In this document: one piece after another, positions 1 through 64,000 of the stretch
Numbering within the stretch: the first letter of the stretch is position 1
Layout of the letters: every line of letters begins with the position of its first letter
From: Spelaeicoccus albus
GTDB lineage: Bacteria > Actinomycetota > Actinomycetes > Actinomycetales > Brevibacteriaceae
Direction: 5' to 3'
DNA: 64,000 nucleotides
Assembly (NCBI RefSeq): GCF_013409065.1
Contig: NZ_JACBZP010000001.1
Location: 434,001 to 498,000 of the forward strand
Notes under the pieces: model-generated
The model's database searches: none
What the model was told of the DNA's origin: nothing
Seen by the model: only the letters and a program-made list of their open reading frames with translations
Position numbers and translations under genes: made by a program

Positions 1-706
1 GGAGCGGCCGCCACCAGGCAGGACCATCACCCCAGGGGTCGAACCCGCTCTTCCGGTACGCCGAGCGCAACTTCGCCATCGCGCTATCTCGCTCAGGACC
101 GTACTCATAGGGGCCACCACCGCCCGGAAGCTGAGGCTCCGGCTCCAGCACGACCACGGTCTCCAAGGGCTCAAGTTGGAGCAGATCGATGAGATTGGCG
201 ATGAGTGCGCCGCTGAGCTTGTGACCGCGCCACTCTTCGACAAGCGTCATCCGATCGACGAGGATCGCAGAGGAGATCAGGTCGTCCCCGTGCGCCTCGA
301 CGATTTCCTTTACCGCCCAGCTGAGGGTCGTCGCGTCAGTACTGATCGAGTCCCCTGCATCCAACAGCCGCTCAGAGAACGCGTACCAGGTGACCCAGCC
401 GGAGATGGTGCCGATCTGCCTTGACTCGCCATCCGACTCAGCATCGTCGTAAACCGTAGCGACGAACGCGCGAAGTACGCCGTATTCGTCGGCGTCGTCC
501 CGGAAAATCCGTACGGAGATGCCGATGCTGTCGAGCTCAAGAGTTGGCTTCATGACCCCAAGCATGGCGCCCAGGTCAGACAACTCGAAGAGGCGGAATC
601 GGTCACGACGCGGATCCGTCTTGTAGGAGCATCGATACTCTCGAAGAGATAAGCTCGCCCTTTGATGCGACCGAAGTAAGTCGATGTCAGAGCCGCTGCT
701 GGCCAT
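1..706 (-). CDS. GNAT-like acetyltransferase, C-terminus cut by window edge
   Basis: The reading frame is open from the ATG at 704-706 to the left edge, giving about 235 residues without a stop. A GTG at 719-721 is an in-frame alternative start; neither has a clear Shine-Dalgarno sequence. The stretch RMTLVEEWRGHKLSGALIANL resembles the R/G-x-x-G/A acetyl-CoA loop and following helix of GNAT acetyltransferases, and KLRSAYRKSGFDPW near the edge matches the usual C-terminal strand of that fold. The substrate cannot be told. It sits at the outer end of the restriction island, divergent from a very small gene. The GNAT assignment is an inference from pattern only; existence of the gene is better supported than its function. 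Confidence 0.6.
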   Translation of the reverse strand, partial: MASSGSDIDLLRSHQRASLSLREYRCSYKTDPRRDRFRLFELSDLGAMLGVMKPTLELDSIGISVRIFRDDADEYGVLRAFVATVYDDAESDGESRQIGTISGWVTWYAFSERLLDAGDSISTDATTLSWAVKEIVEAHGDDLISSAILVDRMTLVEEWRGHKLSGALIANLIDLLQLEPLETVVVLEPEPQLPGGGGPYEYGPERDSAMAKLRSAYRKSGFDPWGDGPAWWRPL

Positions 707-790
707 GCCGCTTGAGGCCACGCAGAACAGTCGGCACGTGGACGCATCGGCGTCAGTGCGAGACAATGGGGCCGACGAATAGGAGCAGCC

Positions 791-937
791 ATGAGCGCGC
801 GCACCGGGGTCTCCCCGTCGGATATCCGACTTGCGCGTTCTCTCGTTCGTGCCGCCGCCAAGAGGGGGCGGCGCGAGAGCCCGAAGATCGAGACGATCGC
901 ACAGATGAAGACCCCAGAAGAGCGCACAACTTCCTGA
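791..937 (+). CDS. Small hypothetical protein (48 aa)
   Basis: ATG at 791 follows AGGAGC (781-786) at good spacing and opens a 48-residue basic protein starting MSARTGVSPSDIRLARSLV. No family is recognised. Just before its stop, another frame stays open to about 1050 (residues such as QLPDRVSADRDIAHD). The gene may therefore once have been longer and been shortened by a frameshift. It is divergent from the gene ending the window on the left. Evidence is the ribosome binding site and a plausible composition only. Confidence 0.35.
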   Translation: MSARTGVSPSDIRLARSLVRAAAKRGRRESPKIETIAQMKTPEERTTS

Positions 938-1294
938 TCGCGTCTCAGCAGACCGGGACATCGCGCACGATCAACACGGTCTGCCCACAGACTCGCCCCG
1001 TGCCCGTAACGTCCGCACCAGCGAATACTCGGCGTTATGGTGCGAGCTATAGACGCCAGACGCAGGCAGTTTTACCTCAGCCGCGCGTCAAAGAACGACG
1101 ATGACGCGCGCCATCGCCGACTCGGCACCGCGCTCGGCCGCCGCCATTGGACTCGCGGGCTGAATCGAATCCAGCACGCCTACGGCATCACACGCCTCTA
1201 CAACTACGGTCGAGAGCGTTGCCAGAACGTCTTGGCCGCTACGACCTCCGCTAGACCCACGTCTCGTTGGTGTCGACTACAGTACGGTGCTGTC
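938..1294. other. Stretch without a convincing gene
   Basis: No reading frame here has both a start signal and protein-like composition. An open frame without a start runs from about 921 to 1050 and may be the decayed tail of the small gene at 791. TACGGT at 1283-1288, ending 6 bp before the ATG at 1295, is a candidate -10 box for a leaderless transcript of the next gene. Confidence 0.4.
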
Positions 1295-2008
1295 ATGGGA
1301 GCCCCGATGTTCTATGAGAAGCCGGCCGGCCGCGGCAGCCTTCTGCACGTTGCTCCCGCGCCGGCGAGCTGGGACGCAGCAGGCTCACCGAGCCAGATCC
1401 GTTCGGCTGACTTCATCGACGACGTCCACGATCTCGCGGCTGAAAAGATGGCGGCGCTGCCGGATCCTCTCAGCCTGCTGCTCGACGTCGGTCTGCCGGA
1501 TGCCGTACCGCTTCTCGAGCGTCACGACCTGGACAACTACCTGTTCCCACTGGTCCCACAGCTTACGAAGCGCACCGGTCGACAGTTCGTCTCCGTATGG
1601 GCGACGAAGCGGCACGCCACCAGCTCGTCAGTTCTCGTCGGAACCGCCGTGCCGACAACGGATCCGGGAGGTACGTACTCATTCGACGTCGAGACTACCC
1701 CGGCTGCGGACACCACAGCGTACAAGGAACAGATCCGTGATCAGGTCTCGGCGGCGACTCCGTTGGGCGGTGCCGGGGTCGCGCTGCAGATCGCGTTCGT
1801 CGTTGGACCGCGCCGGTCGTGGCCCAACCTCTGGAAAGCGACCATCGACTCGTTGGGCCCCATCCTCGGCCGCGACGACGGTGCCGGCGAATGGAACATT
1901 CGCGATGGCCGCGTCACGCATCTGGGCCTACACTCCGCGGTCAATCCCGAGCAGGGGAACGAGGTCCGCATCACGCTCAGAGTATCGAGCGCCGCGGCGG
2001 GCGAATGA
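1295..2008 (+). CDS. Hypothetical protein, possible RusA-like fold
   Basis: The frame is open from about 1037, but the ATG at 1295 is the best start: it lies just after a TACGGT -10-like box and protein-like composition begins there (237 aa). The C-terminal third contains NLWKATIDSLGPILGRDD, then a segment ending RITLRV. That order (D/N-N-L-x-K-A-x-x-D-x-L, then DD, then a terminal strand) resembles RusA-type Holliday-junction resolvases. An earlier RHDLDNYLFPL echoes the same DxDN motif. It lies convergent with the GIY-YIG gene in the restriction island. The RusA link is a weak inference; otherwise the protein is unknown. Confidence 0.5.
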   Translation: MGAPMFYEKPAGRGSLLHVAPAPASWDAAGSPSQIRSADFIDDVHDLAAEKMAALPDPLSLLLDVGLPDAVPLLERHDLDNYLFPLVPQLTKRTGRQFVSVWATKRHATSSSVLVGTAVPTTDPGGTYSFDVETTPAADTTAYKEQIRDQVSAATPLGGAGVALQIAFVVGPRRSWPNLWKATIDSLGPILGRDDGAGEWNIRDGRVTHLGLHSAVNPEQGNEVRITLRVSSAAAGE

Positions 2009-2100
2009 CCCGGCCAAACCACGGCCCGACGCGACCTGAGCCTTGGCGATGAGCGAGACGTGACGGCCTGAATTCCGCACAGTCACCCCGCGAACCGAAC

Positions 2101-2574
2101 TCAGCCGATGTTCCATCCCGTCGACCGAGTACTCCAGAGATGGATGAGCCTATCCTCTTCATCGACGATGAGGTCACGGGGCAACTCGCGAAGCCAGTGC
2201 TGGACTGTGCGCCCGGCGTCGACCTGCTGTGCGATCAGCGCGTTGACGCGCTTGCGCGTCACGCCGGCGTGACGGGGCTTTCCGTAGCGCTGCCCGCCTC
2301 GCGCTCCCCCGCTGTGCGGCAGGTGCCCCTTCGTGACCATCCACAGATGAGTCGTGAGACCGACGTAGGCAACATGAACGACGTCGCCGTCGCCGATCGT
2401 GAAAAGGTAGACCCCCGCAGAGTCGGGCACCTGCCCGAGCGTGGCCCACTCGATGCCAGTGCCGCCGGGCCATTCAACATGCTGTCCGAAGTCGAGGTCG
2501 TGCGGTACGAACCCGAGGGCGATGAGGTCTTCGGGCTCGACCAGGGTTCCAGGCAAGGAAGTAGATTCCGCCAT
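2101..2574 (-). CDS. GIY-YIG-like endonuclease domain protein
   Basis: 157 aa from the ATG at 2572-2574; an in-frame GTG at 2602-2604 would add ten residues. The order AGVYLFTI, then AYVGLTTHLW, then a basic stretch with RKRVNAL, then EED and a terminal TGWNIG follows the GIY-YIG plan: the two strands with Tyr and Tyr-Val-Gly, a helix Arg, the metal-binding Glu and a late Asn. The two strand motifs are degenerate (GVY and YVG). GIY-YIG nucleases occur as restriction enzymes, homing enzymes and repair nickases. Placement downstream of vsr suggests a DNA-processing role in the same island, but this is inference. Confidence 0.6.
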   Translation of the reverse strand: MAESTSLPGTLVEPEDLIALGFVPHDLDFGQHVEWPGGTGIEWATLGQVPDSAGVYLFTIGDGDVVHVAYVGLTTHLWMVTKGHLPHSGGARGGQRYGKPRHAGVTRKRVNALIAQQVDAGRTVQHWLRELPRDLIVDEEDRLIHLWSTRSTGWNIG

Positions 2575-2709
2575 GTCGTCTAGTGTCCCACTTTCGGCAC
2601 GCACGCTGTCCGCGACGATCGACAGATAACCATCGCACGATAAATGGCCGCTGACCGACGAACACCTCGAACGGCCTGGCTCCGCTGATCATGCAAGCGA
2701 GTCAGGACA

Positions 2710-3222
2710 TCACGACTGGCCTCGCATCTCCTTAACGGTCTTGGCAACGAGGTCAGCTGCCAAGACAGGCGACTCGTGCTCCCACACGCGCAAGACTGTC
2801 CACCCCGCATCCGCGAGCCGCGCGTCCGTGTCCGCGTCCCGCTCCCGGTTCCGCGCGATCTTGCCCGACCAATAGCCGGGGTTCGATTTGGTCTCCCGCC
2901 GACTGTGCTCAGGACAGCCGTGCCAGAAGCAGCCGTCTACGAAAACGGCGACCTTCGCAGGTCCGAACACGATGTCTGCTCTGCGCCGCCACCCGCGCAG
3001 CGGGGAGCGGTCTACGCGGTAGCGCAGGCCCATCGAATGAAGTATGCGGCGCAATGCCATCTCTGGGGCCGTGTCGCGCGTGCGCTGCAGTTGCATCCGG
3101 CTGCGAACGCCTGGTGTCGACGCGTACGAGCCAGACAGGGACGTGCCGCGCCGGGTGCGCCCCCCGGACACTGGCCCTCCCGTCACGGACTCATTCTCCC
3201 GCGAGCCTCCCACAAACGCCAT
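2710..3222 (-). CDS. vsr: Very short patch repair endonuclease Vsr
   Basis: Vsr nicks next to T:G mismatches that arise when 5-methylcytosine made by a partner methyltransferase deaminates. Diagnostic segments are RTRDTAPEMALRRILHSMGL near the start of the domain, RADIVFGPAKVAVFVDGCFW and HGCPEH (metal and zinc ligands), and GWTVLRVWEH near the end. The residue after VWE is His where E. coli Vsr has a zinc-binding Cys. The chosen ATG at 3220-3222 gives 170 aa; the frame stays open to 3261, and a later start nearer the domain is possible. It is divergent from the HNH gene and about 0.8 kb from the C5 methyltransferase, the expected partner. Confidence 0.9.
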   Translation of the reverse strand: MAFVGGSRENESVTGGPVSGGRTRRGTSLSGSYASTPGVRSRMQLQRTRDTAPEMALRRILHSMGLRYRVDRSPLRGWRRRADIVFGPAKVAVFVDGCFWHGCPEHSRRETKSNPGYWSGKIARNRERDADTDARLADAGWTVLRVWEHESPVLAADLVAKTVKEMRGQS

Positions 3223-3245
3223 GCTAGCTGCGAGAGCGTTACAGG

Positions 3246-3998
3246 ATGGACGAAACTTCACTAAACAAGCGGCGGAACCCGGCGTGGGCCCGCGAAGAGA
3301 TCATCCTGGTGGCAGAGGCGGTAGCTGCCAACAGCTGGCACGAGCTCAGAACCGGCGATGCCGAAGCACGAGAACTGTCGAAATTGCTGCAGAAACTCGA
3401 CATACATCCAGTCGACGCACGCCCTCACGACTTCCGGAGCCCCGGTAGCGTCTCACGGAAGACGTCGGACATTATGACTGCTCACTCGGCATACTCAGGC
3501 GTGCGGACTAAGGGCGGCGCGTTGACGCGCGAGGTCGTCCAAGAATTCGAGTCCGATCCGAGCGGCATGGTCGCCCAGGCGGAGTACGTGCGCGAGCGTG
3601 CGACTGAGGGTGGGGCCCTTCCGTCGTCAGGTCGCGTCGTCGATCCCGATCTAGGCGTCCCAGCGTCTGAAGGGGGCGTCCGCGAGCGAGCACACCTAGC
3701 CAGGGAGCGGGATAAGCGAATCAGGAAGGCGAAGATAAACGCAGTCCGTGCCGCAGGCGGGGCGATCGAATGCGAAGTGTGCGGGTTCAACTTCGGGGCC
3801 GCCTACGGCAACCGGGGGCATGGGTATATCGAAGTCCATCACCGCGTGCCGCTGCACGTGTCGGGCCCGACCGAGACTTCGCTTGCCGACCTCGCACTGC
3901 TGTGTTCCAACTGCCATCGGATGATTCACCGCGCACATCCCTGGCTGACGGTCGAGCAACTCAGCGAGATTGCCTCCGAGGGCCAGGAGACTAGCTGA
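3246..3998 (+). CDS. HNH endonuclease of the restriction locus
   Basis: 250 aa. The C-terminus is an HNH domain with CEVC (about 176-179), EVHH (196-199) and CSNCH (220-224), giving zinc Cys pairs and the catalytic His. The N-terminus (NPAWAREEIILVAEAV, then FRSPGSVSRK) matches the N-terminal module common in HNH restriction proteins, which begins NPxW and later has a 'FRNxxGVxxK'-like segment. It runs convergent with the methyltransferase gene and overlaps its 3' end by 8 bp; its start is only 23 bp from the vsr start on the other strand. It could be a second, perhaps modification-dependent, restriction nuclease; target unknown. Confidence 0.85.
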   Translation: MDETSLNKRRNPAWAREEIILVAEAVAANSWHELRTGDAEARELSKLLQKLDIHPVDARPHDFRSPGSVSRKTSDIMTAHSAYSGVRTKGGALTREVVQEFESDPSGMVAQAEYVRERATEGGALPSSGRVVDPDLGVPASEGGVRERAHLARERDKRIRKAKINAVRAAGGAIECEVCGFNFGAAYGNRGHGYIEVHHRVPLHVSGPTETSLADLALLCSNCHRMIHRAHPWLTVEQLSEIASEGQETS

Positions 3999-5304
3999 TC
4001 TTCGAGCGCAGCTTGTCCGTGGCGAACGCCGCGTGGCGGGCATGGTCTTCCTGGCCCCGGAACGCACGCCACTCACCCAGCCGGTAAGTGGGCACTTTGC
4101 CACGGCGGCGCACCTCAATCTCGAAGTCCTGTCTGAGAAACTCGATCCGGTGCTCGATATCGCTGTCGGAGAGGCCGCCACCGAGCGCCTTGTGCAGGCC
4201 AGCGATCGAGATGAATCCGCCATGCTCCCGCAACGCCCGGTATACCTCGTCACGGTACTTGCTGTCCCCGCCGTGGTCGCCTGCCCGGCGGCCCTCTTTG
4301 CGGAGCGCCGTGGCAATCGCGAGCCCAACCGCGCGCGCCACCGGCGGAGGAAACGCGTTGCCGATCTGGCGGTAGGTTGCCGTCTTGTGGCCTTTGCGGT
4401 CGCCGAAGTCCCATTCGTAACCGGGGCCCGCCCACCCCTGGATTCGCGCTACCATCTCGTTCGTCAGCTTCGGGGCGAGGCCGACGGGCGCATCAGGGCC
4501 AGGAGCCGCGTCTGCGATGCCCAATCCGTCAACACCTATTGACCGCCACTCACGCTTCGCGCGGGTCGGACCCAGATCGGGGCCACCGTGCTTCTTGGAG
4601 CCGCCGACGATGGTCGGGGCCACTCGGTCGGCGCGCTTCGACCAGGTCTCCGCACCCTTCCAGCCGTTCGCGGCCATCAGGTCGTAGAGCGCAGCACCCA
4701 CGGTCTGCACGGCTGGAGTTGGCTCGGGCCAGGCGAAGTACGGAGCGAACTCTTCGCGGAGAGCGACGAGAATAAAACGGGGCCGCAGCTGCGGAACGCC
4801 GAAGTCCTTGGCCTCAAGCAGCCGCCAGTCGGCGCGGTATCCCAGCTCGGCGAACCGATCGAGCACTGCCTGCCGGTACCCGGCGAAGCGCGGCATCGAC
4901 AAGCCACGAACGTTCTCGAGCAATACAGCATCGGGCTGCATCTGAGCAGCCGCCTCTACTGCCCACGCGAACAGATCCCGCTCGTCGGACGATCCCAACT
5001 GCTTACCGGCGATCGAGAACGGCGGGCATGGCACGCCGCCCGCGAGCAGCGAGACTCCCTTGTATTCCGCGGGCTGCCATACTGATTCGTCTGCGACGTC
5101 GCCGACGGCGACCACCGGCTCCGGCTGGCCCTCGTCAGAAGCCAGGCGGGCCAGGTTTCGCTGTAGAGTCTCTGCCGCGTCCCGATCCAGCTCAACAGCG
5201 AGCGTGTGCCTGAAGCCCGCCAGGTGGAGGCCGAGGCTCTGGCCCCCCGCCCCGGCGCAGATCTCAACCGCTGTCAGCTCAGTAGTACTCGTGGTCCCGT
5301 CCAT
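3991..5304 (-). CDS. DNA (cytosine-5-)-methyltransferase
   Basis: 437 aa. It transfers methyl from S-adenosylmethionine to C5 of cytosine. Motif I is CAGAGGQSLGL (about 16-26), motif IV is GVPCPPFS with catalytic Cys93, motif VI is ENVRG (130-134), motif VIII RPRF, and motif X QIGNAFPPPVA. After motif X there is an extra 85-residue tail containing YRDEVYRALREHGGFISIAG and KVPTYRLGEW that reads like a winged-helix module. It lies 50 bp downstream of the NaeI-like endonuclease on the same strand, so R precedes M in one operon. By association it should protect the NaeI-like site, which in NaeI is GCCGGC. Confidence 0.95.
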   Translation of the reverse strand: MDGTTSTTELTAVEICAGAGGQSLGLHLAGFRHTLAVELDRDAAETLQRNLARLASDEGQPEPVVAVGDVADESVWQPAEYKGVSLLAGGVPCPPFSIAGKQLGSSDERDLFAWAVEAAAQMQPDAVLLENVRGLSMPRFAGYRQAVLDRFAELGYRADWRLLEAKDFGVPQLRPRFILVALREEFAPYFAWPEPTPAVQTVGAALYDLMAANGWKGAETWSKRADRVAPTIVGGSKKHGGPDLGPTRAKREWRSIGVDGLGIADAAPGPDAPVGLAPKLTNEMVARIQGWAGPGYEWDFGDRKGHKTATYRQIGNAFPPPVARAVGLAIATALRKEGRRAGDHGGDSKYRDEVYRALREHGGFISIAGLHKALGGGLSDSDIEHRIEFLRQDFEIEVRRRGKVPTYRLGEWRAFRGQEDHARHAAFATDKLRSKIS

Positions 5305-5354
5305 GATGATTCATTCTGACAGATGCCACCGACACGGCCGGGACTCGCGCTGAT

Positions 5355-6287
5355 TTATGCGCGGCTTGGCCGGTACCAGAGGGGGTCAAACGCCTCGCGG
5401 CCGTTCGAATCCACCGCCCTCAGGGCCAGTCCCGACGGTCCGCGTGCGACGCGGCCGGGCCAGTCTGCCGGTGCGGGAGCCACGTATGCGGCGACGTATT
5501 CCGTCCGGAGCGGGACAGGGAGTCCGAGCTCACGCGCAGCCTCCCGCTGCCAGTCATAGGCTCCGCCGAGGATCACGATGCCTTCAGACGCCAGTGGGTC
5601 CCGCGATCCGCTCTGGCCGCCCCGGACGCGCCGGGTGACATCGAGCTGCGCAGCGACGGTCGCTACGGATGCCCGGCCGACGATCTTCCCTGCCGTGCGC
5701 CGGAACAGCTCGGATACACGCGCGGTGCCGCCACCGGCCGCGAATACTGCGGCCACGTCTTCCTCGCGCATGTGCAGCAGAGTGTTCGGTGGCAGCTCAG
5801 CGTCCTTCCGCAGCCAGGCGATCATTGACCTTCCGGCTGCGGAGAGCGTGCGCTTTGCGTCTCTGTTCCGTCCTCCATTGAGCAGGTCTTCCGACGCCCG
5901 GACTACGCCGACTGAGAACTGTGACCTCTTGTCGCTGGCGGTGACAACCATGCAGAGCTCGCCAATGGCCTCTGGCGGGAGCATCCAGCCGCCCGAACTC
6001 TGACTATACTTCGCGTCGACTTCGTGGCCCGCGATGCAATAGTCCAGCTTCATTCCGTCGGCGTACTCGAACTCGCGCTGGAGGTTGATCTCCACGAGCG
6101 TCCCGAAGTGCGTCTTCTCGGTCTTGAACAGCTGGTCCCACCGGTACCTCCGTGTCCGGACGCCGTCGTAGAGCTGGTCGAAGGTGTCACGCAGGACCTG
6201 TCCCGTTATCATCGCGTCAGGATCAAGGCGCTCCATCTCGCGCATAACGCCGTCGCGAGCGGGGTCATCAGGGAGGCCAAGAGTCAC
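5355..6287 (-). CDS. NaeI-type type IIE restriction endonuclease
   Basis: 310 aa from a GTG at 6285-6287 with no strong ribosome binding site; the start agrees with the family N-terminus. The arrangement RDTFDQLYDG, then KTEKTHFGTLVEINL, then a D-x8-DAK core matches NaeI. E66, D82, D91 and K93 sit at the same spacings as NaeI E70, D86, D95 and K97. The LYDG at 39-42 corresponds to the NaeI Leu43 motif that resembles a DNA ligase active site lacking its lysine. NaeI must bind two copies of its site to cleave. A C-terminal DNA-binding domain (about 165-310) follows, with NELFRR-type and VIATV-type segments. Specificity is inferred only. Confidence 0.9.
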   Translation of the reverse strand: MTLGLPDDPARDGVMREMERLDPDAMITGQVLRDTFDQLYDGVRTRRYRWDQLFKTEKTHFGTLVEINLQREFEYADGMKLDYCIAGHEVDAKYSQSSGGWMLPPEAIGELCMVVTASDKRSQFSVGVVRASEDLLNGGRNRDAKRTLSAAGRSMIAWLRKDAELPPNTLLHMREEDVAAVFAAGGGTARVSELFRRTAGKIVGRASVATVAAQLDVTRRVRGGQSGSRDPLASEGIVILGGAYDWQREAARELGLPVPLRTEYVAAYVAPAPADWPGRVARGPSGLALRAVDSNGREAFDPLWYRPSRA

Positions 6288-6536
6288 ACGACAGAGGTTA
6301 CCAAGGCTCCGCGTATCTCACCTCCTTGCACCACACATATGTTCGCGCGCGGAGTCTCTGACGTGCAGTCCAGCGTGCCCCAGAGGTCCATTTCGGTTTC
6401 CGCACTCGACAGCGAGCCGGTCGAATTTACCCGCGAATTATCAAGTCGACTCGTCTTGCCGACGGCGAGGAACTGGCATATGTCTCCGACATCGACCACG
6501 CCGCCGCGCTATCCGTCGGCCGCCCACGGAAGACCA

Positions 6537-7136
6537 TCAATGCGTCCGATTGCGCCCGACGAGTCCGCCGCCGACGACTGACGTGATCCGCGTCGTCGTA
6601 CCGGCCCACTTGCTGCTGCTGCCGCGTGCGCGGCCCCCACGACGACCAGAACGCGCGCGGCTCACACGTCCCGTGCGCTGAGCCTGCACCTTCCCACCAG
6701 CCTGCAGTGCTGCTGCCGCGGCAGCGTGAACCTCGTCAGCCAACTTGAGCACGTTTTGCCGGCCGTTCGCACTCTCGGGCAGCGCGTTCACTTTCCGCCA
6801 TATCTCACGGCTCCGACGTCGCAGTTGCTTGATCTCGGGAATCGCCGCGCCGTGATCTATCAACATGGTCAGCGATTTTGATAGGACGGCCAACTCACTC
6901 TCGGCTCGTCTGACCGCTTTGCGCTTCCCTCCTTTTTGCGCAGGTCGTTGTTTCACCTTGGGGGCTCGGACAGCTGGCTCCGGCGCGGGATTGCGCACAG
7001 GTTTACGGTACTCAACGTGTCGAATCGGTGCAGCGTTCGCGGGCCTCGGCCGCGGCCCCGGCTTTCGTTTCGCTCGTGGAGCTAGTTCTGCGAGCTTCTC
7101 GCGAGTCGCCTCATCGAGCGCATCTTTGAGCTTCAT
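6537..7136 (-). CDS. Hypothetical very basic protein
   Basis: 199 aa. GAGGGGA lies about 9 bp upstream of the ATG at 7134-7136, a good ribosome binding site. The protein opens with a short acidic helix (MKLKDALDEATREKLAEL), continues with a Pro/Arg/Lys-rich disordered stretch, then a predicted helical segment around SELAVLSKSLTMLIDHGAAI to EVHAAAAAAL, and ends in an Arg/Ser/Gly-rich tail. The charge suggests nucleic acid binding. No family is recognised. It lies in the island upstream of the NaeI-like gene and in the same direction. Confidence 0.55.
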   Translation of the reverse strand: MKLKDALDEATREKLAELAPRAKRKPGPRPRPANAAPIRHVEYRKPVRNPAPEPAVRAPKVKQRPAQKGGKRKAVRRAESELAVLSKSLTMLIDHGAAIPEIKQLRRRSREIWRKVNALPESANGRQNVLKLADEVHAAAAAALQAGGKVQAQRTGRVSRARSGRRGGRARGSSSKWAGTTTRITSVVGGGLVGRNRTH

Positions 7137-7322
7137 TGCTCACGTTCCCCTCGTATCGGACATCGTAAAAGTTGTATATCAGGATGCCGTCTCGCAAATC
7201 TAAAGTGGGTGTGCTGCGACTCCAAGTCACCAGGAATGGCAGCTTTCGCAGTGAATCGCTCAGTGCGATCACGCCCACTCAAAGCGGCACCTTTCTGACC
7301 CAATCAATCCACCCAATTCGCA

Positions 7323-8096
7323 GTGTCAGTAGTGACGCATACGCTAAAGGTCCACAAGGCGTCAACGGGGCAATTGTCTAGTAGCTCACAAACCGTTCGA
7401 TCCGACGTTAGCGCGGTAGCTGCCGCGGCGAAGGCGTTGGCCCCTCAGCCCAGACACGCTAGATGGGGGCACTTGAGCCTGTGCGTTCTGGACGCCGTTT
7501 ACTCGATCAATGCCAAATACGATTCCGTCGTCGTCCGGGTCGTCCACCGTTACGCGGACTGGGCAGAGCTTTCTTCCGTGCTTTTGACGGGAGCCGCCTT
7601 ATCCGACGCGATCAGTCCGCGCGACGACGAACAAACACTCACCAGTTTCCTTGATTCGATCGATTCCCTGGCAGACGAGGCTTTCGCAGGTGAGATATTG
7701 CGCAACAAGCAGCGGACGTCGACGCGGAGCCGGGTGTTGAAGGCTGCCGCAGTTCGGCAAACCGCGGGTATCTAGCACGACCACGGGAAAGAGACGCTGA
7801 CGGAAGTCAGCGAACTGCTGTCGGACGTCAGCCGTGTAAAGAGAGTTGAAGAAGCACTCGCCAAGGTTCCCGGCCACGGCATCGACGCCGTCCGCACCGG
7901 CTACTTGTGGATGAATGCCGGCAACGATTCCCACGTGAAGCCTGATCGGCACATCCTGTCGCTGCTGCAAGAGACTCTTGGCCGCGAGGTCACTGTCACC
8001 GAAGCACGCACGTTGCTCGCCGAAGCTGCATCCTCCATAGGAGTGACGCCTTGGATGGCTGATCACGCTATCTGGGAGAGGAAAGCCCGAAAATAG
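7323..8096 (+). pseudogene. Helix-hairpin-helix (glycosylase-like) protein interrupted by TAG
   Basis: One frame runs from the GTG at 7323 (alternative GTG at 7332) to a TAG at 8094-8096, broken only by TAG at 7773-7775. Both sides look like one protein. Before the break are RWGHLSLCVLDAVYSI and RTSTRSRVLKAAAVRQ; after it are VEEALAKVPGHGIDAV and GNDSHVKPDRHILSLL. The VPGHG turn followed by VKPDRHI resembles HhH-GPD-type DNA repair proteins. No frameshift is needed, only one nonsense codon. It is either a recently inactivated gene, a readthrough gene or a sequencing error. No clear ribosome binding site is seen upstream. Confidence 0.7.
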
Positions 8097-8350
8097 CCCG
8101 AATACCGATGTGTCCGGCCGCACCCAACGCAGCGCATGTAGCTGCCCGGAAGCCGAGGTATACAACCCTTGCACTTTTCGGCTCCCGTTCGTACGAACCG
8201 GTGCTTAGCTTTCGCAGGACTAATAGGAGACCCCGCATTTACCCCGCAGATTCAACGACAGCTACTAGCAGAGAAAAGTATTCTGTTGCGCCTCTGACCA
8301 GGCAGGACCGAGGGTTATGGCAGTCCGCAGAAACCCCCGATAGCGCGAAA

Positions 8351-8395
8351 CTCTTACTCGAAAGGTCACCGGATCGACGCCGGTCGGAGCCACCA
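8351..8395 (+). other. 3' half of a tRNA-Lys(CUU)-like gene, likely att site
   Basis: CTCTTAC reads as an anticodon loop with anticodon CTT. It is followed by a five-base stem strand, an AGGTC variable loop, a T-arm whose stem ACCGG (8368-8372) pairs perfectly with CCGGT (8380-8384), the acceptor strand CGGAGCC (8385-8391) and ACCA (8392-8395). The sequence before 8351 does not pair with the anticodon or acceptor strand, so the 5' half is missing. The T-loop begins A instead of T. This is the usual product of integration into a tRNA anticodon loop and marks the right boundary of the island. Confidence 0.65.
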
Positions 8396-8400
8396 CATCG

Positions 8401-8427
8401 GGCCCCCGGTACGCCGGGGGCCTTTTT
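8401..8427 (+). terminator. Rho-independent terminator after the tRNA-like end
   Basis: A nine-base stem, GGCCCCCGG (8401-8409) with CCGGGGGCC (8414-8422), loop TACG, is followed by TTTTT (8423-8427). It works for plus-strand transcripts and directly follows the CCA end, so it is probably the original terminator of the tRNA gene. The stop codon of the TetR gene overlaps its last base. Confidence 0.85.
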
Positions 8428-9041
8428 CATTCGCCGCCGGCACCGCCGCCGGTCGTCGAGGCCACCCCGCGTAAGCCGTGCTCGAGCAGGTCGAAGATGG
8501 CCTCGAGCGCCGCCGACGGTTCCGGGTCGTCACTGACGATTTGCGGCACTTCCAACACGTACCGCGCAACCGCTCGGGCGGTGGGATCGCCCGGGCAGCG
8601 CCCGAGCTCGGCAGCTATCGCCGCGGCAAGCGGGGCCTCGCAGCGGATCCACAACGTGCGCGTGTAGTCCCGAAGGGCCGGAGTGTTCATGATCAATTCG
8701 GTGCGCCGTCGAAATTCCGGGGACGGGTTGGTCACGAACGGCCCGCGCCCGCCCATGAATTCGCTCAGTGCCGACATGACCGACTGCCCGGCCCGGCGTT
8801 CCCGGACGGCGGCGAGCAGACCCTCTCGCCGTTCCACGCCGTCGTCGAACATCAACGCCTCTTTGCCATCGGGCACGTGAGAAAACACGGTCGGCACCGA
8901 GATGTCCACGGCGTCGGCAATCTCTTTCACGCTCACCCGGTCATATCCCTTTTCCAGGAAGAGCCGTAGCGCCGCATCGGCCAGAGCCCGCCGGGTCTTG
9001 GCCTTTTTACGTTCCCGACGTCCGAGTGGTTCCGCAGTCAT
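8427..9041 (-). CDS. TetR family transcriptional regulator
   Basis: 204 aa. The N-terminal helix-turn-helix is clear (TRRALADAALRLFLEKGYDR, then VSVKEIADAVDISVPTVFSH), with a helical ligand-binding C-terminus. It is divergent from a flavin monooxygenase gene with 112 bp between the starts. That gap is AT-rich (about 9061-9120), so the protein probably represses the monooxygenase and itself, with a substrate of the enzyme as inducer. This is inferred from gene arrangement; no clear operator palindrome was found. It is the first gene to the right of the island boundary. Confidence 0.9.
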   Translation of the reverse strand: MTAEPLGRRERKKAKTRRALADAALRLFLEKGYDRVSVKEIADAVDISVPTVFSHVPDGKEALMFDDGVERREGLLAAVRERRAGQSVMSALSEFMGGRGPFVTNPSPEFRRRTELIMNTPALRDYTRTLWIRCEAPLAAAIAAELGRCPGDPTARAVARYVLEVPQIVSDDPEPSAALEAIFDLLEHGLRGVASTTGGGAGGE

Positions 9042-9153
9042 GTCCCGATCCTACCAGCGCTATTAATTCACTCTATTTTTTAAATGATTTGTCTTTTTTA
9101 TTCAGTTGTGTTTTTCTGGACGGGCACACCGACCTCGCGATTGGAAGAATCCG

Positions 9154-10746
9154 ATGACCGCACCACAGAACTCAACGACACCCGTATTGATCGTCGGAGG
9201 CAGCCTCGTCGGCCTGTCCGCCGCAGTCTTCCTCGCCTGGCGGGGTGTGCCCGTCGTCGTAATCGACAAACACCACGGAAGCTCGCCGCATCCGCGCGCC
9301 ATCGGCTTCACCACCCGCACGATGGAACACTTTCGGCAAGTCGGCGTTGGCGTGCCTCGCTCACAGCAGGGAATGGCGCCGCCGCGCCGGGCCCGGGTGC
9401 ACAGCCTCGCGGGCGACTGGTTCGAGGAATACCCGTGGTCCCCCGGCGGCAAGGGAACTTACGGCGCCGACGAGTCACCGGCGCACGCCGCCGCGATCAC
9501 GCAAGACCGATTGGAGCCCCTTTTGCGTGATCGCGCACGTGCCCTTGGTGCCGAGATGCGGCTTGGGACGGAGGTTCTCGCTCTTGCGCAGGACGACGAC
9601 GGCGTCACGGCCACACTGCGCGGCCGCGACGACGGCAGGGAATATCGCCTGCGCGCACAATACGTGATTGCCGCGGACGGCGGGTCGAGCACCATCCGCG
9701 AGGCGGCCGGGATCGCCCGCCACGGCAGGGGCCGATTGTCCGTGCAGCGCAGCATTCTTTTCCGCGCTCCGTTGGACGGTTATCTTGAACACGGCGTCGT
9801 CCAGTTCGAGATCGACCAGCCGGATTTCCAGGCGTTCCTCACCACCTATTCCGACGGGCGATGGGTGCTCATGCTCGCGGGCGATGTCGAATTGGATCCG
9901 GACGAGCAGATTCGTACCGTACAGCGGGCTATCGGCCGCACGGACGTGCCGATCGATTTGGTCACCACCGGCCGGTGGGAGCTGGCCGCGCTGGTCGCCG
10001 ACAAGTTTTCGGACCGGCGGGTGTTCCTCGCCGGTGACGCGGCGCACCAGCTGCCGCCCAACCGTGGCGGCTTCGGAGCCAATACCGGCATCGACGACGT
10101 GCACAATCTGGCCTGGAAGCTAGCGGCGGTTCTGGCCGGTGAGTGTGCGCCGCAACTCCTCGACACCTACGACGCCGAACGCCGCCCGATTGCCGATCTT
10201 CGGCACGACCAACTCTTTGCCCGCGCCGATTTCAAAGCCCATCTGGGCACCGACGCGATGGAGATACCGATCCTGGACGATTCGGCGATCGAGCTCGGCC
10301 AACTGTACCGGTCGACGGCCGTCCTGGGAGCCGGCCATGAGTTGCCGCCGGCCCGGGTCCCCCGCGATTGGGCCGGCCAGCCCGGCACCCGGGCGCCGCA
10401 TGTGCGGATAACGGGCGACGGCCCCGCGACATCAACGCTTGATCTGTTCGGGCACGGCTGGACGCTGTTGACCGAGGACGGCCGCTGGGCCCCGGCTATC
10501 ACGGCGGCACGGCAATCGGGTATCCCCGTCACGGGCGTCCGGATGGGGGTTGACGCGAGCCCGGCGGAACCCGGCGCGTTCGAGACCGCATACGGCGTTG
10601 ATTCCGGCGGCGCCGTCCTCGTCCGGCCCGACGGGTACATCGCGTGGCGCGCCACTACGATGCCGACGGATCCGACGCAGTCGCTGTCCGCTGCCCTGAC
10701 GTCGGTCGCCGTGCCCGCCACAGCGGCGACAGCTGCAGCACGGTGA
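9154..10746 (+). CDS. FAD-dependent aromatic monooxygenase
   Basis: 530 aa from the ATG at 9154, which has GGAAGA at 9143-9148; the open frame extends to 9106 but lacks signals there. Class A flavoprotein monooxygenases of the PheA/TfdB type insert one oxygen atom using NAD(P)H and FAD. The FAD-binding GGSLVGLSAAVFLAWRG (about 12-28), the DG motif in VIAADGGSSTIREAAG, and the GD motif FLAGDAAHQLPPNRGGFGAN are all present. The C-terminal 120 residues form the thioredoxin-like domain of this group. Substrate unknown; possibly an aromatic compound or antibiotic. Probably controlled by the divergent TetR protein. Confidence 0.9.
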   Translation: MTAPQNSTTPVLIVGGSLVGLSAAVFLAWRGVPVVVIDKHHGSSPHPRAIGFTTRTMEHFRQVGVGVPRSQQGMAPPRRARVHSLAGDWFEEYPWSPGGKGTYGADESPAHAAAITQDRLEPLLRDRARALGAEMRLGTEVLALAQDDDGVTATLRGRDDGREYRLRAQYVIAADGGSSTIREAAGIARHGRGRLSVQRSILFRAPLDGYLEHGVVQFEIDQPDFQAFLTTYSDGRWVLMLAGDVELDPDEQIRTVQRAIGRTDVPIDLVTTGRWELAALVADKFSDRRVFLAGDAAHQLPPNRGGFGANTGIDDVHNLAWKLAAVLAGECAPQLLDTYDAERRPIADLRHDQLFARADFKAHLGTDAMEIPILDDSAIELGQLYRSTAVLGAGHELPPARVPRDWAGQPGTRAPHVRITGDGPATSTLDLFGHGWTLLTEDGRWAPAITAARQSGIPVTGVRMGVDASPAEPGAFETAYGVDSGGAVLVRPDGYIAWRATTMPTDPTQSLSAALTSVAVPATAATAAAR

Positions 10747-10782
10747 AATGACTGTACGGCCACCGCCGCGCGTCGGGGAAGG

Positions 10783-11457
10783 CTACGAAACAAGCAGCAG
10801 TTCGGCCAAGTCATCGGGGCGCGGTGCATGATGGGCGGCGTGCGCGATCTCCTCGGCCGCCCCGTACCCCCAGCCAACCGTGACGCACTCGATACCGTGT
10901 GCGCCGGCGCCGTCGATATCGTGCCGACGGTCGCCGACCATGATGGGCCGGCTGACATCGACGCCTGCGACTCGGAGCCGTCGCAACGCCTCGGCCACGA
11001 CGTCCGCCTTCGTGCTACGCGATTCGTCGAGAGTCGACCCGGTGACAACTGTGAAGAATTCGGCCAACTCGAACTCGCTCAGCACGGCGTTCGCCTGCAT
11101 TTCCGGCTTCGAAGTGGCGATCGCCATCGGCACTCCGGCGTCCCGAATGCGTCCGAGCAGCTCTCGGACTCCGGCGTACACGCTGTTGCCGACGACCCCG
11201 CGCGACGTGTAGGCCTGCCGGTAGTAGGCGACGATCCGGTCGGCTTCCCGTCCCTCGATCCCCGCATAGTCGCGTAGCGATTCCGACAGCGGCGGACCGA
11301 CGAAGTGCCTCCTGAGTTCGTCCGGATCGGGCGACGGATGGCCGGCGGCCACCAGGGCTTCACCGATCTTTTCGACGATTCCCGGAGCACTGTCGGTCAC
11401 CGTGCCGTCGAGGTCGAAGAGGATGCAGCTGTATCGGGTGGCGGGGCTCACTGTCAC
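10783..11457 (-). CDS. HAD family hydrolase (phosphoglycolate phosphatase-like)
   Basis: 224 aa from a GTG at 11455-11457. Motif I is FDLDGTVTDS, motif II is in IATSKPEMQ, the motif III lysine is in SRSTKADVV, and motif IV is MVGDRRHDIDGA. The alpha-helical cap lies between motif I and II. This pattern fits Gph/PpaX-type small phosphatases. Exact substrate cannot be told. It is convergent with the monooxygenase and close to bldC. Confidence 0.88.
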   Translation of the reverse strand: MTVSPATRYSCILFDLDGTVTDSAPGIVEKIGEALVAAGHPSPDPDELRRHFVGPPLSESLRDYAGIEGREADRIVAYYRQAYTSRGVVGNSVYAGVRELLGRIRDAGVPMAIATSKPEMQANAVLSEFELAEFFTVVTGSTLDESRSTKADVVAEALRRLRVAGVDVSRPIMVGDRRHDIDGAGAHGIECVTVGWGYGAAEEIAHAAHHAPRPDDLAELLLVS

Positions 11458-11498
11458 GCGGCAAGTCTATCCCGCCGCCCGTGCGGGCCGGCGCGGAG

Positions 11499-11744
11499 TC
11501 AGCGGGGCGGCTCGAAGCGGTGCCGCATCCTTGCGCGCTCCAGCGGCGTCTTGCCGGGCGGGATGCCGAGGACCCGGTCGATGTCCGATTTCCAAAATCT
11601 TCGATGACCACCCATCGTCAAGATAAAGTTCAGTTTGCCGGTCGACGCCCATCGCGACACAGTCTTCGGATTGACCCGGAACAAGGTCGCGACCTCACCC
11701 GGCGTGAGCAGCACATCCTTCAAGGAAGGTGAAAAGCTCGTCAT
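11499..11744 (-). CDS. bldC: BldC family developmental transcriptional regulator
   Basis: 81 aa with ribosome binding site AAGGGAGAG. LLTPGEVATLFRVNPKTVSR followed by WASTGKLNFILTMGGHRRFW is the MerR-like winged helix of BldC, which binds direct repeats cooperatively in Streptomyces. BldC-type proteins are a few residues shorter; this one has a C-terminal extension rich in Arg. In Streptomyces coelicolor bldC also lies close to the DUF3073, purM and purF genes, so the synteny is conserved here. In a non-sporulating relative its targets are unknown. Confidence 0.92.
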   Translation of the reverse strand: MTSFSPSLKDVLLTPGEVATLFRVNPKTVSRWASTGKLNFILTMGGHRRFWKSDIDRVLGIPPGKTPLERARMRHRFEPPR

Positions 11745-11967
11745 CGTGCTCTCCCTTCAAATCTGCCGCGTGCATCGGTTCCGGACGGCGCGCCGACTCA
11801 CGCGGCATGTGTGCACACAAGAATGTCAGGGTTCATTCAGGGGCACGCCCGAAGCGCTGAAAATATACCGAAACCGGTACAACACCGGTCAAAACGCGCC
11901 AACAGCTCAAACCGGACGCCGTCCGGTCGCCGCGCTCCGTTCACCGCCTGCGATCTCGCCGGGCGAG

Positions 11968-12771
11968 CTAGGAGGCGCGGGCCAGCGCCGCCACGCGATG
12001 CCAGCGATGGGCGAACCGCTGATAGGCGGCGATTGCCCCGGAACCGTCCCCTTCGCTGAGAGCCTGAATGCCTTCGTGCACGTCGTAGGTCGACGGATCC
12101 GGCCAGACGAGATTGCCGAGACCGCCGTAGTCCAGCTCGACGATCGATCCGAGGTCGAAGTTGTCCAACCAGGCCACCAGTTCGGCCAACTCCGTGACCA
12201 GATCTTCTTCGGCCAAATGCTCAGTCACGATCTCCGCGGCCCATTCGGCCCGCGACTGGGCGGCCACCATCGGGGTGCGCACCCGCACGCCGTCCGACGT
12301 GTCCGCCAAGTCCTGATCGGTGTCGACAACCACGAACCACGACAACGGCACTTCCCACGTCGCCATTCGCGTGAATACCCGCGAGTCGCGTTCGCTCAAT
12401 GCCCAATCGGCACGATCCGCGGCAGCCGCACGGCGCACCGACGGCGGGGCGACGAGGTCGATTGCCGATTCGGGCCATACCTGCTCGAGGGCGTCCAAAG
12501 CGTGCCAGCTGCGCATTTGCTCTTGCACGGGGCACACGCGGTCGACGTCGTCTCCACACGTGCCGGCCGGAAGCGAAAGCACGGCCGTCTCGTCGGGCGC
12601 CGGAATCGGATTGACCGGAGTGGTCAGCAGACGCCGATCGGCGGCCTCATCACTCCTGGCTTCGATGTGTCCGCGTTCCACGGCGAGCAGTTCGGGCTCC
12701 AGTTCCGGATGCGCCGACAACGGTTCAAAGACCCGAAGGTATGTCTCGTATCCACGGATTGAACTTCGCAC
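11968..12771 (-). CDS. Conserved actinobacterial protein of unknown function
   Basis: Open frame extends to 12903, but the conserved-looking protein begins at VRSSIRGYETYLRVFEPLSA, so the GTG at 12769-12771 is preferred (267 aa); the ribosome binding site there is weak. The protein is acidic and Trp-rich, with no membrane segments or known catalytic motif (e.g. SWFVVVDTDQDLAD, and LDYGGLGNLVWPDPSTYDVH). Proteins of this type sit near DUF3073 and purine genes in related actinobacteria. It is divergent from the DUF3073 gene. Function not recognised. Confidence 0.7.
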   Translation of the reverse strand: MRSSIRGYETYLRVFEPLSAHPELEPELLAVERGHIEARSDEAADRRLLTTPVNPIPAPDETAVLSLPAGTCGDDVDRVCPVQEQMRSWHALDALEQVWPESAIDLVAPPSVRRAAAADRADWALSERDSRVFTRMATWEVPLSWFVVVDTDQDLADTSDGVRVRTPMVAAQSRAEWAAEIVTEHLAEEDLVTELAELVAWLDNFDLGSIVELDYGGLGNLVWPDPSTYDVHEGIQALSEGDGSGAIAAYQRFAHRWHRVAALARAS

Positions 12772-12969
12772 ACTCTCATTTTGGCACTCCGGACGGCGAA
12801 TTCCGGCACGGAAACGGGCCATTACGCCAACAGCTAAGCCGTTCCCGCCCCCGTCGGATAGAGAAAAAATCACAAAACAGGTAATCTCTTTATGTCGAGA
12901 CATGTATGGGATCCCGAGGCCGCACAGTTATGTGCCTGCCCGGGTAGACGCGTGAGGGGGTCGGTGCCG

Positions 12970-13173
12970 ATGGGCCGCGGCCGCGCGAAGGCAAAGCAGA
13001 CCAAGGTCGCCCGGAAGCTGAAATATTACAGCCCGGATACTGATTACACAGCACTGGAACGCGAACTCGGCGGAGGACAGTCGGTCACCGGCGACCACGC
13101 CGACGACGATTATTCGGACGCGTATCCGCCGGAGTATTCCGATGACGAAGAACGGGTGTCGGGCGAGCGCTGA
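12970..13173 (+). CDS. DUF3073 family protein
   Basis: 67 aa. The family signature is MGRGRAKAKQTKVARKLKYY followed by SPDTDYTALERELG, then an acidic tail. The start at 12970 follows GAGGGGG (12953-12959); upstream frame extension is not needed. DUF3073 is found only in actinobacteria and almost always beside purM; its function is unknown. The basic head and acidic tail suggest nucleic acid contact, but that is inference. It is convergent with purM. Confidence 0.92.
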   Translation: MGRGRAKAKQTKVARKLKYYSPDTDYTALERELGGGQSVTGDHADDDYSDAYPPEYSDDEERVSGER

Positions 13174-13260
13174 CCGGCTCAGATCGGCGCCCGCCGGTAC
13201 TCCCGCATCGGGCACGGTAGACCCGACAGCCCGCGCTTGGCGGACTCCAGCTGCGGCAGC

Positions 13261-14358
13261 TCAGTACAGCAGTGCTGCGCCGCCGTCGACGCCTTTGGCG
13301 CCGTGCACGTACCCGGGCGCGCCCGAATGCCCGCCGTCATCGGCAATCACTTCACCGAGAGTCCAGGCCGCGAGCGAGCGATCTGCCAGCGCGGCGATCG
13401 TCGCATCGGCTCTGGCGGCGTCGACGATCAGCACCATGCCAACGCCGAGGTTCCACGTGCGCTCACGGTCGGCGACCGGCACCGAGCCGAGGTCGCCCAG
13501 CACCGTGAATACCGGCGGAACCCGCCACGACGCACGACGCATCAGCGCAAGCGTGCCGGTCGGCAGGATCCGTGCCACGTTTGCCGACAGTCCCCCGCCG
13601 GTCACGTGCGAAATGGCACGGACGGCGTCCCCGGCGTCGCCGACCACACTGAGCAGATCGGCCGAATAGACGCGGGTCGGTTCGAGCAGCTCCTCGCCGA
13701 GCGTTCGCCCGAACTCGTCGACGTGACGGTCAAGCGCCCATCCCGCATCCGCCACGATGCGCCGAGCCAGCGAATAGCCGTTGGAGTGCATGCCGGAGGA
13801 CTCGATGCCAATGACGACGTCCCCGGCGCGAACCCGCTCCGGCCCGAGAAGCCCGTCGGCCTCGACCACTCCGGTTGCGGCGCCGGCCACGTCATAGTCA
13901 TCCGGCCCCAGCAGCCCGGGGTGCTCGGCCGTTTCGCCGCCGACAAGTGCGACGTTCGCGGCGCTGCACGCCTCGGCGATTCCACGCACGATCGCCGCGA
14001 TGCGCTCGGGCACAACATGCCCGCAGGCGATGTAGTCGGTCATGACAAGCGGTTTGGCGCCGCTGACGACTATGTCGTCCACGACCATCCCGACAAGGTC
14101 GAACCCGATCGTGTCGTGAATGTCCAGGGCCTGCGCTATTGCGACCTTGGTTCCGACTCCATCGGTCGACGATGCAAGCAACGGCCGGGCGTACGCCTTG
14201 AGTTCCGACACGTCGAACAGCCCGGCGAACCCTCCGACACCGCCGACGACTTCTCGTCCGTGCGTGGCAGCGACCGCCGATTTCATCAGCTCGACGGCTT
14301 TGTCGCCGGCTTCGACGTCGACTCCGGCCGACGCATAAGTCGTGTGTTCGGGGTTCAG
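13261..14358 (-). CDS. purM: Phosphoribosylformylglycinamidine cyclo-ligase
   Basis: Makes aminoimidazole ribotide from FGAM with ATP (step 5 of purine synthesis). Family segments: YASAGVDVEAGDKAVELMK near the N-terminus, STDGVGTKVAIA, GMVVDDIVVSGAKPLVMTDY, GETAEHPG, SSGMHSNGYSL, and ISHVTGGGL. The frame is open upstream into purF, but no ATG, GTG or TTG lies near the expected start. The likely start is a CTG at 14356-14358 that overlaps the purF TGA (CTGA) with GGAG 8 bp upstream, giving about 365 aa. A start at ATG 14431-14433 would add 25 residues. It is the last gene of the purF-purM operon. Confidence 0.93.
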   Translation of the reverse strand: MNPEHTTYASAGVDVEAGDKAVELMKSAVAATHGREVVGGVGGFAGLFDVSELKAYARPLLASSTDGVGTKVAIAQALDIHDTIGFDLVGMVVDDIVVSGAKPLVMTDYIACGHVVPERIAAIVRGIAEACSAANVALVGGETAEHPGLLGPDDYDVAGAATGVVEADGLLGPERVRAGDVVIGIESSGMHSNGYSLARRIVADAGWALDRHVDEFGRTLGEELLEPTRVYSADLLSVVGDAGDAVRAISHVTGGGLSANVARILPTGTLALMRRASWRVPPVFTVLGDLGSVPVADRERTWNLGVGMVLIVDAARADATIAALADRSLAAWTLGEVIADDGGHSGAPGYVHGAKGVDGGAALLY

Positions 14359-15818
14359 AACGGCAACTCCAGGAGATTCTTGCCAAGGCGGTCCTCGGCG
14401 GGAAGGTCGATGGGGTATTCGCCGGTGAAACATGCCGTGCACAGTTGCCGGCGCTCTTGGCGAGTGGATTCGATCATTCCGTCGATCGAAATATAGCCAA
14501 GCGTGTCGGCGCCGAGCGACGCGCAAATATCGTCGTTTTCCAAGCCGTTGGCGATCAGCTCGGCGCGCGAAGCGAAATCGATGCCGTAAAAGCAGGGCCA
14601 TTTGATCGGCGGGGACGAGATGCGCACATGAATTTCGGCGGCACCGGCTTCGCGAAGCATCCGGACGACGGCCCGTTGGGTATTGCCGCGCACTATCGAA
14701 TCGTCCACCACGACGAGTCGCTTGCCCGCGATCATCTCCTTGAGCGGATTGAGCTTGAGCCGGATGCCGAGTTGTCGGATCGTTTGGCTGGGCTGGATGA
14801 ATGTACGCCCGACGTAGGCGTTCTTCACCAGGCCCTGACCAAAGGGGATCCCCGATTCTTCGGCGTATCCGACGGCGGCCGGCGTGCCGGATTCGGGCGT
14901 GGGGATCACCAGATCGGCGTCCACGGGGTGTTCGCGCGCCAGATGCCGGCCCATTTCGACGCGCGCGCTGTGCACGACCTCACCGTTGATGGTGGTGTCC
15001 GGCCTGGCCAGGTAAACGTATTCGAAGACGCAGCCGGCACGCTTCTTCGGCGCAAACTGGTACGTACGCAGACCGTCTTCGTCGATGGCGATCATTTCGC
15101 CGGGTTCGACCTCGCGGACCATGGACGCGCCGACGATGTCCAACGCCGCCGATTCGCTGGCGACCACCCAGCCCCGTTCGAGCCGGCCCAGTACCAGCGG
15201 GCGCACACCTTGCGGATCGCGGGCCGCGTACAGAGTGTTCTCGTCCATGAACACCAGCGAGTACGCGCCGCGCAGCTTCGGGAACAAATCGAGCGCGCTT
15301 TGCGTCAGCGTCGTATCGGCGTCACCGGCCAATAACGCCGTGACGAGCGAGGTGTCGTTGGTGGAAATGGGACCGGCCGGGCCGGTGCCGGCGGCCTGCC
15401 GCTCGGCGACCATATCGCGCAGGTCCGCAGTGTTCGTCAAATTGCCGTTATGGCCCAGCGCGACGGTGCCGTCGTACGTCGGTCCCAACGTCGGCTGCGC
15501 GTTTTCCCAGGTCGAACCGCCCGTCGTCGAATACCGGCAGTGCCCAACGGCGATGTGCCCTTGCAGCGTTTCCAGCGATGCTTCGTCGAACACCTGGGAA
15601 ACCAGGCCCATATCGCGGAACACGAGGATTTGTCGTCCGTTCGAGGCGGCGATCCCTGCGGATTCCTGCCCACGGTGCTGCAGCGCGTACAGCCCGAAAT
15701 AGGCGAGTTTTGCCACGTCCTCGCCCGGGGCCCAGACGCCGAAGACGCCGCATGCGTCCTGCGGGCCTTTGTCCTGAGGGTTGAGTTCGTGGGTTAGTCG
15801 ACCATCTGCTCTCGCCAC
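14355..15818 (-). CDS. purF: Amidophosphoribosyltransferase
   Basis: First committed purine enzyme: PRPP plus glutamine to phosphoribosylamine. GTG start at 15816-15818 gives 487 aa. The N-terminal propeptide ends before CGVFGVWAPGEDVAKLAYFG, whose Cys is the glutaminase nucleophile after cleavage. The Ntn domain continues with YALQHRGQESAGI. The PRPP loop is VVVDDSIVRGNTQR. Cysteines in AGCVFEYV, WPCFYG and LCTACFTGEYP match the 4Fe-4S ligands of the Bacillus-type enzyme. The upstream membrane protein gene ends 4 bp away, and purM overlaps the stop, so the three are probably co-transcribed. Confidence 0.97.
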   Translation of the reverse strand: MARADGRLTHELNPQDKGPQDACGVFGVWAPGEDVAKLAYFGLYALQHRGQESAGIAASNGRQILVFRDMGLVSQVFDEASLETLQGHIAVGHCRYSTTGGSTWENAQPTLGPTYDGTVALGHNGNLTNTADLRDMVAERQAAGTGPAGPISTNDTSLVTALLAGDADTTLTQSALDLFPKLRGAYSLVFMDENTLYAARDPQGVRPLVLGRLERGWVVASESAALDIVGASMVREVEPGEMIAIDEDGLRTYQFAPKKRAGCVFEYVYLARPDTTINGEVVHSARVEMGRHLAREHPVDADLVIPTPESGTPAAVGYAEESGIPFGQGLVKNAYVGRTFIQPSQTIRQLGIRLKLNPLKEMIAGKRLVVVDDSIVRGNTQRAVVRMLREAGAAEIHVRISSPPIKWPCFYGIDFASRAELIANGLENDDICASLGADTLGYISIDGMIESTRQERRQLCTACFTGEYPIDLPAEDRLGKNLLELPF

Positions 15819-15822
15819 GCGT

Positions 15823-16221
15823 TCAGTGTCCCATATTCGTGTGGCCGTCGTCACCTTGCCGCCGGACGGCGTCCGGCTCGGTCTCGTACGCGGGCTCCGC
15901 CTCGCGAGTGGCGTCCGGCTCGCGAGTGGCGTCCGGCTCGGATACGGGTTCGAAGCTGCCGCGGACATCGACGTTCTTGATGCGCCGGCGCAGCAGCCAG
16001 TCCGACAGCAGCGCCGCCAGGGCTCCCAGCAAAATGCCGCCGATGATGAAGATCGCGGCGAAATAGGAGAACGATGTGAAGAGCGAATAGTCGGCGGCAC
16101 CGGCTCCGGCCGTGACGACGATCAGCGCCGCCAAGATGCCCGCCAGTCCGCCCATGGTGAGGAACACGCCGAACCGCGGCGCCCGCCGCACCCGCACCGT
16201 CACCGGTCGCCGGCCGCTCAT
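15823..16221 (-). CDS. Small membrane protein upstream of purF
   Basis: 132 aa with two hydrophobic segments (about 18-40 and 50-72), a short Arg-rich loop and a C-terminal acidic, repetitive tail. The tail contains ATREPDATRE, encoded by two tandem 18-bp units at 15901-15936. Its ATG overlaps the aldehyde dehydrogenase stop (ATGA) and it ends 4 bp before purF. No function is recognised. Confidence 0.75.
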   Translation of the reverse strand: MSGRRPVTVRVRRAPRFGVFLTMGGLAGILAALIVVTAGAGAADYSLFTSFSYFAAIFIIGGILLGALAALLSDWLLRRRIKNVDVRGSFEPVSEPDATREPDATREAEPAYETEPDAVRRQGDDGHTNMGH

Positions 16222-17636
16222 AGCTTCATCACCACTGTCTTGGTCTGCGTGTACGCGTCGAACGCTTCGATGCCTTTTTCGCGGCCGTACCCGGATTTCT
16301 TGAATCCGCCGAACGGCAGCTCGACGCCGCCGCCCGCGCCGTACGTGTTGACGAACACTTGGCCGGCCGAGAATTCGCGGGCCATCCGGTGGGCACGCGA
16401 GAGATTCGTCGTCCAGGCAGCCGCCAACAGCGCGTAGTCGGTGCCGTTTGCCAGCGCGACAGCCTCATCGTCGTCCGCGAACGACATCGATACGACGACG
16501 GGCCCGAACACTTCTTCGCGGGCTATCTCGGATTGCGGGTCGACGCCATCGATGAGCGTTGGAGCGTAGAACGCTCCGCCGGCAAGGTCGTCCGGCGTCC
16601 GTCCGCCCGTGACGACGGTGCCGCGATCCAGCGAATCGACGAACCCGCGAACGCGGCCGAGCTGCTTCGTCGACACGAGCGGGCCCAGCGCCGGATCGTC
16701 GATGCCGGGGCCGATCGAGACTTTCCGGAATTCTCCGGCAACCTTGCTGAGCACTTCGTCGCGGACGTCTTCGTGGACGAGCAGGCGCGATCCGGCCGAG
16801 CAGGTCTGACCGGCGTTCTGCAGGATCGACTTGACCAGGAACGGCACGGCCGCGTCGACGTCGGCGTCGGCAAACACGACATTTGCGGATTTGCCGCCGA
16901 GTTCGAGAACCGTCGGCACGACCCGGTCTGCGGCCGCATGCGCAATGAGCGACCCCACTGCCGTGCTGCCGACGAACCCGAGGTGGTCGACGTCCGGATG
17001 CGCGCTGAGGGCGGCCCCGGCCTCTCCGCCCAGGCCCGTGACGACGTTCAGGACGCCGGCCGGAAAGCCGGCCTCGATGAGCAGCTCGGCCACGCGGACG
17101 GCGGTGCGCGGAGTCTCGTCGGCCGGCTTGACGACTGCGGCATTGCCGGTGGCCAAGGACGTCGCGACGGCGCGCGACATCAATTGGAGCGGGTAGTTCC
17201 ACGCAACGACATGCCCGGTCACGCCGAATGGTTCACGCCGCGTGTACACGTGCATGCCGTCGCCCAGCGGGATCGTCCGGCCGTAATAGCTTTCAATGCC
17301 GCGCCCGTAGTAGCGGAAATACCTGGCCGCCACATCGACGTCGGCGTACGCCTGCGTGAGCGGCTTTCCGGTGTCCTCGCATTCGAGTCGGGCGAGTTCA
17401 TCACGGTGTTTCAGGACCACCGCGGACATGGATTCGAGCAGGTCGGCTCGGCGCTCGGGAGGGGTGGCGGCCCATCCGGGTTGCGCGGCGCGCGCTGCCG
17501 CGACTGCGCCCTCGACCTCGTCGGCGCCGCCTCGGGCCACCAGGCCCAGCGCCGTGCCGGTAGCCGGGTCGATGTTTTCGAAAGTGTCGGCCGATCGAAC
17601 CGACCGGCCGTCGATGAAGGATTGCGTGATGTGCAC
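16218..17636 (-). CDS. Aldehyde dehydrogenase family protein
   Basis: 472 aa, GTG start at 17634-17636. NAD(P)-dependent oxidation of an aldehyde to its acid. VVAWNYPLQLMSRAV and VVKPADETP mark the cofactor site, LELGGKSANVVFADADVD carries the catalytic Glu, and QNAGQTCSAGSRLLV the catalytic Cys. Close to betaine-aldehyde or aminobutyraldehyde dehydrogenases in type, but substrate is not certain. It appears to head the operon that continues into the membrane protein, purF and purM. Confidence 0.93.
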   Translation of the reverse strand: MHITQSFIDGRSVRSADTFENIDPATGTALGLVARGGADEVEGAVAAARAAQPGWAATPPERRADLLESMSAVVLKHRDELARLECEDTGKPLTQAYADVDVAARYFRYYGRGIESYYGRTIPLGDGMHVYTRREPFGVTGHVVAWNYPLQLMSRAVATSLATGNAAVVKPADETPRTAVRVAELLIEAGFPAGVLNVVTGLGGEAGAALSAHPDVDHLGFVGSTAVGSLIAHAAADRVVPTVLELGGKSANVVFADADVDAAVPFLVKSILQNAGQTCSAGSRLLVHEDVRDEVLSKVAGEFRKVSIGPGIDDPALGPLVSTKQLGRVRGFVDSLDRGTVVTGGRTPDDLAGGAFYAPTLIDGVDPQSEIAREEVFGPVVVSMSFADDDEAVALANGTDYALLAAAWTTNLSRAHRMAREFSAGQVFVNTYGAGGGVELPFGGFKKSGYGREKGIEAFDAYTQTKTVVMKL

Positions 17637-17710
17637 GCTTCCAGGCTATCGCTTGCCGCGCGTCTGCCCGAATCGGAGCGACGGTGGTCGCTCACCGTCC
17701 GTCCCTCGTG

Positions 17711-17767
17711 ATGCGGGTTGTTTCTCGTGATGCGCGGTTATCGCGCATCACGAGGAACAATCCGCAT
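17711..17767. repeat. Long imperfect palindrome between two dehydrogenase genes
   Basis: Two 26-base arms (17711-17736 and 17742-17767) pair with only two mismatches around the loop GTTAT. The core CTCGTGATGCG is also present as a direct copy at 17705-17715. It lies just downstream of the alcohol dehydrogenase stop on the minus strand. It could act as its terminator, although there is no T run. It is unlike the other palindromes in the window. Confidence 0.7.
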
Positions 17768-17776
17768 TGGGAACGG

Positions 17777-18892
17777 TTAAAACCGGATGATCTGACGGAC
17801 GGCGTGCCCGTCGGCCAGGGAATCCATTGCCTCGTTGATATCGGCAAGATCGACATGTGCGGACACGAGTTCTTCGACGGGAAGCCGACCGGCCCGCCAG
17901 AGCGCTTCGAATTTCGGGATGTCCCGGGTCGGCACGGCCGAACCGAGATAGCTGCCGATGATGGTGCGTGCTTCGGCGACGAGCCCGAGCGGAGAAATCG
18001 TCGCGTCGGCGCCCGGCGCGGGAAGCCCCACTGTGACCGTGCGGCCGCCCGGGGCCGCCGCGGCCACTGCGGTTTCAAACGCGCGCGGGTTCCCGGCCGC
18101 CTCGATCACGACGTCGGCCTTCGCGTCGAGCGCGGCCGGCGTGTAGGTGTCGGTCGCGCCGAGCGCCCGTGCACGCTCGAGCTTCTCGTCGAGTGAGTCG
18201 ACGGCGATGATGCGCCGTTCCGGCGCGCCGTCCAGGCTCAACGCCGTGAGCAGGGCTGCCATGCCCACGCCGCCCAGTCCGACGACCATGACGTCGTCCT
18301 CCGGGCCGGGCGCGGCGGCATTCAGCACGGCGCCGCCGCCGGTCAATACCGCGCAGCCGAGTACTGCCGCCACGTCCGGCGGCACGTCGTCCCCGACCGG
18401 CACGACGGATCGGTAGTCGACGACCGCATGATCGGCGAACCCGGATACGCCAAGATGATGGTGCACGTCGTCGCCGTCCCGGTGCAGCCGCCGCGCACCG
18501 CCCAAAAGGGTGCCGGCGTTATTGCTGCGCGACCCCGTACTGCACGGCATCCGACCGTCGGTGCGGCACTCCCGGCACTCTCCGCATCGCGGCAGAAACG
18601 CCATCACCACGCGGCGGCCGACGACAAGTTCGGGGTTCGCCGCAGCGACCGCGCTTCCGACTTCTTCGATCACGCCGGCCGCTTCGTGGCCGAGCAGCAT
18701 CGGCACGGGGCGCGGGCGGTTGCCGTCGACGACGGACAAATCGGAGTGACAGATTCCCGCCGCTTCGATCCGGATCACGAGTTCGGTGTCGCCGGGCGCA
18801 TCGAGTTCGAGTTCGCTGATGCTGATCGGCCGCGAGTCCGCGAACGGACGGGAGCGGCCGACTTCTTCCAGGACGGCGCCGGTGATCTTCAT
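17777..18892 (-). CDS. Zinc-dependent alcohol dehydrogenase
   Basis: 371 aa from ATG 18890-18892, which overlaps the stop of the preceding gene (ATGA). Medium-chain type: AAGICHSDLSVVDGNRPRPV has the catalytic zinc Cys, LGHEAAGVIEEVGS follows, and RCGECRECRTDGRMPC carries four structural-zinc Cys. The NAD-binding loop is VVGLGGVGMAALL. The sequence resembles class III-like/mycothiol-dependent or aryl-alcohol dehydrogenases. Coupled with an aldehyde dehydrogenase gene next door, it could form an alcohol-to-acid path, but they are separated by a palindrome. Confidence 0.93.
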   Translation of the reverse strand: MKITGAVLEEVGRSRPFADSRPISISELELDAPGDTELVIRIEAAGICHSDLSVVDGNRPRPVPMLLGHEAAGVIEEVGSAVAAANPELVVGRRVVMAFLPRCGECRECRTDGRMPCSTGSRSNNAGTLLGGARRLHRDGDDVHHHLGVSGFADHAVVDYRSVVPVGDDVPPDVAAVLGCAVLTGGGAVLNAAAPGPEDDVMVVGLGGVGMAALLTALSLDGAPERRIIAVDSLDEKLERARALGATDTYTPAALDAKADVVIEAAGNPRAFETAVAAAAPGGRTVTVGLPAPGADATISPLGLVAEARTIIGSYLGSAVPTRDIPKFEALWRAGRLPVEELVSAHVDLADINEAMDSLADGHAVRQIIRF

Positions 18893-19248
18893 ATGTCCAA
18901 CGGTAGCCACTCGCTGACGTCTGCGCGCACGCCCGACGCGGAAAGTTTCCGGTCCGCAGCCGCTTCGTCCCAATTCACCGTGCCGGTCGCCAGGCCGAGC
19001 CACGTGTCGGCGTCCATTTCAATCACGTTCGGCGGGGTGCCGCGAGTGTGCCGGGGACCGGCCACGCATTGAGTGACGCCGTGCGGCGGCACGCGCAGTT
19101 CGACGCTGTTGCCGGGCGCGCGCGCCGTGATCTCTTCCAAGCAGAACCGCACGGCCAGGGCAACCGTCGTCCGGTCGCGCGCGCCGCTTTTCCACGCCCG
19201 GACGGCGTGCCGTCCTTCGGTCTCGTCGATGCGTCGCCTAGCTGTCAC
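18889..19248 (-). CDS. Sterol carrier family protein (SCP2-like)
   Basis: 119 aa from GTG 19246-19248, overlapping the asparaginase stop by 11 bp. The segments SVELRVPPHGVTQCV and GPRHTRGTPPNVIEMDADTW followed by LASGTG-type turn residues (LATGTVNWDEA) and ASGVRADVSEWLPL match an actinobacterial SCP2-like family that usually lies close to purine genes. A lipid-binding role is implied by the fold name only. It is translationally coupled on both sides. Confidence 0.85.
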   Translation of the reverse strand: MTARRRIDETEGRHAVRAWKSGARDRTTVALAVRFCLEEITARAPGNSVELRVPPHGVTQCVAGPRHTRGTPPNVIEMDADTWLGLATGTVNWDEAAADRKLSASGVRADVSEWLPLDI

Positions 19249-20254
19249 GCGACGAACCTTCCGGCGCGCCGGATGTGCCGGTGAGCCCACTGCCGGGCCG
19301 AACGGCGCCCACCTTTTGGCCGCGGCCGAGCACCGGCATCTCGGTTTCGTTCAGGACGCTCCGGACGGCGTCGGCGTCCACGGCCCCGGTACGTGCCAAC
19401 AGCGTCAAGCCGGCCAACGTGGTGGCGCGGGCGGAACCGTCAAGGCATTTCAAGGCAACGGTCGTTCCGTCGGGGGCCGCCATCACCATGACGCCTTCGG
19501 CTCCGCCCTTGGCCAGGATGCCCAGTCGTTCGATGACGACGCTGTTGGGCTCACCGTCGCCCGCAATCGCCCACGGATCGTGCATCACTGCTGCGACCAT
19601 GCCCGAAGCCTCGTCAGCCACTGCGACGGCGGAGATCGCGCGAGCCAAGCCGGTCAGCGGCAGGGCCAGCACGGGAGCGCCGCACCCGTCCACTCCGACC
19701 GCTGCGGCCGGCGCGCCCGCATATTCGGCGGTCACGTCGGCAACGAGCCGTTGAATCGGGTTCGCCGGATCCAGATAGCTGCCGGTGTCCCAGCCGTTGA
19801 CGGCGCATGCCCAAAGGAACGCGGCGTGTTTGCCGGAGCAGTTGTAATAGATGCGCCGGGTCTCGCCGCCGGCGCGAATGACCGCGTTGCGGGCCTCGGC
19901 ATTGCCGGGCAGATCCGCCGGACACTGCAAGTCGTCCTCGCTCAGGCCGGCCCCGGCAAGCATCGAGGCGACCACGTCGACATGTTTTTGCTGGGCCCGG
20001 TGGCTGGCCGTGGCAAGTGCCAGCTGGACTCCGGTCAGCGGCGCCCCGGCGCGCAGCGCGGCAAGCGCCTGCAGCGGCTTCAAGCTCGACCGGGTGAAGA
20101 TCGGGGTGTCGACGTCGCCCAGGGCGGTCCGGACGTCGCCGGCCGGGTCGATGACGACCGCGGAGCCGATATGCCGGGATTCGACGAAGCCGGAACGTTC
20201 GACGACTGCCAGCTCGACGGCGTCCCGGGCGGAAAAGGTTTGGTGAGCGCTCAT
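19238..20254 (-). CDS. L-asparaginase II family protein
   Basis: 338 aa from ATG 20252-20254. It hydrolyses asparagine to aspartate and ammonia. The family core is visible in SGFVESRHIGSAVVIDPAGD, FTRSSLKPLQALA, ALATASHRAQQKHVDV, YYNCSGKHAAFLWA and GVDGCGAPV. This is the Rhizobium-etli type, not the E. coli type. An AAGG abuts the ATG without spacing, so the mRNA may be leaderless. First gene of an operon with the sterol-carrier-like and alcohol dehydrogenase genes. Confidence 0.92.
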   Translation of the reverse strand: MSAHQTFSARDAVELAVVERSGFVESRHIGSAVVIDPAGDVRTALGDVDTPIFTRSSLKPLQALAALRAGAPLTGVQLALATASHRAQQKHVDVVASMLAGAGLSEDDLQCPADLPGNAEARNAVIRAGGETRRIYYNCSGKHAAFLWACAVNGWDTGSYLDPANPIQRLVADVTAEYAGAPAAAVGVDGCGAPVLALPLTGLARAISAVAVADEASGMVAAVMHDPWAIAGDGEPNSVVIERLGILAKGGAEGVMVMAAPDGTTVALKCLDGSARATTLAGLTLLARTGAVDADAVRSVLNETEMPVLGRGQKVGAVRPGSGLTGTSGAPEGSSRDS

Positions 20255-20315
20255 CCTTCTAGCTTGCCGCATGGTGCGCACCGAGCGCTTCCGGCCCCGC
20301 CTCCTTCCCTTCTCC

Positions 20316-20387
20316 CGCAAAACGCGTCGCCGCGTTTAGCCCGCGCCGTCATGACTGCGCGTTCCCGACGGTGCGGCGCGTTTTGCG
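20316..20387. repeat. Palindromic intergenic repeat, family A copy 1
   Basis: 72 bp with ends CGCAAAACGCG and CGCGTTTTGCG and a central GTCATGAC, itself a perfect palindrome. Arms are less well matched than in copies 2 and 3. It lies between the divergent asparaginase and purD genes, just before the purD promoter. Confidence 0.85.
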
Positions 20388-20407
20388 GCAATGCAGGTGG
20401 TCTCGGC

Positions 20408-20420
20408 TAGGCTGGCGTGC
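20408..20420 (+). promoter_or_regulatory. -10 box for leaderless purD transcript
   Basis: TAGGCT at 20408-20413 lies 7 bp before the GTG at 20421. There is no ribosome binding site, so transcription probably starts at the start codon itself, as is common in actinobacteria. Confidence 0.6.
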
Positions 20421-21716
20421 GTGAAGGTACTGGTGCTGGGCTCCGGAGCTCGCGAACACGCCCTCGTCCGCGCATTGACCGCCGATGAATCGGTCACCGC
20501 AGTGATCGCGGCCCCCGGCAACCCGGGGATCGCACAAACGTGCGAAACCCGGCCGGTCGACGTCGTCGACGCGCGGGCAGTGACGGATCTGGCCGAAGAA
20601 CTCGACGTCGACCTGGTCGTCGTGGGCCCCGAAGCACCGCTGGTCGCCGGCGTCTCGGACGCCTTGCACGAAGCCGGGTTCGCCGTCTTCGGTCCCCGCG
20701 AAGCCGCCGCCCGGCTCGAGGGCAGCAAGGCACTCGCCAAGGAGGTCATGTCCTCGGCGGAGGTGCCGACGGCCATGGCCCGGGTCGCCACCGATGCCGA
20801 CCAGGCGGCCTCCGCGCTCGATTCGTTCGGTGCGCCGTACGTCGTCAAGGCCGACGGGCTGGCGGCAGGCAAGGGCGTCGTGGTGACCGACGACCGCGAC
20901 ACGGCGCTCACCCACGCCCGTGACTGCTTGGCCGTCAGTGAGCGGGTGGTGATCGAGGAATTCTTGGACGGTCCCGAAGTCTCGCTGTTCGTATTGTGCG
21001 ACGGCGCCACTGCGGTCCCGCTGGCGCCCGCGCAGGATTTCAAACGCATCGGCGACGACGACACCGGTCCCAATACGGGCGGCATGGGCGCTTATTCGCC
21101 GCTGCCGTGGGCGCCTCCCGGGCTCGTCAGCGAGATCGTGAACCGCGTGGCCCAGCCGACCATCGACGAGATGGTCAAGCGCGGCACCCCGTTCACCGGC
21201 GTCCTTTACTGCGGCCTTGCGCTCACATCGCGCGGGCTGCGAGTGATCGAGTTCAACGTGCGGTTCGGCGATCCCGAAACGCAGTCGGTACTGGCCCGTC
21301 TTGCCACACCGCTCGGCATGCTGCTGCTGGCCGCCGCGGAAGGTCGCCTGCACGAGGCCGAGCCGCTGCGGTGGAAGAACGAGTGCGCCGTCACGGTGGT
21401 CTTGGCCGCCGAGAACTACCCCGGCGCGCCGCGCACCGGCGACCCGATCGAAGACTGCGACCGGCCCGGTGACGCCGGCGACGCATATCTCCTGCACGCC
21501 GGCACGGCATTGGACGACGACGGCCGTCTCGTCACGTCCGGCGGTCGGGTCCTGTCGGTCGTCGGCACCGGAGCGGACATTGAAACGGCACGGGCGGCCG
21601 CTTACCGCCGGGCGGGCCGCATCAGCTGGCCGGGCATGCAGCTTCGCAGCGATATCGCACGGGCGGCGGCCGAGGGCGCTGTCGACGTTCCCGCCGCGAA
21701 CGGAGGTCAACCGTGA
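20421..21716 (+). CDS. purD: Phosphoribosylamine--glycine ligase
   Basis: 431 aa from GTG 20421. Ligates glycine to phosphoribosylamine with ATP (GAR synthetase). [16 protein letters not shown] begins the protein; [20 protein letters not shown], the ATP-grasp [38 protein letters not shown] and [14 protein letters not shown] are all present. An in-frame ATG at 20391 would overlap the palindrome and the -10 box and is rejected. The GTG of purC overlaps its stop (GTGA). Confidence 0.97.
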
Positions 21717-22615
21717 ACGAGAACCAGGCGATCGACGTGGCCGGATGGACGCACGTCTATTCGGGCAAGGTGCGCGATCTCTACGAGCCCTCACGCGACG
21801 CGGCAAGCGAATGGGCCGGGCGGGACGTCGTGCTGGTCGTGGCCAGCGACCGGATCTCCGCTTACGACCACGTGCTGGCCAGCACGATCCCGGACAAAGG
21901 GGCCGTCCTCACGCAGCTGTCCCTGTGGTGGTTCGATCAGCTGGACGGCGTGGCGAACCATGTTGTGTCCACCGACGTCCCGGACGTCGTCGCGGGCCGC
22001 GCCATGATCTGCCGCAAGCTCGACATGTTCAAGGTCGAATGCGTGGCGCGCGGCTATCTGACCGGCTCCGGGCTCGCCGATTACCGGGCGTCCGGAACGG
22101 TGTGCGGCGTGCCGCTGCCCGACGGCCTCGAGGAGGCGTCCGTGCTGCCGGAGCCGATCTTCACGCCAGCCGCCAAGGCCGACCTCGGCGAGCACGATGA
22201 GAACATCGATTTCGCGACCATGTCCGAGCGTCTCGGAGCCGCCGACGCCGCCGCCTTGCGCAATAAGACCCTCTCCGTGTACGGACGGGCCGCTGCGCTG
22301 GCGTCCGAACGCGGCATCATTTTGGCGGACACGAAGTTCGAGTTCGGCCGTGACCGGGATTCCGGCGATATAGTACTGGGCGATGAAGTGCTCACTCCGG
22401 ATTCGTCCCGGTTCTGGGACGCCGACGGGTGGGCGCCGGGGCGCGTGCAGCCGAGCTTCGACAAGCAGTTCGTCCGCGACTGGCTCACCGGCCCGGATTC
22501 GGGTTGGGACAGAAATTCCGACGAGCCGCCGCCCGCACTTCCGGACGACGTCATTGCCAAGACCCGCGAGCGCTATGTCGAAGCCTACGAATTGCTGACC
22601 GGCACCTCGTTCTAG
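21713..22615 (+). CDS. purC: Phosphoribosylaminoimidazole-succinocarboxamide synthase
   Basis: 300 aa, GTG start with GGAGG at 21702-21706, translationally coupled to purD. Condenses CAIR with aspartate. [52 protein letters not shown] and [14 protein letters not shown] are the standard SAICAR synthetase segments. Confidence 0.97.
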
Positions 22616-22669
22616 CCGGCGCCGCCCGAAGCGCTGCCGACCCGACGTCCGGCGTCTCCCTCCGGCTGC

Positions 22670-23794
22670 CTACCCGAGGACGGCGAGCGCTTCGTCGATC
22701 GTGTCGACCAGGTGGATCCGTTCACCCATCAGACGTCCGCGGCCGAGCGATTGCACGAGGTCCCACGCCGGCAACGTGGTCTGCCAGTGTTTGCGGCCCA
22801 CCAGCACCATGGGGCGCACGTCGCCCTCCGATGCGTAGTAGTTCTCGCAAGCGTCCTGGAAGATCTCTTGCACGGTGCCGGCCGCGCCGGGCAAGAAGAT
22901 GATTCCGCCATTGCAGCGTTGCAGCAGGATGGCCTCGCGCACCGAGTTGGTGAAGTATTTGGCAATGTGCGTGGCGAACAGGTTGGGCGGCTCGTGTCCG
23001 TAGAACCAGGTCGGTATCCCCAGATTCGCCCGCCCGTCCGGATATCGGTCGAGCACCGAGGCCGCGCTTCGCGCCCAGTCGGTGACGGACGGCGTGAACG
23101 ACGGCACGCGCGCCAGCTCGGCCAGGGCACGCTCGAACTCGGCGTCGTCCGCCCCATCGATGTACGCGCCGAAATTTGCCGCTTCCATGGCGCCCGGACC
23201 GCCGCCGGTCGCTATCGTGAACCCTTCGGCGGCCAAGCGCCGTCCCAACACGGCGGCCGCTGCGAAACCGGCGTCGTCCCGCGCCAAATCATGCCCGCCC
23301 ATCACGCCGACGATGCGGCTGCCCGCAAAAGTCCCGGCCGCCAGCACATCGTCCAGCGCATCCGAAATGGCGTGATCGTGCAGCGCCGTGGCAAGAGTGA
23401 CGTACAGGTCGCGTCGCACGTCGGCACCGCGGGTCCACGAGTAGATGCGGGCGTCAAGCGTGTCCTCGTACGGCCGAGTGGCGATGTGCTCGAACAAGTC
23501 GCCGGGCGAATACAGCTGCCCGCGATAGGCGTCGAACGGCACGTCCGGGACCGCCGGGAAGAGCAGAGCGCCCGCTTGCCGCAGTCCGGCCTGGGCGCCA
23601 TCGGCAAACGAGCACCCGAGAAATACGGCACCGGAAGGATCGAGCCCTTCGGGAAGCCCGTCGCTGAAGTCGATCGAGTGCAGCTTCCACCCGGCCATGT
23701 CGGTCGCGCCGCTGCGGACGAGTGCGTCGAACTGCTCGCGCGTTTCGACGTCGCGCGAACGCGGATTGCGAACGAAAACCGAATGCGCCGTCAT
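22670..23794 (-). CDS. LOG family protein
   Basis: 374 aa. The Rossmann-like LOG core is in the C-terminal two thirds: IVGVMGGHDLARDDAG, the phosphate-binding FTIATGGGPGAMEAANFGAY and IFLPGAAGTVQEIFQDAC. Small LOG proteins release cytokinins from nucleotides by phosphoribohydrolysis; this one is about twice as long, with an N-terminal region (1-150) of unknown role. A nucleotide-cleaving activity would suit its place between purC and purS, but that is inference. Confidence 0.85.
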   Translation of the reverse strand: MTAHSVFVRNPRSRDVETREQFDALVRSGATDMAGWKLHSIDFSDGLPEGLDPSGAVFLGCSFADGAQAGLRQAGALLFPAVPDVPFDAYRGQLYSPGDLFEHIATRPYEDTLDARIYSWTRGADVRRDLYVTLATALHDHAISDALDDVLAAGTFAGSRIVGVMGGHDLARDDAGFAAAAVLGRRLAAEGFTIATGGGPGAMEAANFGAYIDGADDAEFERALAELARVPSFTPSVTDWARSAASVLDRYPDGRANLGIPTWFYGHEPPNLFATHIAKYFTNSVREAILLQRCNGGIIFLPGAAGTVQEIFQDACENYYASEGDVRPMVLVGRKHWQTTLPAWDLVQSLGRGRLMGERIHLVDTIDEALAVLG

Positions 23795-23830
23795 GCGCCC
23801 CAGCCTAGGGCAGAGCTCCGCGGCGGCGAG

Positions 23831-24505
23831 CTAGCGCACCGTCGTCGAGTCGTGCTGCCCGAGCTTACGCGCATCCAGCGTGACGCCCGTGGGCAGGTTG
23901 GCCCCGCCCATCTCGGCGGCGCGCGCCCAATACATGCCGTAGGCGACATCGGCAATGGTTCGGTCGTGGATCGGGAAGACCACGGACGGCGACACGTCCC
24001 GCACGAAGTCGACCATTTCGCCGACCTTCGCCCACGGGGCGCCGAGCGGCACGCCCAACACGTCCACGTCGTCCGGCGCGTACTCGTACGTATCGCCCGG
24101 ATGGAAGAACACGGGCTCGCCGTCCGCGCGCACCAACGCCCCGACGTTGCCGACCCGCGGCAGATCCTGGTGGATGACTGCATGTCGGCCGCCCACTCCG
24201 GTGACCAGGACACCGCCCAAGAACACCTCGTCGCCCGGCGACAAGACCTCCCAGGTTCCGGCGACGTCGTTCAGCTGCGCCGCCGTCTCCTCTTCCGCCA
24301 GCAGACGCGCGCCCGGGTTTCCGGCGACGAGCTGCGGCAAGCGTTCGTGGTCGACGTGATCGGCGTGCTGATGCGTGACGATGATCGCTTCGAGCCCGGT
24401 CAGCTCGAACGTGTCGTCGGCCGAGAAGTTGCCTGGATCGAGCAGGATCCGCGAATCCGCCGCATCGACGAGAACTGCTGCATGTCCGAATCGTGTGAGC
24501 TGCAT
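23831..24505 (-). CDS. MBL fold metallo-hydrolase (UlaG-like)
   Basis: 224 aa. FGHAAVLVDAADSRILLDPG starts the fold; the metal motif is THQHADHVDHERLP, later ligands are in GGRHAVIH, HPGDTYEYAP and FPIHDRT. This matches the UlaG / L-ascorbate-6-P lactonase-like group of hydrolases. A GGAGGT abuts the ATG without spacing. Substrate unknown. Confidence 0.88.
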   Translation of the reverse strand: MQLTRFGHAAVLVDAADSRILLDPGNFSADDTFELTGLEAIIVTHQHADHVDHERLPQLVAGNPGARLLAEEETAAQLNDVAGTWEVLSPGDEVFLGGVLVTGVGGRHAVIHQDLPRVGNVGALVRADGEPVFFHPGDTYEYAPDDVDVLGVPLGAPWAKVGEMVDFVRDVSPSVVFPIHDRTIADVAYGMYWARAAEMGGANLPTGVTLDARKLGQHDSTTVR

Positions 24506-24591
24506 ACCTCCATCATGGCACCATCGACTCAGGCGCCTCCGCGACCCGGTAATCTGGTGCCATCAGCTCGCCACACTTTTGAGGAGCCTTC

Positions 24592-24888
24592 ATGGGACGT
24601 GTCGTCGTCGACGTCATGCCAAAGCCGGAAATTCTCGACCCGCAGGGCAAAGCGATCGCCGGCGCGCTGCCGCGACTGGGGTTCACCCGATTCGTGAACG
24701 TGCGCCAGGGTAAGCGTTTCGAACTCGAGGTCGATGGAGAAGTCACCGATGACGTGCTCGCCGAGGCTCACGAAGCCGCGGTCACGCTGTTGTCCAATCC
24801 GGTCATCGAGAACGTCGTGAACGTGCGCGCCGTCACGCCTGCCGAAATCGACCCCAGCGCCACCGAACTGATCGAGCCGGGCGAGTGA
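24592..24888 (+). CDS. purS: Phosphoribosylformylglycinamidine synthase subunit PurS
   Basis: 98 aa, a little longer than the usual 80 because of a C-terminal tail. [20 protein letters not shown] and [13 protein letters not shown] are characteristic. PurS bridges PurQ and PurL in the FGAM synthase complex. GAGGAG precedes the ATG and the stop overlaps the purQ GTG. Confidence 0.95.
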
Positions 24889-25601
24889 GCGCCGACGCCG
24901 CGGGGGCCCGTATCGGTGTCGTCACGTTCCCCGGATCGCTGGACGACGTGGACGCCGCACGGGCCGTCCGCCTTGCCGGTGCCGAGCCCGTCAAGCTCTG
25001 GCACGGGGAGAAATCCCTGTCGAACGTGGACGCCGTCCTGCTCCCCGGGGGATTTTCCTATGGCGACTACTTGCGTTGCGGGGCGATTGCCCGGTTCTCG
25101 GCAGTGATGGAGTCGATTGTGGACGCCGCAAACGGCGGACTTCCGGTGCTCGGAATCTGCAACGGTTTCCAGGTTTTGTGCGAAGCACACCTGCTGCCCG
25201 GCGCCCTGGTCGGCAACGACCGCCGCCAGTTCATTTGCCGGGATCAGACACTGCGTGTCGAAAACGCCTCGACGGCGTGGACGAACAAGTTCGCGAACGG
25301 CGAAGAGATAGTTGTCCCGCTCAAGAACGGCGAAGGCAGCTATATGGCCGACGAGCCGACGCTGGACAAACTCGAGGCCGAGAACCTCGTGGCGTTCCGG
25401 TACGTCGGGGTGAATCCGAACGGTTCGCGGCGCGATATCGCCGGCGTGACCAATCCCCGCGGCAACGTGGTGGGCCTCATGCCGCACCCCGAGCACGCCG
25501 TCGAAGCGGGATTCGGCCCGGACACTGCCACCGGAACCCGCACGGGAGTCGACGGGCAACGGTTCTTCACGTCGGTGCTCGGCACCCTGGTCTCGGCCTG
25601 A
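24885..25601 (+). CDS. purQ: Phosphoribosylformylglycinamidine synthase subunit PurQ
   Basis: 238 aa, GTG start overlapping purS (GTGA). Glutaminase subunit delivering ammonia to Pur[36 protein letters not shown], the nucleophile loop [10 protein letters not shown] and the catalytic MPHPEHAVE are present. purL lies 5 kb away, after six unrelated genes. Confidence 0.97.
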
Positions 25602-25620
25602 CCCCCGCCCTTCCCTTCCG

Positions 25621-25680
25621 CCGAGCGGTGGACGGATGCCCGGTTACTCGCCGGTAACCGGGCATCCGTCCACCACTCGG
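25621..25680. repeat. Long hairpin with CCGAGYGGTGG ends, family B copy 1
   Basis: Arms 25621-25647 and 25654-25680 (27 bases each) pair with a single mismatch around TCGCCG. It fills the gap between convergent purQ and trhO and extends into the last 37 bases of trhO. It could serve as a two-way terminator, but there is no T run. Confidence 0.85.
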
Positions 25681-26555
25681 CAGTCCTCGGGGCACACGGT
25701 GCCGGACAACGTCGCGGCACAGGTTTCGCAAAACAATCGAAGCCGTCGACACTCGAGGTTGGCGCAGTTGTGATATTGCGCAGTTGCGGCGCCGCAACTG
25801 CTGCAACGGCCCAGCGGAACGGTGTCCTTGCCGAACTCCACGTGCATGCGGCCGTCGAACACGTAGAGCGACCCCTGCCACAGCCCGTCGTCCTTGAATT
25901 CTTCGCCGTATCGCACGATGCCGCCGTCCAGCTGGTACACCTCGTCGAATCCGCGCTCGGTCATCAACGACGACAGCACCTCACAACGCACACCTCCCGT
26001 GCAATAGGTGACGACGGGGCGCGACTTCAAATGGTCGTATTTGCCGCTGTCGAGTTCGGCCACGAAGTCGCGAGTGGTATCCACATCGGGGACGACGGCG
26101 CCCGCGAATCGGCCGATCTCGGCCTCGAACTTGTTGCGGCCGTCGAAGAAGACGACATCGTCCCCTCGTTCATCGACAAGATCATGGACCTCTTGCGGCG
26201 CCAGTCGTTTGCCGCCGCCCAGCACTCCGTCCGCGCCGACTTTCAGCGCATCGGGCGCGCCGAAGCTGACGATCTCGGGACGAACCTTGACACTGAGTTT
26301 CGGAAAGTCGTTGCCGGCGCCGTCCGACCATTTGAAGTCGGCTCTCTTGAATGCCGCATAGCCCTTGGTGGCCTTCACGTAGCGTTTCACGCTGTCGATG
26401 TCGCCGCCCAGCGTGGCGTTGATGCCGTGCTCGCTGATCAGGATGCGTCCGGTGAGCCCTTCGCGCTCGGCCAACGTCCACTGCCACAGTCGAATGGCGT
26501 CCGGGTCGGGCAACGGCGTGAACACGTAAAACAAGATGATCTTCGGAACTGCCAC
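25644..26555 (-). CDS. trhO: tRNA uridine(34) hydroxylase, rhodanese family
   Basis: 303 aa, GTG start at 26553-26555. Oxygen-dependent TrhO makes 5-hydroxyuridine at the tRNA wobble position. The N-terminal UPF0176 domain has [18 protein letters not shown]; the rhodanese domain carries [17 protein letters not shown] with the active Cys, and the C-terminus has Cys pairs ([17 protein letters not shown]). The last twelve residues are encoded by one arm of the family B hairpin. Confidence 0.93.
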
Positions 26556-26610
26556 CCCTTCAGGTTACCGGCCGGACGACACATAGAGACAAGGCGCCGG
26601 GCGTGCGAAA

Positions 26611-27393
26611 ATGGCCCCTATGCCCACTAGCTTGACCTTCGATCAGCACCTCGCCGGACTCGAACGGGCTGCCGGACGTCTCGCGTATCACGGCGCGCAC
26701 TCCGCCCCCGACGCTCCGGTACCGACGTGCCCCGGGTGGACGCAAGACGAGCTCCTGGTGCATCAATCGGTGATCCACCGGTGGGCGGAAGCGAATTTGC
26801 GCGGCCGGCGAGACGGCGGGCCCGGCGAGGACGACGTGCGCGCCGCACCCGACCGGATCGCGTACTTCCTGGAAGGGTACCGTGCGTTGGCAGCCACGCT
26901 GGTGCAAGCCGACCCCGAGCTCGAAGCGGCGGTGTTCTTGAACGACGCACCGCCGCCGCGGCACTTTTGGGCCCGCCGCCAATGTCATGAAACGACTATC
27001 CACTCAGTTGACGCGCTGGCGGCCGACCGTGGCCGGGTTCCCGCCGCGGAGGACTGCGCCATCGACCGGCAATTCGCCGTCGACGGCATCGATGAGCTCC
27101 TGACCGGGTTCGTTACCAGGAGTGCGACACGGATCCACCCGGGCTCCGGCCGCACCATCGCCGTCGTACCGTCGGACAGCGACCGCGCATGGGTGTTGCG
27201 ATCGGAGGACAAACTCGTCACGACGCCGCTGACTTCGTCGGCGCCGGCCGTCTCGGACGCCGACACCACGTTCTCGGGCACGGCCGCCCAGTTGTATTTG
27301 GGCCTGTGGAACCGCGGCGACGAGATAGTCGAAACGGGTGACCCCCGCGTGCTCGACCTCTGGCGCGACACCGAACACGTCACCTGGAGCTAG
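26611..27393 (+). CDS. Maleylpyruvate isomerase N-terminal / DinB-like protein
   Basis: 260 aa (ATG 26611, or ATG 26620). VPTCPGWTQDELLVHQSVIH carries the typical CPGW followed by a metal-binding His, and ARRQCHETTIHSVDALA the later HExxxH-like motif, as in the mycothiol-dependent actinobacterial family TIGR03083. The role is probably a thiol-dependent transferase or isomerase; substrate unknown. Stands alone, convergent with the preceding trhO region. Confidence 0.85.
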   Translation: MAPMPTSLTFDQHLAGLERAAGRLAYHGAHSAPDAPVPTCPGWTQDELLVHQSVIHRWAEANLRGRRDGGPGEDDVRAAPDRIAYFLEGYRALAATLVQADPELEAAVFLNDAPPPRHFWARRQCHETTIHSVDALAADRGRVPAAEDCAIDRQFAVDGIDELLTGFVTRSATRIHPGSGRTIAVVPSDSDRAWVLRSEDKLVTTPLTSSAPAVSDADTTFSGTAAQLYLGLWNRGDEIVETGDPRVLDLWRDTEHVTWS

Positions 27394-27423
27394 CCCCGCC
27401 CTTCGCCGGGCAACACAAAGCAC

Positions 27424-27477
27424 TTGACAACCATGCCCTCGAGGTTCCATGGTTAGTTAGTCGACTAATGAACTAAC
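27424..27477 (+). promoter_or_regulatory. Promoter and operator of the GntR-ABC operon
   Basis: TTGACA at 27424-27429 is a perfect -35 box. Two inverted repeats overlap downstream of it: AACCATG (27429-27435) with CATGGTT (27448-27454), and GTTAGTT (27452-27458) with AACTAAC (27471-27477), both with 12-14 bp between arms. TAGTCGACTA (27458-27467) is a further perfect palindrome. These are good candidates for the YtrA-type repressor encoded next. Confidence 0.65.
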
Positions 27478-27531
27478 GAACCAATGATCCGGGTCGAGAC
27501 GTCGATCTCGGATTGAACGCGAGGAGACCAG

Positions 27532-27894
27532 ATGATCGAAGACGGTAAGCCGATCTTTATGCAGATCGCCGATCTTATCGAAAACGACATCCTAGAAGGT
27601 CGTCTCGATGAAGGCTCCAAAGCTCCGTCAACCAACGAGTTCGCAGCTTTTTTGCGCATCAACCCGGCAACCGCCGCCAAGGGCGTCAACCGGTTGGTCG
27701 AAGAAGGAATTCTAGTCAAACAGCGAGGGATCGGCATGTTCGTCACCGCAAACGCCCGGGCTAAGCTCCTAGCCGCCCGCCGCGAGAGATTCTTCCAGCA
27801 ATACGTACTCCCCCTACAACGCGAGGCCCGCAAGCTCGGCATCACGCCGGCTCAACTCGCGGAAATGCTCCAGCGAGAGGATGTCACGGCATGA
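27532..27894 (+). CDS. GntR family regulator, YtrA type
   Basis: 120 aa. PIFMQIADLIENDILEGRLD and NEFAAFLRINPATAAKGVNR form the winged helix of GntR proteins; the C-terminal domain is only about 45 residues, typical for YtrA. Such proteins repress the ABC transporter operon in which they are the first gene. The stop overlaps the ATPase ATG. The palindromes at 27429-27477 are the expected operator. Confidence 0.92.
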   Translation: MIEDGKPIFMQIADLIENDILEGRLDEGSKAPSTNEFAAFLRINPATAAKGVNRLVEEGILVKQRGIGMFVTANARAKLLAARRERFFQQYVLPLQREARKLGITPAQLAEMLQREDVTA

Positions 27895-28817
27895 CCGCCA
27901 TCGTCGAGGCCCGCGGCCTCACCAAAAAATACCGCGACACAGTCGCACTCAACAATGTCGACTTGCGCTTCGAACCCGACAAGATCTACGGCCTGCTCGG
28001 CCGCAACGGTGCCGGCAAAACGACAATCATGTCGCTCTTGACCGCCCAGGACTTCGAAACCAGCGGCACCGTGCGTGTATTCGGCGAGCACCCGTATGAG
28101 AACGATCGCGTGCTGGAGCGAATATGCTTCATCCGCGAATCGCAGAAATATCCGGACGACTTCAAGCCGAAACACGCTTTCAAAGCCGCCGCCATGTTTT
28201 ACGCAAATTGGGATCAACAGCTGTGTGACAGGCTTGTCGGCGATTTCGAACTTCCAACCAACCGCCGTATCAAGAAGCTCAGTCGCGGCCAGCTGTCAGC
28301 GGTCGGCGTCATCATCGGATTGGCCAGTCGTGCCGAGTTGACGTTCTTCGACGAGCCGTATTTGGGGCTGGACGCCGTGGCGCGCCAACTCTTCTACGAC
28401 CGGCTGCTTGCCGATTACGCCGAATTCCCGCGCACCATCGTGCTCTCGAGCCACTTGATCGACGAGGTGTCCAACTTGCTCGAACACGTCATAGTCATCG
28501 ATCACGGTGAAATCATCATGGACGACGACGCCGACCATATCCGCGACACCGCGGCAACCGTCGTCGGCCCGGCGTCCAAGGTCGAGCCATTCGTGGCCGG
28601 CATGAATGTCGTCCACCGCGAGGGATTCGGCGCACTGGCCTCCGTGACGGTGTCCGGCACGTTCAGTGATGCGCAACGCCGAGAGGCCGCCGACGCCGAC
28701 CTCGAACTCGCACCGGTGTCGCTGCAACAACTCATCGTCCGCAAGACGATGCGAGGCGCCGGAAACGGCGGCAACGACGTCGCACCCACGATCAATGATT
28801 TGGAGGCTCTCCGATGA
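27891..28817 (+). CDS. ABC transporter ATP-binding protein
   Basis: 308 aa. Walker A is GRNGAGKTT (about 37-45), signature LSRGQLSAV, Walker B LTFFDEPYLGLD and the H-loop LSSHLIDE. The signature LSRGQ departs from LSGGQ, as in many YtrB/EcfA-like systems. A C-terminal 80-residue extension follows. It pairs with the downstream permease; the exported substrate is unknown, perhaps a cell-wall antibiotic as in other YtrA operons (inference). Confidence 0.92.
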   Translation: MTAIVEARGLTKKYRDTVALNNVDLRFEPDKIYGLLGRNGAGKTTIMSLLTAQDFETSGTVRVFGEHPYENDRVLERICFIRESQKYPDDFKPKHAFKAAAMFYANWDQQLCDRLVGDFELPTNRRIKKLSRGQLSAVGVIIGLASRAELTFFDEPYLGLDAVARQLFYDRLLADYAEFPRTIVLSSHLIDEVSNLLEHVIVIDHGEIIMDDDADHIRDTAATVVGPASKVEPFVAGMNVVHREGFGALASVTVSGTFSDAQRREAADADLELAPVSLQQLIVRKTMRGAGNGGNDVAPTINDLEALR

Positions 28818-29500
28818 ACCGCGCATTCAAGGTCGCCAGGCTTCAACTGGCTAACAAGTGGACGCTTATCGGAATACCGCTCGTCATCCTGGCGGCCGGC
28901 ATTCTGGTCTCGCTCGCGATATTCACGTTCATTCCGGGGGGCTCGGAGAAGTTCTCGGGTGCCGGACAAGCACCGCTCTGGTATTTCTTTGCGGTCGGCA
29001 TCCAGTCACTGACGCTGACGTTCCCGTTCTCGCAAGGGCTGAGCGTCAGTCGGCGTGCCTACTACATCGGCACCGTGGGGCTGGTACTCGTGCTGACGCT
29101 TCTCTGGGGCGTACTGTATTACCTCCTCGGCCTGCTCGAAGACGCCACGAACGGGTGGGGTGTCCAGGGTCATCTGTTCCACTTCCCGTGGGTCAGCGAC
29201 GGTCCGTGGTACCGCACGGTTCTGTTCTTCTGGATTGCCACCATGTTCTTGTTCTTCATCGGCTTCTGGAGCGCCACGCTCTACAAACGGTGGCGGGCGA
29301 CCGGTCTGTTGGTCGCCGGTATCGCCGTGGCGGCGCTCCTCGTGGCAATAATCGTCGTGGTGAACTTGTCAAACGGGTGGATTGCCGTCGGCAGTTGGTT
29401 TGCCGCCCAGACCTCGCTGTCGATCGGCGGATACGTTGCAATTATTGTGGCGTTGCTGGGCATCGGGTCGTTCCTGACCCTGCGGCGCACCACACCGTAA
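28814..29500 (+). CDS. ABC transporter permease, membrane subunit
   Basis: 228 aa with about six hydrophobic segments (near 15-38, 55-75, 85-108, 130-152, 160-185, 195-222). Overlaps the ATPase stop by 4 bp (ATGA). No soluble domain. Last gene of the YtrA-type operon; its stop is 2 bp from the stop of the convergent amidohydrolase gene. Confidence 0.88.
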   Translation: MNRAFKVARLQLANKWTLIGIPLVILAAGILVSLAIFTFIPGGSEKFSGAGQAPLWYFFAVGIQSLTLTFPFSQGLSVSRRAYYIGTVGLVLVLTLLWGVLYYLLGLLEDATNGWGVQGHLFHFPWVSDGPWYRTVLFFWIATMFLFFIGFWSATLYKRWRATGLLVAGIAVAALLVAIIVVVNLSNGWIAVGSWFAAQTSLSIGGYVAIIVALLGIGSFLTLRRTTP

Positions 29501-29502
29501 GG

Positions 29503-30690
29503 TCAGGCGGTGAAGCGGCCGGCGCGCACGACTTCCCGGCCGCCGGCAAGGACCAGTTCGCGCCGGGGTGCCGCCACGACGGCTTCGGCCACGGTTTCGG
29601 CATCGACAAGGACGACGTCCGCGCGAGCGCCCACCGTCAATCCCGCTCCGGGCCGGCCGACGAAATAGCCATTGGCCGCCACCCGAAGCGCCGCCTCGAG
29701 CTGGTCGTCACGCCGCCAACCGCAGCGGGCCGCCAGCGTGCCGGCCAGCCGGAGCATGTCGCCGTCGCCGTGCGGCGTCCAGAGATCGCGGACGCCGTCC
29801 GTGCCCAGTCCCAGCGGGACGCCCGCTTCGGCCAGGTCGGCCACGGGCAGTTGGTTGCCGGTCATGGGGGCGACCGTCGTCAGTGCCACGCCGGAGTCTG
29901 CCAACTCGGCGATCAGGTCCCGTTGCCGGCCGGCGTCCACGGTGGCGAGCCCGAATCCGTGCGCGATGGTGACCTTGCCGGCCAGGCCGCGTTGCCGGGT
30001 CCGCTCGATGATCAGCTCGAACTCGAACGCGCCGAGCTCGCCGCGGTCGTGCAAATGGATGTCGATGCCGACGCCGTGCCGTTCGGCGATGTCGAACAGC
30101 ACGTCGAGTTGGCCGACCGGATCACGGTCGATTGTCGCCGGGTCGAGGCCGCCGATATATTGCGCGAGACCCCACGCCGCAGCGTCGTCCAGTAATTTGT
30201 CGACGCCCGGACGACGCAGCACGCCGTCCTGCGGAAACGCAATGAGCTCGAGTGCCACGTCGGCGCCGACGTCCGTCTCGGCTTCGCGCACTGCCTCGAG
30301 CCCGCGCAACCCCACCCCCGGATCGACGTCGACATGGCTACGGATGGCCGTCGTGCCGTGCCTGACGTATTCGCGGAGCTGCTCCGCGATCGAGCGGACG
30401 TCGGGCAGGCCGAGCCTGTCACGGTGCGTTCGCTCCAACGCGATCCGCTCATTCAGGTCGCGCGCCGGAGGGTTCGGCACCCAGGGTTTGCCCCACCAGG
30501 TCTTGTCGATGTGGGCGTGTGCGTTCACGAGCCCGGGCAACGCCAGCAGCCCCTGCCCGTCGATACGTCCGGCGTCCGGCCCCGCGGCGTCCGGCTCCGA
30601 AGTAGCCGGCCTGAGGGCAGTGATGGCTCCGCCGTCGATCTCCAAGTCGACCGGGGACCCCGCCCACGGGCGGACATTGGTCAGCAGCAT
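29503..30690 (-). CDS. Amidohydrolase family protein (cytosine deaminase-like)
   Basis: 395 aa from ATG 30688-30690; upstream frame extension is rejected because the family begins here. Metal site: NAHAHIDKTWWG, then IDIHLHDRG, AHGFGL and LGTDGVRDLW, as in CodA-like and related deaminases. TAAGCT lies 14 bp before the ATG and could be a -10 box. The actual substrate (cytosine, isoguanine, other nitrogen heterocycle) is uncertain. Confidence 0.87.
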   Translation of the reverse strand: MLLTNVRPWAGSPVDLEIDGGAITALRPATSEPDAAGPDAGRIDGQGLLALPGLVNAHAHIDKTWWGKPWVPNPPARDLNERIALERTHRDRLGLPDVRSIAEQLREYVRHGTTAIRSHVDVDPGVGLRGLEAVREAETDVGADVALELIAFPQDGVLRRPGVDKLLDDAAAWGLAQYIGGLDPATIDRDPVGQLDVLFDIAERHGVGIDIHLHDRGELGAFEFELIIERTRQRGLAGKVTIAHGFGLATVDAGRQRDLIAELADSGVALTTVAPMTGNQLPVADLAEAGVPLGLGTDGVRDLWTPHGDGDMLRLAGTLAARCGWRRDDQLEAALRVAANGYFVGRPGAGLTVGARADVVLVDAETVAEAVVAAPRRELVLAGGREVVRAGRFTA

Positions 30691-30761
30691 AGCCAGTAAG
30701 CTTAGTGTGTCCGCGACTTTTGTCCACCACAGCGCACCCACGATAGGGCCGAATAACGCCG

Positions 30762-33065
30762 ATGCCGAAGACTTTCGAAAAACGCGTCCAAGAAACCGTC
30801 GAGCACGCTGCCGCAACTCCCGACGTCGAGCAGCCGTACGCCGATCTCGGCCTGGCCGCCGACGAATACGAGCAGATCAAGGCCATTTTGGGCCGTCGCC
30901 CGACTTCGGCCGAGCTGGCCATGTATTCGGTGATGTGGAGCGAGCATTGCTCGTACAAGTCGTCGAAGGTGCACTTGAAGCAGTTCGGCTCGCAGGTCAC
31001 CGAGGAGATGAAGAAGCATCTGTTGGTCGGCATGGGCGAGAATGCCGGCGTCGTCGACATCGGCGGCGGCTGGGCCGTCACGTTCAAGGTGGAAAGCCAC
31101 AACCATCCCAGCTTCGTCGAGCCGTATCAGGGGGCGGCCACCGGCGTCGGCGGCATCGTGCGCGACATCATTTCAATGGGCGCGAGGCCCGTCGCCGTCA
31201 TGGACCAGTTGCGGTTTGGGAAAATCGACCGCCCCGATACGGCGCGCGTCGTGCACGGAGTAGTGGCCGGCGTCGGCGGCTACGGCAATTGTCTCGGCTT
31301 GCCGAACATTGGCGGCGAGGTCGTGTTCGACCCGGTCTACCAGGGCAACCCGCTGGTGAACGCGCTGGCCGTCGGCGTGCTCCGCCACGACGATATCCGC
31401 TTGGCCAACGCGACCGGCAAGGGCAATAAAGTCGTGCTCTTCGGCGCCCGCACCGGCGGCGACGGCATCGGCGGTGCGTCGATCCTGGCGTCCGAGTCGT
31501 TCGACTCGACAAAGCCGAGCAAGCGCCCGGCCGTTCAGGTTGGCGACCCGTTTGCCGAAAAGGTGCTCATCGAATGCTGCCTCGAGCTCTTCGGCGCGGA
31601 CGTCGTCGAAGGTATCCAGGATCTCGGCGCGGCAGGCATCTCGTGCGCCACCAGCGAGTTGGCCTCGAACGGCGACGGCGGTATGCATGTGGCGCTGGAC
31701 GACGTGCTGCTGCGCGATCCGAGCTTGACCCCCGAAGAGATCCTGATGTCGGAATCGCAAGAACGCATGATGGCCGTCGTCCGGCCGGAGAAACTCGACG
31801 ATTTCCTTGCCATCGCCGGCAAATGGGAGGTTGAGTCATCGGTGCTCGGCGAGGTGACCGATACCGGACGGCTGGTCATCGAATGGCACGGCGACGTGAT
31901 TGTCGATGTGCCGCCGCGATCGGTCGCCCACGACGGCCCCGTGTACGAGCGGCCGTACGCTCGGCCCGAATGGCAGGACGGCGTGCAAGCCGACGGTACC
32001 GCGAAACTGGCCCGGCCGTCGTCCGGCGCGGAATTGGGCGAGCTCGTCGTCCGGCTGGCGGGCTCGCCGAACCTGTCCTCGCGGGCCTGGGTGACCGACC
32101 AGTACGACAGATACGTGCTCGGCAACACGGCCTTGGCGACGCCGGACGACGCCGGGGTGATCCGTGTCGATGAAGAGTCCGGCCTGGGCATCGCCATTTC
32201 GACCGATGCTAACGGCCGCTACGGCTATCTCGATCCGTACGATGGCGCGCGGTTGGCGCTCGCCGAGGCGTACCGGAACGTGGCCACGACCGGTGCGCGG
32301 CCGCTGGCCGTCACCGACTGCTTGAACTTCGGCTCGCCCGAGGACCCCGACACGATGTGGCAGTTCACCGAGGCCGTGCGCGGCGTGGCCGACGGCTGCC
32401 GCGAGCTGGGGGTGCCCGTCACGGGCGGCAACGTGTCACTGTACAACCAGACCGGAGGCACGGGTATCCACCCGACTCCGGTGGTCGGCGTGCTCGGCGT
32501 GTTCGACGATGTAGGGCGCCGGACGCCGTCCGGCTGGCGCGACGCCGGCCAGAGCATCTACCTGCTGGGATCGACTCGCGACGAGCTGGACGGTTCGGCC
32601 TGGGCGGACGTCGACCACGGGCATTTGGGCGGCACTCCCCCGGCCGTCGATCTGGCCGCGGAGCGCGAACTCGGCGAGATCCTGATCAACGCGTCCCGCG
32701 ACGGAATGATCGATGCGGCGCATGACCTGTCCGAGGGCGGCCTGGCCCAAGCGCTTGTCGAAGGATGCCTCCGGTTCGGCGTTGGCGCGCGGGTCTGGCT
32801 CGAGGAGCTGTGCGCTCGCGACGGCGTCGATATTTTTGCCGCCTTGTTCTCCGAATCGGCCGCGCGCGCCATCGTGTCGGTGCCGCGCAGCGAAGAGGTC
32901 CGGTTCACGGACATGTGCACGGCCCGCCGATTCACGCACCGGCGCATCGGCGTCGTCGATCCGGGTGCCGGCAAGCCGACGCTTGACGTGCAGGGCCAGT
33001 TCGAGCTGCCGTTGGACCGATTGCGCGAGGCCAGCGAGGGCACGCTGCCGCGGTATTTCGGTTAG
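30762..33065 (+). CDS. purL: Phosphoribosylformylglycinamidine synthase subunit PurL
   Basis: 767 aa, the small PurL type that needs PurS and Pur[82 protein letters not shown] and [13 protein letters not shown] are diagnostic. The gene stands alone, divergent from the amidohydrolase, with its own promoter region of about 70 bp. Confidence 0.97.
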
Positions 33066-33258
33066 CTCCTACCTCTTTATTGCGGGGAAGAAACCGGCAG
33101 AACGCCCCTCGGCGTATGAACCGCGCAGTCGCGTGCGTTCCGGACGGAAGTCCGGAAGGTCGAAAACGGCGCGGGGCGTCATGGTCGTCTCTGGTCGGGA
33201 CTCCGTCGGGCCGGGGACGACGACATCCGGCGGCCGCGACCACGGCTCTCCCCGTCCG
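33066..33258. other. Intergenic stretch, possible decayed family A repeat
   Basis: No gene is supported. Bases 33110-33130 read GAACGCCCCTCGGCGTATGA, close to the left arm of family A copy 2, but the matching right arm is missing or badly decayed. It lies between convergent purL and the gene ending at 33461. Confidence 0.35.
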
Positions 33259-33317
33259 CCGAGTGGTGGCGAGTGGCTGCGAAATCGTCGATTTCGCAGC
33301 CACTCGCCACCACTCGG
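33259..33317. repeat. Perfect long hairpin, family B copy 2
   Basis: Two perfectly complementary 29-base arms (33259-33287 and 33289-33317) flank one unpaired T. The ends CCGAGTGGTGG / CCACCACTCGG match family B copy 1, while the core differs completely. A further CCACCACTGGCCACCACTCGG-like piece lies at 33328-33348. Sits between convergent genes. Confidence 0.9.
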
Positions 33318-33460
33318 CAAGGCGGGGCCACCACTGGCCACCACTCGGCGCGGCAGTGATCACCGGCTGGTGCCAAACCGCACGGTTGTCAACCTTCCGG
33401 GCGGGTTTTTCCTCGGCATCAGCCAGCACGGTCAAAAACTGCGCGGTTCACGTCGGCGGG

Positions 33461-33970
33461 TTACCGGACTTCGGTCAGTGAGCGTGCGGGGCGTTCGCTG
33501 CTGTGGGCGTTGTAACGCGAGAGCACCAACGCGTTCTGCGTGAACCGGTTCACCGCGACCGTCAACATTATGACCGAGACGGAACCCGCCACGGTGGCGC
33601 CCGAGGCGTGCGCAAGCGCGTCGACCCCCAGGCGCACGGCGATGAATCCGATCCACAGTGCGGCTCCGATAGCGCCGGCTCTCGAGTAGACGACGTCGCC
33701 GTCGGTCTTGAATTTCACGACTTTGCCCATGATCAGGCCGAGGGCCACTGCTATCACGGTTTGCCCGGCGATGAACCACGCGTCCAGCGCCGTGAAGGAT
33801 TGCGCGCCGGCGACGAGGTCCTTCAGGTCGTAAAGACCGATGGCAGCTAAGACGGCCGGAAGGATCAACAGCTTGCGCGGATTGACGCGGCCCCAGGAGA
33901 GCTGCCGGTAGGCGACGAGGCCGATGACTGCGACGCCGATCAACACGTCGAGATAGATTTGCGGGTTCAT
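33461..33970 (-). CDS. Membrane protein of unknown function
   Basis: 169 aa with four to five hydrophobic segments (about 5-22, 33-48, 62-80, 95-112, 118-136) and the polar loop RQLSWGRVNPRKL after the first one. The layout resembles DUF1453/CcdC-like membrane proteins, but this is not certain. Located directly downstream of a LuxR-type response regulator's end on the opposite side of a short gap; no link to it is proven. Confidence 0.7.
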   Translation of the reverse strand: MNPQIYLDVLIGVAVIGLVAYRQLSWGRVNPRKLLILPAVLAAIGLYDLKDLVAGAQSFTALDAWFIAGQTVIAVALGLIMGKVVKFKTDGDVVYSRAGAIGAALWIGFIAVRLGVDALAHASGATVAGSVSVIMLTVAVNRFTQNALVLSRYNAHSSERPARSLTEVR

Positions 33971-34078
33971 GAGAGTCCCTTTTCTTCAGTGGCGTTGGCT
34001 ACCCCTCAAGAATCCCGTGACACGCAGGCCCGGCCCACCACCCGCGGATGGAGATCGGGGTGGAGAAACGGGTGGAAA

Positions 34079-34720
34079 CTATCGGCCCCGTCCGGCGGCG
34101 ATCCGCACGGCCTCGGCCCTGTCGCGAATATCCAGCTTCGCGAACAAGTTGTTGATATGAGTTTTCACGGTTGCCGTCGAGACGAAAAGCCGATCGGCGA
34201 TTTCGCCGTTGTTCAGGCCCTCGCCGATGAGGTCGAGCACTTCGCGTTCGCGGCGCGTCAGCGTCGTCAGATCCCGCCGCTCGACGGTCGTGGCGTCGGC
34301 GGGTACGCGCAAGCCGGCCAACACTCTTCCCGACACGTGCGAATCCAGCGTCGTCTGCCCCCGGACGACGGCTCGCAAGGCAGCGGCGATGTCTTCCCGA
34401 CCGGCGTCCTTCGTCAGGTATCCGCGTGCGCCGGCCGCAAGCGCTCCGGCGATCGACTCGTCGTCCGCGAACGTCGTCAGCACGAGGATGGCCACCCCGG
34501 GGTGATCGGCGAGGATCGCTTTCGTGGCTCCGGTTCCATCAAGTCTCGGCATGCGCAGATCCATCAGGACGGCGTCCGGCACAAGTTGCCGAACCAGCTC
34601 CACCGCCGCCTGGCCATCCGCAGCGTCGGCCACGACTTCGATGTCGTCCACGAGGCCCAGCACCGTCACCAGTCCGTCGCGCACGATGTCCTGGTCATCG
34701 GCCACTACCACGCGGATCAT
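34079..34720 (-). CDS. LuxR/NarL family response regulator
   Basis: 213 aa from ATG 34718-34720, which overlaps the kinase stop (ATGA). Receiver domain: [18 protein letters not shown], phospho-acceptor in [12 protein letters not shown], and the conserved Lys in GYLTKDAG. LuxR-type helix-turn-helix: [20 protein letters not shown] and [13 protein letters not shown]. Partner of the kinase encoded upstream. Targets unknown. Confidence 0.95.
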
Positions 34721-35937
34721 TTGTGCGCTCCCCCGCAAGAGCCGAGCGGCACTGACGCGCTGACGCGCCACGTTCCGCCCGCAGCCGGGCCGGCCTGCAG
34801 CTTGCCGCCCACGGCGTCCATGCGCTCGCGCATTCCGGCGATTCCGGCGCCCGAGCCGGTAGCGGCAAGGTCGCCGGCCGTACCCGCGTCGTTCGCCACG
34901 TCGACCCGGACGACTTCGTGGTCGATGCGCAGCCACACCGTCACGTCGGCACCGAACGCATGCTTGCGTGAATTGTTCAGCGCCTCACGCACCACGGCCA
35001 GCAGCGCGTCCGTTACCTGCTCCGGCACGTTTGCCGCCCCGGCGTCGCCGGTGAGGCGTGCGTTCCCTGCGTCGTAGGCATTGACCATTGCTCGCAGCGC
35101 CGCTGACAGCCCCGGAGCGTCGGTGCGCAGCGCCGTGACGGCCCGGCGCGCATCGTCCAGGCCCTCGACGGCCAGAGCACGAGCCCTGCGGAGCCGCTTC
35201 GATGCGCCGTCGACGTCCTGATTCACGCTCAGCTGTCCTTCGGCGGCGTCCAGCTGCACCACAAGACCGCCAAGCGCGTGCGCCAGGACGTCGTGCAGAT
35301 CGCGGGCGATCCGGCTTCGTTCGGCAAGGGCGGCGTTACTGGCCTCGACGGCGCGTGTCTCTTCGGCCTGGTCGAGTAACTGACGCTGAGTCTCGATCAA
35401 CTGTCGGGTCTGCTCCGCGACAAGTCGGGCCTGCCGTCGGCCGTACCCGATGAAGCCGGCCACGACGACGCCGAATGTCGTCCACGCCCAGTCCGCGAGG
35501 TCGTCGGTCTGGACAAGGGCGGCGATCTCGAATGCGATCAGGCATACCACGGCAACGGCAATGCCGATACGGATGCCGATCGTCGCTCTGGCAATGATGG
35601 CGACGATCCCGCCGATGGCAAAGATGATCACCAATTCGAACCGCCCCGGCACGGCGCCCACAATGCTCCCGAACAGTGCGGGGACGCCGAGCATGGCCAG
35701 GAACGCCGTCCCCGGCAGCCTCTCGCCGGCCACCACCCAGATCAGCCAGCAGAGCAAACACGCCACGATTGCGGCAGGCACGACGCCGAACGGCCACAAG
35801 GCGCCGGAGCGGGCCAGGTAGAAGACGAAAACGGCAATGCCGACGACGCGCAGCCCAATGCGGGCCGCCGACCGGTTGAGACCTGCCGTCGCCCGCTCGT
35901 CGGCAGTATCGTCCGCCGGCCCGCGCGGGGTGGTCAC
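34717..35937 (-). CDS. Sensor histidine kinase, NarL/LiaS type
   Basis: 406 aa. About five transmembrane segments in residues 25-165, a coiled-coil ([20 protein letters not shown]), the HisKA_3 box [20 protein letters not shown] with phosphorylated His, and an ATP domain with [11 protein letters not shown] and [12 protein letters not shown]. No extracellular sensor domain is seen, so the signal is likely sensed in the membrane. Confidence 0.94.
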
Positions 35938-35958
35938 GACCTGACGGGGCGGGTCGGA

Positions 35959-36489
35959 TCAGTCGATTTCATGCGTGCCGACAAGGACGCCGCGACCGAT
36001 CGCGTGCGAGAACAGGTTGAACCCCAGGAACGACGGCGTGGCGTTGTCGGGAAGGTCGAGGCTCTCCACGTCGACGGCGTGCACGGCGATGTAGTAGTGG
36101 TGCGGCCCGTGTCCGGGCGGCGGGGCGGCACCGATGAACCGTTTGGCCGACGCGTCGTTGGCCAGCTGCACGGCGCCGTCCGGAAGCCCCGATCCCGCGT
36201 CGTCACCGGCTCCGGCGTCCAGCGACGTGCACGAGGCCGGAATATCGGCCACCGCCCAGTGCCAGAATCCGGCGGCGGTCGGCGCGTCGGGGTCGTAGAC
36301 GGTGACGGTGAAGCTCTTGGTCTCGGGCGGGAAGCCGCTCCAGCTCAATTGCGGCGACACGTCGCGGCCGCCGGCGCCCATGATGCCGCTGACCTGGTCG
36401 TTCCCCAACGGCTGACCGTCGTCGAGATCCGTCGACGTCAGCGCGATTTCCGGCAGCTTCGGTAAGTGCTGGTACGGGTTGTGCGTCAT
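35959..36489 (-). CDS. YbhB/YbcL family PEBP-like protein
   Basis: 176 aa from ATG 36487-36489 with AAGGAG upstream; the longer open frame overlaps the next gene and is rejected. [36 protein letters not shown], and [18 protein letters not shown] match phosphatidylethanolamine-binding-protein-like proteins. No signal peptide is present, so it is cytoplasmic. Function in bacteria is poorly known. Confidence 0.92.
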
Positions 36490-36557
36490 GGCGATATCTC
36501 CTTTTGATTGGGTCAATTCCGACAATACGCGTCCTTCAGCCGTGCTGCACCGCTCCC

Positions 36558-38684
36558 TCAGCGGGGCGCGGTATCGGCGCCGGCGACGTCCACGATCCAC
36601 GCGTACTCGAAAGCGACTTCCTTCCAGCTCTCGTACCTCCCACTCACGCCGCCGTGCCCCGCGCTCATTTCGGTCTTGAGCAGGACGTCGGCGCCCACGT
36701 CTCGCAGCCTGGCCGCCCATTTGGCCGGCTCGACGTAGAGCACGCGGGTGTCGTTCAAACTGGTGGTGGCGAGGATTCGCGGATATTTTTGATCCGTCAC
36801 GTTCTCATACGGCGAGTACGACTTCATGTACTCGTAAACTTGGCGGTCGTGCAGCGGATCGCCCCATTCGTCCCATTCGATGACCGTCAGCGGCAGCGAC
36901 GGGTCGAGGATCGAGGTCAGGGCATCCACGAACGGCACGTCGGCCACGATGCCGGCGAACCGGCCCGGCGCCATATTGGCGATCGCTCCCATCAGGAGCC
37001 CGCCGGCGCTCCTCCCGAGCGCGACAAGGTTGTCGGGCGTCGTCCACCGGCGTGCGATGAGGTGATCGGCCGCAGCGATGAAATCGGTGAAAGTGTTGCG
37101 CTTGGTCAGCGTCTTTCCCTGGTCGTACCATTGGCGGCCCATCTCTCCGCCGCCGCGCACATGGGCAACGGCATAGACCACTCCCCGGTCGAGCAGCGAT
37201 AGCCGCGGCACCGAGAAGCCCGGCTCCATGCTCGCCTCATACGACCCGTACCCGTACAGCAGCAGCGGCGCCGGCTCTCCCGGGGCGACGAGATCCTTGC
37301 GGTACACGAGTGAGAGCGGCACCTCCACGCCCGGTGCGACCGACACCCATTCACGCTTTTGCGCGTATTTCCGCCAATCGTATCCACCGAGGACGGGCTG
37401 GCGTTTGAGTTCGCGCAGTTCACCCGTTGCAGGCACGTAGTCGTACACGACGCGGGGCGTCACGAACGACGTGTAGGCAAGGCGCAGGGTCGGCTGCGAC
37501 CATTCGGGATTTGCCGAAATGCCGCACGCGTACAACTCTTCGTCGAACTCGATTTCGTGCAGGCGGCCGACCGGTTCCGGGCCGTCGTGCAGCGGCATCA
37601 GGCCGATGCGGGTCAGTGCGGCACGTCGGTAGCTCACCGCCAGGAAGCTCTCGAACGCATCGACGTCCTCGAGCCGGACGCTGTCGTCGTGCGGCATCAG
37701 CACACGCGAATCGTCGCGGTTCAGCGGATCGCCGGCCGGAACGTCGACGAGTTCGAAGTTCGGGCCCGCCTGGTTGTGCACGATGAGGAACCGGTCGTCT
37801 CCGCCGATGACGGCATGCTCGACCGAGTATTCGACGCCCGGGACGGCCGGCCATACGACGCGGAATTCGCCTTCGGGATCGGAGGCATCCAATACGCGAA
37901 CCTCGGAGGTGACTTTGGACGACGTCTCGATCATCAGGTAGGTCTCGCTTCTCGTCGACCCAAAACCGGACCAGAACCGTTCGTCCGGCTGGTGGAAGAC
38001 GCAAACGTCGTCGGCCACGTCAGTGCCGACCCGGTGCCGCCAAATCCGATCGGGCCGCCAGGCGTCGTCCACCGTCGGGTAGAACACGTAACGTCCGTCG
38101 TACGTCAGCTCGGCGCCGGGGAACGTGCCGGCGATCTCATCCGGGAGGGTGCGGCCGGTGGTCAGGTCTTTGAGGCGAAGGGTGTATCGCTCGTCGCCTT
38201 CCGTATCCACCGAGTACGCCAGCAGCGCCCCGTCACCCGACAAGCTGAAGGCGCCAAGTGAGAAGAACTCGTGACCGTCGGCCAATTCGTTTGCGTCAAG
38301 CAGGCTCTGTTCCCCCGGCACGTCGGCGCCGGCCTCGAGCGTCGGCGGCGTCCAATCGTCGTGACTCGCGACCGGACACCGGGCATGGACGCCGTACTGT
38401 TTGCCCAGGGCGGTCTTCGTGTAATACCAATGCGCGCCGTAGCGTTGCGGAACCGACAGATCGGTCTCCTTGGTGCGGCTTTTGATCTCGTCGAAGATGG
38501 CCCCACGCGTTCCGGCCAAATGCTCCGTCTGTTGCCGGGCGTAGGCGTTCTCGGCTTCGAGATGAGCCCGAACTTTCGGCGATTCCTTATCGCGCAGCCA
38601 TTCGTAGTCGTCGATGAACGTGTCGCCGTGATGCTGACGGCGGCTTGGGAGCTTTTCCGCTCGAGGCGGATTCAGGGGCGTCAT
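36558..38684 (-). CDS. S9 family prolyl oligopeptidase (oligopeptidase B-like)
   Basis: 708 aa from ATG 38682-38684. The N-terminal beta-propeller begins [14 protein letters not shown]. The C-terminal hydrolase has catalytic Ser in GRSAGG (about 559), Asp in LND (about 645) and His in SAGHGG (about 677). Oligopeptidase B enzymes cut short peptides after basic residues. It is divergent from the HTH-DUF3887 gene and shares its operator region. Confidence 0.94.
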
Positions 38685-38710
38685 GGTCAACACTGTACTT
38701 GTCGCCGGTC

Positions 38711-38758
38711 TGTCAAGTATTGCTTGACACAAACGGAGATGTAAACCTAGCCTTGACA
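38711..38758. promoter_or_regulatory. Divergent promoter with TGTCAAG-N5-CTTGACA operator
   Basis: TGTCAAG (38711-38717) and CTTGACA (38723-38729) form a perfect inverted repeat; CTTGACA recurs at 38752-38758. The right arm contains a TTGACA -35 box; TAGCCT (38748-38753) is the -10 box 18 bp later and ends 6 bp before the ATG at 38760, so that mRNA is leaderless. The left arm read on the other strand gives TTGACA toward the peptidase gene. A repressor bound here would block both genes. Confidence 0.75.
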
Positions 38759-38759
38759 C

Positions 38760-39401
38760 ATGACGGCACGGAACGCAAACTCTTCCGATCCGAGCGCTCC
38801 CCTGGCCGAATCGGCCGCGCAGCTGACGGCCTCGGTGGAGTCGCTTCATAGTGTTCTGGCTGCGGACGCCGATGGGCTGGCCGCAGTTCGCGCAGCGCTT
38901 GCGACGCGCCGGGCCGCGGATGCCGTTGTTCCGGCGGCCGTCGAAACGGCGCGTGCCCGCGGCCGCACCTGGCAGGAGATCGGAGACATTCTCGGCATCA
39001 GCCGCCAGGCCGCATTTCAACGGTTCGGCCATCCGGTCGATCCCAGGACAGGAGGACCCATGAACAAGACGCCGCTCCCCGACGCGGTCCACCGTGCCGC
39101 CGAAGCCTTCGAGTGGATGCAGGCCGGACGATGGCACGACGTCTACGCATCGTTCGACGAGACCATGCAAGGCAAACTCCCCGAAGAACAGCTCGGAAGC
39201 GTGTGGGCGCAAGTCGTCGCCACGGTCGGCGACTTCGGCGCAGCGGGCACGCCGGCCGCGCGTCGAGCGGCCGACTACACGGTCGTCGACGTACCGCTGA
39301 GTTTCGAAGCCGCCGAAATGGTCGGCCGCGTCACCTATGACGATGCCGGCAAGATCGCCGGCTTTTTCGTGCTGACCCCCGAACAAGCAAAGAGTTTCTG
39401 A
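38760..39401 (+). CDS. HTH and DUF3887 domain protein
   Basis: 213 aa. Residues about 60-90 (ARARGRTWQEIGDILGISRQ, AAFQRFG) form a helix-turn-helix of the type seen in small actinobacterial regulators; residues 105-213 resemble DUF3887, a small secreted-type fold here kept in the cytoplasm. It starts directly at the predicted transcription start. Likely binds the inverted repeat in its promoter and so regulates itself, the CPBP protease gene and perhaps the peptidase. Confidence 0.85.
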   Translation: MTARNANSSDPSAPLAESAAQLTASVESLHSVLAADADGLAAVRAALATRRAADAVVPAAVETARARGRTWQEIGDILGISRQAAFQRFGHPVDPRTGGPMNKTPLPDAVHRAAEAFEWMQAGRWHDVYASFDETMQGKLPEEQLGSVWAQVVATVGDFGAAGTPAARRAADYTVVDVPLSFEAAEMVGRVTYDDAGKIAGFFVLTPEQAKSF

Positions 39402-39423
39402 GATACGTGAGGAGTAGCCGATC

Positions 39424-40458
39424 ATGAATTCTCAGTACACGGCCGTCCCGCCGCCCTCCGAACCGACGGAATCCGCCGAGCCGGAAGTCTTCCCGGCCCG
39501 GGTGCCGTGGGGATCCGTCGTCGCGTTCTTCGTGATCGCGTGCGGACTGGCCTGGCTGGCCGCGTTGCCGTTGTGGCTGCGCGGGCACGGGATGGCGGAT
39601 CCGCTTTTGCGGCTCTTTGCCGCGATCATGATGTATACGCCGGCGATTGCCGCGTTGATTGTGGTGTTCTTCGTCCAACGGCCGCGGCCGACGCGAATCG
39701 GCGAGTATTTGGGCCTGTGGCCGTTGCGGCCGGCGAAACGGACCATTTGGCTGGCGGTCATCGCGATCTTCGGCATGAGCGCGATCATAGTGGCGGGTGT
39801 GTTCCTGGCCGCCGCCTTCGGACAGATCAAGCTGGATCTTATCCATTTCTCGGGCTTCAGGCAGTCGATAGCGGCAGCTTTGAACGCTACGCCGGGGGCC
39901 GAGCATTCGACCGGAGGACCGGCCCTACCGGTCGGCGTGATCGTCACCGTCCAGATCATTGCGATTCCCTTTGCGGCAATCATTCCCAACGCGCTGCTCA
40001 CCATTGGCGAAGAATTAGGTTGGCGCGGCTGGCTGCTCCCCACCTTGCGGCCGCTCGGCACCTGGCCTGCTCTCCTCGTCACCGGAGCGATCTGGGGATT
40101 CTGGCACACACCGCTCATCCTGCTGGGGTACAACTTCGGCCTGACCAATTGGTACGGCGTGTTGTTGATGATCGCCGCGTCCATGATTCTCGGCATTCTG
40201 ATCGGATGGTTGCGGTTGCGGACGGCATCCGTCTGGCCGTGCGTCTTTGCTCATGGCGCGGCGAACGCCGCCGGTGGGTTCGCCGGCCTTGTCGTGGCGG
40301 CCGGCGATCATCCGAGCCCGATAGCGGCCGGACCGCTCGGGTGGATCACGTGGATAGTGATGGCGGTCGTCATCGGCATCCTCTTGGTCACCGGTCAGTT
40401 CACGAAACAGCCGCGGCTACGGCGAAGGTCCACACCGGCAAACGTCATCGAGTTCTGA
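39424..40458 (+). CDS. CPBP family intramembrane metalloprotease
   Basis: 344 aa with about eight membrane segments. The Abi/CAAX motifs are present: GEELGWRGWLLPTL (EExxxR), FWHTPLILLGY, and FAHGAANAAGG. Members process membrane-bound substrates or confer self-immunity to bacteriocins. Located 22 bp after the HTH-DUF3887 gene with GGAG upstream; the two form one operon. Confidence 0.92.
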   Translation: MNSQYTAVPPPSEPTESAEPEVFPARVPWGSVVAFFVIACGLAWLAALPLWLRGHGMADPLLRLFAAIMMYTPAIAALIVVFFVQRPRPTRIGEYLGLWPLRPAKRTIWLAVIAIFGMSAIIVAGVFLAAAFGQIKLDLIHFSGFRQSIAAALNATPGAEHSTGGPALPVGVIVTVQIIAIPFAAIIPNALLTIGEELGWRGWLLPTLRPLGTWPALLVTGAIWGFWHTPLILLGYNFGLTNWYGVLLMIAASMILGILIGWLRLRTASVWPCVFAHGAANAAGGFAGLVVAAGDHPSPIAAGPLGWITWIVMAVVIGILLVTGQFTKQPRLRRRSTPANVIEF

Positions 40459-40564
40459 CCCGCGCAGGACATGTGGTCCGGCCGCGGGGCCGTTTGTCAG
40501 CCGCGGTGTTGTTGAGAGGACCCCGCCGCGAGCAAACTACCCCGCAACCCCCGCCACCGGCGCG

Positions 40565-41197
40565 CTAACCGATCCGCGCTTCGAGACCGGCCTTCACGCC
40601 GTCCCATTCGGACGCCAGGATCGAGAACACCACCGTGTCGCGGAAGCTGCCGTCGGCGCGGCGTGTATGCCGACGCAAGACACCCTCTTTGGTCGCGCCG
40701 AGTTTCGCGATGGCCGCTTGCGAGCGCGGGTTGATGTTGTCGGTTTGAATCTTCACGCGACCGAAACCGTGGTCAAAGGCGTAGCCAAGCAGCAGCAACT
40801 TGGCCGCGGGATTGACGGCGGTGCTCCACCAGGGCGGGCCGTACGCCGTCCAGCCCAAATGGATACGCTCGTTGACCGGGTCGATATCGCCGAGCGATGA
40901 GGTGCCGACGACTGTTCCGGCGGTGCCCAGCCGGGAATCCGCGGCGAGCCGAGCTACGAAGACGAGCCTTGTCCCGACGGCGTTTGCCGCGACGCCCGGC
41001 TCGACGAGCAGGGCCGACATCTCCGCCGCGTCGCGTGGCCGGCCGGCAGGGCCGCCGCCGTATCCGGCAGCCCACACGCCGGCGTCGTCCAAACACTCGA
41101 AGAGTTCCGGAGCATCGCCCGACACCATCGGGTCCAGCCGGACGACGGGGCCCGGCAGCGACGACGGGGCCGGGTTCCGCAAGCTCCGCTCAACCAT
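40565..41197 (-). CDS. GNAT family N-acetyltransferase (RimJ/RimL-like)
   Basis: 210 aa. RLDPMVSGDAPELFECLDD near the start, HLGWTAYGPPWWSTAVNPAA as the motif A region, and KIQTDNINPRSQAAIAKLGA followed by KEGVLRRHTRRADG fit the RimJ/RimL-like subgroup. It lies 18 bp downstream of purA on the same strand. Acceptor is unknown. Confidence 0.9.
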   Translation of the reverse strand: MVERSLRNPAPSSLPGPVVRLDPMVSGDAPELFECLDDAGVWAAGYGGGPAGRPRDAAEMSALLVEPGVAANAVGTRLVFVARLAADSRLGTAGTVVGTSSLGDIDPVNERIHLGWTAYGPPWWSTAVNPAAKLLLLGYAFDHGFGRVKIQTDNINPRSQAAIAKLGATKEGVLRRHTRRADGSFRDTVVFSILASEWDGVKAGLEARIG

Positions 41198-41215
41198 CGA
41201 CGGTCTCCACTTCGT

Positions 41216-42502
41216 TCATCCGATCAGATCGTGGCGGACGATCGTCTGGTCACGATCCGGGCCGACCCCGATGGCCGACATGCGCGTGCCGGAGAGCTCT
41301 TCGAGTGCCAGCACGTAATCCTGCGCGGCAGCCGGAAGATCGTCGAACTTCTTTGCTCCGCTGATGTCTTCGGTCCACCCGGTGAAATGCTCGTAGACCG
41401 GTACCGCGTGGTGAAAATCGGTCTGCGAGGTCGGCAGCTCGTGGTGCCGGACGCCGTCCACGTCGTACCCGACGCATACGGGGATCCGCTCGATCCCCGT
41501 CAGTACGTCGAGTTTGGTCAAGAAGAAGTCGGTGAAGCCGTTCACGCGCGCGGCATATCGGGCCAGTACCGCGTCGTACCAGCCGCAACGGCGGACCCGT
41601 CCGGTGTTGACGCCGAACTCGCCGCCTTGCTTTTGCAGGTACTCGCCCCACTCGTCGAACAGCTCGGTCGGGAACGGGCCGGCACCCACGCGGGTGGTGT
41701 ACGCCTTGACGATTCCGACGACGCGGTCAATGCGCGTAGGGCCCACGCCGGAGCCGACGCAGGACCCGCCCGCCGACGGGTTGCTGGACGTGACGAACGG
41801 GTAGGTGCCGTGGTCGACGTCCAGCATGGTGGCCTGGCCGCCTTCCATCAGCACGACTTTTCCCTCGTCGAGCGCCTTGTTCAGCACCAGCGCCGTATCG
41901 GCGATCATCGGGCGCAGCCGCTCGGCGTGCGAGAGGAAGTAATCGACGACCTCATCGATCCCGATGGCGCGTCGGTTGTAGACCTTGACGAGCAGTTCGT
42001 TCTTTTGATTGAGGGCGCCCTCGACCTTTTGCCGCAGGATCGACTCGTCGAAGACGTCTTGCGCGCGAATGCCCAGGCGGGCCACCTTGTCCGCGTACGT
42101 GGGCCCGATCCCCCGGCCGGTGGTGCCGATAGCTCTCTTGCCGAGAAACCGTTCGGTGACCTTGTCGAGCACCTGATGGTAGGGCGCGACAAGGTGTGCG
42201 TTCGCCGAAACCAGCAGCCGGGACGTGTCGGCGCCGCGCCGATCGAGCCCGTCGATCTCTTCGAACAGGGCCTCGAGATTGACGACGACGCCGTTACCGA
42301 TCACGGGGACGGAATTGGGGCTGAGAATACCGGCCGGCAAGAGCTTCAGCTCGTACTTCTCGCCGCCCACAACCACAGTGTGTCCGGCGTTGTTGCCGCC
42401 GTTGGGCTTGACCACGTAGTCGACGCGGCCGCCCAGCAGGTCGGTTGCCTTGCCCTTTCCCTCGTCACCCCATTGCGCGCCCACAAGCACGATGGCTGGC
42501 AT
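41216..42502 (-). CDS. purA: Adenylosuccinate synthetase
   Basis: 428 aa, start ATG 42500-42502 with GAGGTG. First step from IMP to AMP using GTP and aspartate. [18 protein letters not shown] (P-loop), [54 protein letters not shown] and [13 protein letters not shown] are diagnostic. Confidence 0.98.
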
Positions 42503-42569
42503 TGGTTCACCTCATCCAGGTTCGAATCGGCCGGTGCACGGACGCCGCGCCGTCCGCCGAAATGACGAC

Positions 42570-42603
42570 GCCCCCGCGATTGCGCACGCGCAAAAGCAGG
42601 GGC
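42570..42603. terminator. Hairpin between DUF3151 gene and purA
   Basis: GCCCCCGC (42570-42577) pairs with GCAGGGGC (42596-42603) with one mismatch, and TTGCGC/GCGCAA form a perfect inner stem. No T run is present. It may end the DUF3151 transcript. Confidence 0.4.
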
Positions 42604-42691
42604 CCTTGCGCGCTAACTCTACTTGAGATGGCCGTCACGCGCATATGTCGGCAACGAAGGGGAGCCTGCGCTCGGGCGACCTGCCGGCCGG

Positions 42692-43138
42692 CTACCCCTG
42701 GTCCAACGCCCGGACGGCGTCCGGATCCGATTCGCGCAGGAACTTGTCGACCCGCGCAGCCTCTTCCCCCTCGCCGATGGCCGAGGCGGCCCGACCGAGC
42801 GCGAAAAGAGCACGGAGAAATCCGCGGTTGAGCTTGTGGCTCCACGGGATCGGGCCGGCGCCGCGCCATCCGGCCGCCCGCAACGCGTCGAGCCCGCGGT
42901 GATAGCCGACCCGGGCGTAGGCATAACTATCGACTTGCCGCCCCTCGTCATAGGCTTCATCTGCCAGCACCGCCCACGCAAGGCAGGACGCCGGGTACTT
43001 GGCGGCCAGATCGAGTGCCTCTTCGCCCGCTTCGAGTTCACGGACGACGTCGGCGTCCGGATGGTCGTCGGGCAAGTACGTCGGCTGCGGACCGGGAGCG
43101 CCGGCCGGCGGGGTGCTCAAAAGGTTGTGTCCACTCAT
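42692..43138 (-). CDS. DUF3151 family protein
   Basis: 148 aa from ATG 43136-43138. GEEALDLAAKYPASCLAWAV, YAYARVGYHRGLDALRAAGW and PWSHKLNRGFLRALFALGRA match this actinobacterial family, which commonly lies next to purA. TPR-like helical character; function unknown. Confidence 0.88.
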   Translation of the reverse strand: MSGHNLLSTPPAGAPGPQPTYLPDDHPDADVVRELEAGEEALDLAAKYPASCLAWAVLADEAYDEGRQVDSYAYARVGYHRGLDALRAAGWRGAGPIPWSHKLNRGFLRALFALGRAASAIGEGEEAARVDKFLRESDPDAVRALDQG

Positions 43139-43219
43139 ACGGTCGAGTCTAGGCGGCGGTCCGCCCCGGACGACGGGCCGCAAGGGAATTGGCAGCGCAG
43201 CTGCCGCGTTAGCCGCGAT

Positions 43220-44152
43220 ATGAAGGTCATCGGAGTAACGGAATTCGGCGGTCCGGACGTTCTTGGCGTGCACGAGGTCGAGGAGCCGCATCCCGGCCCC
43301 GGGGAAGCGCGCATCGCTGTCAGATGTGCCGCCGTCAGCCCTACCGACACCGGCGTGCGAGCCGGCGGACGCGATCCCGCAGATGCGACGCCGCCGTACG
43401 TTCCGGGCATGGATGCGGCCGGCGTGATCGACGAGGTCGGCGCGGACAGCCCGTGGCAGGTCGGCGACGAGGTCATGGCGATGGCCTTGCCCTTGCGCGA
43501 GCACGGCGGGGCGTACGCGGAAAAACTCGTCGGAGCATCCGATTCGATGGCGCGCATACCGGCCAATACGGATTTCGCCGCCGCATCGACCCTGCCCATG
43601 AACGGTCTCACCGCCGTGCAGATCCTCGAGTTCGTCGACCTCGAGCCCGGGCAGACGCTCGCGGTCACCGGCGCGGCAGGCACGCTCGGCGGGTACCTGA
43701 TCCAGCTTGCCCGGCATGCCGGGCTGCGCGTGATTGCGGACGCCGCACCGGCCGACCGTTCGCTCATCGAATCTCTGGGGGCCGACGTGATAGTCGACCG
43801 CGGCGACGACGTGTCGGACCGCATCCGCGAGGCAACCGACGGCTCGGGGGCCGACGCCGTCGTCGACGCTGCGGTCATGAACGAGAAGGCCGTGCCGGCA
43901 GTGCGCGACGGCGGGACGTTCGTCTCCGTCCGATATTGGAAGGGCGAGCCGACGCGCGGCATCACGTTCCACAGCGCCAGCGTTTTCGAGGAATACCACT
44001 CGGGCGCAAAGCTCGACCGGCTCCGCCAACTCACCGAGGACGGCGTGTTGACTCTTCGCGTTGCCGGCACCTTTCCGGCGGCGCAGGCCGCCGACGTGCA
44101 CCGGCAGCTCGAAGCCGGCGGCGTCCGCGGGCGCCTCGTGCTCACGTTCTAG
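43220..44152 (+). CDS. NADP-dependent oxidoreductase (quinone oxidoreductase-like)
   Basis: 310 aa from ATG 43220. Medium-chain fold without zinc: VIGVTEFGGPDVLGVHEVEE, PYVPGMDAAGVIDEVGAD, NADP-loop in AVTGAAGTLGGYLIQLARHA, and GADVIVDRGDDVSD. Zinc-binding Cys are absent, as in the zeta-crystallin/QOR group. Divergent from DUF3151; substrate unknown. Confidence 0.92.
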   Translation: MKVIGVTEFGGPDVLGVHEVEEPHPGPGEARIAVRCAAVSPTDTGVRAGGRDPADATPPYVPGMDAAGVIDEVGADSPWQVGDEVMAMALPLREHGGAYAEKLVGASDSMARIPANTDFAAASTLPMNGLTAVQILEFVDLEPGQTLAVTGAAGTLGGYLIQLARHAGLRVIADAAPADRSLIESLGADVIVDRGDDVSDRIREATDGSGADAVVDAAVMNEKAVPAVRDGGTFVSVRYWKGEPTRGITFHSASVFEEYHSGAKLDRLRQLTEDGVLTLRVAGTFPAAQAADVHRQLEAGGVRGRLVLTF

Positions 44153-44182
44153 CCTCGGCGGCCGCGTTCGCCGGTCGGCGGA

Positions 44183-45514
44183 CTACCGCAGGTTCGCCCG
44201 GCTTTGGCCGTCTTGGACGATGCCGAGCGAGACGCCTTTGCGATCCTTGACGAAGAACGCCGCAACCAGGCCGACGGCGGTGATGACGGCAAGGTAGATA
44301 CCTACCGGATAGACGCTGCCGGTGCGCGATTGCAGCAGTTGCGCGATAGTCGGCGCGAACGCCCCGCCCAGCACTGCGCCTATCGCATACGAGATGGCCG
44401 CACCGGAGTAGCGCACGTTTGCCGGGTACATCTCGGCGTACAAGGCCGATTGGGGGCCGTAGGTGAATCCGAGCCCGACCGTGAAGAGGATCAACGCAAG
44501 GATGATCAGGCCGATGTCGCCGGTGTTGATCAAGGCAAAGAACGGGAACATCCACACCAGCTGCACGATGAACCCGATCTTGTAGATCCGGATCCGCCCG
44601 TATTTGTCCGATAACCAGCCGCCCAGCAACGTCGTGACGAGCCACGCGACCGCCGAGACCATGACGCCGATGAGGATCGGCGTTTGCGCGACGCCAACGA
44701 CCTTGACGGCGTACGACTGCACGTATCCGCCCGTCGTCATATAGCCGACCGCGTTGTTGGCGGCAAACAGAAGCGCGCCAAGGACGACGAGCAGCCAGTG
44801 ATTTTTGAACAACGGCACAAGCGGCACCGAGGCTCGTTCCTTTTGCTTGCGCACCTCGTCGAAAACGGGACTTTCCGAGACCCGGCTGCGGATGACTATG
44901 CCGACGACTATGAGCACTATGGACAGCAGGAACGGCACCCGCCAGCCCCAGGCGAGAAATTGCTCGGGAGTCGTCAGCGCCGTCACCGCGGCCAGCACGC
45001 CATTGGCCAGAAGTAGGCCGATCGGGACGCCGATCTGCGGGAATGCGCCGAACAGGCCCCGTTTGGAGCGCGGCGCGTGTTCGACGGCGAGCAGTGCGGC
45101 GCCGCCCCATTCGCCGCCCGCCGAGAGGCCCTGCACGATACGCAGCACCGACAGGATGATGGGAGCGGAAATCCCGATGGTTCCGGCCGACGGCACAAAC
45201 CCGATCAACACCGTCGAGCCGCCCATCAGCAAGAGCGTCAGGATGAGCATGGCCCGCCGGCCGATCTTGTCGCCCAGATGGCCTGCCAGAATGGCGCCGA
45301 TCGGCCGGAACAAGAAACTGATGCCGATTGTCGCAAACGACACGATGAGCGCGTCTTTGCCGATCGCCGCAAAGAATTGGCTGGAGAACACCAAGCCGGC
45401 GCATACCGCGTAAATGAAGTAGTCGTACCACTCGATGGTGGTGCCGACCATTGTGGCAAGGATGACGCGGCGGCTTTCGCGGCCGATGACAGTTGATTCG
45501 GCTGCTGTGGACAT
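44183..45514 (-). CDS. MFS transporter, metabolite:H+ symporter (MHS) family
   Basis: 443 aa from ATG 45512-45514 with GAGGGA. Twelve membrane segments. ATMVGTTIEWYDYFIYAVCA at the N-terminus and GHLGDKIGRRAMLILTLLLM are typical of the ProP/ShiA/KgtP group. SAGGEWGGAALLAVEHAPR follows segment 4. The substrate could be an organic acid or osmolyte; context does not decide. The 70 bp upstream are AT-rich and include TGATATCA. Confidence 0.92.
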   Translation of the reverse strand: MSTAAESTVIGRESRRVILATMVGTTIEWYDYFIYAVCAGLVFSSQFFAAIGKDALIVSFATIGISFLFRPIGAILAGHLGDKIGRRAMLILTLLLMGGSTVLIGFVPSAGTIGISAPIILSVLRIVQGLSAGGEWGGAALLAVEHAPRSKRGLFGAFPQIGVPIGLLLANGVLAAVTALTTPEQFLAWGWRVPFLLSIVLIVVGIVIRSRVSESPVFDEVRKQKERASVPLVPLFKNHWLLVVLGALLFAANNAVGYMTTGGYVQSYAVKVVGVAQTPILIGVMVSAVAWLVTTLLGGWLSDKYGRIRIYKIGFIVQLVWMFPFFALINTGDIGLIILALILFTVGLGFTYGPQSALYAEMYPANVRYSGAAISYAIGAVLGGAFAPTIAQLLQSRTGSVYPVGIYLAVITAVGLVAAFFVKDRKGVSLGIVQDGQSRANLR

Positions 45515-45648
45515 GAACGACTCCCTCGTCGATAGCGGCACCGACCAGCGCCGCATAGAACAAAATCGTATATGTTTTGATATCACATCCTGGCAGCAGC
45601 GTCGAGGGTAATGGCCTCCGCCCGGACTGGGTTCCGGCGGCGGAACGC

Positions 45649-46956
45649 CTACTTACTCGCCTTGGCTGCCTTTCCGGCGGCCTTGCCGTGGGCCTTGAGA
45701 TCGAACCCGAGATCGGCGGCCTCCGCCGGGGACACCGTCCAGCCGGCCGACAGAATCTTACGCGCGGCGACATGGTCGGCCGGCATGTTCACACTTTCGA
45801 CCGCAGCAAGCCTGCCGCCCCGAAAATCGACGACGGAGAACGAGCCGGAAGCCGGGTCGCCGCGGACGACGCACTCGTCGCCGCCCTGCGGGATACCGGC
45901 GATATAGAGCTTTTCCGCCGCTTGATGGGTCCAGAACCACGGGACGTCCCGGTACGGTCCGTCGTCGCCCGAGCTCAGCCGGCGTCCGGCGTATCGCCCC
46001 TGGTCCGTCGCGTTCTGTTCCGATTCCAAGCGAATGCGCACGGCCTCGGTGTCCCCGACGGCCCGGGCGGCAAAACGGCTCGGGAAGTTAGCGCAGTCGC
46101 CGACGGCCATGATCTCCGGATCGGACGTCGTCAGATAGTCGTCGACGACGATGCCGCCGTCGACCGTGAGGCCGCACCGGCGGGCCAGGTCGTCATTGGG
46201 CACGGCCCCGGCCCCAATGACCACGAAGTCCGCAGACAACTCGGCGCCGACAGTCGTCGTCACCATTAAGCCCGAGTCGCCCGGTCGCCGTGCAATTGCG
46301 GTGATGCCTTCGCCAAATCGCAGGCTGGTGCCCGCGCGTCGGTGGGCTGCAGCGAAATAGTCCGAGACGATCGGTGAGACGACGCGGGCCATGGCGCGGT
46401 CGGTGAACTCGAGAACCGTGACGTCCAGGCCCCGTGCCCGAGCCGAAGCGGCGAATTCCAGCCCGATGAACCCGGCACCGACCACAATGGCGCTGCCTCC
46501 GACGTCCAGGCGTCTGGCCAACGTCTCCGCTTCGCGGTCCGTGCGCAGACTGTGTACGCCGTCCGCATCGATGCCGGGGATATCGAGCACCCGATTGCGA
46601 GAGCCGGTAGCGAGGACCAGACGTGAATACGAAACAGTGGACCCGTCGTCCAGCGTCACGGTCCGGGCCGGGCGGTCGATGGACCGGACGCGGTGTCCGG
46701 CGCGGAAGTCGATCCGGTCGAAGAAATCGTCCGGTCGGATCCCTCGCGGGCCGGATCCTGCCAAAAAGTCTTTGCTCAATGGCGGGCGCTGGTATGGCAT
46801 GCCGGCTTCGTCGCCGATCAGCGTGATCGGCCCGGTATGCCCGGAATCAAGTAACCCCGCTGCCGTTTCGACTCCGGCCAGGCCGGCGCCGACGATGACG
46901 ATGCGGCGGTGCGCCCCGTTCGCCTCTCCTTCAGAAATTCCTATCGCCTCATTCAC
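45649..46956 (-). CDS. NAD(P)/FAD ferredoxin reductase-like oxidoreductase
   Basis: 435 aa, GTG start at 46954-46956. FAD fold: IVIVGAGLAGVETAAGLLDS, NAD fold: AIVVGAGFIGLEFAASARAR, the motif MAVGDCANFPSRFA and a C-terminal reductase domain. It resembles rhodocoxin/ferredoxin reductases supplying electrons to P450s or dioxygenases. The tail is Lys/Ala-rich. No P450 or ferredoxin is adjacent, so the partner is not known. Confidence 0.9.
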   Translation of the reverse strand: MNEAIGISEGEANGAHRRIVIVGAGLAGVETAAGLLDSGHTGPITLIGDEAGMPYQRPPLSKDFLAGSGPRGIRPDDFFDRIDFRAGHRVRSIDRPARTVTLDDGSTVSYSRLVLATGSRNRVLDIPGIDADGVHSLRTDREAETLARRLDVGGSAIVVGAGFIGLEFAASARARGLDVTVLEFTDRAMARVVSPIVSDYFAAAHRRAGTSLRFGEGITAIARRPGDSGLMVTTTVGAELSADFVVIGAGAVPNDDLARRCGLTVDGGIVVDDYLTTSDPEIMAVGDCANFPSRFAARAVGDTEAVRIRLESEQNATDQGRYAGRRLSSGDDGPYRDVPWFWTHQAAEKLYIAGIPQGGDECVVRGDPASGSFSVVDFRGGRLAAVESVNMPADHVAARKILSAGWTVSPAEAADLGFDLKAHGKAAGKAAKASK

Positions 46957-46990
46957 CTCATCGATATCGTTGGCCGGTACGCGTCAATGG

Positions 46991-47317
46991 TCAGGCAATT
47001 GTCATGGCGGCGACCTGGGCAAGCGTGCCGGTCAACACGAATGCCCCCAGTCCGATGGCCGCAGCGCCCATTTCACGTCCCGTCGACTTGCGCGCCACCA
47101 CTATCCACCCCCAGGCGAGAGCAGCCGCGCCAAGCATCCCGGGAATCAGGGTCATCCACGGCGCGCTGTCGGGCGAGCCGCCGGCGACGACGATCTTTGC
47201 CTGCGCAAGGCCCGTCAGCAGACTCACCAGCACTCCTGCAACACCGACCCAGACGGCGTAGCGGCCGTGCGGCGATATCGGCTCGGCGGTGTCGGACTTG
47301 TACGGGTTCCGTGTCAT
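46991..47317 (-). CDS. Small membrane protein
   Basis: 108 aa from ATG 47315-47317, starting 1 bp after the stop of the upstream gene (TGAGATG). It has three hydrophobic segments (about 17-38, 52-70, 80-105). No family recognised. Forms a pair with the next membrane protein. Confidence 0.65.
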   Translation of the reverse strand: MTRNPYKSDTAEPISPHGRYAVWVGVAGVLVSLLTGLAQAKIVVAGGSPDSAPWMTLIPGMLGAAALAWGWIVVARKSTGREMGAAAIGLGAFVLTGTLAQVAAMTIA

Positions 47318-47318
47318 C

Positions 47319-47705
47319 TCAGCCTCCGACCGCGATCGGAATGAATATCGCATTGAACAGCGTGGACCCGACAACAGCCAGCGCGATCGCCATGGCCGCC
47401 GCTGCAGGGAGTTTCGATTTGCTATCCCGCGTCACGCCGAAGGCCGCCAGCAAGAGCGCCGCCAGGGCAAATATCGTGCCGAGGCTTCCGAGCGCCGTCA
47501 TGATGCCGGCAAACGCCCTCGCCCCGATATGACCGGTCACCGCCGACCCCGAGGCGGCGAGCACCCTGCTCGCCGCTTGCATGGCCAGCACCAGGACGGC
47601 GACGGCGAGCGCGCCGGCGCCCCAGTAGTTGCGCGGGCGACGAGGGTGCGCACCGGGCCCGGAGGACGACTCGAACTCCGGCTCGCGTGAAGGAAGGATC
47701 GGCAT
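47319..47705 (-). CDS. Small membrane protein
   Basis: 128 aa from ATG 47703-47705 with TGGAGA. Proline/arginine-rich cytoplasmic head of about 25 residues, then three hydrophobic segments (28-52, 63-88, 98-126). No family recognised. Divergent from galT and shares its AT-rich promoter region. Confidence 0.7.
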   Translation of the reverse strand: MPILPSREPEFESSSGPGAHPRRPRNYWGAGALAVAVLVLAMQAASRVLAASGSAVTGHIGARAFAGIMTALGSLGTIFALAALLLAAFGVTRDSKSKLPAAAAMAIALAVVGSTLFNAIFIPIAVGG

Positions 47706-47748
47706 TTGTCTCCACTGTACAAGCGATAATTGGACACGCGAACATGAC

Positions 47749-47788
47749 TGTTTGATTTTGTTCGTTTATGCTAATTATTGTTGATGCG
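47749..47788. promoter_or_regulatory. Phased direct repeats upstream of galT (DeoR operator)
   Basis: Four consecutive 10-mers begin with TG in exact 10-bp phase: TGTTTGATTT (47749), TGTTCGTTTA (47759), TGCTAATTAT (47769), TGTTGATGCG (47779). They overlap TATGCT (47767-47772), a possible -10 box of galT. The same phasing is seen upstream of the sugar-binding protein gene, pointing to one DeoR-type regulator. Confidence 0.65.
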
Positions 47789-47807
47789 GGTAATTCAAGG
47801 AGGCCAC

Positions 47808-48917
47808 GTGGGTGAGCAAGCCACCGGTGTGCGCAAGAGCGTGCGCACCTTGGCCGATGACCGTGAGATCATCTATTTCGATTCGGGCGCGCTGCCGGGC
47901 GGCATGCCGAGCGCTCGGACGGCCGTCGACATGCGCCCGCTGCCCGTGACCAGCACATCGTCCGAACTTCGCTTCGACCGGTTGCTCGGCGAATGGGTCG
48001 CCATCGCATCGCATCGGCAATCGCGCACCTTCCTGCCGCCCGCCGACAAGTGCCCCTTGTGCCCGTCGACGGACGACAATCCCAGCGAAATTCCGGACTC
48101 GGATTACCAGGTGGTCGTCTTTGAAAACCGGTTCCCGTCCCTGACCAACGCAGCGGAGCCGACGGACGGCGGCTCGGTTCCGGAGGGAGTCGCCGTGCGT
48201 CCCGGGTACGGACGGTGCGAGGTCGTCTGCTTCACCCCGCAGCATGATGGCGCGTTTGCGGGCCTCTCCCACGCGCAGGCGAGGCTCGTGGTCGATGCAT
48301 GGGCCGATCGCACCGCGGAGCTGAGCCGCCTGCCGCATGTCGAGCAGGTGTTCTGCTTTGAAAATCACGGCGAGGAGATCGGCGTGACACTTTCCCACCC
48401 GCACGGGCAGATCTACGCCTATCCGTTCATCACTCCGCGCACCGCCACCATGTTGGGCCGCGTCCGGGATCTTGCCCGCGACGGCCGCGACCTGTTTGCC
48501 GACATGCTGGCCGGCGAACGCGCGGGCCCGCGTGTCGTGGCCGGCAATGATCTCTGGACGGCGTTCGTGCCGGCCGCGGCCCGCTGGCCGTACGAGGTGC
48601 AGCTTTTCCCGCACCGCAAGGTGCCGGACATCACCGCATTGACCAGTGCCGAGCGGGACGCGTTCGTCGAGGTTTATCTTGACGTGATGCGGCGATTCGC
48701 CGGGTTGTTCGACACGCCGATGCCCTATATCGCGGCATGGAATCAGGCGCCGACGTCGGCCCGGGACGAGTGGTGGCTGCACGTGCAGCTGTTTTCAATC
48801 CGCCGCGCCCCGGGCAAGTTGAAGTATCTGGCCGGGTCCGAGTCGGGTATGGGAGTCTTCATCAACGACATCGCGCCGGAGCAGGCCGCCGAGAGGCTGC
48901 GGGCGGTGTCGATATGA
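47808..48917 (+). CDS. galT: Galactose-1-phosphate uridylyltransferase
   Basis: 369 aa from GTG 47808 with AAGGAGG at 47797-47803. Leloir pathway: swaps UMP between UDP-glucose and galactose-1-phosphate. CPLCPSTDDNPSEIP holds the zinc Cys pair, VCFTPQHDGAF follows, and TLSHPHGQIYAYPF carries the HPH with the uridylylated His. WPYEVQLFPHRKVPDI and WWLHVQLFSIRR complete the fold. Overlaps galK by 4 bp. Confidence 0.96.
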   Translation: MGEQATGVRKSVRTLADDREIIYFDSGALPGGMPSARTAVDMRPLPVTSTSSELRFDRLLGEWVAIASHRQSRTFLPPADKCPLCPSTDDNPSEIPDSDYQVVVFENRFPSLTNAAEPTDGGSVPEGVAVRPGYGRCEVVCFTPQHDGAFAGLSHAQARLVVDAWADRTAELSRLPHVEQVFCFENHGEEIGVTLSHPHGQIYAYPFITPRTATMLGRVRDLARDGRDLFADMLAGERAGPRVVAGNDLWTAFVPAAARWPYEVQLFPHRKVPDITALTSAERDAFVEVYLDVMRRFAGLFDTPMPYIAAWNQAPTSARDEWWLHVQLFSIRRAPGKLKYLAGSESGMGVFINDIAPEQAAERLRAVSI

Positions 48918-50101
48918 CCGCGCCCAACGCTCACGAGACTCCGGTGAAGCGATTCGCCCGGGAGTTCGGCGCGGAGCCGGACGGCGTCTGGCGGGCACCG
49001 GGCCGCGTCAACGTCATTGGCGAACACACCGACTACAACGCCGGTTTCGTGCTGCCGATCGCCATCCCGCACGGGGTCACGGCGGCGGCTTCGCGCCGTT
49101 CGGACGACGTTCTGGCCGTCGCGTCCGCGCAGTTCGACGGCCCCGCCGCGCAGATGCGTCTCGATGCGCTGGAGCCGTCGAACGCGTCGTGGCACGATCA
49201 CGCGGCAGGCGTGTTGTGGGCTCTGCGCAAAGGCGGCCATCCCGTCGCCGGACTCAGCCTGTTGCTGGACGGCGACGTGCCGGTCGGCGCCGGGCTGTCG
49301 TCGTCCCATGCATTGGAGTGCGCAGTGGCGCTTGCCGCCAACGATTTGTATTCGCTCGGCTTGTCCCGCGACGAACTGGCCCGGGTCACGCAGCGCGCCG
49401 AGAACGACTACCTCGGGGCGCCGACCGGAATCCTGGACCAGTCGGCGTCCTTGAATTGCACGGCGGGTCACGCACTTTTCATGGACACTGCCGATCTGTC
49501 GAGCCGGCAGGTGCCATTTGATCTTGCCGCACACTCACTGGAACTGCTCGTCATCGACACGCGCAGCCCGCACCGGCACAGCGACGGCGAATACGCCGCC
49601 CGCCGAGCGCAATGCGAGTCGGCCGCCGCGGCTCTGGGCGTCGATTTTCTGCGCACCGTGACCGATCCCGTCGTCGCTGCGGCGCGCCTTCGCGCAATTG
49701 TCTCCGACGCCGATGACGCCGAGCTGCTGATCCGGCGAATGCGCCATGTCGTCACCGAGAACGCCCGCGTGCAGGACGTCGTCGCCTTGCTCGAGTCCGG
49801 CGCCGACCCCCGGACCATCGGCCCGGCGCTGACGGCATCCCACCGATCCTTGCAGTACGACTACGAGGTCACGGTGCCCCGACTCGACACCGCCGTCGAT
49901 GCAGCGCTCTCGGCCGGAGCGCACGGCGCGCGGATGACCGGCGGCGGGTTCGGCGGCAGCGTGATCGCCCTTGTCGACCAAGCAGCGAGAGCCGGCATTG
50001 TCACTGCGGTCGCCGAGGCGTTCGACGGCCACGAATTTGCTCGCCCCGAGTTCTTCGCGGTGACCGCCGGCCCCGGTGCGTCCCGATTATTTCTCCGATA
50101 A
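48914..50101 (+). CDS. galK: Galactokinase
   Basis: 395 aa from ATG 48914 (ATGA overlap with galT). WRAPGRVNVIGEHTDYNAGF is the substrate motif, VGAGLSSSHALECAVALA the ATP loop of GHMP kinases, and RMTGGGFGGSVIALVD the third motif. Phosphorylates galactose from the co-transcribed importer region or from intracellular hydrolysis. Confidence 0.97.
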   Translation: MTAPNAHETPVKRFAREFGAEPDGVWRAPGRVNVIGEHTDYNAGFVLPIAIPHGVTAAASRRSDDVLAVASAQFDGPAAQMRLDALEPSNASWHDHAAGVLWALRKGGHPVAGLSLLLDGDVPVGAGLSSSHALECAVALAANDLYSLGLSRDELARVTQRAENDYLGAPTGILDQSASLNCTAGHALFMDTADLSSRQVPFDLAAHSLELLVIDTRSPHRHSDGEYAARRAQCESAAAALGVDFLRTVTDPVVAAARLRAIVSDADDAELLIRRMRHVVTENARVQDVVALLESGADPRTIGPALTASHRSLQYDYEVTVPRLDTAVDAALSAGAHGARMTGGGFGGSVIALVDQAARAGIVTAVAEAFDGHEFARPEFFAVTAGPGASRLFLR

Positions 50102-50165
50102 TTTCTGTTAACTCTTGACTGTTCTCGTTCATTTCTGAACAATTATGATAATTACTGTGGGATAC
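50096..50165. promoter_or_regulatory. Phased direct repeats upstream of sugar ABC operon
   Basis: Seven consecutive 10-bp blocks keep one phase: CGATAATTTC (50096), TGTTAACTCT (50106), TGACTGTTCT (50116), CGTTCATTTC (50126), TGAACAATTA (50136), TGATAATTAC (50146), TGTGGGATAC (50156). They match the layout before galT. TATGAT at 50144-50149 is a possible -10 box inside the array. Likely bound by the DeoR protein at the end of the operon. Confidence 0.65.
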
Positions 50166-50189
50166 GCCCGCATGCACAAAGGAGTGACA

Positions 50190-51476
50190 ATGACTTCGAC
50201 CGACACCACCCCCTCGCGCCGCACACTGCTCAAGTCCTTGGGGCTCGGCTCAGCGGGCATCGCGGCCGCCCCTCTCCTGGCCTCGTGTACCGGCGCCGAC
50301 ACGTCGTCCTCGTCGTCGACGAGCACCAGCGTCGGGTCGAACTATTCCGATCCCGTGCCGAAAAAGGCCTTCCGTGCCGTCGTCGACGCCTTCGAGAAGA
50401 AGGGCAGCGACAAGGTCAAGATCAACACCGTCGGCCACAACGACTTTCAGAACAACATCAACAACTACCTCCAAGGGCATCCCAACCCCGTGTTCACCTG
50501 GTTCTCGGGGATCCGGATGAAGACCTACGCCAAGTCCGGGCTGACCCGCCCCGTCGACGACGTGTGGGACAAGATCGGCGACAATTTCAGCTCGTCCATC
50601 GCCAAGGCGTCGACCGCGGAGGACGGGAAAAAGTATTTGGTGCCGTGGGTGACCTACCCGTGGGCGGTGTTTTACAACAAGGCTTTGTTCAAGCAGCGCG
50701 GCTACGAGATCCCTGCCACCTGGGACGAATTCGTCAAACTGTGCAAGACCATGAAGAAGGACGGCATCACGCCGATCGCATTCGGCGACAAGGATCTGTG
50801 GCCCGCGTGCGGCACGTTCGACTACCTCAACCTGCGCATCAACGGCTACGACTTCCACGAAAAGCTAATGGCCCACGAGGAATCCTGGAACCAGAAGAAG
50901 GTCGCCGACGTGTTCGACCATTGGAAGGAGATCCTGCCCTATCACCAGCACGGCAGTCTTGGCCGGCTGTGGCAGGACGCCGCATCGACCATCGGCAAGA
51001 AGACGTCGGGGATGTACGTCATCGGCCTGGACCAGATCGGCGCGCAGATCACCGGCGATGCCGCCAAGGATCTCGACTTCTTCGCATTCCCGACGATCAA
51101 CGAGAAGTACGGACAGGACGCGGTCGAAGCGCCGATCGACGGCTTCATGCTGTCGAAAGCCGGCAAGGGCGACGACGTCGCCAAGAAGTTCTTGCAATAC
51201 CTGGGCAGCGGGGCGGCCCAGCAGACGTACCTCGGGTCCAATCACGCCGACGTGGCGACGGCCAAGGACGCGGACACGGCGAAGTACACGCCGCTGCAGA
51301 AGAAGTCCGCGAAATTCATCGCCGACGCCAAGCAGCTCTCGCAGTTCCTCGATCGCGACAGTCTGCCGGCGTTCGCGGCCGACGTGATGGAACCGGCGCT
51401 GCAGAAGTTCGTCGGCTCGGGAACGTTCGACATGAAGTCGGTCGAAGCCCAGGCCAAGCAGAAGTACGGAAAGTAA
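50190..51476 (+). CDS. ABC sugar transporter substrate-binding lipoprotein
   Basis: 428 aa from ATG 50190 with AAAGGAG. The signal SRRTLLKSLGLGSAGIAAAP ends in lipobox LLASC and has a twin arginine, so it is probably a Tat-exported lipoprotein. The mature part is family 1 solute-binding: VPWVTYPWAVFYNKALFKQR, TWDEFVKLCKTMKKDGITPI, FAFPTINEKYGQDAVEAPID. Substrate is probably a galactoside or oligosaccharide by context. Confidence 0.93.
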   Translation: MTSTDTTPSRRTLLKSLGLGSAGIAAAPLLASCTGADTSSSSSTSTSVGSNYSDPVPKKAFRAVVDAFEKKGSDKVKINTVGHNDFQNNINNYLQGHPNPVFTWFSGIRMKTYAKSGLTRPVDDVWDKIGDNFSSSIAKASTAEDGKKYLVPWVTYPWAVFYNKALFKQRGYEIPATWDEFVKLCKTMKKDGITPIAFGDKDLWPACGTFDYLNLRINGYDFHEKLMAHEESWNQKKVADVFDHWKEILPYHQHGSLGRLWQDAASTIGKKTSGMYVIGLDQIGAQITGDAAKDLDFFAFPTINEKYGQDAVEAPIDGFMLSKAGKGDDVAKKFLQYLGSGAAQQTYLGSNHADVATAKDADTAKYTPLQKKSAKFIADAKQLSQFLDRDSLPAFAADVMEPALQKFVGSGTFDMKSVEAQAKQKYGK

Positions 51477-51480
51477 CTCG

Positions 51481-52452
51481 ATGAGTGCCTCCCGGTCGGG
51501 GGCGCCGGTGAAAGACCGGCGCCCCACCCGACGCGGGACCGCTTCGAAGCCGGCGCATAAGGTCAAGCGGTTCTCCACGACCGACAAGGTCGTCTTGACC
51601 CTGATGGTCGTCGGGCCGCTCGCTCTTGAGGCGGTGCTGATCTGGTTCCCGACGATTTTGTCGGTCGGCCTGTCGTTCACTCGCTGGAACGGGCTCGGCG
51701 ACCTGTCCACAATCGAAAGCGCCGGCTGGGCGAACTACGATTACGTCTTCACCGATTACCCGCCGTTCTGGCCGGCAGTGGTGCACAACGTGATCTGGCT
51801 GGTCTTCCTCGGGGCGATCGCCACGCCGCTCGGCATCCTGTTCGCCGTCCTGCTCGACAAAAAGATCCGTTTTTCGCGCATCTACCAAAGCATCTTCTTT
51901 CTGCCGGTCATGCTCTCGCTCGCTCTCATCGGCATCATTTGGCAGTTGATCTACAGCGGCGACAACGGTCTGATCAACAGTGCACTGGGCATCAACGGCA
52001 CGCATCACGCCATCAACTTCTTCGGCGACAAGTCCATCAACCTGTGGGCGGCGTTGATTGCCCAAACCTGGCGTCACGCCGGGTACGTGATGATTTTGTA
52101 CTTGGCCGGGCTCAAGGGAATCGACCCGACTCTCAAGGAAGCGGCGGCGCTGGACGGTGCGAGCTTTTGGCAAACATTCCGACAGGTCGTCTTCCCGGCC
52201 ATGAAGCCGATCAACACGATAGTCATAGTCATCACCATCATCGAAGCGCTTCGCGCCTTCGACCTGGTGTACATCATCAACGGCGGCACCAACGGCCTTG
52301 AACTGCTCAGTGCGTTGGTCGTGCAAAACCTGCTCGGTGAAGGGCAGGACTTGGGCGTCGGTTCGGCGATCGCCGTCGTCCTGCTGATTGTGTCGCTGGT
52401 GCCGATCGTCTTCTACCTGGTCAAGACCTTCCGGAAGGACGCCGAGTCATGA
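51481..52452 (+). CDS. Carbohydrate ABC transporter permease (MalF-like)
   Basis: 323 aa, six membrane segments after a 35-residue basic head. The EAA loop is LKEAAALDGASFWQTFRQVV. Starts 4 bp after the binding protein stop and overlaps the next permease by 4 bp. No ATPase gene is in the cluster, so a shared MsiK-type ATPase is likely used. Confidence 0.94.
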   Translation: MSASRSGAPVKDRRPTRRGTASKPAHKVKRFSTTDKVVLTLMVVGPLALEAVLIWFPTILSVGLSFTRWNGLGDLSTIESAGWANYDYVFTDYPPFWPAVVHNVIWLVFLGAIATPLGILFAVLLDKKIRFSRIYQSIFFLPVMLSLALIGIIWQLIYSGDNGLINSALGINGTHHAINFFGDKSINLWAALIAQTWRHAGYVMILYLAGLKGIDPTLKEAAALDGASFWQTFRQVVFPAMKPINTIVIVITIIEALRAFDLVYIINGGTNGLELLSALVVQNLLGEGQDLGVGSAIAVVLLIVSLVPIVFYLVKTFRKDAES

Positions 52453-53351
52453 GCACAGCGATTGCCGAGTCCCGGAAGACTGTTTCCGGTACCAAGCCGG
52501 CTACCCCGAGCCGGAACGGCGGAACCTACCTCTTCCTCACCGTGATGGCGGTGTTGTGGCTGGTGCCGTTCGTGTGGACGCTGTATACGTCGCTTCGGCC
52601 CAAATCGGTCACCGATGCGCACGGATACTGGAGCTTTGGCGGCGGTATCACCTTCAGCAATTTCGAAGTCGCCTGGAAGAGCGGGTTCGAGAAGTACTTG
52701 CTGAACTCGGCAATGATCACGATCCCGGCGGTCTTCTTCGCCATCCTCTTGGCCTCGTTCGTGGCATTTGCCGTCTCTCGGTTCAGTTGGCGCTTCAATA
52801 TCACGGTGCTCGTGTTGTTCACGGCCGGCAACCTGCTCCCTCCGCAGATTCTGGCCACGCCGATCTATCAGATGTACAAGCACCTGGTGCTCCCGTTGAG
52901 CTTTGCGGATTCCGGTTCGCTGCTCGACACGTATTACGGCGTCATCATCATCAACGTGGCGTTCCAGGTCGGTTTTTGCACATTCGTGCTCAGCAACTAC
53001 ATGAAGGCGTTGCCCTCCGACCTGGGCGAGGCCGCGCTGATGGACGGCGCGAGCGTGTGGCGGCAATACTGGGCAATCATCATGCCGCTGTGCCGGCCGG
53101 CGCTGGCCGCCCTGGCAACGCTTGAAGTGATCTGGGTGTACAACGACTTCTTTTGGGCGCTCCTGCTCATGCAGACCGGCAGCCGTCTGCCGATCACGAC
53201 GGCCATCAACAATCTGAAGGGCGAGTTCGTCAGCAATTACAATTTGATCGCTGCCGGCGCCATGATCACAGTCATCCCGACGCTCGTGATCTATCTTGTG
53301 TTGCAACGACAATTCGTCGCCGGCTTGACGCTCGGATCGACGAAGGGCTGA
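52449..53351 (+). CDS. Carbohydrate ABC transporter permease (MalG-like)
   Basis: 300 aa, six membrane segments. EAA loop: LGEAALMDGASVWRQYWAII. VPFVWTLYTSLRPKSV follows the first segment, as in MalG-type proteins. Pairs with the MalF-like permease. Confidence 0.94.
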   Translation: MSTAIAESRKTVSGTKPATPSRNGGTYLFLTVMAVLWLVPFVWTLYTSLRPKSVTDAHGYWSFGGGITFSNFEVAWKSGFEKYLLNSAMITIPAVFFAILLASFVAFAVSRFSWRFNITVLVLFTAGNLLPPQILATPIYQMYKHLVLPLSFADSGSLLDTYYGVIIINVAFQVGFCTFVLSNYMKALPSDLGEAALMDGASVWRQYWAIIMPLCRPALAALATLEVIWVYNDFFWALLLMQTGSRLPITTAINNLKGEFVSNYNLIAAGAMITVIPTLVIYLVLQRQFVAGLTLGSTKG

Positions 53352-53365
53352 GGGGGCTGCTGCGC

Positions 53366-54148
53366 ATGCTTGCTGCCGAACGACAGGCACAGATCGTCGA
53401 TCGCATCCGCCACGACGGCATCTCCCGAGTGCGTGATCTCGCTGCGCTGCTCCGCGTGTCCGATATGACCGTCCGCCGGGATATCGACGCACTGGTCGAA
53501 GGCGGTTTGCTCGAACGCGTACACGGCGGCGCCAAAGTGCCCGGCAGGCTCAGCAGCGACGAGCCGGGCTTCGAGATGAAGTCGACACGGCAGGAAACCG
53601 AGAAGCAAGCAATTGCCCGTGCCGCGATCGAGCTGGTGTCCCCCGGCCTGGCAATAGGCGTGAGCGCCGGGACGACGACGTGGACGTTGGCCAGGCAGCT
53701 GCGCGACATGGCCTCGCTCACGGTTGTGACCAACTCGATCCGGGTGGCCGACGAGTTCTACGACCGGGCCGGCAAGAAGCAATCAGTGGATTCGTCGGTG
53801 ATTTTGACCGGCGGCGAGCGCACGCCGTCCGACGCGCTTGTCGGACCAATGGCTGTCTCGTCGCTCAAGCAGCTGCACCTGGACGTGTTGTTCCTGGGCG
53901 TGCACGGAATCGACGAAGCGGCCGGATTCACGACACCCAATCTCATGGAGTCCGAGACGAACCGCGCGTTTGCTGCCGCAGCCCACACCGTTGTGGTCCT
54001 TGCCGATCACACGAAATGGGGAACCGTCGGCATGAGCTCGATTGCAGCGCTTGACGACGTCGACATCCTCATCACCGATTCGCAGCTACCCACCGACGCA
54101 CTGGACCTCCTCCGCTCACGGATCCCGGACGTCCGGATCGCCGGCTGA
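53366..54148 (+). CDS. DeoR/GlpR family sugar-operon regulator
   Basis: 260 aa from ATG 53366 with GAGGGGG at 53350-53356. Helix-turn-helix: RIRHDGISRVRDLAALLRVS and DMTVRRDIDALVEGGLLERV, then HGGA. The sugar-phosphate domain has GVSAGTTTWTLARQL and GVHGIDEAAGFTTPNLMESE. Phosphorylated sugars normally release such repressors. It probably binds the 10-bp-phased repeats before galT and the ABC operon. Confidence 0.93.
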   Translation: MLAAERQAQIVDRIRHDGISRVRDLAALLRVSDMTVRRDIDALVEGGLLERVHGGAKVPGRLSSDEPGFEMKSTRQETEKQAIARAAIELVSPGLAIGVSAGTTTWTLARQLRDMASLTVVTNSIRVADEFYDRAGKKQSVDSSVILTGGERTPSDALVGPMAVSSLKQLHLDVLFLGVHGIDEAAGFTTPNLMESETNRAFAAAAHTVVVLADHTKWGTVGMSSIAALDDVDILITDSQLPTDALDLLRSRIPDVRIAG

Positions 54149-54174
54149 CTCACCCCGCCCTGCGCCCCTCCCTA

Positions 54175-54246
54175 CGCAAAACGCCCCGCGGCGTATAGCC
54201 CGCGCCGTCATGACTTCGCGGTCTATACGCGGCGGGGCGTTTTGCG
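54175..54246. repeat. Palindromic intergenic repeat, family A copy 2
   Basis: 72 bp. Left arm CGCAAAACGCCCCGC ... GTATAG ... CCGCG and its complement on the right match at about 36 of 40 positions around the central GTCATGAC. Best-preserved copy. Lies between the DeoR gene and the AbiEi-like gene (both plus strand). Confidence 0.92.
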
Positions 54247-54347
54247 GTGGGCAGTACTTGACGGCACAACGGCCGCCGGTCAACGAGTTATCCACATTCG
54301 CCGCCTCCGGGTTACCACCGGCGCCCGGAACGCCGCATGGTTGCGAC

Positions 54348-55328
54348 ATGGATAGCATTGAAATAGTCCGGTCGTGCTCGCAGCGCACTGCAGGAGTCGT
54401 TCTGCGCAGCGATCTACTTGCCGAAGGGATGCAGCCACCGGATATCCGCAGGCTCTTGGCTTCCGGCGTTCTCGTTCACGTCGACGTCGGAATCTACGCA
54501 CTGGCCGCGTCGGTGCCGTACTTCCAAGATATGTACCGCTGCCGTGTTCTCGGCTACCTCCAGACCCGTCACGAGGAGTCGCCCTGCGTACTCACGGGGC
54601 TATCCGCCTTGGTGCTTGACGGCTTGCCCGTGTGGGCGAGCATCGACGATATCTGCATCGGCCGTGATCATTCGCACGGGCCCAAGAGCGGCCGCGTGAA
54701 GAATCTCGGGCGCATACCCAGCGACCAGACGGCCATCGCCACCTGCGGACCGGTCGGGCCGTACGTGGCCGCGACAGCTGCCCGAAGCGTGTGCGATTCG
54801 GCCCGGTACGGTCCCATCGTCAATACCGTAGCCGCCGGTGATGCGGTGCTGCGCACCGGAATGACCACCGCCGGGGCTATTGACGAGATCCTGGCGACAA
54901 TGCGCGGGATGAAGAACATCGCCATGGCACGGTTCGCGACTTCGCTGCTGGACGGCGCCTCGGAATCGCCCGGCGAATCGGCAAGCCGGCTGCGGCTCCA
55001 CCGACTCGGAGTACCGGCACCGACGCTCCAGCAGGAAATCTACGACGAAGCCGGCTTCATCGGACGCGTTGACTTTCTGTGGGAGAAGTTCGGCATCGTG
55101 GGCAAATACGACGGAAGATTCAAATACGGCAGAAGCAACCCGGCCCAGCGGCCGCCCGAAGAGGTCTTGTTCGAAGAAAAGCGGCGTGAAGACCGGCTGC
55201 GCGCCGCCGGATACATAGTGGTTCGCTGGACGACCGAGGACTTGAAACACCCCGAGCGGTTCCGCCGGCTCATCATCGGCGCCTTCCAACAGGCAGCCCG
55301 CCTCCGCAAAACGCGCTTAGCCGTATAG
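54348..55328 (+). CDS. AbiEi-like antitoxin-type protein with nuclease-like C-terminus
   Basis: 326 aa from ATG 54348. The N-terminus (AGVVLRSDLLAEGMQPPDIR, RLLASGVLVHVDVGIYAL) is the winged helix of AbiEi-type antitoxins. The C-terminus has FIGRVDFLWEKFGIVGKYDG, then a Lys, and EDRLRAAGYIVVRWTTEDL, which resembles the PD-(D/E)XK core of DUF559 proteins. No AbiEii toxin lies beside it. Such orphan proteins are common in actinobacteria. The last eight codons and stop lie in a family A half repeat. Confidence 0.82.
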   Translation: MDSIEIVRSCSQRTAGVVLRSDLLAEGMQPPDIRRLLASGVLVHVDVGIYALAASVPYFQDMYRCRVLGYLQTRHEESPCVLTGLSALVLDGLPVWASIDDICIGRDHSHGPKSGRVKNLGRIPSDQTAIATCGPVGPYVAATAARSVCDSARYGPIVNTVAAGDAVLRTGMTTAGAIDEILATMRGMKNIAMARFATSLLDGASESPGESASRLRLHRLGVPAPTLQQEIYDEAGFIGRVDFLWEKFGIVGKYDGRFKYGRSNPAQRPPEEVLFEEKRREDRLRAAGYIVVRWTTEDLKHPERFRRLIIGAFQQAARLRKTRLAV

Positions 55329-55340
55329 CTCAGCCGCGCC
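55305..55340. repeat. Family A half copy forming a gene end
   Basis: CGCAAAACGCG (55305-55315) followed by CCGTATAGC matches the left arm of family A. The reading frame of the AbiEi-like gene passes through it as RKTRLAV and uses its TAG as stop. No right arm is found. Confidence 0.6.
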
Positions 55341-55346
55341 AGCGCC

Positions 55347-55417
55347 CGCAAAACGCGCCGTGACGTATAGAACGCGAAGTCATGACGGGGCGGGCTATAC
55401 GCCACGGCGCGTTTTGC
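55347..55417. repeat. Palindromic intergenic repeat, family A copy 3
   Basis: 71 bp with CGCAAAACGCGCCG at the left, GTATAG in both arms, central GTCATGAC and CGGCGCGTTTTGC at the right. A further GGCGCGTTTT at 55423-55433 is a partial right end. Lies between two convergent genes. Confidence 0.9.
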
Positions 55418-55463
55418 ACGGGGCGGCGCGTTTTACTGAGGCAGGCAGGGCGGGCCGGTGGCG

Positions 55464-57152
55464 CTACCCTTTCAACAGTTTGAGGTGCTCGGTCCGGCGC
55501 AGTGCTTGCTGGTCCGGATCGGGCACCGGAAGTGAGGCGATGAGTCGTCGAGTGTAATCGTTCTGCGGATTGCTGAGCACGTCGTTGCCGATCCCGTGTT
55601 CCAGCAGTTCCCCGTGGAAGAGAACCCCGATACGGTGGGCAAGCATGTCGACGACCGCCAGATCGTGACTGATGAACAAGCAGGCGAACCCGAATTCGGA
55701 CTGCAGGTCCTTGAACAGTTCAAGCACTTTCGCTTGCACCGACACGTCGAGCGCGCTGGTCGGCTCGTCGGCCACCAGCAACTTCGGGTCGAGCGCGAGC
55801 GCCCGGGCCAAGCTGGCGCGCTGACGTTGCCCGCCGGAGAGCTCGTGCGGATACCTGTCGGCGTAATTGCGCGGCAATTGCACAGCTTCGAGCAGGCTCT
55901 CGACGCGTTTGCGGTTGGCTACCTCGCCCTGTGACGACCGGTGGACGGCAAGGGGTTCGGCCACGCATTCGGCGATCGTCAGATGCGGGTTGAACGAGGA
56001 CGCCGGGTCTTGAAAGACGAATCCGATCTGCTCACGCAACGGCTTGAACGCGCGCTCGGAATACCCGAGCATTTCGTGCCCGAACACCGTCAGCGAGCCC
56101 GAGGCGATCCGGTTCAACCCGGCGATGGCCCGGCCGATAGTGGTCTTGCCCGATCCGGATTCGCCCACCAAACCGAGTACTTCACCTTCATGAATGGTCA
56201 GCGAGACATCCGTGACGGCCTGGAACGCCTTTTGCCCCAGCCGGCCCGGGTACACGATCGAGATATCCTTTGCCTCGACCACGACCGGCGCCTCGAGTTG
56301 CGCCGCGAGTGCGTCCGCCGACAGTGCCGCGGACGCCGAATTGCGCCCCAAATGCGGGACGGCGGCCAGCAGCGACTTCGTGTAATCCTCGTGCGGGTCG
56401 GCAAACAACTCGCGCGCCGGCGCCTCTTCAACGAGTTTGCCCTGATACATCACGGCAACCCGATCGGCAAGATCGGCAACGACTCCCATATTGTGCGTGA
56501 TCAGTACGATCGCCGTGCCGAAGTTGTCACGCAAATCGCGAAGCAATTCCAGGATTTCCGCCTGCACCGTGACGTCGAGCGCCGTCGTCGGCTCGTCCGC
56601 AACAATCAACCCCGCGCCGAGCGCCAGCGCCATGGCAATCACGATGCGCTGTTTTTGCCCACCCGAGAACTGATGCGGATAGTAGTCGACGCGGTGCACG
56701 GCGTCCGGAACGCCGACCTTTTCCAGCGCATCGACGGCACGCCGTCGCAGTTCCTTCTTGCTGAGCTTCGGATTATGCGCTTTGAGGCCTTCGGCGATCT
56801 GCCAACCGACCGGGAACACCGGGTTGAGCGCCGTCGATGGTTCCTGAAACACCATCGACACGTCCTTGCCGCGCATTTCCCGTAACCGGCGCTTCGGCAC
56901 CGTGACCACATTGTCCTTGCCGAGGATGACGGCGCCGCTGCTGGTGGCGGTCTCCGCCAGGAGACCGAGGATCGTGCGCGCCGTGACGGTCTTGCCCGAT
57001 CCGGACTCTCCCACGATGGCCAGCACCTCGCCGGACTTCACGTCCAGCGACACGTCGTCGACGGCTTTGACCGGCCCGGCGTCCGTCGCGAATGTGACTT
57101 CGAGATTCTGGATGTCGAGCACCCGTCCGGCCCCGACGCTGTGAGCGCTCAT
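55464..57152 (-). CDS. Dipeptide/oligopeptide ABC transporter, fused double ATPase
   Basis: 562 aa from ATG 57150-57152 (overlap ATGA with the permease). It contains two ATPase halves (DppD-DppF-like). First: Walker A GESGSGKTVTARTI, signature FSGGQKQR, Walker B LIVADEPTTALDVTVQ. Second: GESGSGKTTIGRAI, LSGGQRQR, LLVADEPTSALDVSVQ. Such fusions are common in actinobacteria. It powers the permeases encoded upstream. Confidence 0.95.
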   Translation of the reverse strand: MSAHSVGAGRVLDIQNLEVTFATDAGPVKAVDDVSLDVKSGEVLAIVGESGSGKTVTARTILGLLAETATSSGAVILGKDNVVTVPKRRLREMRGKDVSMVFQEPSTALNPVFPVGWQIAEGLKAHNPKLSKKELRRRAVDALEKVGVPDAVHRVDYYPHQFSGGQKQRIVIAMALALGAGLIVADEPTTALDVTVQAEILELLRDLRDNFGTAIVLITHNMGVVADLADRVAVMYQGKLVEEAPARELFADPHEDYTKSLLAAVPHLGRNSASAALSADALAAQLEAPVVVEAKDISIVYPGRLGQKAFQAVTDVSLTIHEGEVLGLVGESGSGKTTIGRAIAGLNRIASGSLTVFGHEMLGYSERAFKPLREQIGFVFQDPASSFNPHLTIAECVAEPLAVHRSSQGEVANRKRVESLLEAVQLPRNYADRYPHELSGGQRQRASLARALALDPKLLVADEPTSALDVSVQAKVLELFKDLQSEFGFACLFISHDLAVVDMLAHRIGVLFHGELLEHGIGNDVLSNPQNDYTRRLIASLPVPDPDQQALRRTEHLKLLKG

Positions 57153-58147
57153 GCTTCCTTCTCCCCGACCGACGTCTTCTCGACCTTGCCGCTGCCGCTC
57201 TTGGCCCGGCGCCGGCCGCGCAAGCGCGGATCGTTCAAATCGTTCATGCTTTCGCCGACGAGCGTGACGCCCAGCACCGTCAGCACAATTGCCAGGCCCG
57301 GGTAAATGCCCGTCCACCAGATCCCGCTGGAGATGTCCGACAGCGCCCGGTTCAGGTCGTAGCCCCATTCGGATGCCGACGTCGGCTCGATGCCGAACCC
57401 GAGGAATCCGAGGCCGGCAAGCGTCAGAATGGCTTCCGACGAGTTCAAGGTGAAGATGAGCGGCAGGGTGCGCGTCGCGTTCCGGTAGATGTGCCGGAAC
57501 ATGACGCGAACGTTCGACGAGCCGATCACCTTGGCGGCGTCCACGAAGGCCTCGCTCTTGAGCCGCACGGTTTCGGCGCGGATCACGCGGAAGTATTGCG
57601 GAACGAAGACCACGGTGATGGAGATCGCCGCCGCAAAGATGCCGCCCCACTGACTGGAACGCCCTTGCGAGATGACGATGGCCATCACAATGGCCAGCAG
57701 CAGCGACGGGAACGCGTACACGGCGTCCGCAATCACGACAAGGATGCGATCGAGCCAGCCGCCAATGTACCCCGACAGCAGACCGAGTGCCACGCCGATG
57801 AACAGGGACAAGATCACCGCCACGATGATCACTTCGACAGCGGTCTGCGCTCCCCAGATGGTGCGGGAGAGCACGTCGTATCCGCCGACGGTGGTGCCCC
57901 ACGGATGTGCTGCGGACGGCGCCTGCTGCGCGCCGAACGAGTGCCCCGCCGAGTTCTGAGTCTGCGAGTAGCCGTACGGGGCGATGAGCGGCGCGAAGAT
58001 CGCGCAAATGAGCACCAGTCCCGACATGGCGAGCCCGGCAATGAGCATGCCGCGCTGCAGCCCGACGCTCTTGCCGAGATGCGAAATGATCGGCAGACTC
58101 TTCACCCATGATGTCCGGCGCGGATTCGACGACACGTCGATAGCCAT
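57149..58147 (-). CDS. Dipeptide/oligopeptide ABC transporter permease (DppC-like)
   Basis: 332 aa. Six membrane segments; the N-terminal OppC region is present and the EAA loop reads EAFVDAAKVIGSSNVRVMFR. Follows the DppB-like permease by 2 bp. Its C-terminus is Lys/Arg-rich. Confidence 0.94.
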   Translation of the reverse strand: MAIDVSSNPRRTSWVKSLPIISHLGKSVGLQRGMLIAGLAMSGLVLICAIFAPLIAPYGYSQTQNSAGHSFGAQQAPSAAHPWGTTVGGYDVLSRTIWGAQTAVEVIIVAVILSLFIGVALGLLSGYIGGWLDRILVVIADAVYAFPSLLLAIVMAIVISQGRSSQWGGIFAAAISITVVFVPQYFRVIRAETVRLKSEAFVDAAKVIGSSNVRVMFRHIYRNATRTLPLIFTLNSSEAILTLAGLGFLGFGIEPTSASEWGYDLNRALSDISSGIWWTGIYPGLAIVLTVLGVTLVGESMNDLNDPRLRGRRRAKSGSGKVEKTSVGEKEA

Positions 58148-58149
58148 GA

Positions 58150-59238
58150 TCAGTACCTCACTCTCGGGTCGATCAGCGCGGCGATCACGTCGACGATGAA
58201 GTTCGTGACGGCGACGATCACCGCCAGTATCACCACAATGCCTTGCACCGCGACGAAGTCCCTCGCCTTCAAATACTGCGAGATCATGTAGCCGAGCCCC
58301 TCCCAGCCGAACGTGGTCTCGGTGAGGATGGCGCCGCCGAGCATCATGGCGATCTGCATGCCCATCACCGTGATGATCGGCCCGAGCGCCGGGCGGAATG
58401 CATGCCTGGTGACAAGCCGGAATTCACCGACGCCGCGTGAGCGGCCCGATTCGACGAAGTCCTGACCGAGCGTGCCGATCAGATTGGTCCGCACCAACCG
58501 CAGGAAAACGCCCGCCGTGAGGAAACCGAGCGCGATGGCCGGCAGGATGGCGTGCTGCAGCACATCGCCGACGGCAGACCAATCGCCGATGCGCAACGCG
58601 TCGATGAGGTAGATGCGCGTCGGATGTTGCACCCCTTGCAAGATCAGCTGATCCTGCGTATTTGCTCTGCCGGAGACCGGCAGCCACCCGAGCCAGATCG
58701 AAAAGATCAGCTTGAGCAGCAGCCCGGCGAAAAAGACCGGCGTGGCGTAGAAGAGGATCGCCGCAATGCGCAGGACGGCGTCCGGCCACCGATCGCGGCA
58801 ATAGGCCGCCAGCATGCCCAGCGGAATGCCGACGATCAGTGCCACGATGACGGAGTAGATGACGAGCTCGAGGGTCGCCGATCCGTAAGTCGTCAAAACC
58901 GTTGTGACTTTTTGGTTATCGGAGATGGTCGTGCCGAAGTTGCCTTGGAGCAATTGGCCCATGTATTCGAAGTACTGCACCAGGATCGGCCGATCGTAGC
59001 CGGCCGCGTGGATCCGTTCGTGCAGCTGGGCCGGCGTCAGGCGCCCGCCCATCGAGGCGGTGATCGGATCGCCGATCACGCGCATGAGGAAGAAGACCAG
59101 CGTGACAAGGATCAGCAGCGTCGGAATGATCAGCAAGGCACGGATCAGGATGTACTGGCCCAGGCCGATCCCGGATTTCTTACCCTTGGTCGGCGGATCC
59201 TTGATCGGATCGTCGACTTGGTTGAGCGGTGTTGACAT
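58150..59238 (-). CDS. Dipeptide/oligopeptide ABC transporter permease (DppB-like)
   Basis: 362 aa. First segment after a 25-residue head, then GDPITASMGGRLTPAQLHER typical of DppB, and EAA-like LGQDFVESGRSRGVGEFRLV. Six membrane segments. Second gene of the peptide transport operon. Confidence 0.94.
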   Translation of the reverse strand: MSTPLNQVDDPIKDPPTKGKKSGIGLGQYILIRALLIIPTLLILVTLVFFLMRVIGDPITASMGGRLTPAQLHERIHAAGYDRPILVQYFEYMGQLLQGNFGTTISDNQKVTTVLTTYGSATLELVIYSVIVALIVGIPLGMLAAYCRDRWPDAVLRIAAILFYATPVFFAGLLLKLIFSIWLGWLPVSGRANTQDQLILQGVQHPTRIYLIDALRIGDWSAVGDVLQHAILPAIALGFLTAGVFLRLVRTNLIGTLGQDFVESGRSRGVGEFRLVTRHAFRPALGPIITVMGMQIAMMLGGAILTETTFGWEGLGYMISQYLKARDFVAVQGIVVILAVIVAVTNFIVDVIAALIDPRVRY

Positions 59239-59321
59239 TGGTTACTTTCTCGCCGTTGAGTGCTACGCGAGTGAGGGCGGCCGGGCTCTTAAGACCGGGC
59301 CGCCCTCACAGGTCGCGGATG

Positions 59322-60941
59322 TTACTTCTTCATTGTTCCGAGGCGGAACTTGAATGACGCATCGAGGGTGACCCCGGTGACGTCCTTGTTGGCGACGGCG
59401 ACCTGCGCGCCTTGCAGCAGCGGAAGGATCGGCAACTGCTCGGCAACGAGCTTCTGCGCCGCGACGATGTCCTTCTTGCGCTTGGCCTTGTTCGGCTCCG
59501 ACGACTCGGCATGAATGAGCTTATTCATCTTCGTCGACCGGTAGTGGTTCTGCAGGAAGGCCTGACCGGGCTTGTCGTTCAAGAAGAACGGCGTCAGGTA
59601 GTTGTCCGCATCCGAGAAGTCCGGGTACCAGCCGAGCTGATACATCGGGTACACGTCCTTGACGCGGTCCTTCTGGTACGTGTCCCATTCGGTCGACTGC
59701 AAGTTCACCTTGAACAGGCCGGTCGATTCGAGCTGGGACTTGACCATTGCGTACTCGTCGCTGGACGAGGCGCCGTAGTGGTCGCTGTTGTACTGGATGT
59801 GTAGCTTCACCGGTGTCTTGATTCCGGCGTCCTTGAGAGTCTTCTTGGCCTTTGCCGCATCCGGACCGCCATTGCCGTCGCCGTACATCGATTTCATCGG
59901 CTCGGCCGACCCCAGGAACCCGCTGGGCACAGCCGAGTAAACAGGAGAGTAGGTGCCTTTGTACACCTGCTTGGCGATCTTGGCGCGGTCGACGCTGTCG
60001 GCCATGGCCTTTCGCACGGCGAGAGCCTTCTTCGGGTCCGGGTTGTCCGACTTCGCGCCGAACGGCATCGTGTTGTAGTCGAACACGATGTACCGCAGCT
60101 CGCCGCCGGGGCCCTTGTGGATCTTCAGGTTCTTCTTCTTCGACAGCGATTCGATGTCCGTCGGCCCGAGCGTGCGGTAGGCGACGTCAATGCTGCCCTT
60201 GTCCACATCCAGCTTCATGTTCGTCGGATCGCTGTAGTACTTCATGTTGACGGTGGCCGTCTTCGGCGTACCGAGGATGCCCTTGTAGCCGTCGAACTTC
60301 TTGTACGAGACAAGATTGTTCTTCTTGTAGCTGGCGATCTGGTACGGCCCGGCGAACGCCTTCTTCGCGACGATCTTGTCGTCCGACGTGACCTTCGTCT
60401 TCGACAGCACCTGCTCGTCGACGATCGGGCCCGCGGCCGACGTCAGCACGCCCGGCCAGGTCTGGTCGTTCTTCGTTTTCAGATGGAACTTCACCGTCGT
60501 CGGATTGGGAGCCTCGGTGCTCTTGAGGTTGCCGAGCAACGACGACGGGCCGTTCGGATCGGCAATACTCACCTGACGGTCAAAGCTGAACTTCACGTCG
60601 GACGACGTCAGTTTGTCGCCATTGGCGAATTTCAGCCCCTTCTTCAACTTCACCGTGAAAGTTGTCGGGTTGGTGAACTTGGCGCTGGTGGCGATATCCG
60701 GCTCGGGAGTCGCGGAGCCGGGCTTGCTGTTCATCAGGAACGGGTACACCTGGCTCATCACGAACAACGAGCCGTTGTCGTACGAGCCGGCAGGGTCGAG
60801 CGACACGATCTTGTCAGTGGTTCCGACCGTCAGAGATCCGCCTTTGGACGACGACTCGGTGGTCGACGAAGAGCAGCCGGATAGCGCCAGTGCGGTCACT
60901 CCCGCGACAGCGACAGCAGCCTGCCATTTCGGTTTGAACAT
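59322..60941 (-). CDS. ABC peptide-binding lipoprotein (family 5)
   Basis: 539 aa from ATG 60939-60941 with GAAAGG upstream. Signal with lipobox LALSGC. TVGTTDKIVSLDPAGSYDNG, FTVKLKKGLKFANGDKLTSS and DVKFSFDRQV are typical of DppA/OppA. It binds peptides outside the cell for the permease pair. First gene of the operon. Confidence 0.95.
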   Translation of the reverse strand: MFKPKWQAAVAVAGVTALALSGCSSSTTESSSKGGSLTVGTTDKIVSLDPAGSYDNGSLFVMSQVYPFLMNSKPGSATPEPDIATSAKFTNPTTFTVKLKKGLKFANGDKLTSSDVKFSFDRQVSIADPNGPSSLLGNLKSTEAPNPTTVKFHLKTKNDQTWPGVLTSAAGPIVDEQVLSKTKVTSDDKIVAKKAFAGPYQIASYKKNNLVSYKKFDGYKGILGTPKTATVNMKYYSDPTNMKLDVDKGSIDVAYRTLGPTDIESLSKKKNLKIHKGPGGELRYIVFDYNTMPFGAKSDNPDPKKALAVRKAMADSVDRAKIAKQVYKGTYSPVYSAVPSGFLGSAEPMKSMYGDGNGGPDAAKAKKTLKDAGIKTPVKLHIQYNSDHYGASSSDEYAMVKSQLESTGLFKVNLQSTEWDTYQKDRVKDVYPMYQLGWYPDFSDADNYLTPFFLNDKPGQAFLQNHYRSTKMNKLIHAESSEPNKAKRKKDIVAAQKLVAEQLPILPLLQGAQVAVANKDVTGVTLDASFKFRLGTMKK

Positions 60942-61107
60942 GCGAGTGGGCCTTTCATCAAGCTTTTCCACTAAGGAGCGAGCGATGTGAATCACGACAC
61001 AACGCTCTTTGAGTGCTCTCTACAATACAGGCCGTGAGCGCCGTTTGTGACCGAACGGTCGGTATCGCGTATCGCAAATCAAATCGTTAGCGAATCGACA
61101 TCGCAAA

Positions 61108-61150
61108 CATGCCGGGCCGGTACCGCAGCGTGCGGTACCGGCCCGGCATG
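61108..61150. terminator. Perfect hairpin after fba
   Basis: Two perfectly complementary 20-base arms (61108-61127 and 61131-61150) around GCG, 13 bp after the fba stop. No T run follows. Likely ends fba transcription. Confidence 0.75.
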
Positions 61151-61162
61151 GTGGACGGGGCG

Positions 61163-62185
61163 CTACTTCAACCGCATGCCCGCCGATCCGAGGTTCGAAG
61201 CCGCCACGGCGACGCGCTCGGACAGCCCCTGCTCCGCGATCTTGCCCCAAGCACGAGGGTCGTAAACCTTCTTGTTGCCGACCTCGCCGTCGACCTTCAA
61301 CACGCCGTCGTAGTTCTTCAGCATGTAGTCGGCGACCGGCCTGGTGAACGCGTACTGCGTGTCCGTGTCGACGTTCATCTTCACGACGCCGTAGCTGACG
61401 GCGTCTCGAATCTCCTGCTCGCTCGACCCGGAGCCGCCATGGAAGACGAGATCGAACGGCCGCTCCTTGCCGACCTCCCGGCCGACGGCGTCCTGAATCT
61501 CCTTCAAGATCTCCGGACGCAGTTTGACGTTGCCGGGCTTGTACACACCGTGCACGTTGCCGAACGTCAACGCCGTCAAATAACGACCCTTTTCGCCGGT
61601 GCCGAGCGCTCGCGCCGTGGCCAGTCCGTCCTCGACGGTGGTGTACAGCTTGTCGTTGATCTCGTTCGCGACGCCGTCCTCCTCGCCGCCGACGACGCCG
61701 ACCTCGATCTCGAGAATGGTTTGCGCTCTGCCGGAGAGCTCGAGCAGTTCCTCGGCAAGGACCAGGTTCTCGTCGATCGGCACTGCGGAGCCGTCCCACA
61801 TGTGCGATCCGAACAGCGGATGCTCGCCGCGGGCCACGCGCTCGGTGGAGATCTGCAACAGCGGACGCACCCAGTGCTCGACGGCGTCCTTGGGCGCGTG
61901 GTCGGTGTGCAGCACGATGTTGACGTCGTAGCTCTTTGCCACTTCTTCGGCGAATTTGGCAAATGCGACGGCGCCGCGCACGCGGTCCTTGACGGTCGGG
62001 CCCGAGAAGTACTCGCTACCGCCGGTGGAGACCTGAATGATGCCATCGGATTCGGCCTCGGCAAATCCGCGAATTGCCGCGTTGACGGTTTGTGACGACG
62101 TCACGTTGATTGCCGGATACGCGAATCCGTGCGTTTTGGCACGGTCGATGAGCTCGGTGTAGACCTCGGGGCTAGCTAAAGGCAT
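61163..62185 (-). CDS. fbaA: Class II fructose-bisphosphate aldolase
   Basis: 340 aa from ATG 62183-62185 with GGGAG. Zinc enzyme of glycolysis and gluconeogenesis. YPAINVTSSQTVNAAIRGFA, VLHTDHAPKDAVEHW with metal His, EIEVGVVGGEEDG, FGNVHGVYKPG, and DLVFHGGSGSSEQEI are characteristic. Confidence 0.97.
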   Translation of the reverse strand: MPLASPEVYTELIDRAKTHGFAYPAINVTSSQTVNAAIRGFAEAESDGIIQVSTGGSEYFSGPTVKDRVRGAVAFAKFAEEVAKSYDVNIVLHTDHAPKDAVEHWVRPLLQISTERVARGEHPLFGSHMWDGSAVPIDENLVLAEELLELSGRAQTILEIEVGVVGGEEDGVANEINDKLYTTVEDGLATARALGTGEKGRYLTALTFGNVHGVYKPGNVKLRPEILKEIQDAVGREVGKERPFDLVFHGGSGSSEQEIRDAVSYGVVKMNVDTDTQYAFTRPVADYMLKNYDGVLKVDGEVGNKKVYDPRAWGKIAEQGLSERVAVAASNLGSAGMRLK

Positions 62186-62342
62186 GTCAACTCCCAATCG
62201 TTGGCTATGAGCACTCGCAAAGCGCGGCTTTCATCTGCGACGGCGCGAGCCTGGTAAAAACACGCGTCTTCCTATGATCTTTCCATGCCGCCCGGTGCGG
62301 TTGCCACCCCGCCGTGCTCGTGAGGCGATACGCTGACCGGCA

Positions 62343-63683
62343 ATGAGTTCAATAACGCCTCCCACCGATGCCCGGGCCGGGGACGACGCGTCGCCGGTCC
62401 GGCGCCGGGCCGTCATGTCCTGGGCGCTGTGGGATTGGGGGTCGGCGGCGTTCAACGCCGTCATCGTCACGTTCGTGTTCGCGCCGTACCTGACGAAGGG
62501 CGTTGCCGAGAATGCGACGACGGGTTCGCAGTACCTCGGCTATGCACTGTCGATCGCCGGCGCGATCATCGCCATCGTGGCTCCGGCGGCCGGTACGCGC
62601 GCCGACGAGCGAGGACGGCACAAGTTCTGGCTCGGGCTGCACACCGCCATCGTGATCGCCTGCATGGCCGGTATGTTCTTCGTCCGTGATTCGCCGTCAT
62701 ATCTGTTGCTCGGCCTCGTGTTGTTGTCCGTCGGCAGCGTGTTCTTCGAATTCGCCGGCGTCAGCTACAACAGCTTGCTGGTGCGCGTGTCCTCCCGCAC
62801 GAACGTCGGAAAGATCTCGGGTTTCGGCTGGGGCATGGGGTACGTCGGCGGCCTGGTGCTGCTGGCGCTCATGCTCGTGGCGTTCATCTTGCCGGGAACC
62901 GGGTTGTTCGGCGTCGGGGACGCCGGCGGGCTGCGTTATCGCGCCGTCGCGCTTGCCGCGGCGTGCTGGTTCTTCGTCTTTGCCATCCCGGTCATGCTGT
63001 TCGTCCCGACGCTTCCGGCCCGGCCCGGCGACGTCGAGGCCAAACCGCGTGGACCGCTTGGCTCGATCATTGCGTTCTTCGCCGACTACAAGCGCGTCGT
63101 CTTGCGGATTGCACGGCTGTGGCGTCATGACCGGCGCACGCTGCACTTCTTCGTGGCCAGTGCGATATTTCGCGACGGCTTGGCCGCGATCTTCTCGTTC
63201 GCCGGCGTGTTGGCCGCCGGCAGCTACGGGTTCGGCTCATCCACGATCATCGTGCTGGGGATCGCCGCCAATGTCGTGGCCGGAGTCGGCGCGTGGATCG
63301 CCGGACCGCTGGATGACCGGCTCGGGCCCAAACTTGTCATAGTTGTCTCCCTGTGCTGCCTGGTCCTCGGGATCATTCCGATAGTGGCGAGCGGTTCGTC
63401 GGCGGTGTTCTGGGTGATGGCGTTGTTCTTGTCGTTCTTCGTCGGCCCGGTCCAGGCATCGTCGCGTTCACTGCTGGCCCGGCTCACGGCGCCCGGCCAC
63501 GAAGGCGAGAACTTCGGCCTGTACGCAACCACCGGACGGGCAGTGAGCTTCATGGGCCCGCTGGCGTTCTCGACGGCGATCGGCATCTTCGGCTTTCAAC
63601 GCGCCGGGGCCGTCGGCGTCGGCGTGGTACTGCTCATCGGGCTGGTCATCGTGTGGCCGCTCAAGGTCACCCGCACCGCGTAG
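62343..63683 (+). CDS. MFS transporter, Atg22/UMF1-like
   Basis: 446 aa. SWALWDWGSAAFNAVIVTFV and PYLTKGV are typical of the UMF1 (Atg22-like) family, with twelve membrane segments. TACGCT at 62327-62332 ends about 10 bp before the ATG, so the mRNA may be leaderless. Substrate unknown; yeast Atg22 exports amino acids from the vacuole. Confidence 0.87.
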   Translation: MSSITPPTDARAGDDASPVRRRAVMSWALWDWGSAAFNAVIVTFVFAPYLTKGVAENATTGSQYLGYALSIAGAIIAIVAPAAGTRADERGRHKFWLGLHTAIVIACMAGMFFVRDSPSYLLLGLVLLSVGSVFFEFAGVSYNSLLVRVSSRTNVGKISGFGWGMGYVGGLVLLALMLVAFILPGTGLFGVGDAGGLRYRAVALAAACWFFVFAIPVMLFVPTLPARPGDVEAKPRGPLGSIIAFFADYKRVVLRIARLWRHDRRTLHFFVASAIFRDGLAAIFSFAGVLAAGSYGFGSSTIIVLGIAANVVAGVGAWIAGPLDDRLGPKLVIVVSLCCLVLGIIPIVASGSSAVFWVMALFLSFFVGPVQASSRSLLARLTAPGHEGENFGLYATTGRAVSFMGPLAFSTAIGIFGFQRAGAVGVGVVLLIGLVIVWPLKVTRTA

Positions 63684-63701
63684 CCGGCCGCCGCGTTTTG
63701 G

Positions 63702-64000
63702 TTAAAGGGCCGAGTTGCGGTGGGCGGCGGCCAACCGGATGGTGCCGATGACCGGGTCGACATCCAGCACGCGGACATCGGCCGCCGCTCCCAACCGCTC
63801 CCGCAGCCCGTCGACTGCCTCCGGCTGGTGCGTGGCCACGCCGCCGACCAGGACGACGGGGCCGGGCATCGCCAAATTGCCGGACACGCTTGCGATCATG
63901 CCGGCGACCCCGTCAATGCCTGCTTCGACTATCGACCGCGCCGCAGCATTGCCGCCGGACGCCGCCCGGAACACGAGCGGAGCCTTGCCGGCCCAAAAAC
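63702..64000 (-). CDS. BadF/BadG-type sugar kinase (GlcNAc kinase-like), N-terminus outside window
   Basis: About 99 C-terminal residues read in from the right edge with no stop. GGNAAARSIVEAGIDGVAGM and VVLVGGVATHQPEAVDGLRE match the second half of the BadF/BadG/BcrA/BcrD ATPase fold, used by N-acetylglucosamine kinases. The stop is at 63702-63704. Convergent with the MFS gene. Confidence 0.8.
   Translation of the reverse strand, partial: FWAGKAPLVFRAASGGNAAARSIVEAGIDGVAGMIASVSGNLAMPGPVVLVGGVATHQPEAVDGLRERLGAAADVRVLDVDPVIGTIRLAAAHRNSAL

What the first reader, a model, noticed from the sequence alone, without database searches (positions are those of the whole stretch)
2101..6287. NaeI-like restriction operon packed with three further nucleases
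Seen: a NaeI-type endonuclease and C5 methyltransferase in one operon, a convergent HNH protein overlapping the methyltransferase by 8 bp, then divergent vsr and a GIY-YIG-like gene. Known: Vsr repairs T:G mismatches caused by C5 methylation. Inference: HNH and GIY-YIG proteins could be extra restriction or nicking activities against the same or a modified site. Four nuclease types around one methyltransferase is unusual.
Basis: partly seen in the sequence, partly recalled or inferred. Interest (0 to 1): 0.62.

Follow-up and report, generated by a model that had tools for sequence, protein, structure and literature searches.

The report
NaeI-type restriction locus with extra nucleases
This is a bacterial DNA-defence locus: a NaeI-type restriction enzyme with its protecting methylase and a mismatch-repair helper, a known kind of set, next to an HNH nuclease that turns up beside this methylase in several other bacteria, and a fifth gene that appears to be an unrelated neighbour.

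Summary
The core is a solid NaeI-type R-M system: the REase is about 50% identical to NaeI with its PD-(D/E)XK residues kept, beside a full-length C5 methyltransferase. Vsr is its usual repair companion: it occurs at 35 of 78 other NaeI-type loci, 31 times within 500 bp of R or M. The HNH gene is probably not a chance neighbour. Its family is at 5 of 78 other NaeI loci (full length in Microbacterium, Gordonia and Streptomyces; reader domain only in two). In Microbacterium it has the same convergent overlap with the 3' end of M. Other HNH families occur near 23 loci; some lack the catalytic His, and some sit beside C5 methylases without NaeI. The GIY-YIG-like gene is at none of 78 loci and its relatives sit beside no C5 methylase of this kind; I read it as a bystander. 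All five genes together occur only here; Gordonia has R, M, Vsr, this HNH and a second HNH. Best reading: a NaeI R-M-Vsr set plus an HNH endonuclease with an uncharacterised helical DNA-reader domain, most likely a Type IV-like or second-line nuclease. Its substrate is untested. Interest is modest.

The parts
5355..6287 (-). NaeI-type (Type IIE) restriction endonuclease, 310 aa
   Evidence: Pfam NaeI E 8.3e-100; PDB 1ev7 NaeI E 9.3e-72; E66, D82, D91, K93 and D41-G42 of the LYDG stretch invariant in the alignment with NaeI and homologues
3991..5304 (-). C5-cytosine DNA methyltransferase (M.NaeI-type), 437 aa with a ~90-aa C-terminal extension
   Evidence: Pfam E 4.4e-50; PADLOC MTase_II PDLC03304 matched over 8-437, E 1e-230; motifs GVPCPPFS (from 90), LLENVRG (128), QLRPRF (172), GNAFPPP (315); 72 of 78 NaeI loci carry a relative
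2710..3261 (-). Vsr-type T:G mismatch endonuclease; the real start may lie downstream of 3261
   Evidence: TIGR00632 E 5e-35; E. coli Vsr 1cw0 E 1.3e-14; GCFWH (from 110), D of RADIVF (94) and W of GYWSGK (129) conserved
3246..3998 (+). HNH endonuclease, 250 aa: all-helical N-terminal domain (about 11-120) plus HNH/zinc domain (about 146-246); convergent with the MTase, 8-bp overlap
   Evidence: Pfam HNH E 1.1e-8; EcoKMcrA 6ghc HNH domain; CEVC (from 176), EVHH (196), CSNCHRMIH (220); AF2 model pLDDT 77; homologues aligned
2101..2604 (-). GIY-YIG-like protein, 167 aa; probable bystander
   Evidence: motif-level only; relatives G057, G001, G178 at 47-55% identity in alignment A4; absent from 78 NaeI loci

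Best explanation
Shown: a NaeI-type Type II R-M pair with its usual Vsr companion, with an HNH endonuclease at the 3' end of the MTase. Inferred: R cuts unmethylated GCCGGC, M protects the same site as 5mC, and Vsr nicks T:G mismatches left by 5mC deamination there. The HNH gene is a recruited, largely autonomous nuclease. Its helical N-terminal domain reads a DNA site or a modification and its HNH domain cuts. It most likely acts as a Type IV-like or second-line restriction activity against DNA that R cannot cut, such as foreign-modified DNA. The GIY-YIG-like gene is an unrelated neighbour.
For: R and M by family and structure matches. Vsr is next to R or M in 31 of 78 loci. The HNH family is enriched at NaeI loci, 5/78 against 3/365 whole genomes, p=0.005 even though 16-kb neighbourhoods are compared with whole genomes. 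Same convergent slot in Microbacterium L023: 4-bp overlap, HNH 68% and M 77% identical. Autonomy: homologues without this MTase nearby in Nocardia, Rhodococcus, Priestia and G218. Reader role: the N-terminal domain also occurs alone (L016, L091) and ahead of a PD-(D/E)XK-like tail in G113 (my reading of the sequence). Best PADLOC match is mREase_IV, E 7.6e-9, over the HNH part only. GIY absent from all 78 loci.
Against: Nothing shows that the HNH reads modified DNA. The N-terminal domain has no Pfam match and only weak Myb/SANT-like structure matches, Z 4-5. The position of the central HNH Asn reads Asp (D215, judged from the alignment to the HNH consensus). A 5mC-dependent nuclease beside a 5mC methylase would have to avoid the host's own marks; such a conflict is documented elsewhere (PMC8989522). 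GCCGGC specificity is inferred from about 50% identity to NaeI.
Confidence: 0.5

Rival explanations
1. The HNH protein is a second restriction enzyme for the same (or a nested) unmethylated site and is protected against by the same MTase, giving one methylase with two cutters.
For: HNH genes of two other families sit directly beside C5 MTases in genomes G146, G038 and G161, which gave no NaeI match; in G038 the set is MTase + Vsr + HNH with no other obvious nuclease. HNH families converge on the 3' end of M with overlaps of a few bp. In window and Microbacterium L023, M and HNH are closer than R is (77 and 68% against 55%).
Against: The window's own HNH family mostly occurs without this MTase (L005, L006, L007, L113), which a cognate cutter could not do safely. 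Its nearest M relatives (L021, L048, L077, L022) lack it.
Confidence: 0.22
2. Chance cluster: Vsr belongs to R-M, while HNH and GIY are independent genes in a defence island.
For: HNH is missing from most NaeI loci; GIY from all. NaeI loci lie in gene-rich defence neighbourhoods with DISARM-like and helicase genes.
Against: Family-level enrichment of three HNH families at NaeI loci and the matching convergent slot in L023. The enrichment compares NaeI loci with whole genomes, so defence-island clustering is not fully controlled.
Confidence: 0.18
3. The N-terminal domain is a DNA-binding controller of R-M expression, like a C protein, and the nuclease part is secondary.
For: Nuclease-less copies of 145 and 111 aa lie next to R (L016) and just upstream of M on the same strand (L091). 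About half of the second HNH family at NaeI loci has lost the catalytic His.
Against: The window's copy keeps the zinc cysteines and the first and last HNH histidines; the 8-bp overlap with M is at the 3' end, not at a promoter.
Confidence: 0.08
4. All five genes form one functional anti-phage system.
For: They are adjacent in the window.
Against: 0 of 78 other NaeI loci have all five; GIY relatives lie elsewhere.
Confidence: 0.02

Closest known systems
NaeI Type IIE restriction enzyme (PDB 1ev7, 1iaw; PMC4081073)
   Same: 51% identity over the aligned part; E, D, D-x-K active-site residues kept
   Different: C-terminal ~35 residues unaligned; specificity and two-site requirement untested here
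Vsr of E. coli (PDB 1cw0) and Vsr genes linked to C5 MTases (PMC12907096)
   Same: Vsr subfamily, catalytic and intercalating residues conserved, adjacent to a C5 MTase
   Different: serves a NaeI-type R-M pair instead of solitary Dcm; target context untested
EcoKMcrA (NEco-HNH; PDB 6ghc; PMC7145662)
   Same: HNH domain with Cys4 zinc site, two-domain reader + HNH layout
   Different: the N-terminal domain is predicted all-helical, whereas NEco is described as distantly similar to I-DreI and MotA; no sign of its 5mC pockets
SBD-HNH and SRA-HNH modification-dependent nucleases (SprMcrA, ScoMcrA, TagI; PMC7461809, PMC6212794)
   Same: reader domain fused to a C-terminal HNH domain
   Different: no SBD or SRA match in Pfam; the N-terminal domain is a separate sequence family
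PcaRCI/PcaRCII of Pectobacterium (PMC8989522)
   Same: C5-MTase R-M system and an HNH nuclease in one genome
   Different: there the HNH is silenced by the MTase; here they are overlapping neighbours and the HNH substrate is unknown

Membership tests
NaeI-type restriction endonuclease (PF09126) | sequence similarity over both NaeI domains | tested here: met
   Pfam E 8.3e-100 over residues 14-275; 1ev7 over 6-273
NaeI-type restriction endonuclease (PF09126) | PD-(D/E)XK catalytic residues | tested here: met
   E66, D82, D91, K93 invariant with NaeI and homologues
NaeI-type restriction endonuclease (PF09126) | cleavage of GCCGGC with activation by a second site | not testable with these tools
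   needs biochemistry
C5-cytosine methyltransferase of an R-M system | C5 motifs I, IV (PC), VI (ENV), VIII, X and a neighbouring REase | tested here: met
   R 50 bp upstream
Vsr | Vsr subfamily score and catalytic/intercalating residues | tested here: met
   TIGR00632 above cut-off; alignment to 1cw0
Vsr | nicking at T:G mismatches in the cognate MTase site | not testable with these tools
   needs biochemistry or mutation spectra
HNH endonuclease | HNH/zinc motif | tested here: met
   Pfam HNH E 1.1e-8; CxxC...HH...CxxCH...H present; central Asn position is Asp
McrA-like Type IV (NEco-HNH) | NEco-type N-terminal domain with 5mC pockets | tested here: inconclusive
   profile alignment to 6ghc spans part of NEco weakly; predicted all-helical fold; structure match only over HNH
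McrA-like Type IV (NEco-HNH) | cleavage that depends on modification | not testable with these tools
   needs assay on modified DNA
SBD-HNH / SRA-HNH | SBD or SRA reader domain | tested here: inconclusive
   no such Pfam family matched in the window's HNH or its homologues; a miss does not exclude it
GIY-YIG nuclease | GIY...YIG motif with catalytic R and E | tested here: inconclusive
   GVY/YVG and WN conserved in four sequences, but E not kept in all; no family match; no usable model

The most novel reading that the evidence does not exclude
NaeI-type C5-methylase loci hold a modular 'HNH slot' at the MTase's 3' end. Unrelated reader-HNH proteins occupy it repeatedly, some active, some with a dead HNH and some reduced to the reader domain, and they couple the methylation state to a second cut or to regulation of the R-M genes.
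Probability: 0.25. Interest if true: 0.55.

Novelty: new variant of a known kind. Interest (0 to 1): 0.33.

Why it matters
If the HNH partner acts with the NaeI-type methylase, one methylase would be guarding against two cutters, or a restriction locus would carry its own answer to modified phage DNA. The nuclease-dead and reader-only versions would make it possible to separate the DNA-reading role from the cutting role. If the HNH is independent, the locus is an ordinary R-M-Vsr set in a defence neighbourhood.

Tried and rejected
A single-protein scan of genome contigs with R found nothing; the alignment A1 was too diverged for patterns; A2 gave 73 loci. NEco identity of the HNH reader was considered: the profile hit to 6ghc is driven by the HNH part, the model is all-helical and only the HNH part aligns in structure. 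SBD/SRA identity was considered; no Pfam support. Homology between the MTase C-terminal extension and the winged-helix part of other HNH proteins: HMM E 0.004 and HHalign probability 33%, not claimed. The Foldseek search gave no hit at E <= 0.001. The AlphaFold model of the GIY-like protein failed. Viral scans with HNH and GIY gave nothing; no phage matches for R or GIY. GCCGGC is not clearly avoided in the window: 157 found, 166 expected. No tRNA or Rfam family in the window. In the literature library I found no paper on Vsr or HNH at NaeI loci; most subscription papers are not held.

Full report
The window lies at 434001-498000 of a complete 4.03-Mb actinobacterial genome. Two search handles of the same family coincide in length and position with Brevibacterium sp. 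CS2 (G425/L052) and B. luteolum (G415/L072), so the host is probably in Brevibacteriaceae but in a different genus. The five ORFs are present at the stated coordinates. R and M are co-directional with a 50-bp gap, HNH converges on M with an 8-bp overlap, and Vsr and the GIY-like gene follow on the minus strand.

R is a NaeI-type enzyme: Pfam NaeI E 8e-100, solved NaeI 1ev7 E 9e-72, with the four catalytic residues invariant in an alignment with NaeI and three further homologues. The 'LYDG' stretch that contains NaeI's Leu43 (my knowledge of NaeI) is kept, so no topoisomerase-like change is expected. M is a C5 methyltransferase with its motifs intact and a full-length match to a Type II MTase model. 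It has a C-terminal extension of about 90 aa that is shared by one clade of 21 MTases in the census. Vsr is above the curated NCBIfam cut-off and keeps the catalytic and intercalating residues of E. coli Vsr. GCCGGC specificity and the T:G target are inferred, not shown.

Census. A scan of 84,980 species gave 73 NaeI-type loci; with others, 78 loci besides the window were examined. A C5 MTase is within the fetched flanks in 72 and Vsr in 35 (24 genera), 31 of them within 500 bp of R or M. Vsr is thus an ordinary companion of this R-M type, not an oddity.

HNH. The window's HNH has an N-terminal domain of about 110 aa and a C-terminal HNH domain. The family occurs at five other NaeI loci: full length in L023 (Microbacterium, 68% identity), L042 (Gordonia) and L081 (Streptomyces); N-terminal domain alone in L016 and L091. 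In L023 the HNH overlaps the 3' end of M by 4 bp, convergently, as in the window. By comparison the domain was found in 3 of 365 other genomes of the phylum; one-sided Fisher p = 0.005, with neighbourhoods of about 16 kb set against whole genomes. This control does not remove the effect of defence islands. Two further HNH groups, one with a winged-helix-like N-terminus (14 loci) and one with HNH between two such parts (9 loci), occur at NaeI loci; their background is 2 and 1 of 187 genomes. Members of the latter also converge on and overlap the 3' end of M, by 4-35 bp, with one 6-bp gap. In the first group about half have lost the catalytic His of the HNH motif. The three background copies of these two groups (L110-L112) lie next to C5 MTases of this broad type.

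The window's family is different in that respect. Outside NaeI loci it was next to a C5 MTase only in a Psychrobacter plasmid with a SinI-type REase (L008), and without this MTase in L005, L006, L007 and L113. A cognate restriction enzyme would not be safe without its methylase, so an autonomous role, Type IV-like or modification-directed, is the more likely reading. The N-terminal domain appears alone and ahead of a PD-(D/E)XK-like tail (G113), which fits a DNA-reading module. Structure prediction (five sequences, pLDDT 77) gives an all-helical N-terminal domain whose structural matches are weak and Myb/SANT-like (Z 4-5), and an HNH domain like those of Cap5, EcoKMcrA and TagI. It is not a demonstrated member of the NEco, SBD or SRA families.

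Evolution. In the MTase tree the window groups with L077, L048, L021, then L023 and L022, but only L023 shares the HNH. R reassorts: L048 M is 82% identical to the window's while its R is nearest to L061 (79%); L023 R is nearest to L044. The family's HNH or reader domain appears in several separate branches, so it has been gained or lost repeatedly.

GIY-like gene. An HMM from the window and three relatives finds it in no NaeI locus except the window. The relatives (G057, G001, G178) have no C5 MTase of this type nearby, and one is fused to DUF7669. It is best treated as a bystander; its GIY-YIG identity rests on motifs only.

Literature. An R-M system and an HNH Type IV nuclease in conflict are known from Pectobacterium (PMC8989522); a Vsr-like protein with a YGCCGGCR methylase from Caulobacter (PMC12907096); Vsr and HNH genes in R-M operons with MORC ATPases (PMC2292703); stand-alone occurrence as a sign of modification dependence is used in PMC11037411. 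I found no report of the HNH association with NaeI-type loci in the library searched.

Verdict. The R-M-Vsr core is a known kind; the recurrent HNH neighbour is a moderate novelty of unknown substrate.

Noticed in passing
L011, L025, L045, L070, L077 (also L112, without NaeI): A module of SNF2-type helicase, ParB-like protein and a winged-helix HNH protein with a lost catalytic His recurs near this C5 MTase and Vsr; it looks like a larger defence system.
   Followed up: partly
L019, L026, L084, L091: DUF1998, helicase and NERD-domain genes resembling DISARM lie beside NaeI-type R-M genes.
   Followed up: no
window:3991-4269 (MTase residues 345-437): NaeI-type MTases come in two lengths; one clade of 21 has a ~90-aa C-terminal extension with a winged-helix look; weak similarity to the N-terminus of one HNH group, not significant.
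   Followed up: partly
L048, L077, L023: R and M reassort between NaeI-type loci: M 77% or more identical to the window's while R is only 48-55%.
   Followed up: partly
L114:6261-8693: The HNH family's N-terminal domain is followed in one ORF by a PD-(D/E)XK-like stretch (G113).
   Followed up: partly
L110:7919-10440: C5 MTase with a wH-HNH-wH gene and an adenine-glycosylase-like gene in a row, no NaeI.
   Followed up: no
L115 / L100:1469-2317: A relative of the GIY-like protein is fused to DUF7669; wH-GIY-YIG Type IV enzymes are reported in PMC11037411, a possible lead.
   Followed up: no

Follow-up and report, generated by a model that had tools for sequence, protein, structure and literature searches.

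A displaced 3′ part of tRNA-Phe(GAA) at the right end of a 44.6-kb restriction island in Spelaeicoccus albus

An intact T-arm, an acceptor 3′ strand, a CCA end and a hairpin terminator with a T run, without a matching 5′ half, stand at about positions 8358-8427 of the 64,000-nucleotide stretch of the Spelaeicoccus albus genome that was analysed here (the window; G000:C1:434001-498000, in a genome of a single 4.03-Mb contig). These parts had been recognized in the first-pass annotation, where they were taken for the 3′ half of a tRNA-Lys(CUU) gene at the boundary of a restriction island, and all of them were recovered. The question raised by the locus is which tRNA gene the fragment comes from, and what it bounds. 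No tRNA was called in the window by ARAGORN, all 45 Rfam tRNA matches of the genome lie elsewhere, and when the fragment region was folded as RNA, only the terminator stood out (z -0.60). The features of the region are collected in table 1.

The fragment is a genuine displaced tRNA 3′ part, and its source is tRNA-Phe(GAA) rather than tRNA-Lys(CUU). The segment, which runs from TCGAAAGG to GGAGCCACCA and is followed by the terminator hairpin and T run, is an exact direct repeat (38/38 bases, same orientation) of tRNA-Phe(GAA) positions 39-76. The intact gene (genome 397754-397829) belongs to a Glu-Asp-Phe cluster 44.6 kb left of the fragment, outside the window; among the 45 Rfam matches, all typed with ARAGORN, there was one tRNA-Phe(GAA), one Lys(CTT) and one Lys(TTT). 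A genome-wide search with window 8320-8440 returned the query itself, genome 397792-397849 and a weaker match at 1,406,427-1,406,484; since the full 38 bases were found at just one other place, chance was excluded. The terminator that follows the intact tRNA-Phe today differs from the one that follows the fragment. The A at T-loop position 54, previously read as a sign that the copy no longer needs to function, was ruled out as a mark of decay: it is the native base of tRNA-Phe in S. albus and in the family, matched in each of 30 fetched family loci, S. albus included, with a search pattern that itself required A54, and, being shared with the intact gene, it is uninformative on whether function has been lost.

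Table 1. Features of the window at and around the displaced tRNA fragment.
Feature	Position in window	Strand	Basis
Integrated element, its right-hand 8.4 kb	1..8395	.	bounded by two core copies
Vsr-type mismatch endonuclease, island cargo	2710..3261	-	Pfam PF03852, E 7.5e-19
HNH endonuclease, island cargo	3246..3998	+	Pfam PF01844, E 1.1e-08
C5-cytosine DNA methyltransferase, island cargo	3991..5304	-	Pfam PF00145, E 4.4e-50; PADLOC MTase_II, E 1e-230
NaeI-type restriction endonuclease, island cargo	5355..6287	-	Pfam PF09126, E 8.3e-100
Island gene nearest to attR, function unknown, broken by an in-frame stop	7323..8096	+	translation
CCCCGCATTTACCCCGCA, probable arm-type integrase-binding repeat (putative function), 127 bases left of core	8231..8248	+	paired with attL copy
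TGACCAGGCAGGACCGA, conserved motif, possible accessory site (putative function), located between arm repeat and core	8295..8311	+	conserved among right ends
CTCTTAC, element side of core, misread as Lys anticodon loop	8351..8357	+	heptamer adjoins core in related islands
attR core, displaced tRNA-Phe(GAA) 3′ part, positions 39-76 including CCA	8358..8395	+	38/38 match to genome 397792-397829
Terminator after fragment, probably the original tRNA-Phe terminator	8400..8427 (approximate)	+	10-bp G+C hairpin, then T run
TetR-family regulator, first gene outside the island	8427..9041	-	Pfam PF00440, E 7.5e-11
purM-like (13261-14601) and purF-like (14355-16100) genes, marking the chromosomal surroundings of tRNA-Phe	13261..16100	-	Pfam AIRS/AIRS_C, GATase_6/7 and Pribosyltran

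With a probability that we put at about 0.96, an integrative element of 44.6 kb has entered the only tRNA-Phe(GAA) gene of the host, and the fragment is its attR. The element corresponds to genome 397792-442395, of which only the last 8.4 kb reach into the window, with its core copies 44,566 bp apart. Inside this interval, at a distance of 1.6 kb from the intact tRNA-Phe and to its right, lies the gene of a 383-aa tyrosine integrase (genome 399,432-400,583, minus strand; Pfam Phage_integrase, E 3.4e-19), in whose translation R, HxxR, H and Y positions are visible that we take to be the tyrosine-integrase catalytic set. An intact tRNA-Lys(CUU) and an integrase had been predicted left of base 1; the integrase was found there, and the intact tRNA beside it is Phe(GAA), not Lys. 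The wider proposal, that a tyrosine-integrase element left the displaced tRNA part behind and that it forms the right end of a restriction island, held, the island carrying a NaeI-type restriction-modification system. G+C content was 62.5% in the island and 65.2% and 65.4% in its flanks.

Besides the restriction genes, the element contains a primase-like gene, a family A DNA polymerase gene and an internal serine recombinase gene (genome 422,830-423,609). PADLOC, applied to 10 island proteins, reported Vsr, MTase_II and REase_II and a weak mad8 match for a 967-aa ATPase; this protein (genome 402,549-405,452; locus label L004:9550-12453) matches AAA/STAND-like NTPases and is possibly an island defence gene. 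Two subsets of the mechanical open reading frame list were scanned further: no relaxase or TraB/FtsK-type translocase was found among 41 island frames compared with Pfam, and no capsid, portal, terminase or tail gene among 30 compared with PHROGs, whose matches were confined to replication, recombination and families of unknown function. Relatives of the integrase in phage and plasmid records all had less than 60% identity, a comparison that did not identify the element type. The element may be a satellite, the remnant of an ICE or something of another kind.

A composite origin of the 44.6 kb, in which other mobile DNA later entered a tRNA-Phe element, is possible but in our view unlikely; the restriction genes might then have arrived independently of the integrase. 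Such a history would be consistent with the internal serine recombinase, which is common to the island of Brevibacterium sandarakinum, otherwise mostly different in cargo, and with the broken gene nearest to attR, a homologue of which without that stop was found at 1.398 Mb of S. albus (75.6% over 643 bp); against it, neither an internal core copy nor a further tyrosine integrase was found between the element ends.

The right flank was compared with a relative of another genus in the same family (G058), in which the purM-like and purF-like genes (68% and 82% identity; names given from our reading of the Pfam domains) and an aldehyde dehydrogenase gene are syntenic with the window from 11,481 onward. 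This synteny supports the view that the right flank would be the old tRNA-Phe neighbourhood, in a comparison between genera that does not amount to a base-exact empty site. G058 had no integrase match, and no fragment stood among the matches listed for its tRNA-Phe. Synteny resumes 9.7 kb beyond tRNA-Phe in G058, the interval being occupied by unrelated esterase, MFS, ROK, glycosidase and LysE genes, versus 3.1 kb beyond the fragment in S. albus; with these intervals in between, the first genes of the right flank are not proven native neighbours. In the stretches fetched from three Brevibacterium genomes (G025, G028 and G047), no such synteny was seen except for a 35% aldehyde dehydrogenase match in G025. 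The TetR gene was tried as a conserved neighbour of tRNA-Phe and rejected, as it proved useless as a landmark: some TetR match was present in 60/60 genomes, but the best one outside S. albus (39% identity over most of its length) was in G058, far from tRNA-Phe.

Both ends of the element carry a further repeat. The paired CCCCGCA repeat CCCCGCATNNACCCCGCA occurs twice in 4.03 Mb, at genome 397,874 and 442,231, once per island end, starting 45 bases past the end of the attL core and 127 bases before the start of the attR core; its reversed control had 0 matches in the genome. In relatives, a loosened form of the repeat recurred beside tRNA-Phe in 11 of 14 tRNA copies; among 13 related fragments, 8 had it at a spacing of exactly -127. 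Under the pattern used it was absent in the other five fragments, two of which (L195 and L210) extend into the anticodon loop and are probably the work of other integrases. Judged by what is known of other tyrosine integrases, the paired repeats are probably arm-type integrase sites. The motif TGACCAGGCAGGACCGA between repeat and core was conserved at the right ends of the window, Brevibacterium sp. UCMA 11754, S. albus 1.406 Mb and B. sandarakinum (G028).

As the element is read here, the integrase would recombine attP with attB in the 3′ part of the tRNA that the two sites have in common, the T-arm being the likeliest place. The 3′ part and terminator of the host gene would thereby be exchanged for the copies carried by the element, so that tRNA-Phe stays whole, and the original 3′ part and terminator would be pushed to the far end, where they would now form window 8358-8427. 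The most likely crossover region is ACCGG-ATCGACG-CCGGT, a 7-base loop between inverted 5-base stems in the T-arm; the exact point is unreadable within the 38 bp because the core copies are identical. A crossover in the anticodon loop, as first proposed, is unsupported, since the shared block begins 3′ of that loop, at position 39; the loop is not part of the repeat, which sets the integrase apart from the anticodon-loop class. The same element might still have crossed over in the tRNA-Phe anticodon loop with its attR side changed since, and other tRNA-Phe fragments in relatives do include part of the anticodon arm, so that integrases of that kind use the same gene; this is nevertheless very improbable, as the heptamer that stands in place of the loop, CTCTTAC, is conserved in the islands of several genera and is therefore original and not a late change.

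Of the 13 related fragments, 6 have the heptamer CTCTTAC immediately left of the core, and another has GTCTTAC there; CTCTTAC also stands beside the core in B. sandarakinum (G028, the fragment L200 of the 13). Because it adjoins the core in related islands, it is element DNA, and the CTT that had been taken for an anticodon sits within it, outside the repeat. That the fragment is a tRNA-Lys(CUU) 3′ half, left by an integrase recombining in the anticodon loop, has next to no probability: a tRNA-Lys(CTT) gene exists at genome 2,045,692 and CTCTTA resembles the start of its anticodon loop, but it shares with the window only this hexamer and scattered bases (best 19/36 aligned bases in ungapped shifts, against 38/38 for Phe), CTCTTAC is common to related islands beside tRNA-Phe, and the exact Phe match refutes a Lys origin.

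Relatives of the integrase were found at 25 loci in a scan of genome contigs, 15 with tRNA-Phe(GAA), 8 with tRNA-Arg and 2 without a tRNA. In the genomes of all 15 tRNA-Phe loci, searched for the core with 2 mismatches allowed, at least two copies were present in 12, one in 2 and none in 1, and the spacing of copies on one contig ranged from 3.0 kb (UCMA 11754, whose integrase frame is split and whose core is only partly present) to 109.6 kb. A full-length tRNA-Phe match of at least 95% was obtained in 58/60 family genomes, S. albus included. Among the listed matches of the 59 family relatives, integrase identity above 40% over most of the length was confined to B. sandarakinum (G028) and UCMA 11754 (G047), in both of which the gene adjoins tRNA-Phe.

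The island of B. sandarakinum has the same integrase (83% identical) at tRNA-Phe, a fragment and a conserved right arm. Its core copies in strain DSM 22082 lie at 1,075,085 and 1,145,313, giving 70.2 kb versus 44.6 kb in S. albus, and most of the cargo was unshared by tblastn; common to both, apart from the integrase and right arm, are two proteins near the integrase (a neighbour, 47%, and a small protein, 66%) and the serine recombinase (73%). In UCMA 11754 (L022:8016-8053) the right core stops after about 26 bases and joins sequence like that found on the chromosome next to other tRNA-Phe genes of Brevibacterium, which suggests a deletion through attR.

Fragments of tRNA-Phe were present in at least six family relatives (G004, G020, G026, G028, G029 and G031). 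In five of these, G028 being the sixth, they begin earlier, within the anticodon arm, and thus form another class; this second class, to which L195 and L210 also belong, probably derives from other integrases that use the tRNA-Phe gene. Fragments of the two classes (L203 and L210) lie 13.7 kb apart in Cryobacterium fucosi (G060, contig C79), possibly as tandem islands. In Bifidobacterium leontopitheci (L033), an integrase of 39% identity stands beside the fragment end, not the tRNA, of an 8.6-kb interval.

The weaker match in S. albus itself, at 1,406,427 (L040:9928-10082), is 73% like the right end of the island over 158 bp. A degenerate arm repeat, the motif between repeat and core and a portion of the core itself are present, and the stretch looks like a decayed right end. 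It directly precedes hsdM, hsdS and hsdR, a type I restriction-modification operon; at a distance of 8 kb, close to an Mrr-type gene, is the homologue of the last island gene at 1.398 Mb (L040:1680-2322). A broader reading, which we regard as improbable, is that one integrase with an attP of fixed geometry (arm repeat at -127, CTCTTAC beside the core) provides a common end module, with restriction genes tending to accumulate beside its right arm, for tRNA-Phe islands across Micrococcales whose cargo is largely unrelated. If this were true, the decayed end at 1.406 Mb would point to movement of both right ends and restriction genes outside tRNA-Phe as well.

The element resembles systems already described. 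As set out in the Islander catalogue of tDNA-integrated genomic islands (PMC4383910), such islands have an intact tDNA at one end, a displaced 3′ tDNA fragment at the other and a tyrosine integrase inside, in the correct orientation, with a length within 2-200 kb; the same holds here, with no difference in principle from that account, the element falling in the T-loop or T/acceptor-junction class and not in the anticodon class. Shared with actinomycete integrative and conjugative elements (AICEs), in the features given for them in PMC3218068, are the tRNA 3′ end as site, the tyrosine integrase and the size range; among the proteins scanned here there was no AICE-type replication initiator or translocase, and a primase-like protein and a family A DNA polymerase were found instead. 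The Brevibacterium lanthipeptide island BreLI is likewise an integrative island in Brevibacterium and differs, in the portions of the sources used, by its target, a ribonucleotide reductase gene, and its 12-bp repeat (PMC6579920, PMC5719810). A limited literature search, which is not proof of absence, returned no publication on Brevibacterium tRNA-Phe integrase islands, on actinobacterial integrative and conjugative elements with a tRNA-Phe attB, or on tRNA-Phe integrases in Microbacterium.

The island is an ordinary mobile element of an already well-known kind. A plausible misreading is corrected, in that the Lys-like loop is element DNA, and the core together with CTCTTAC and an arm repeat at -127 provides a search signature for related tRNA-Phe islands. 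With the true ends of the island fixed at 44.6 kb, the NaeI restriction genes of S. albus can be assigned to a mobile element and not to the core genome.
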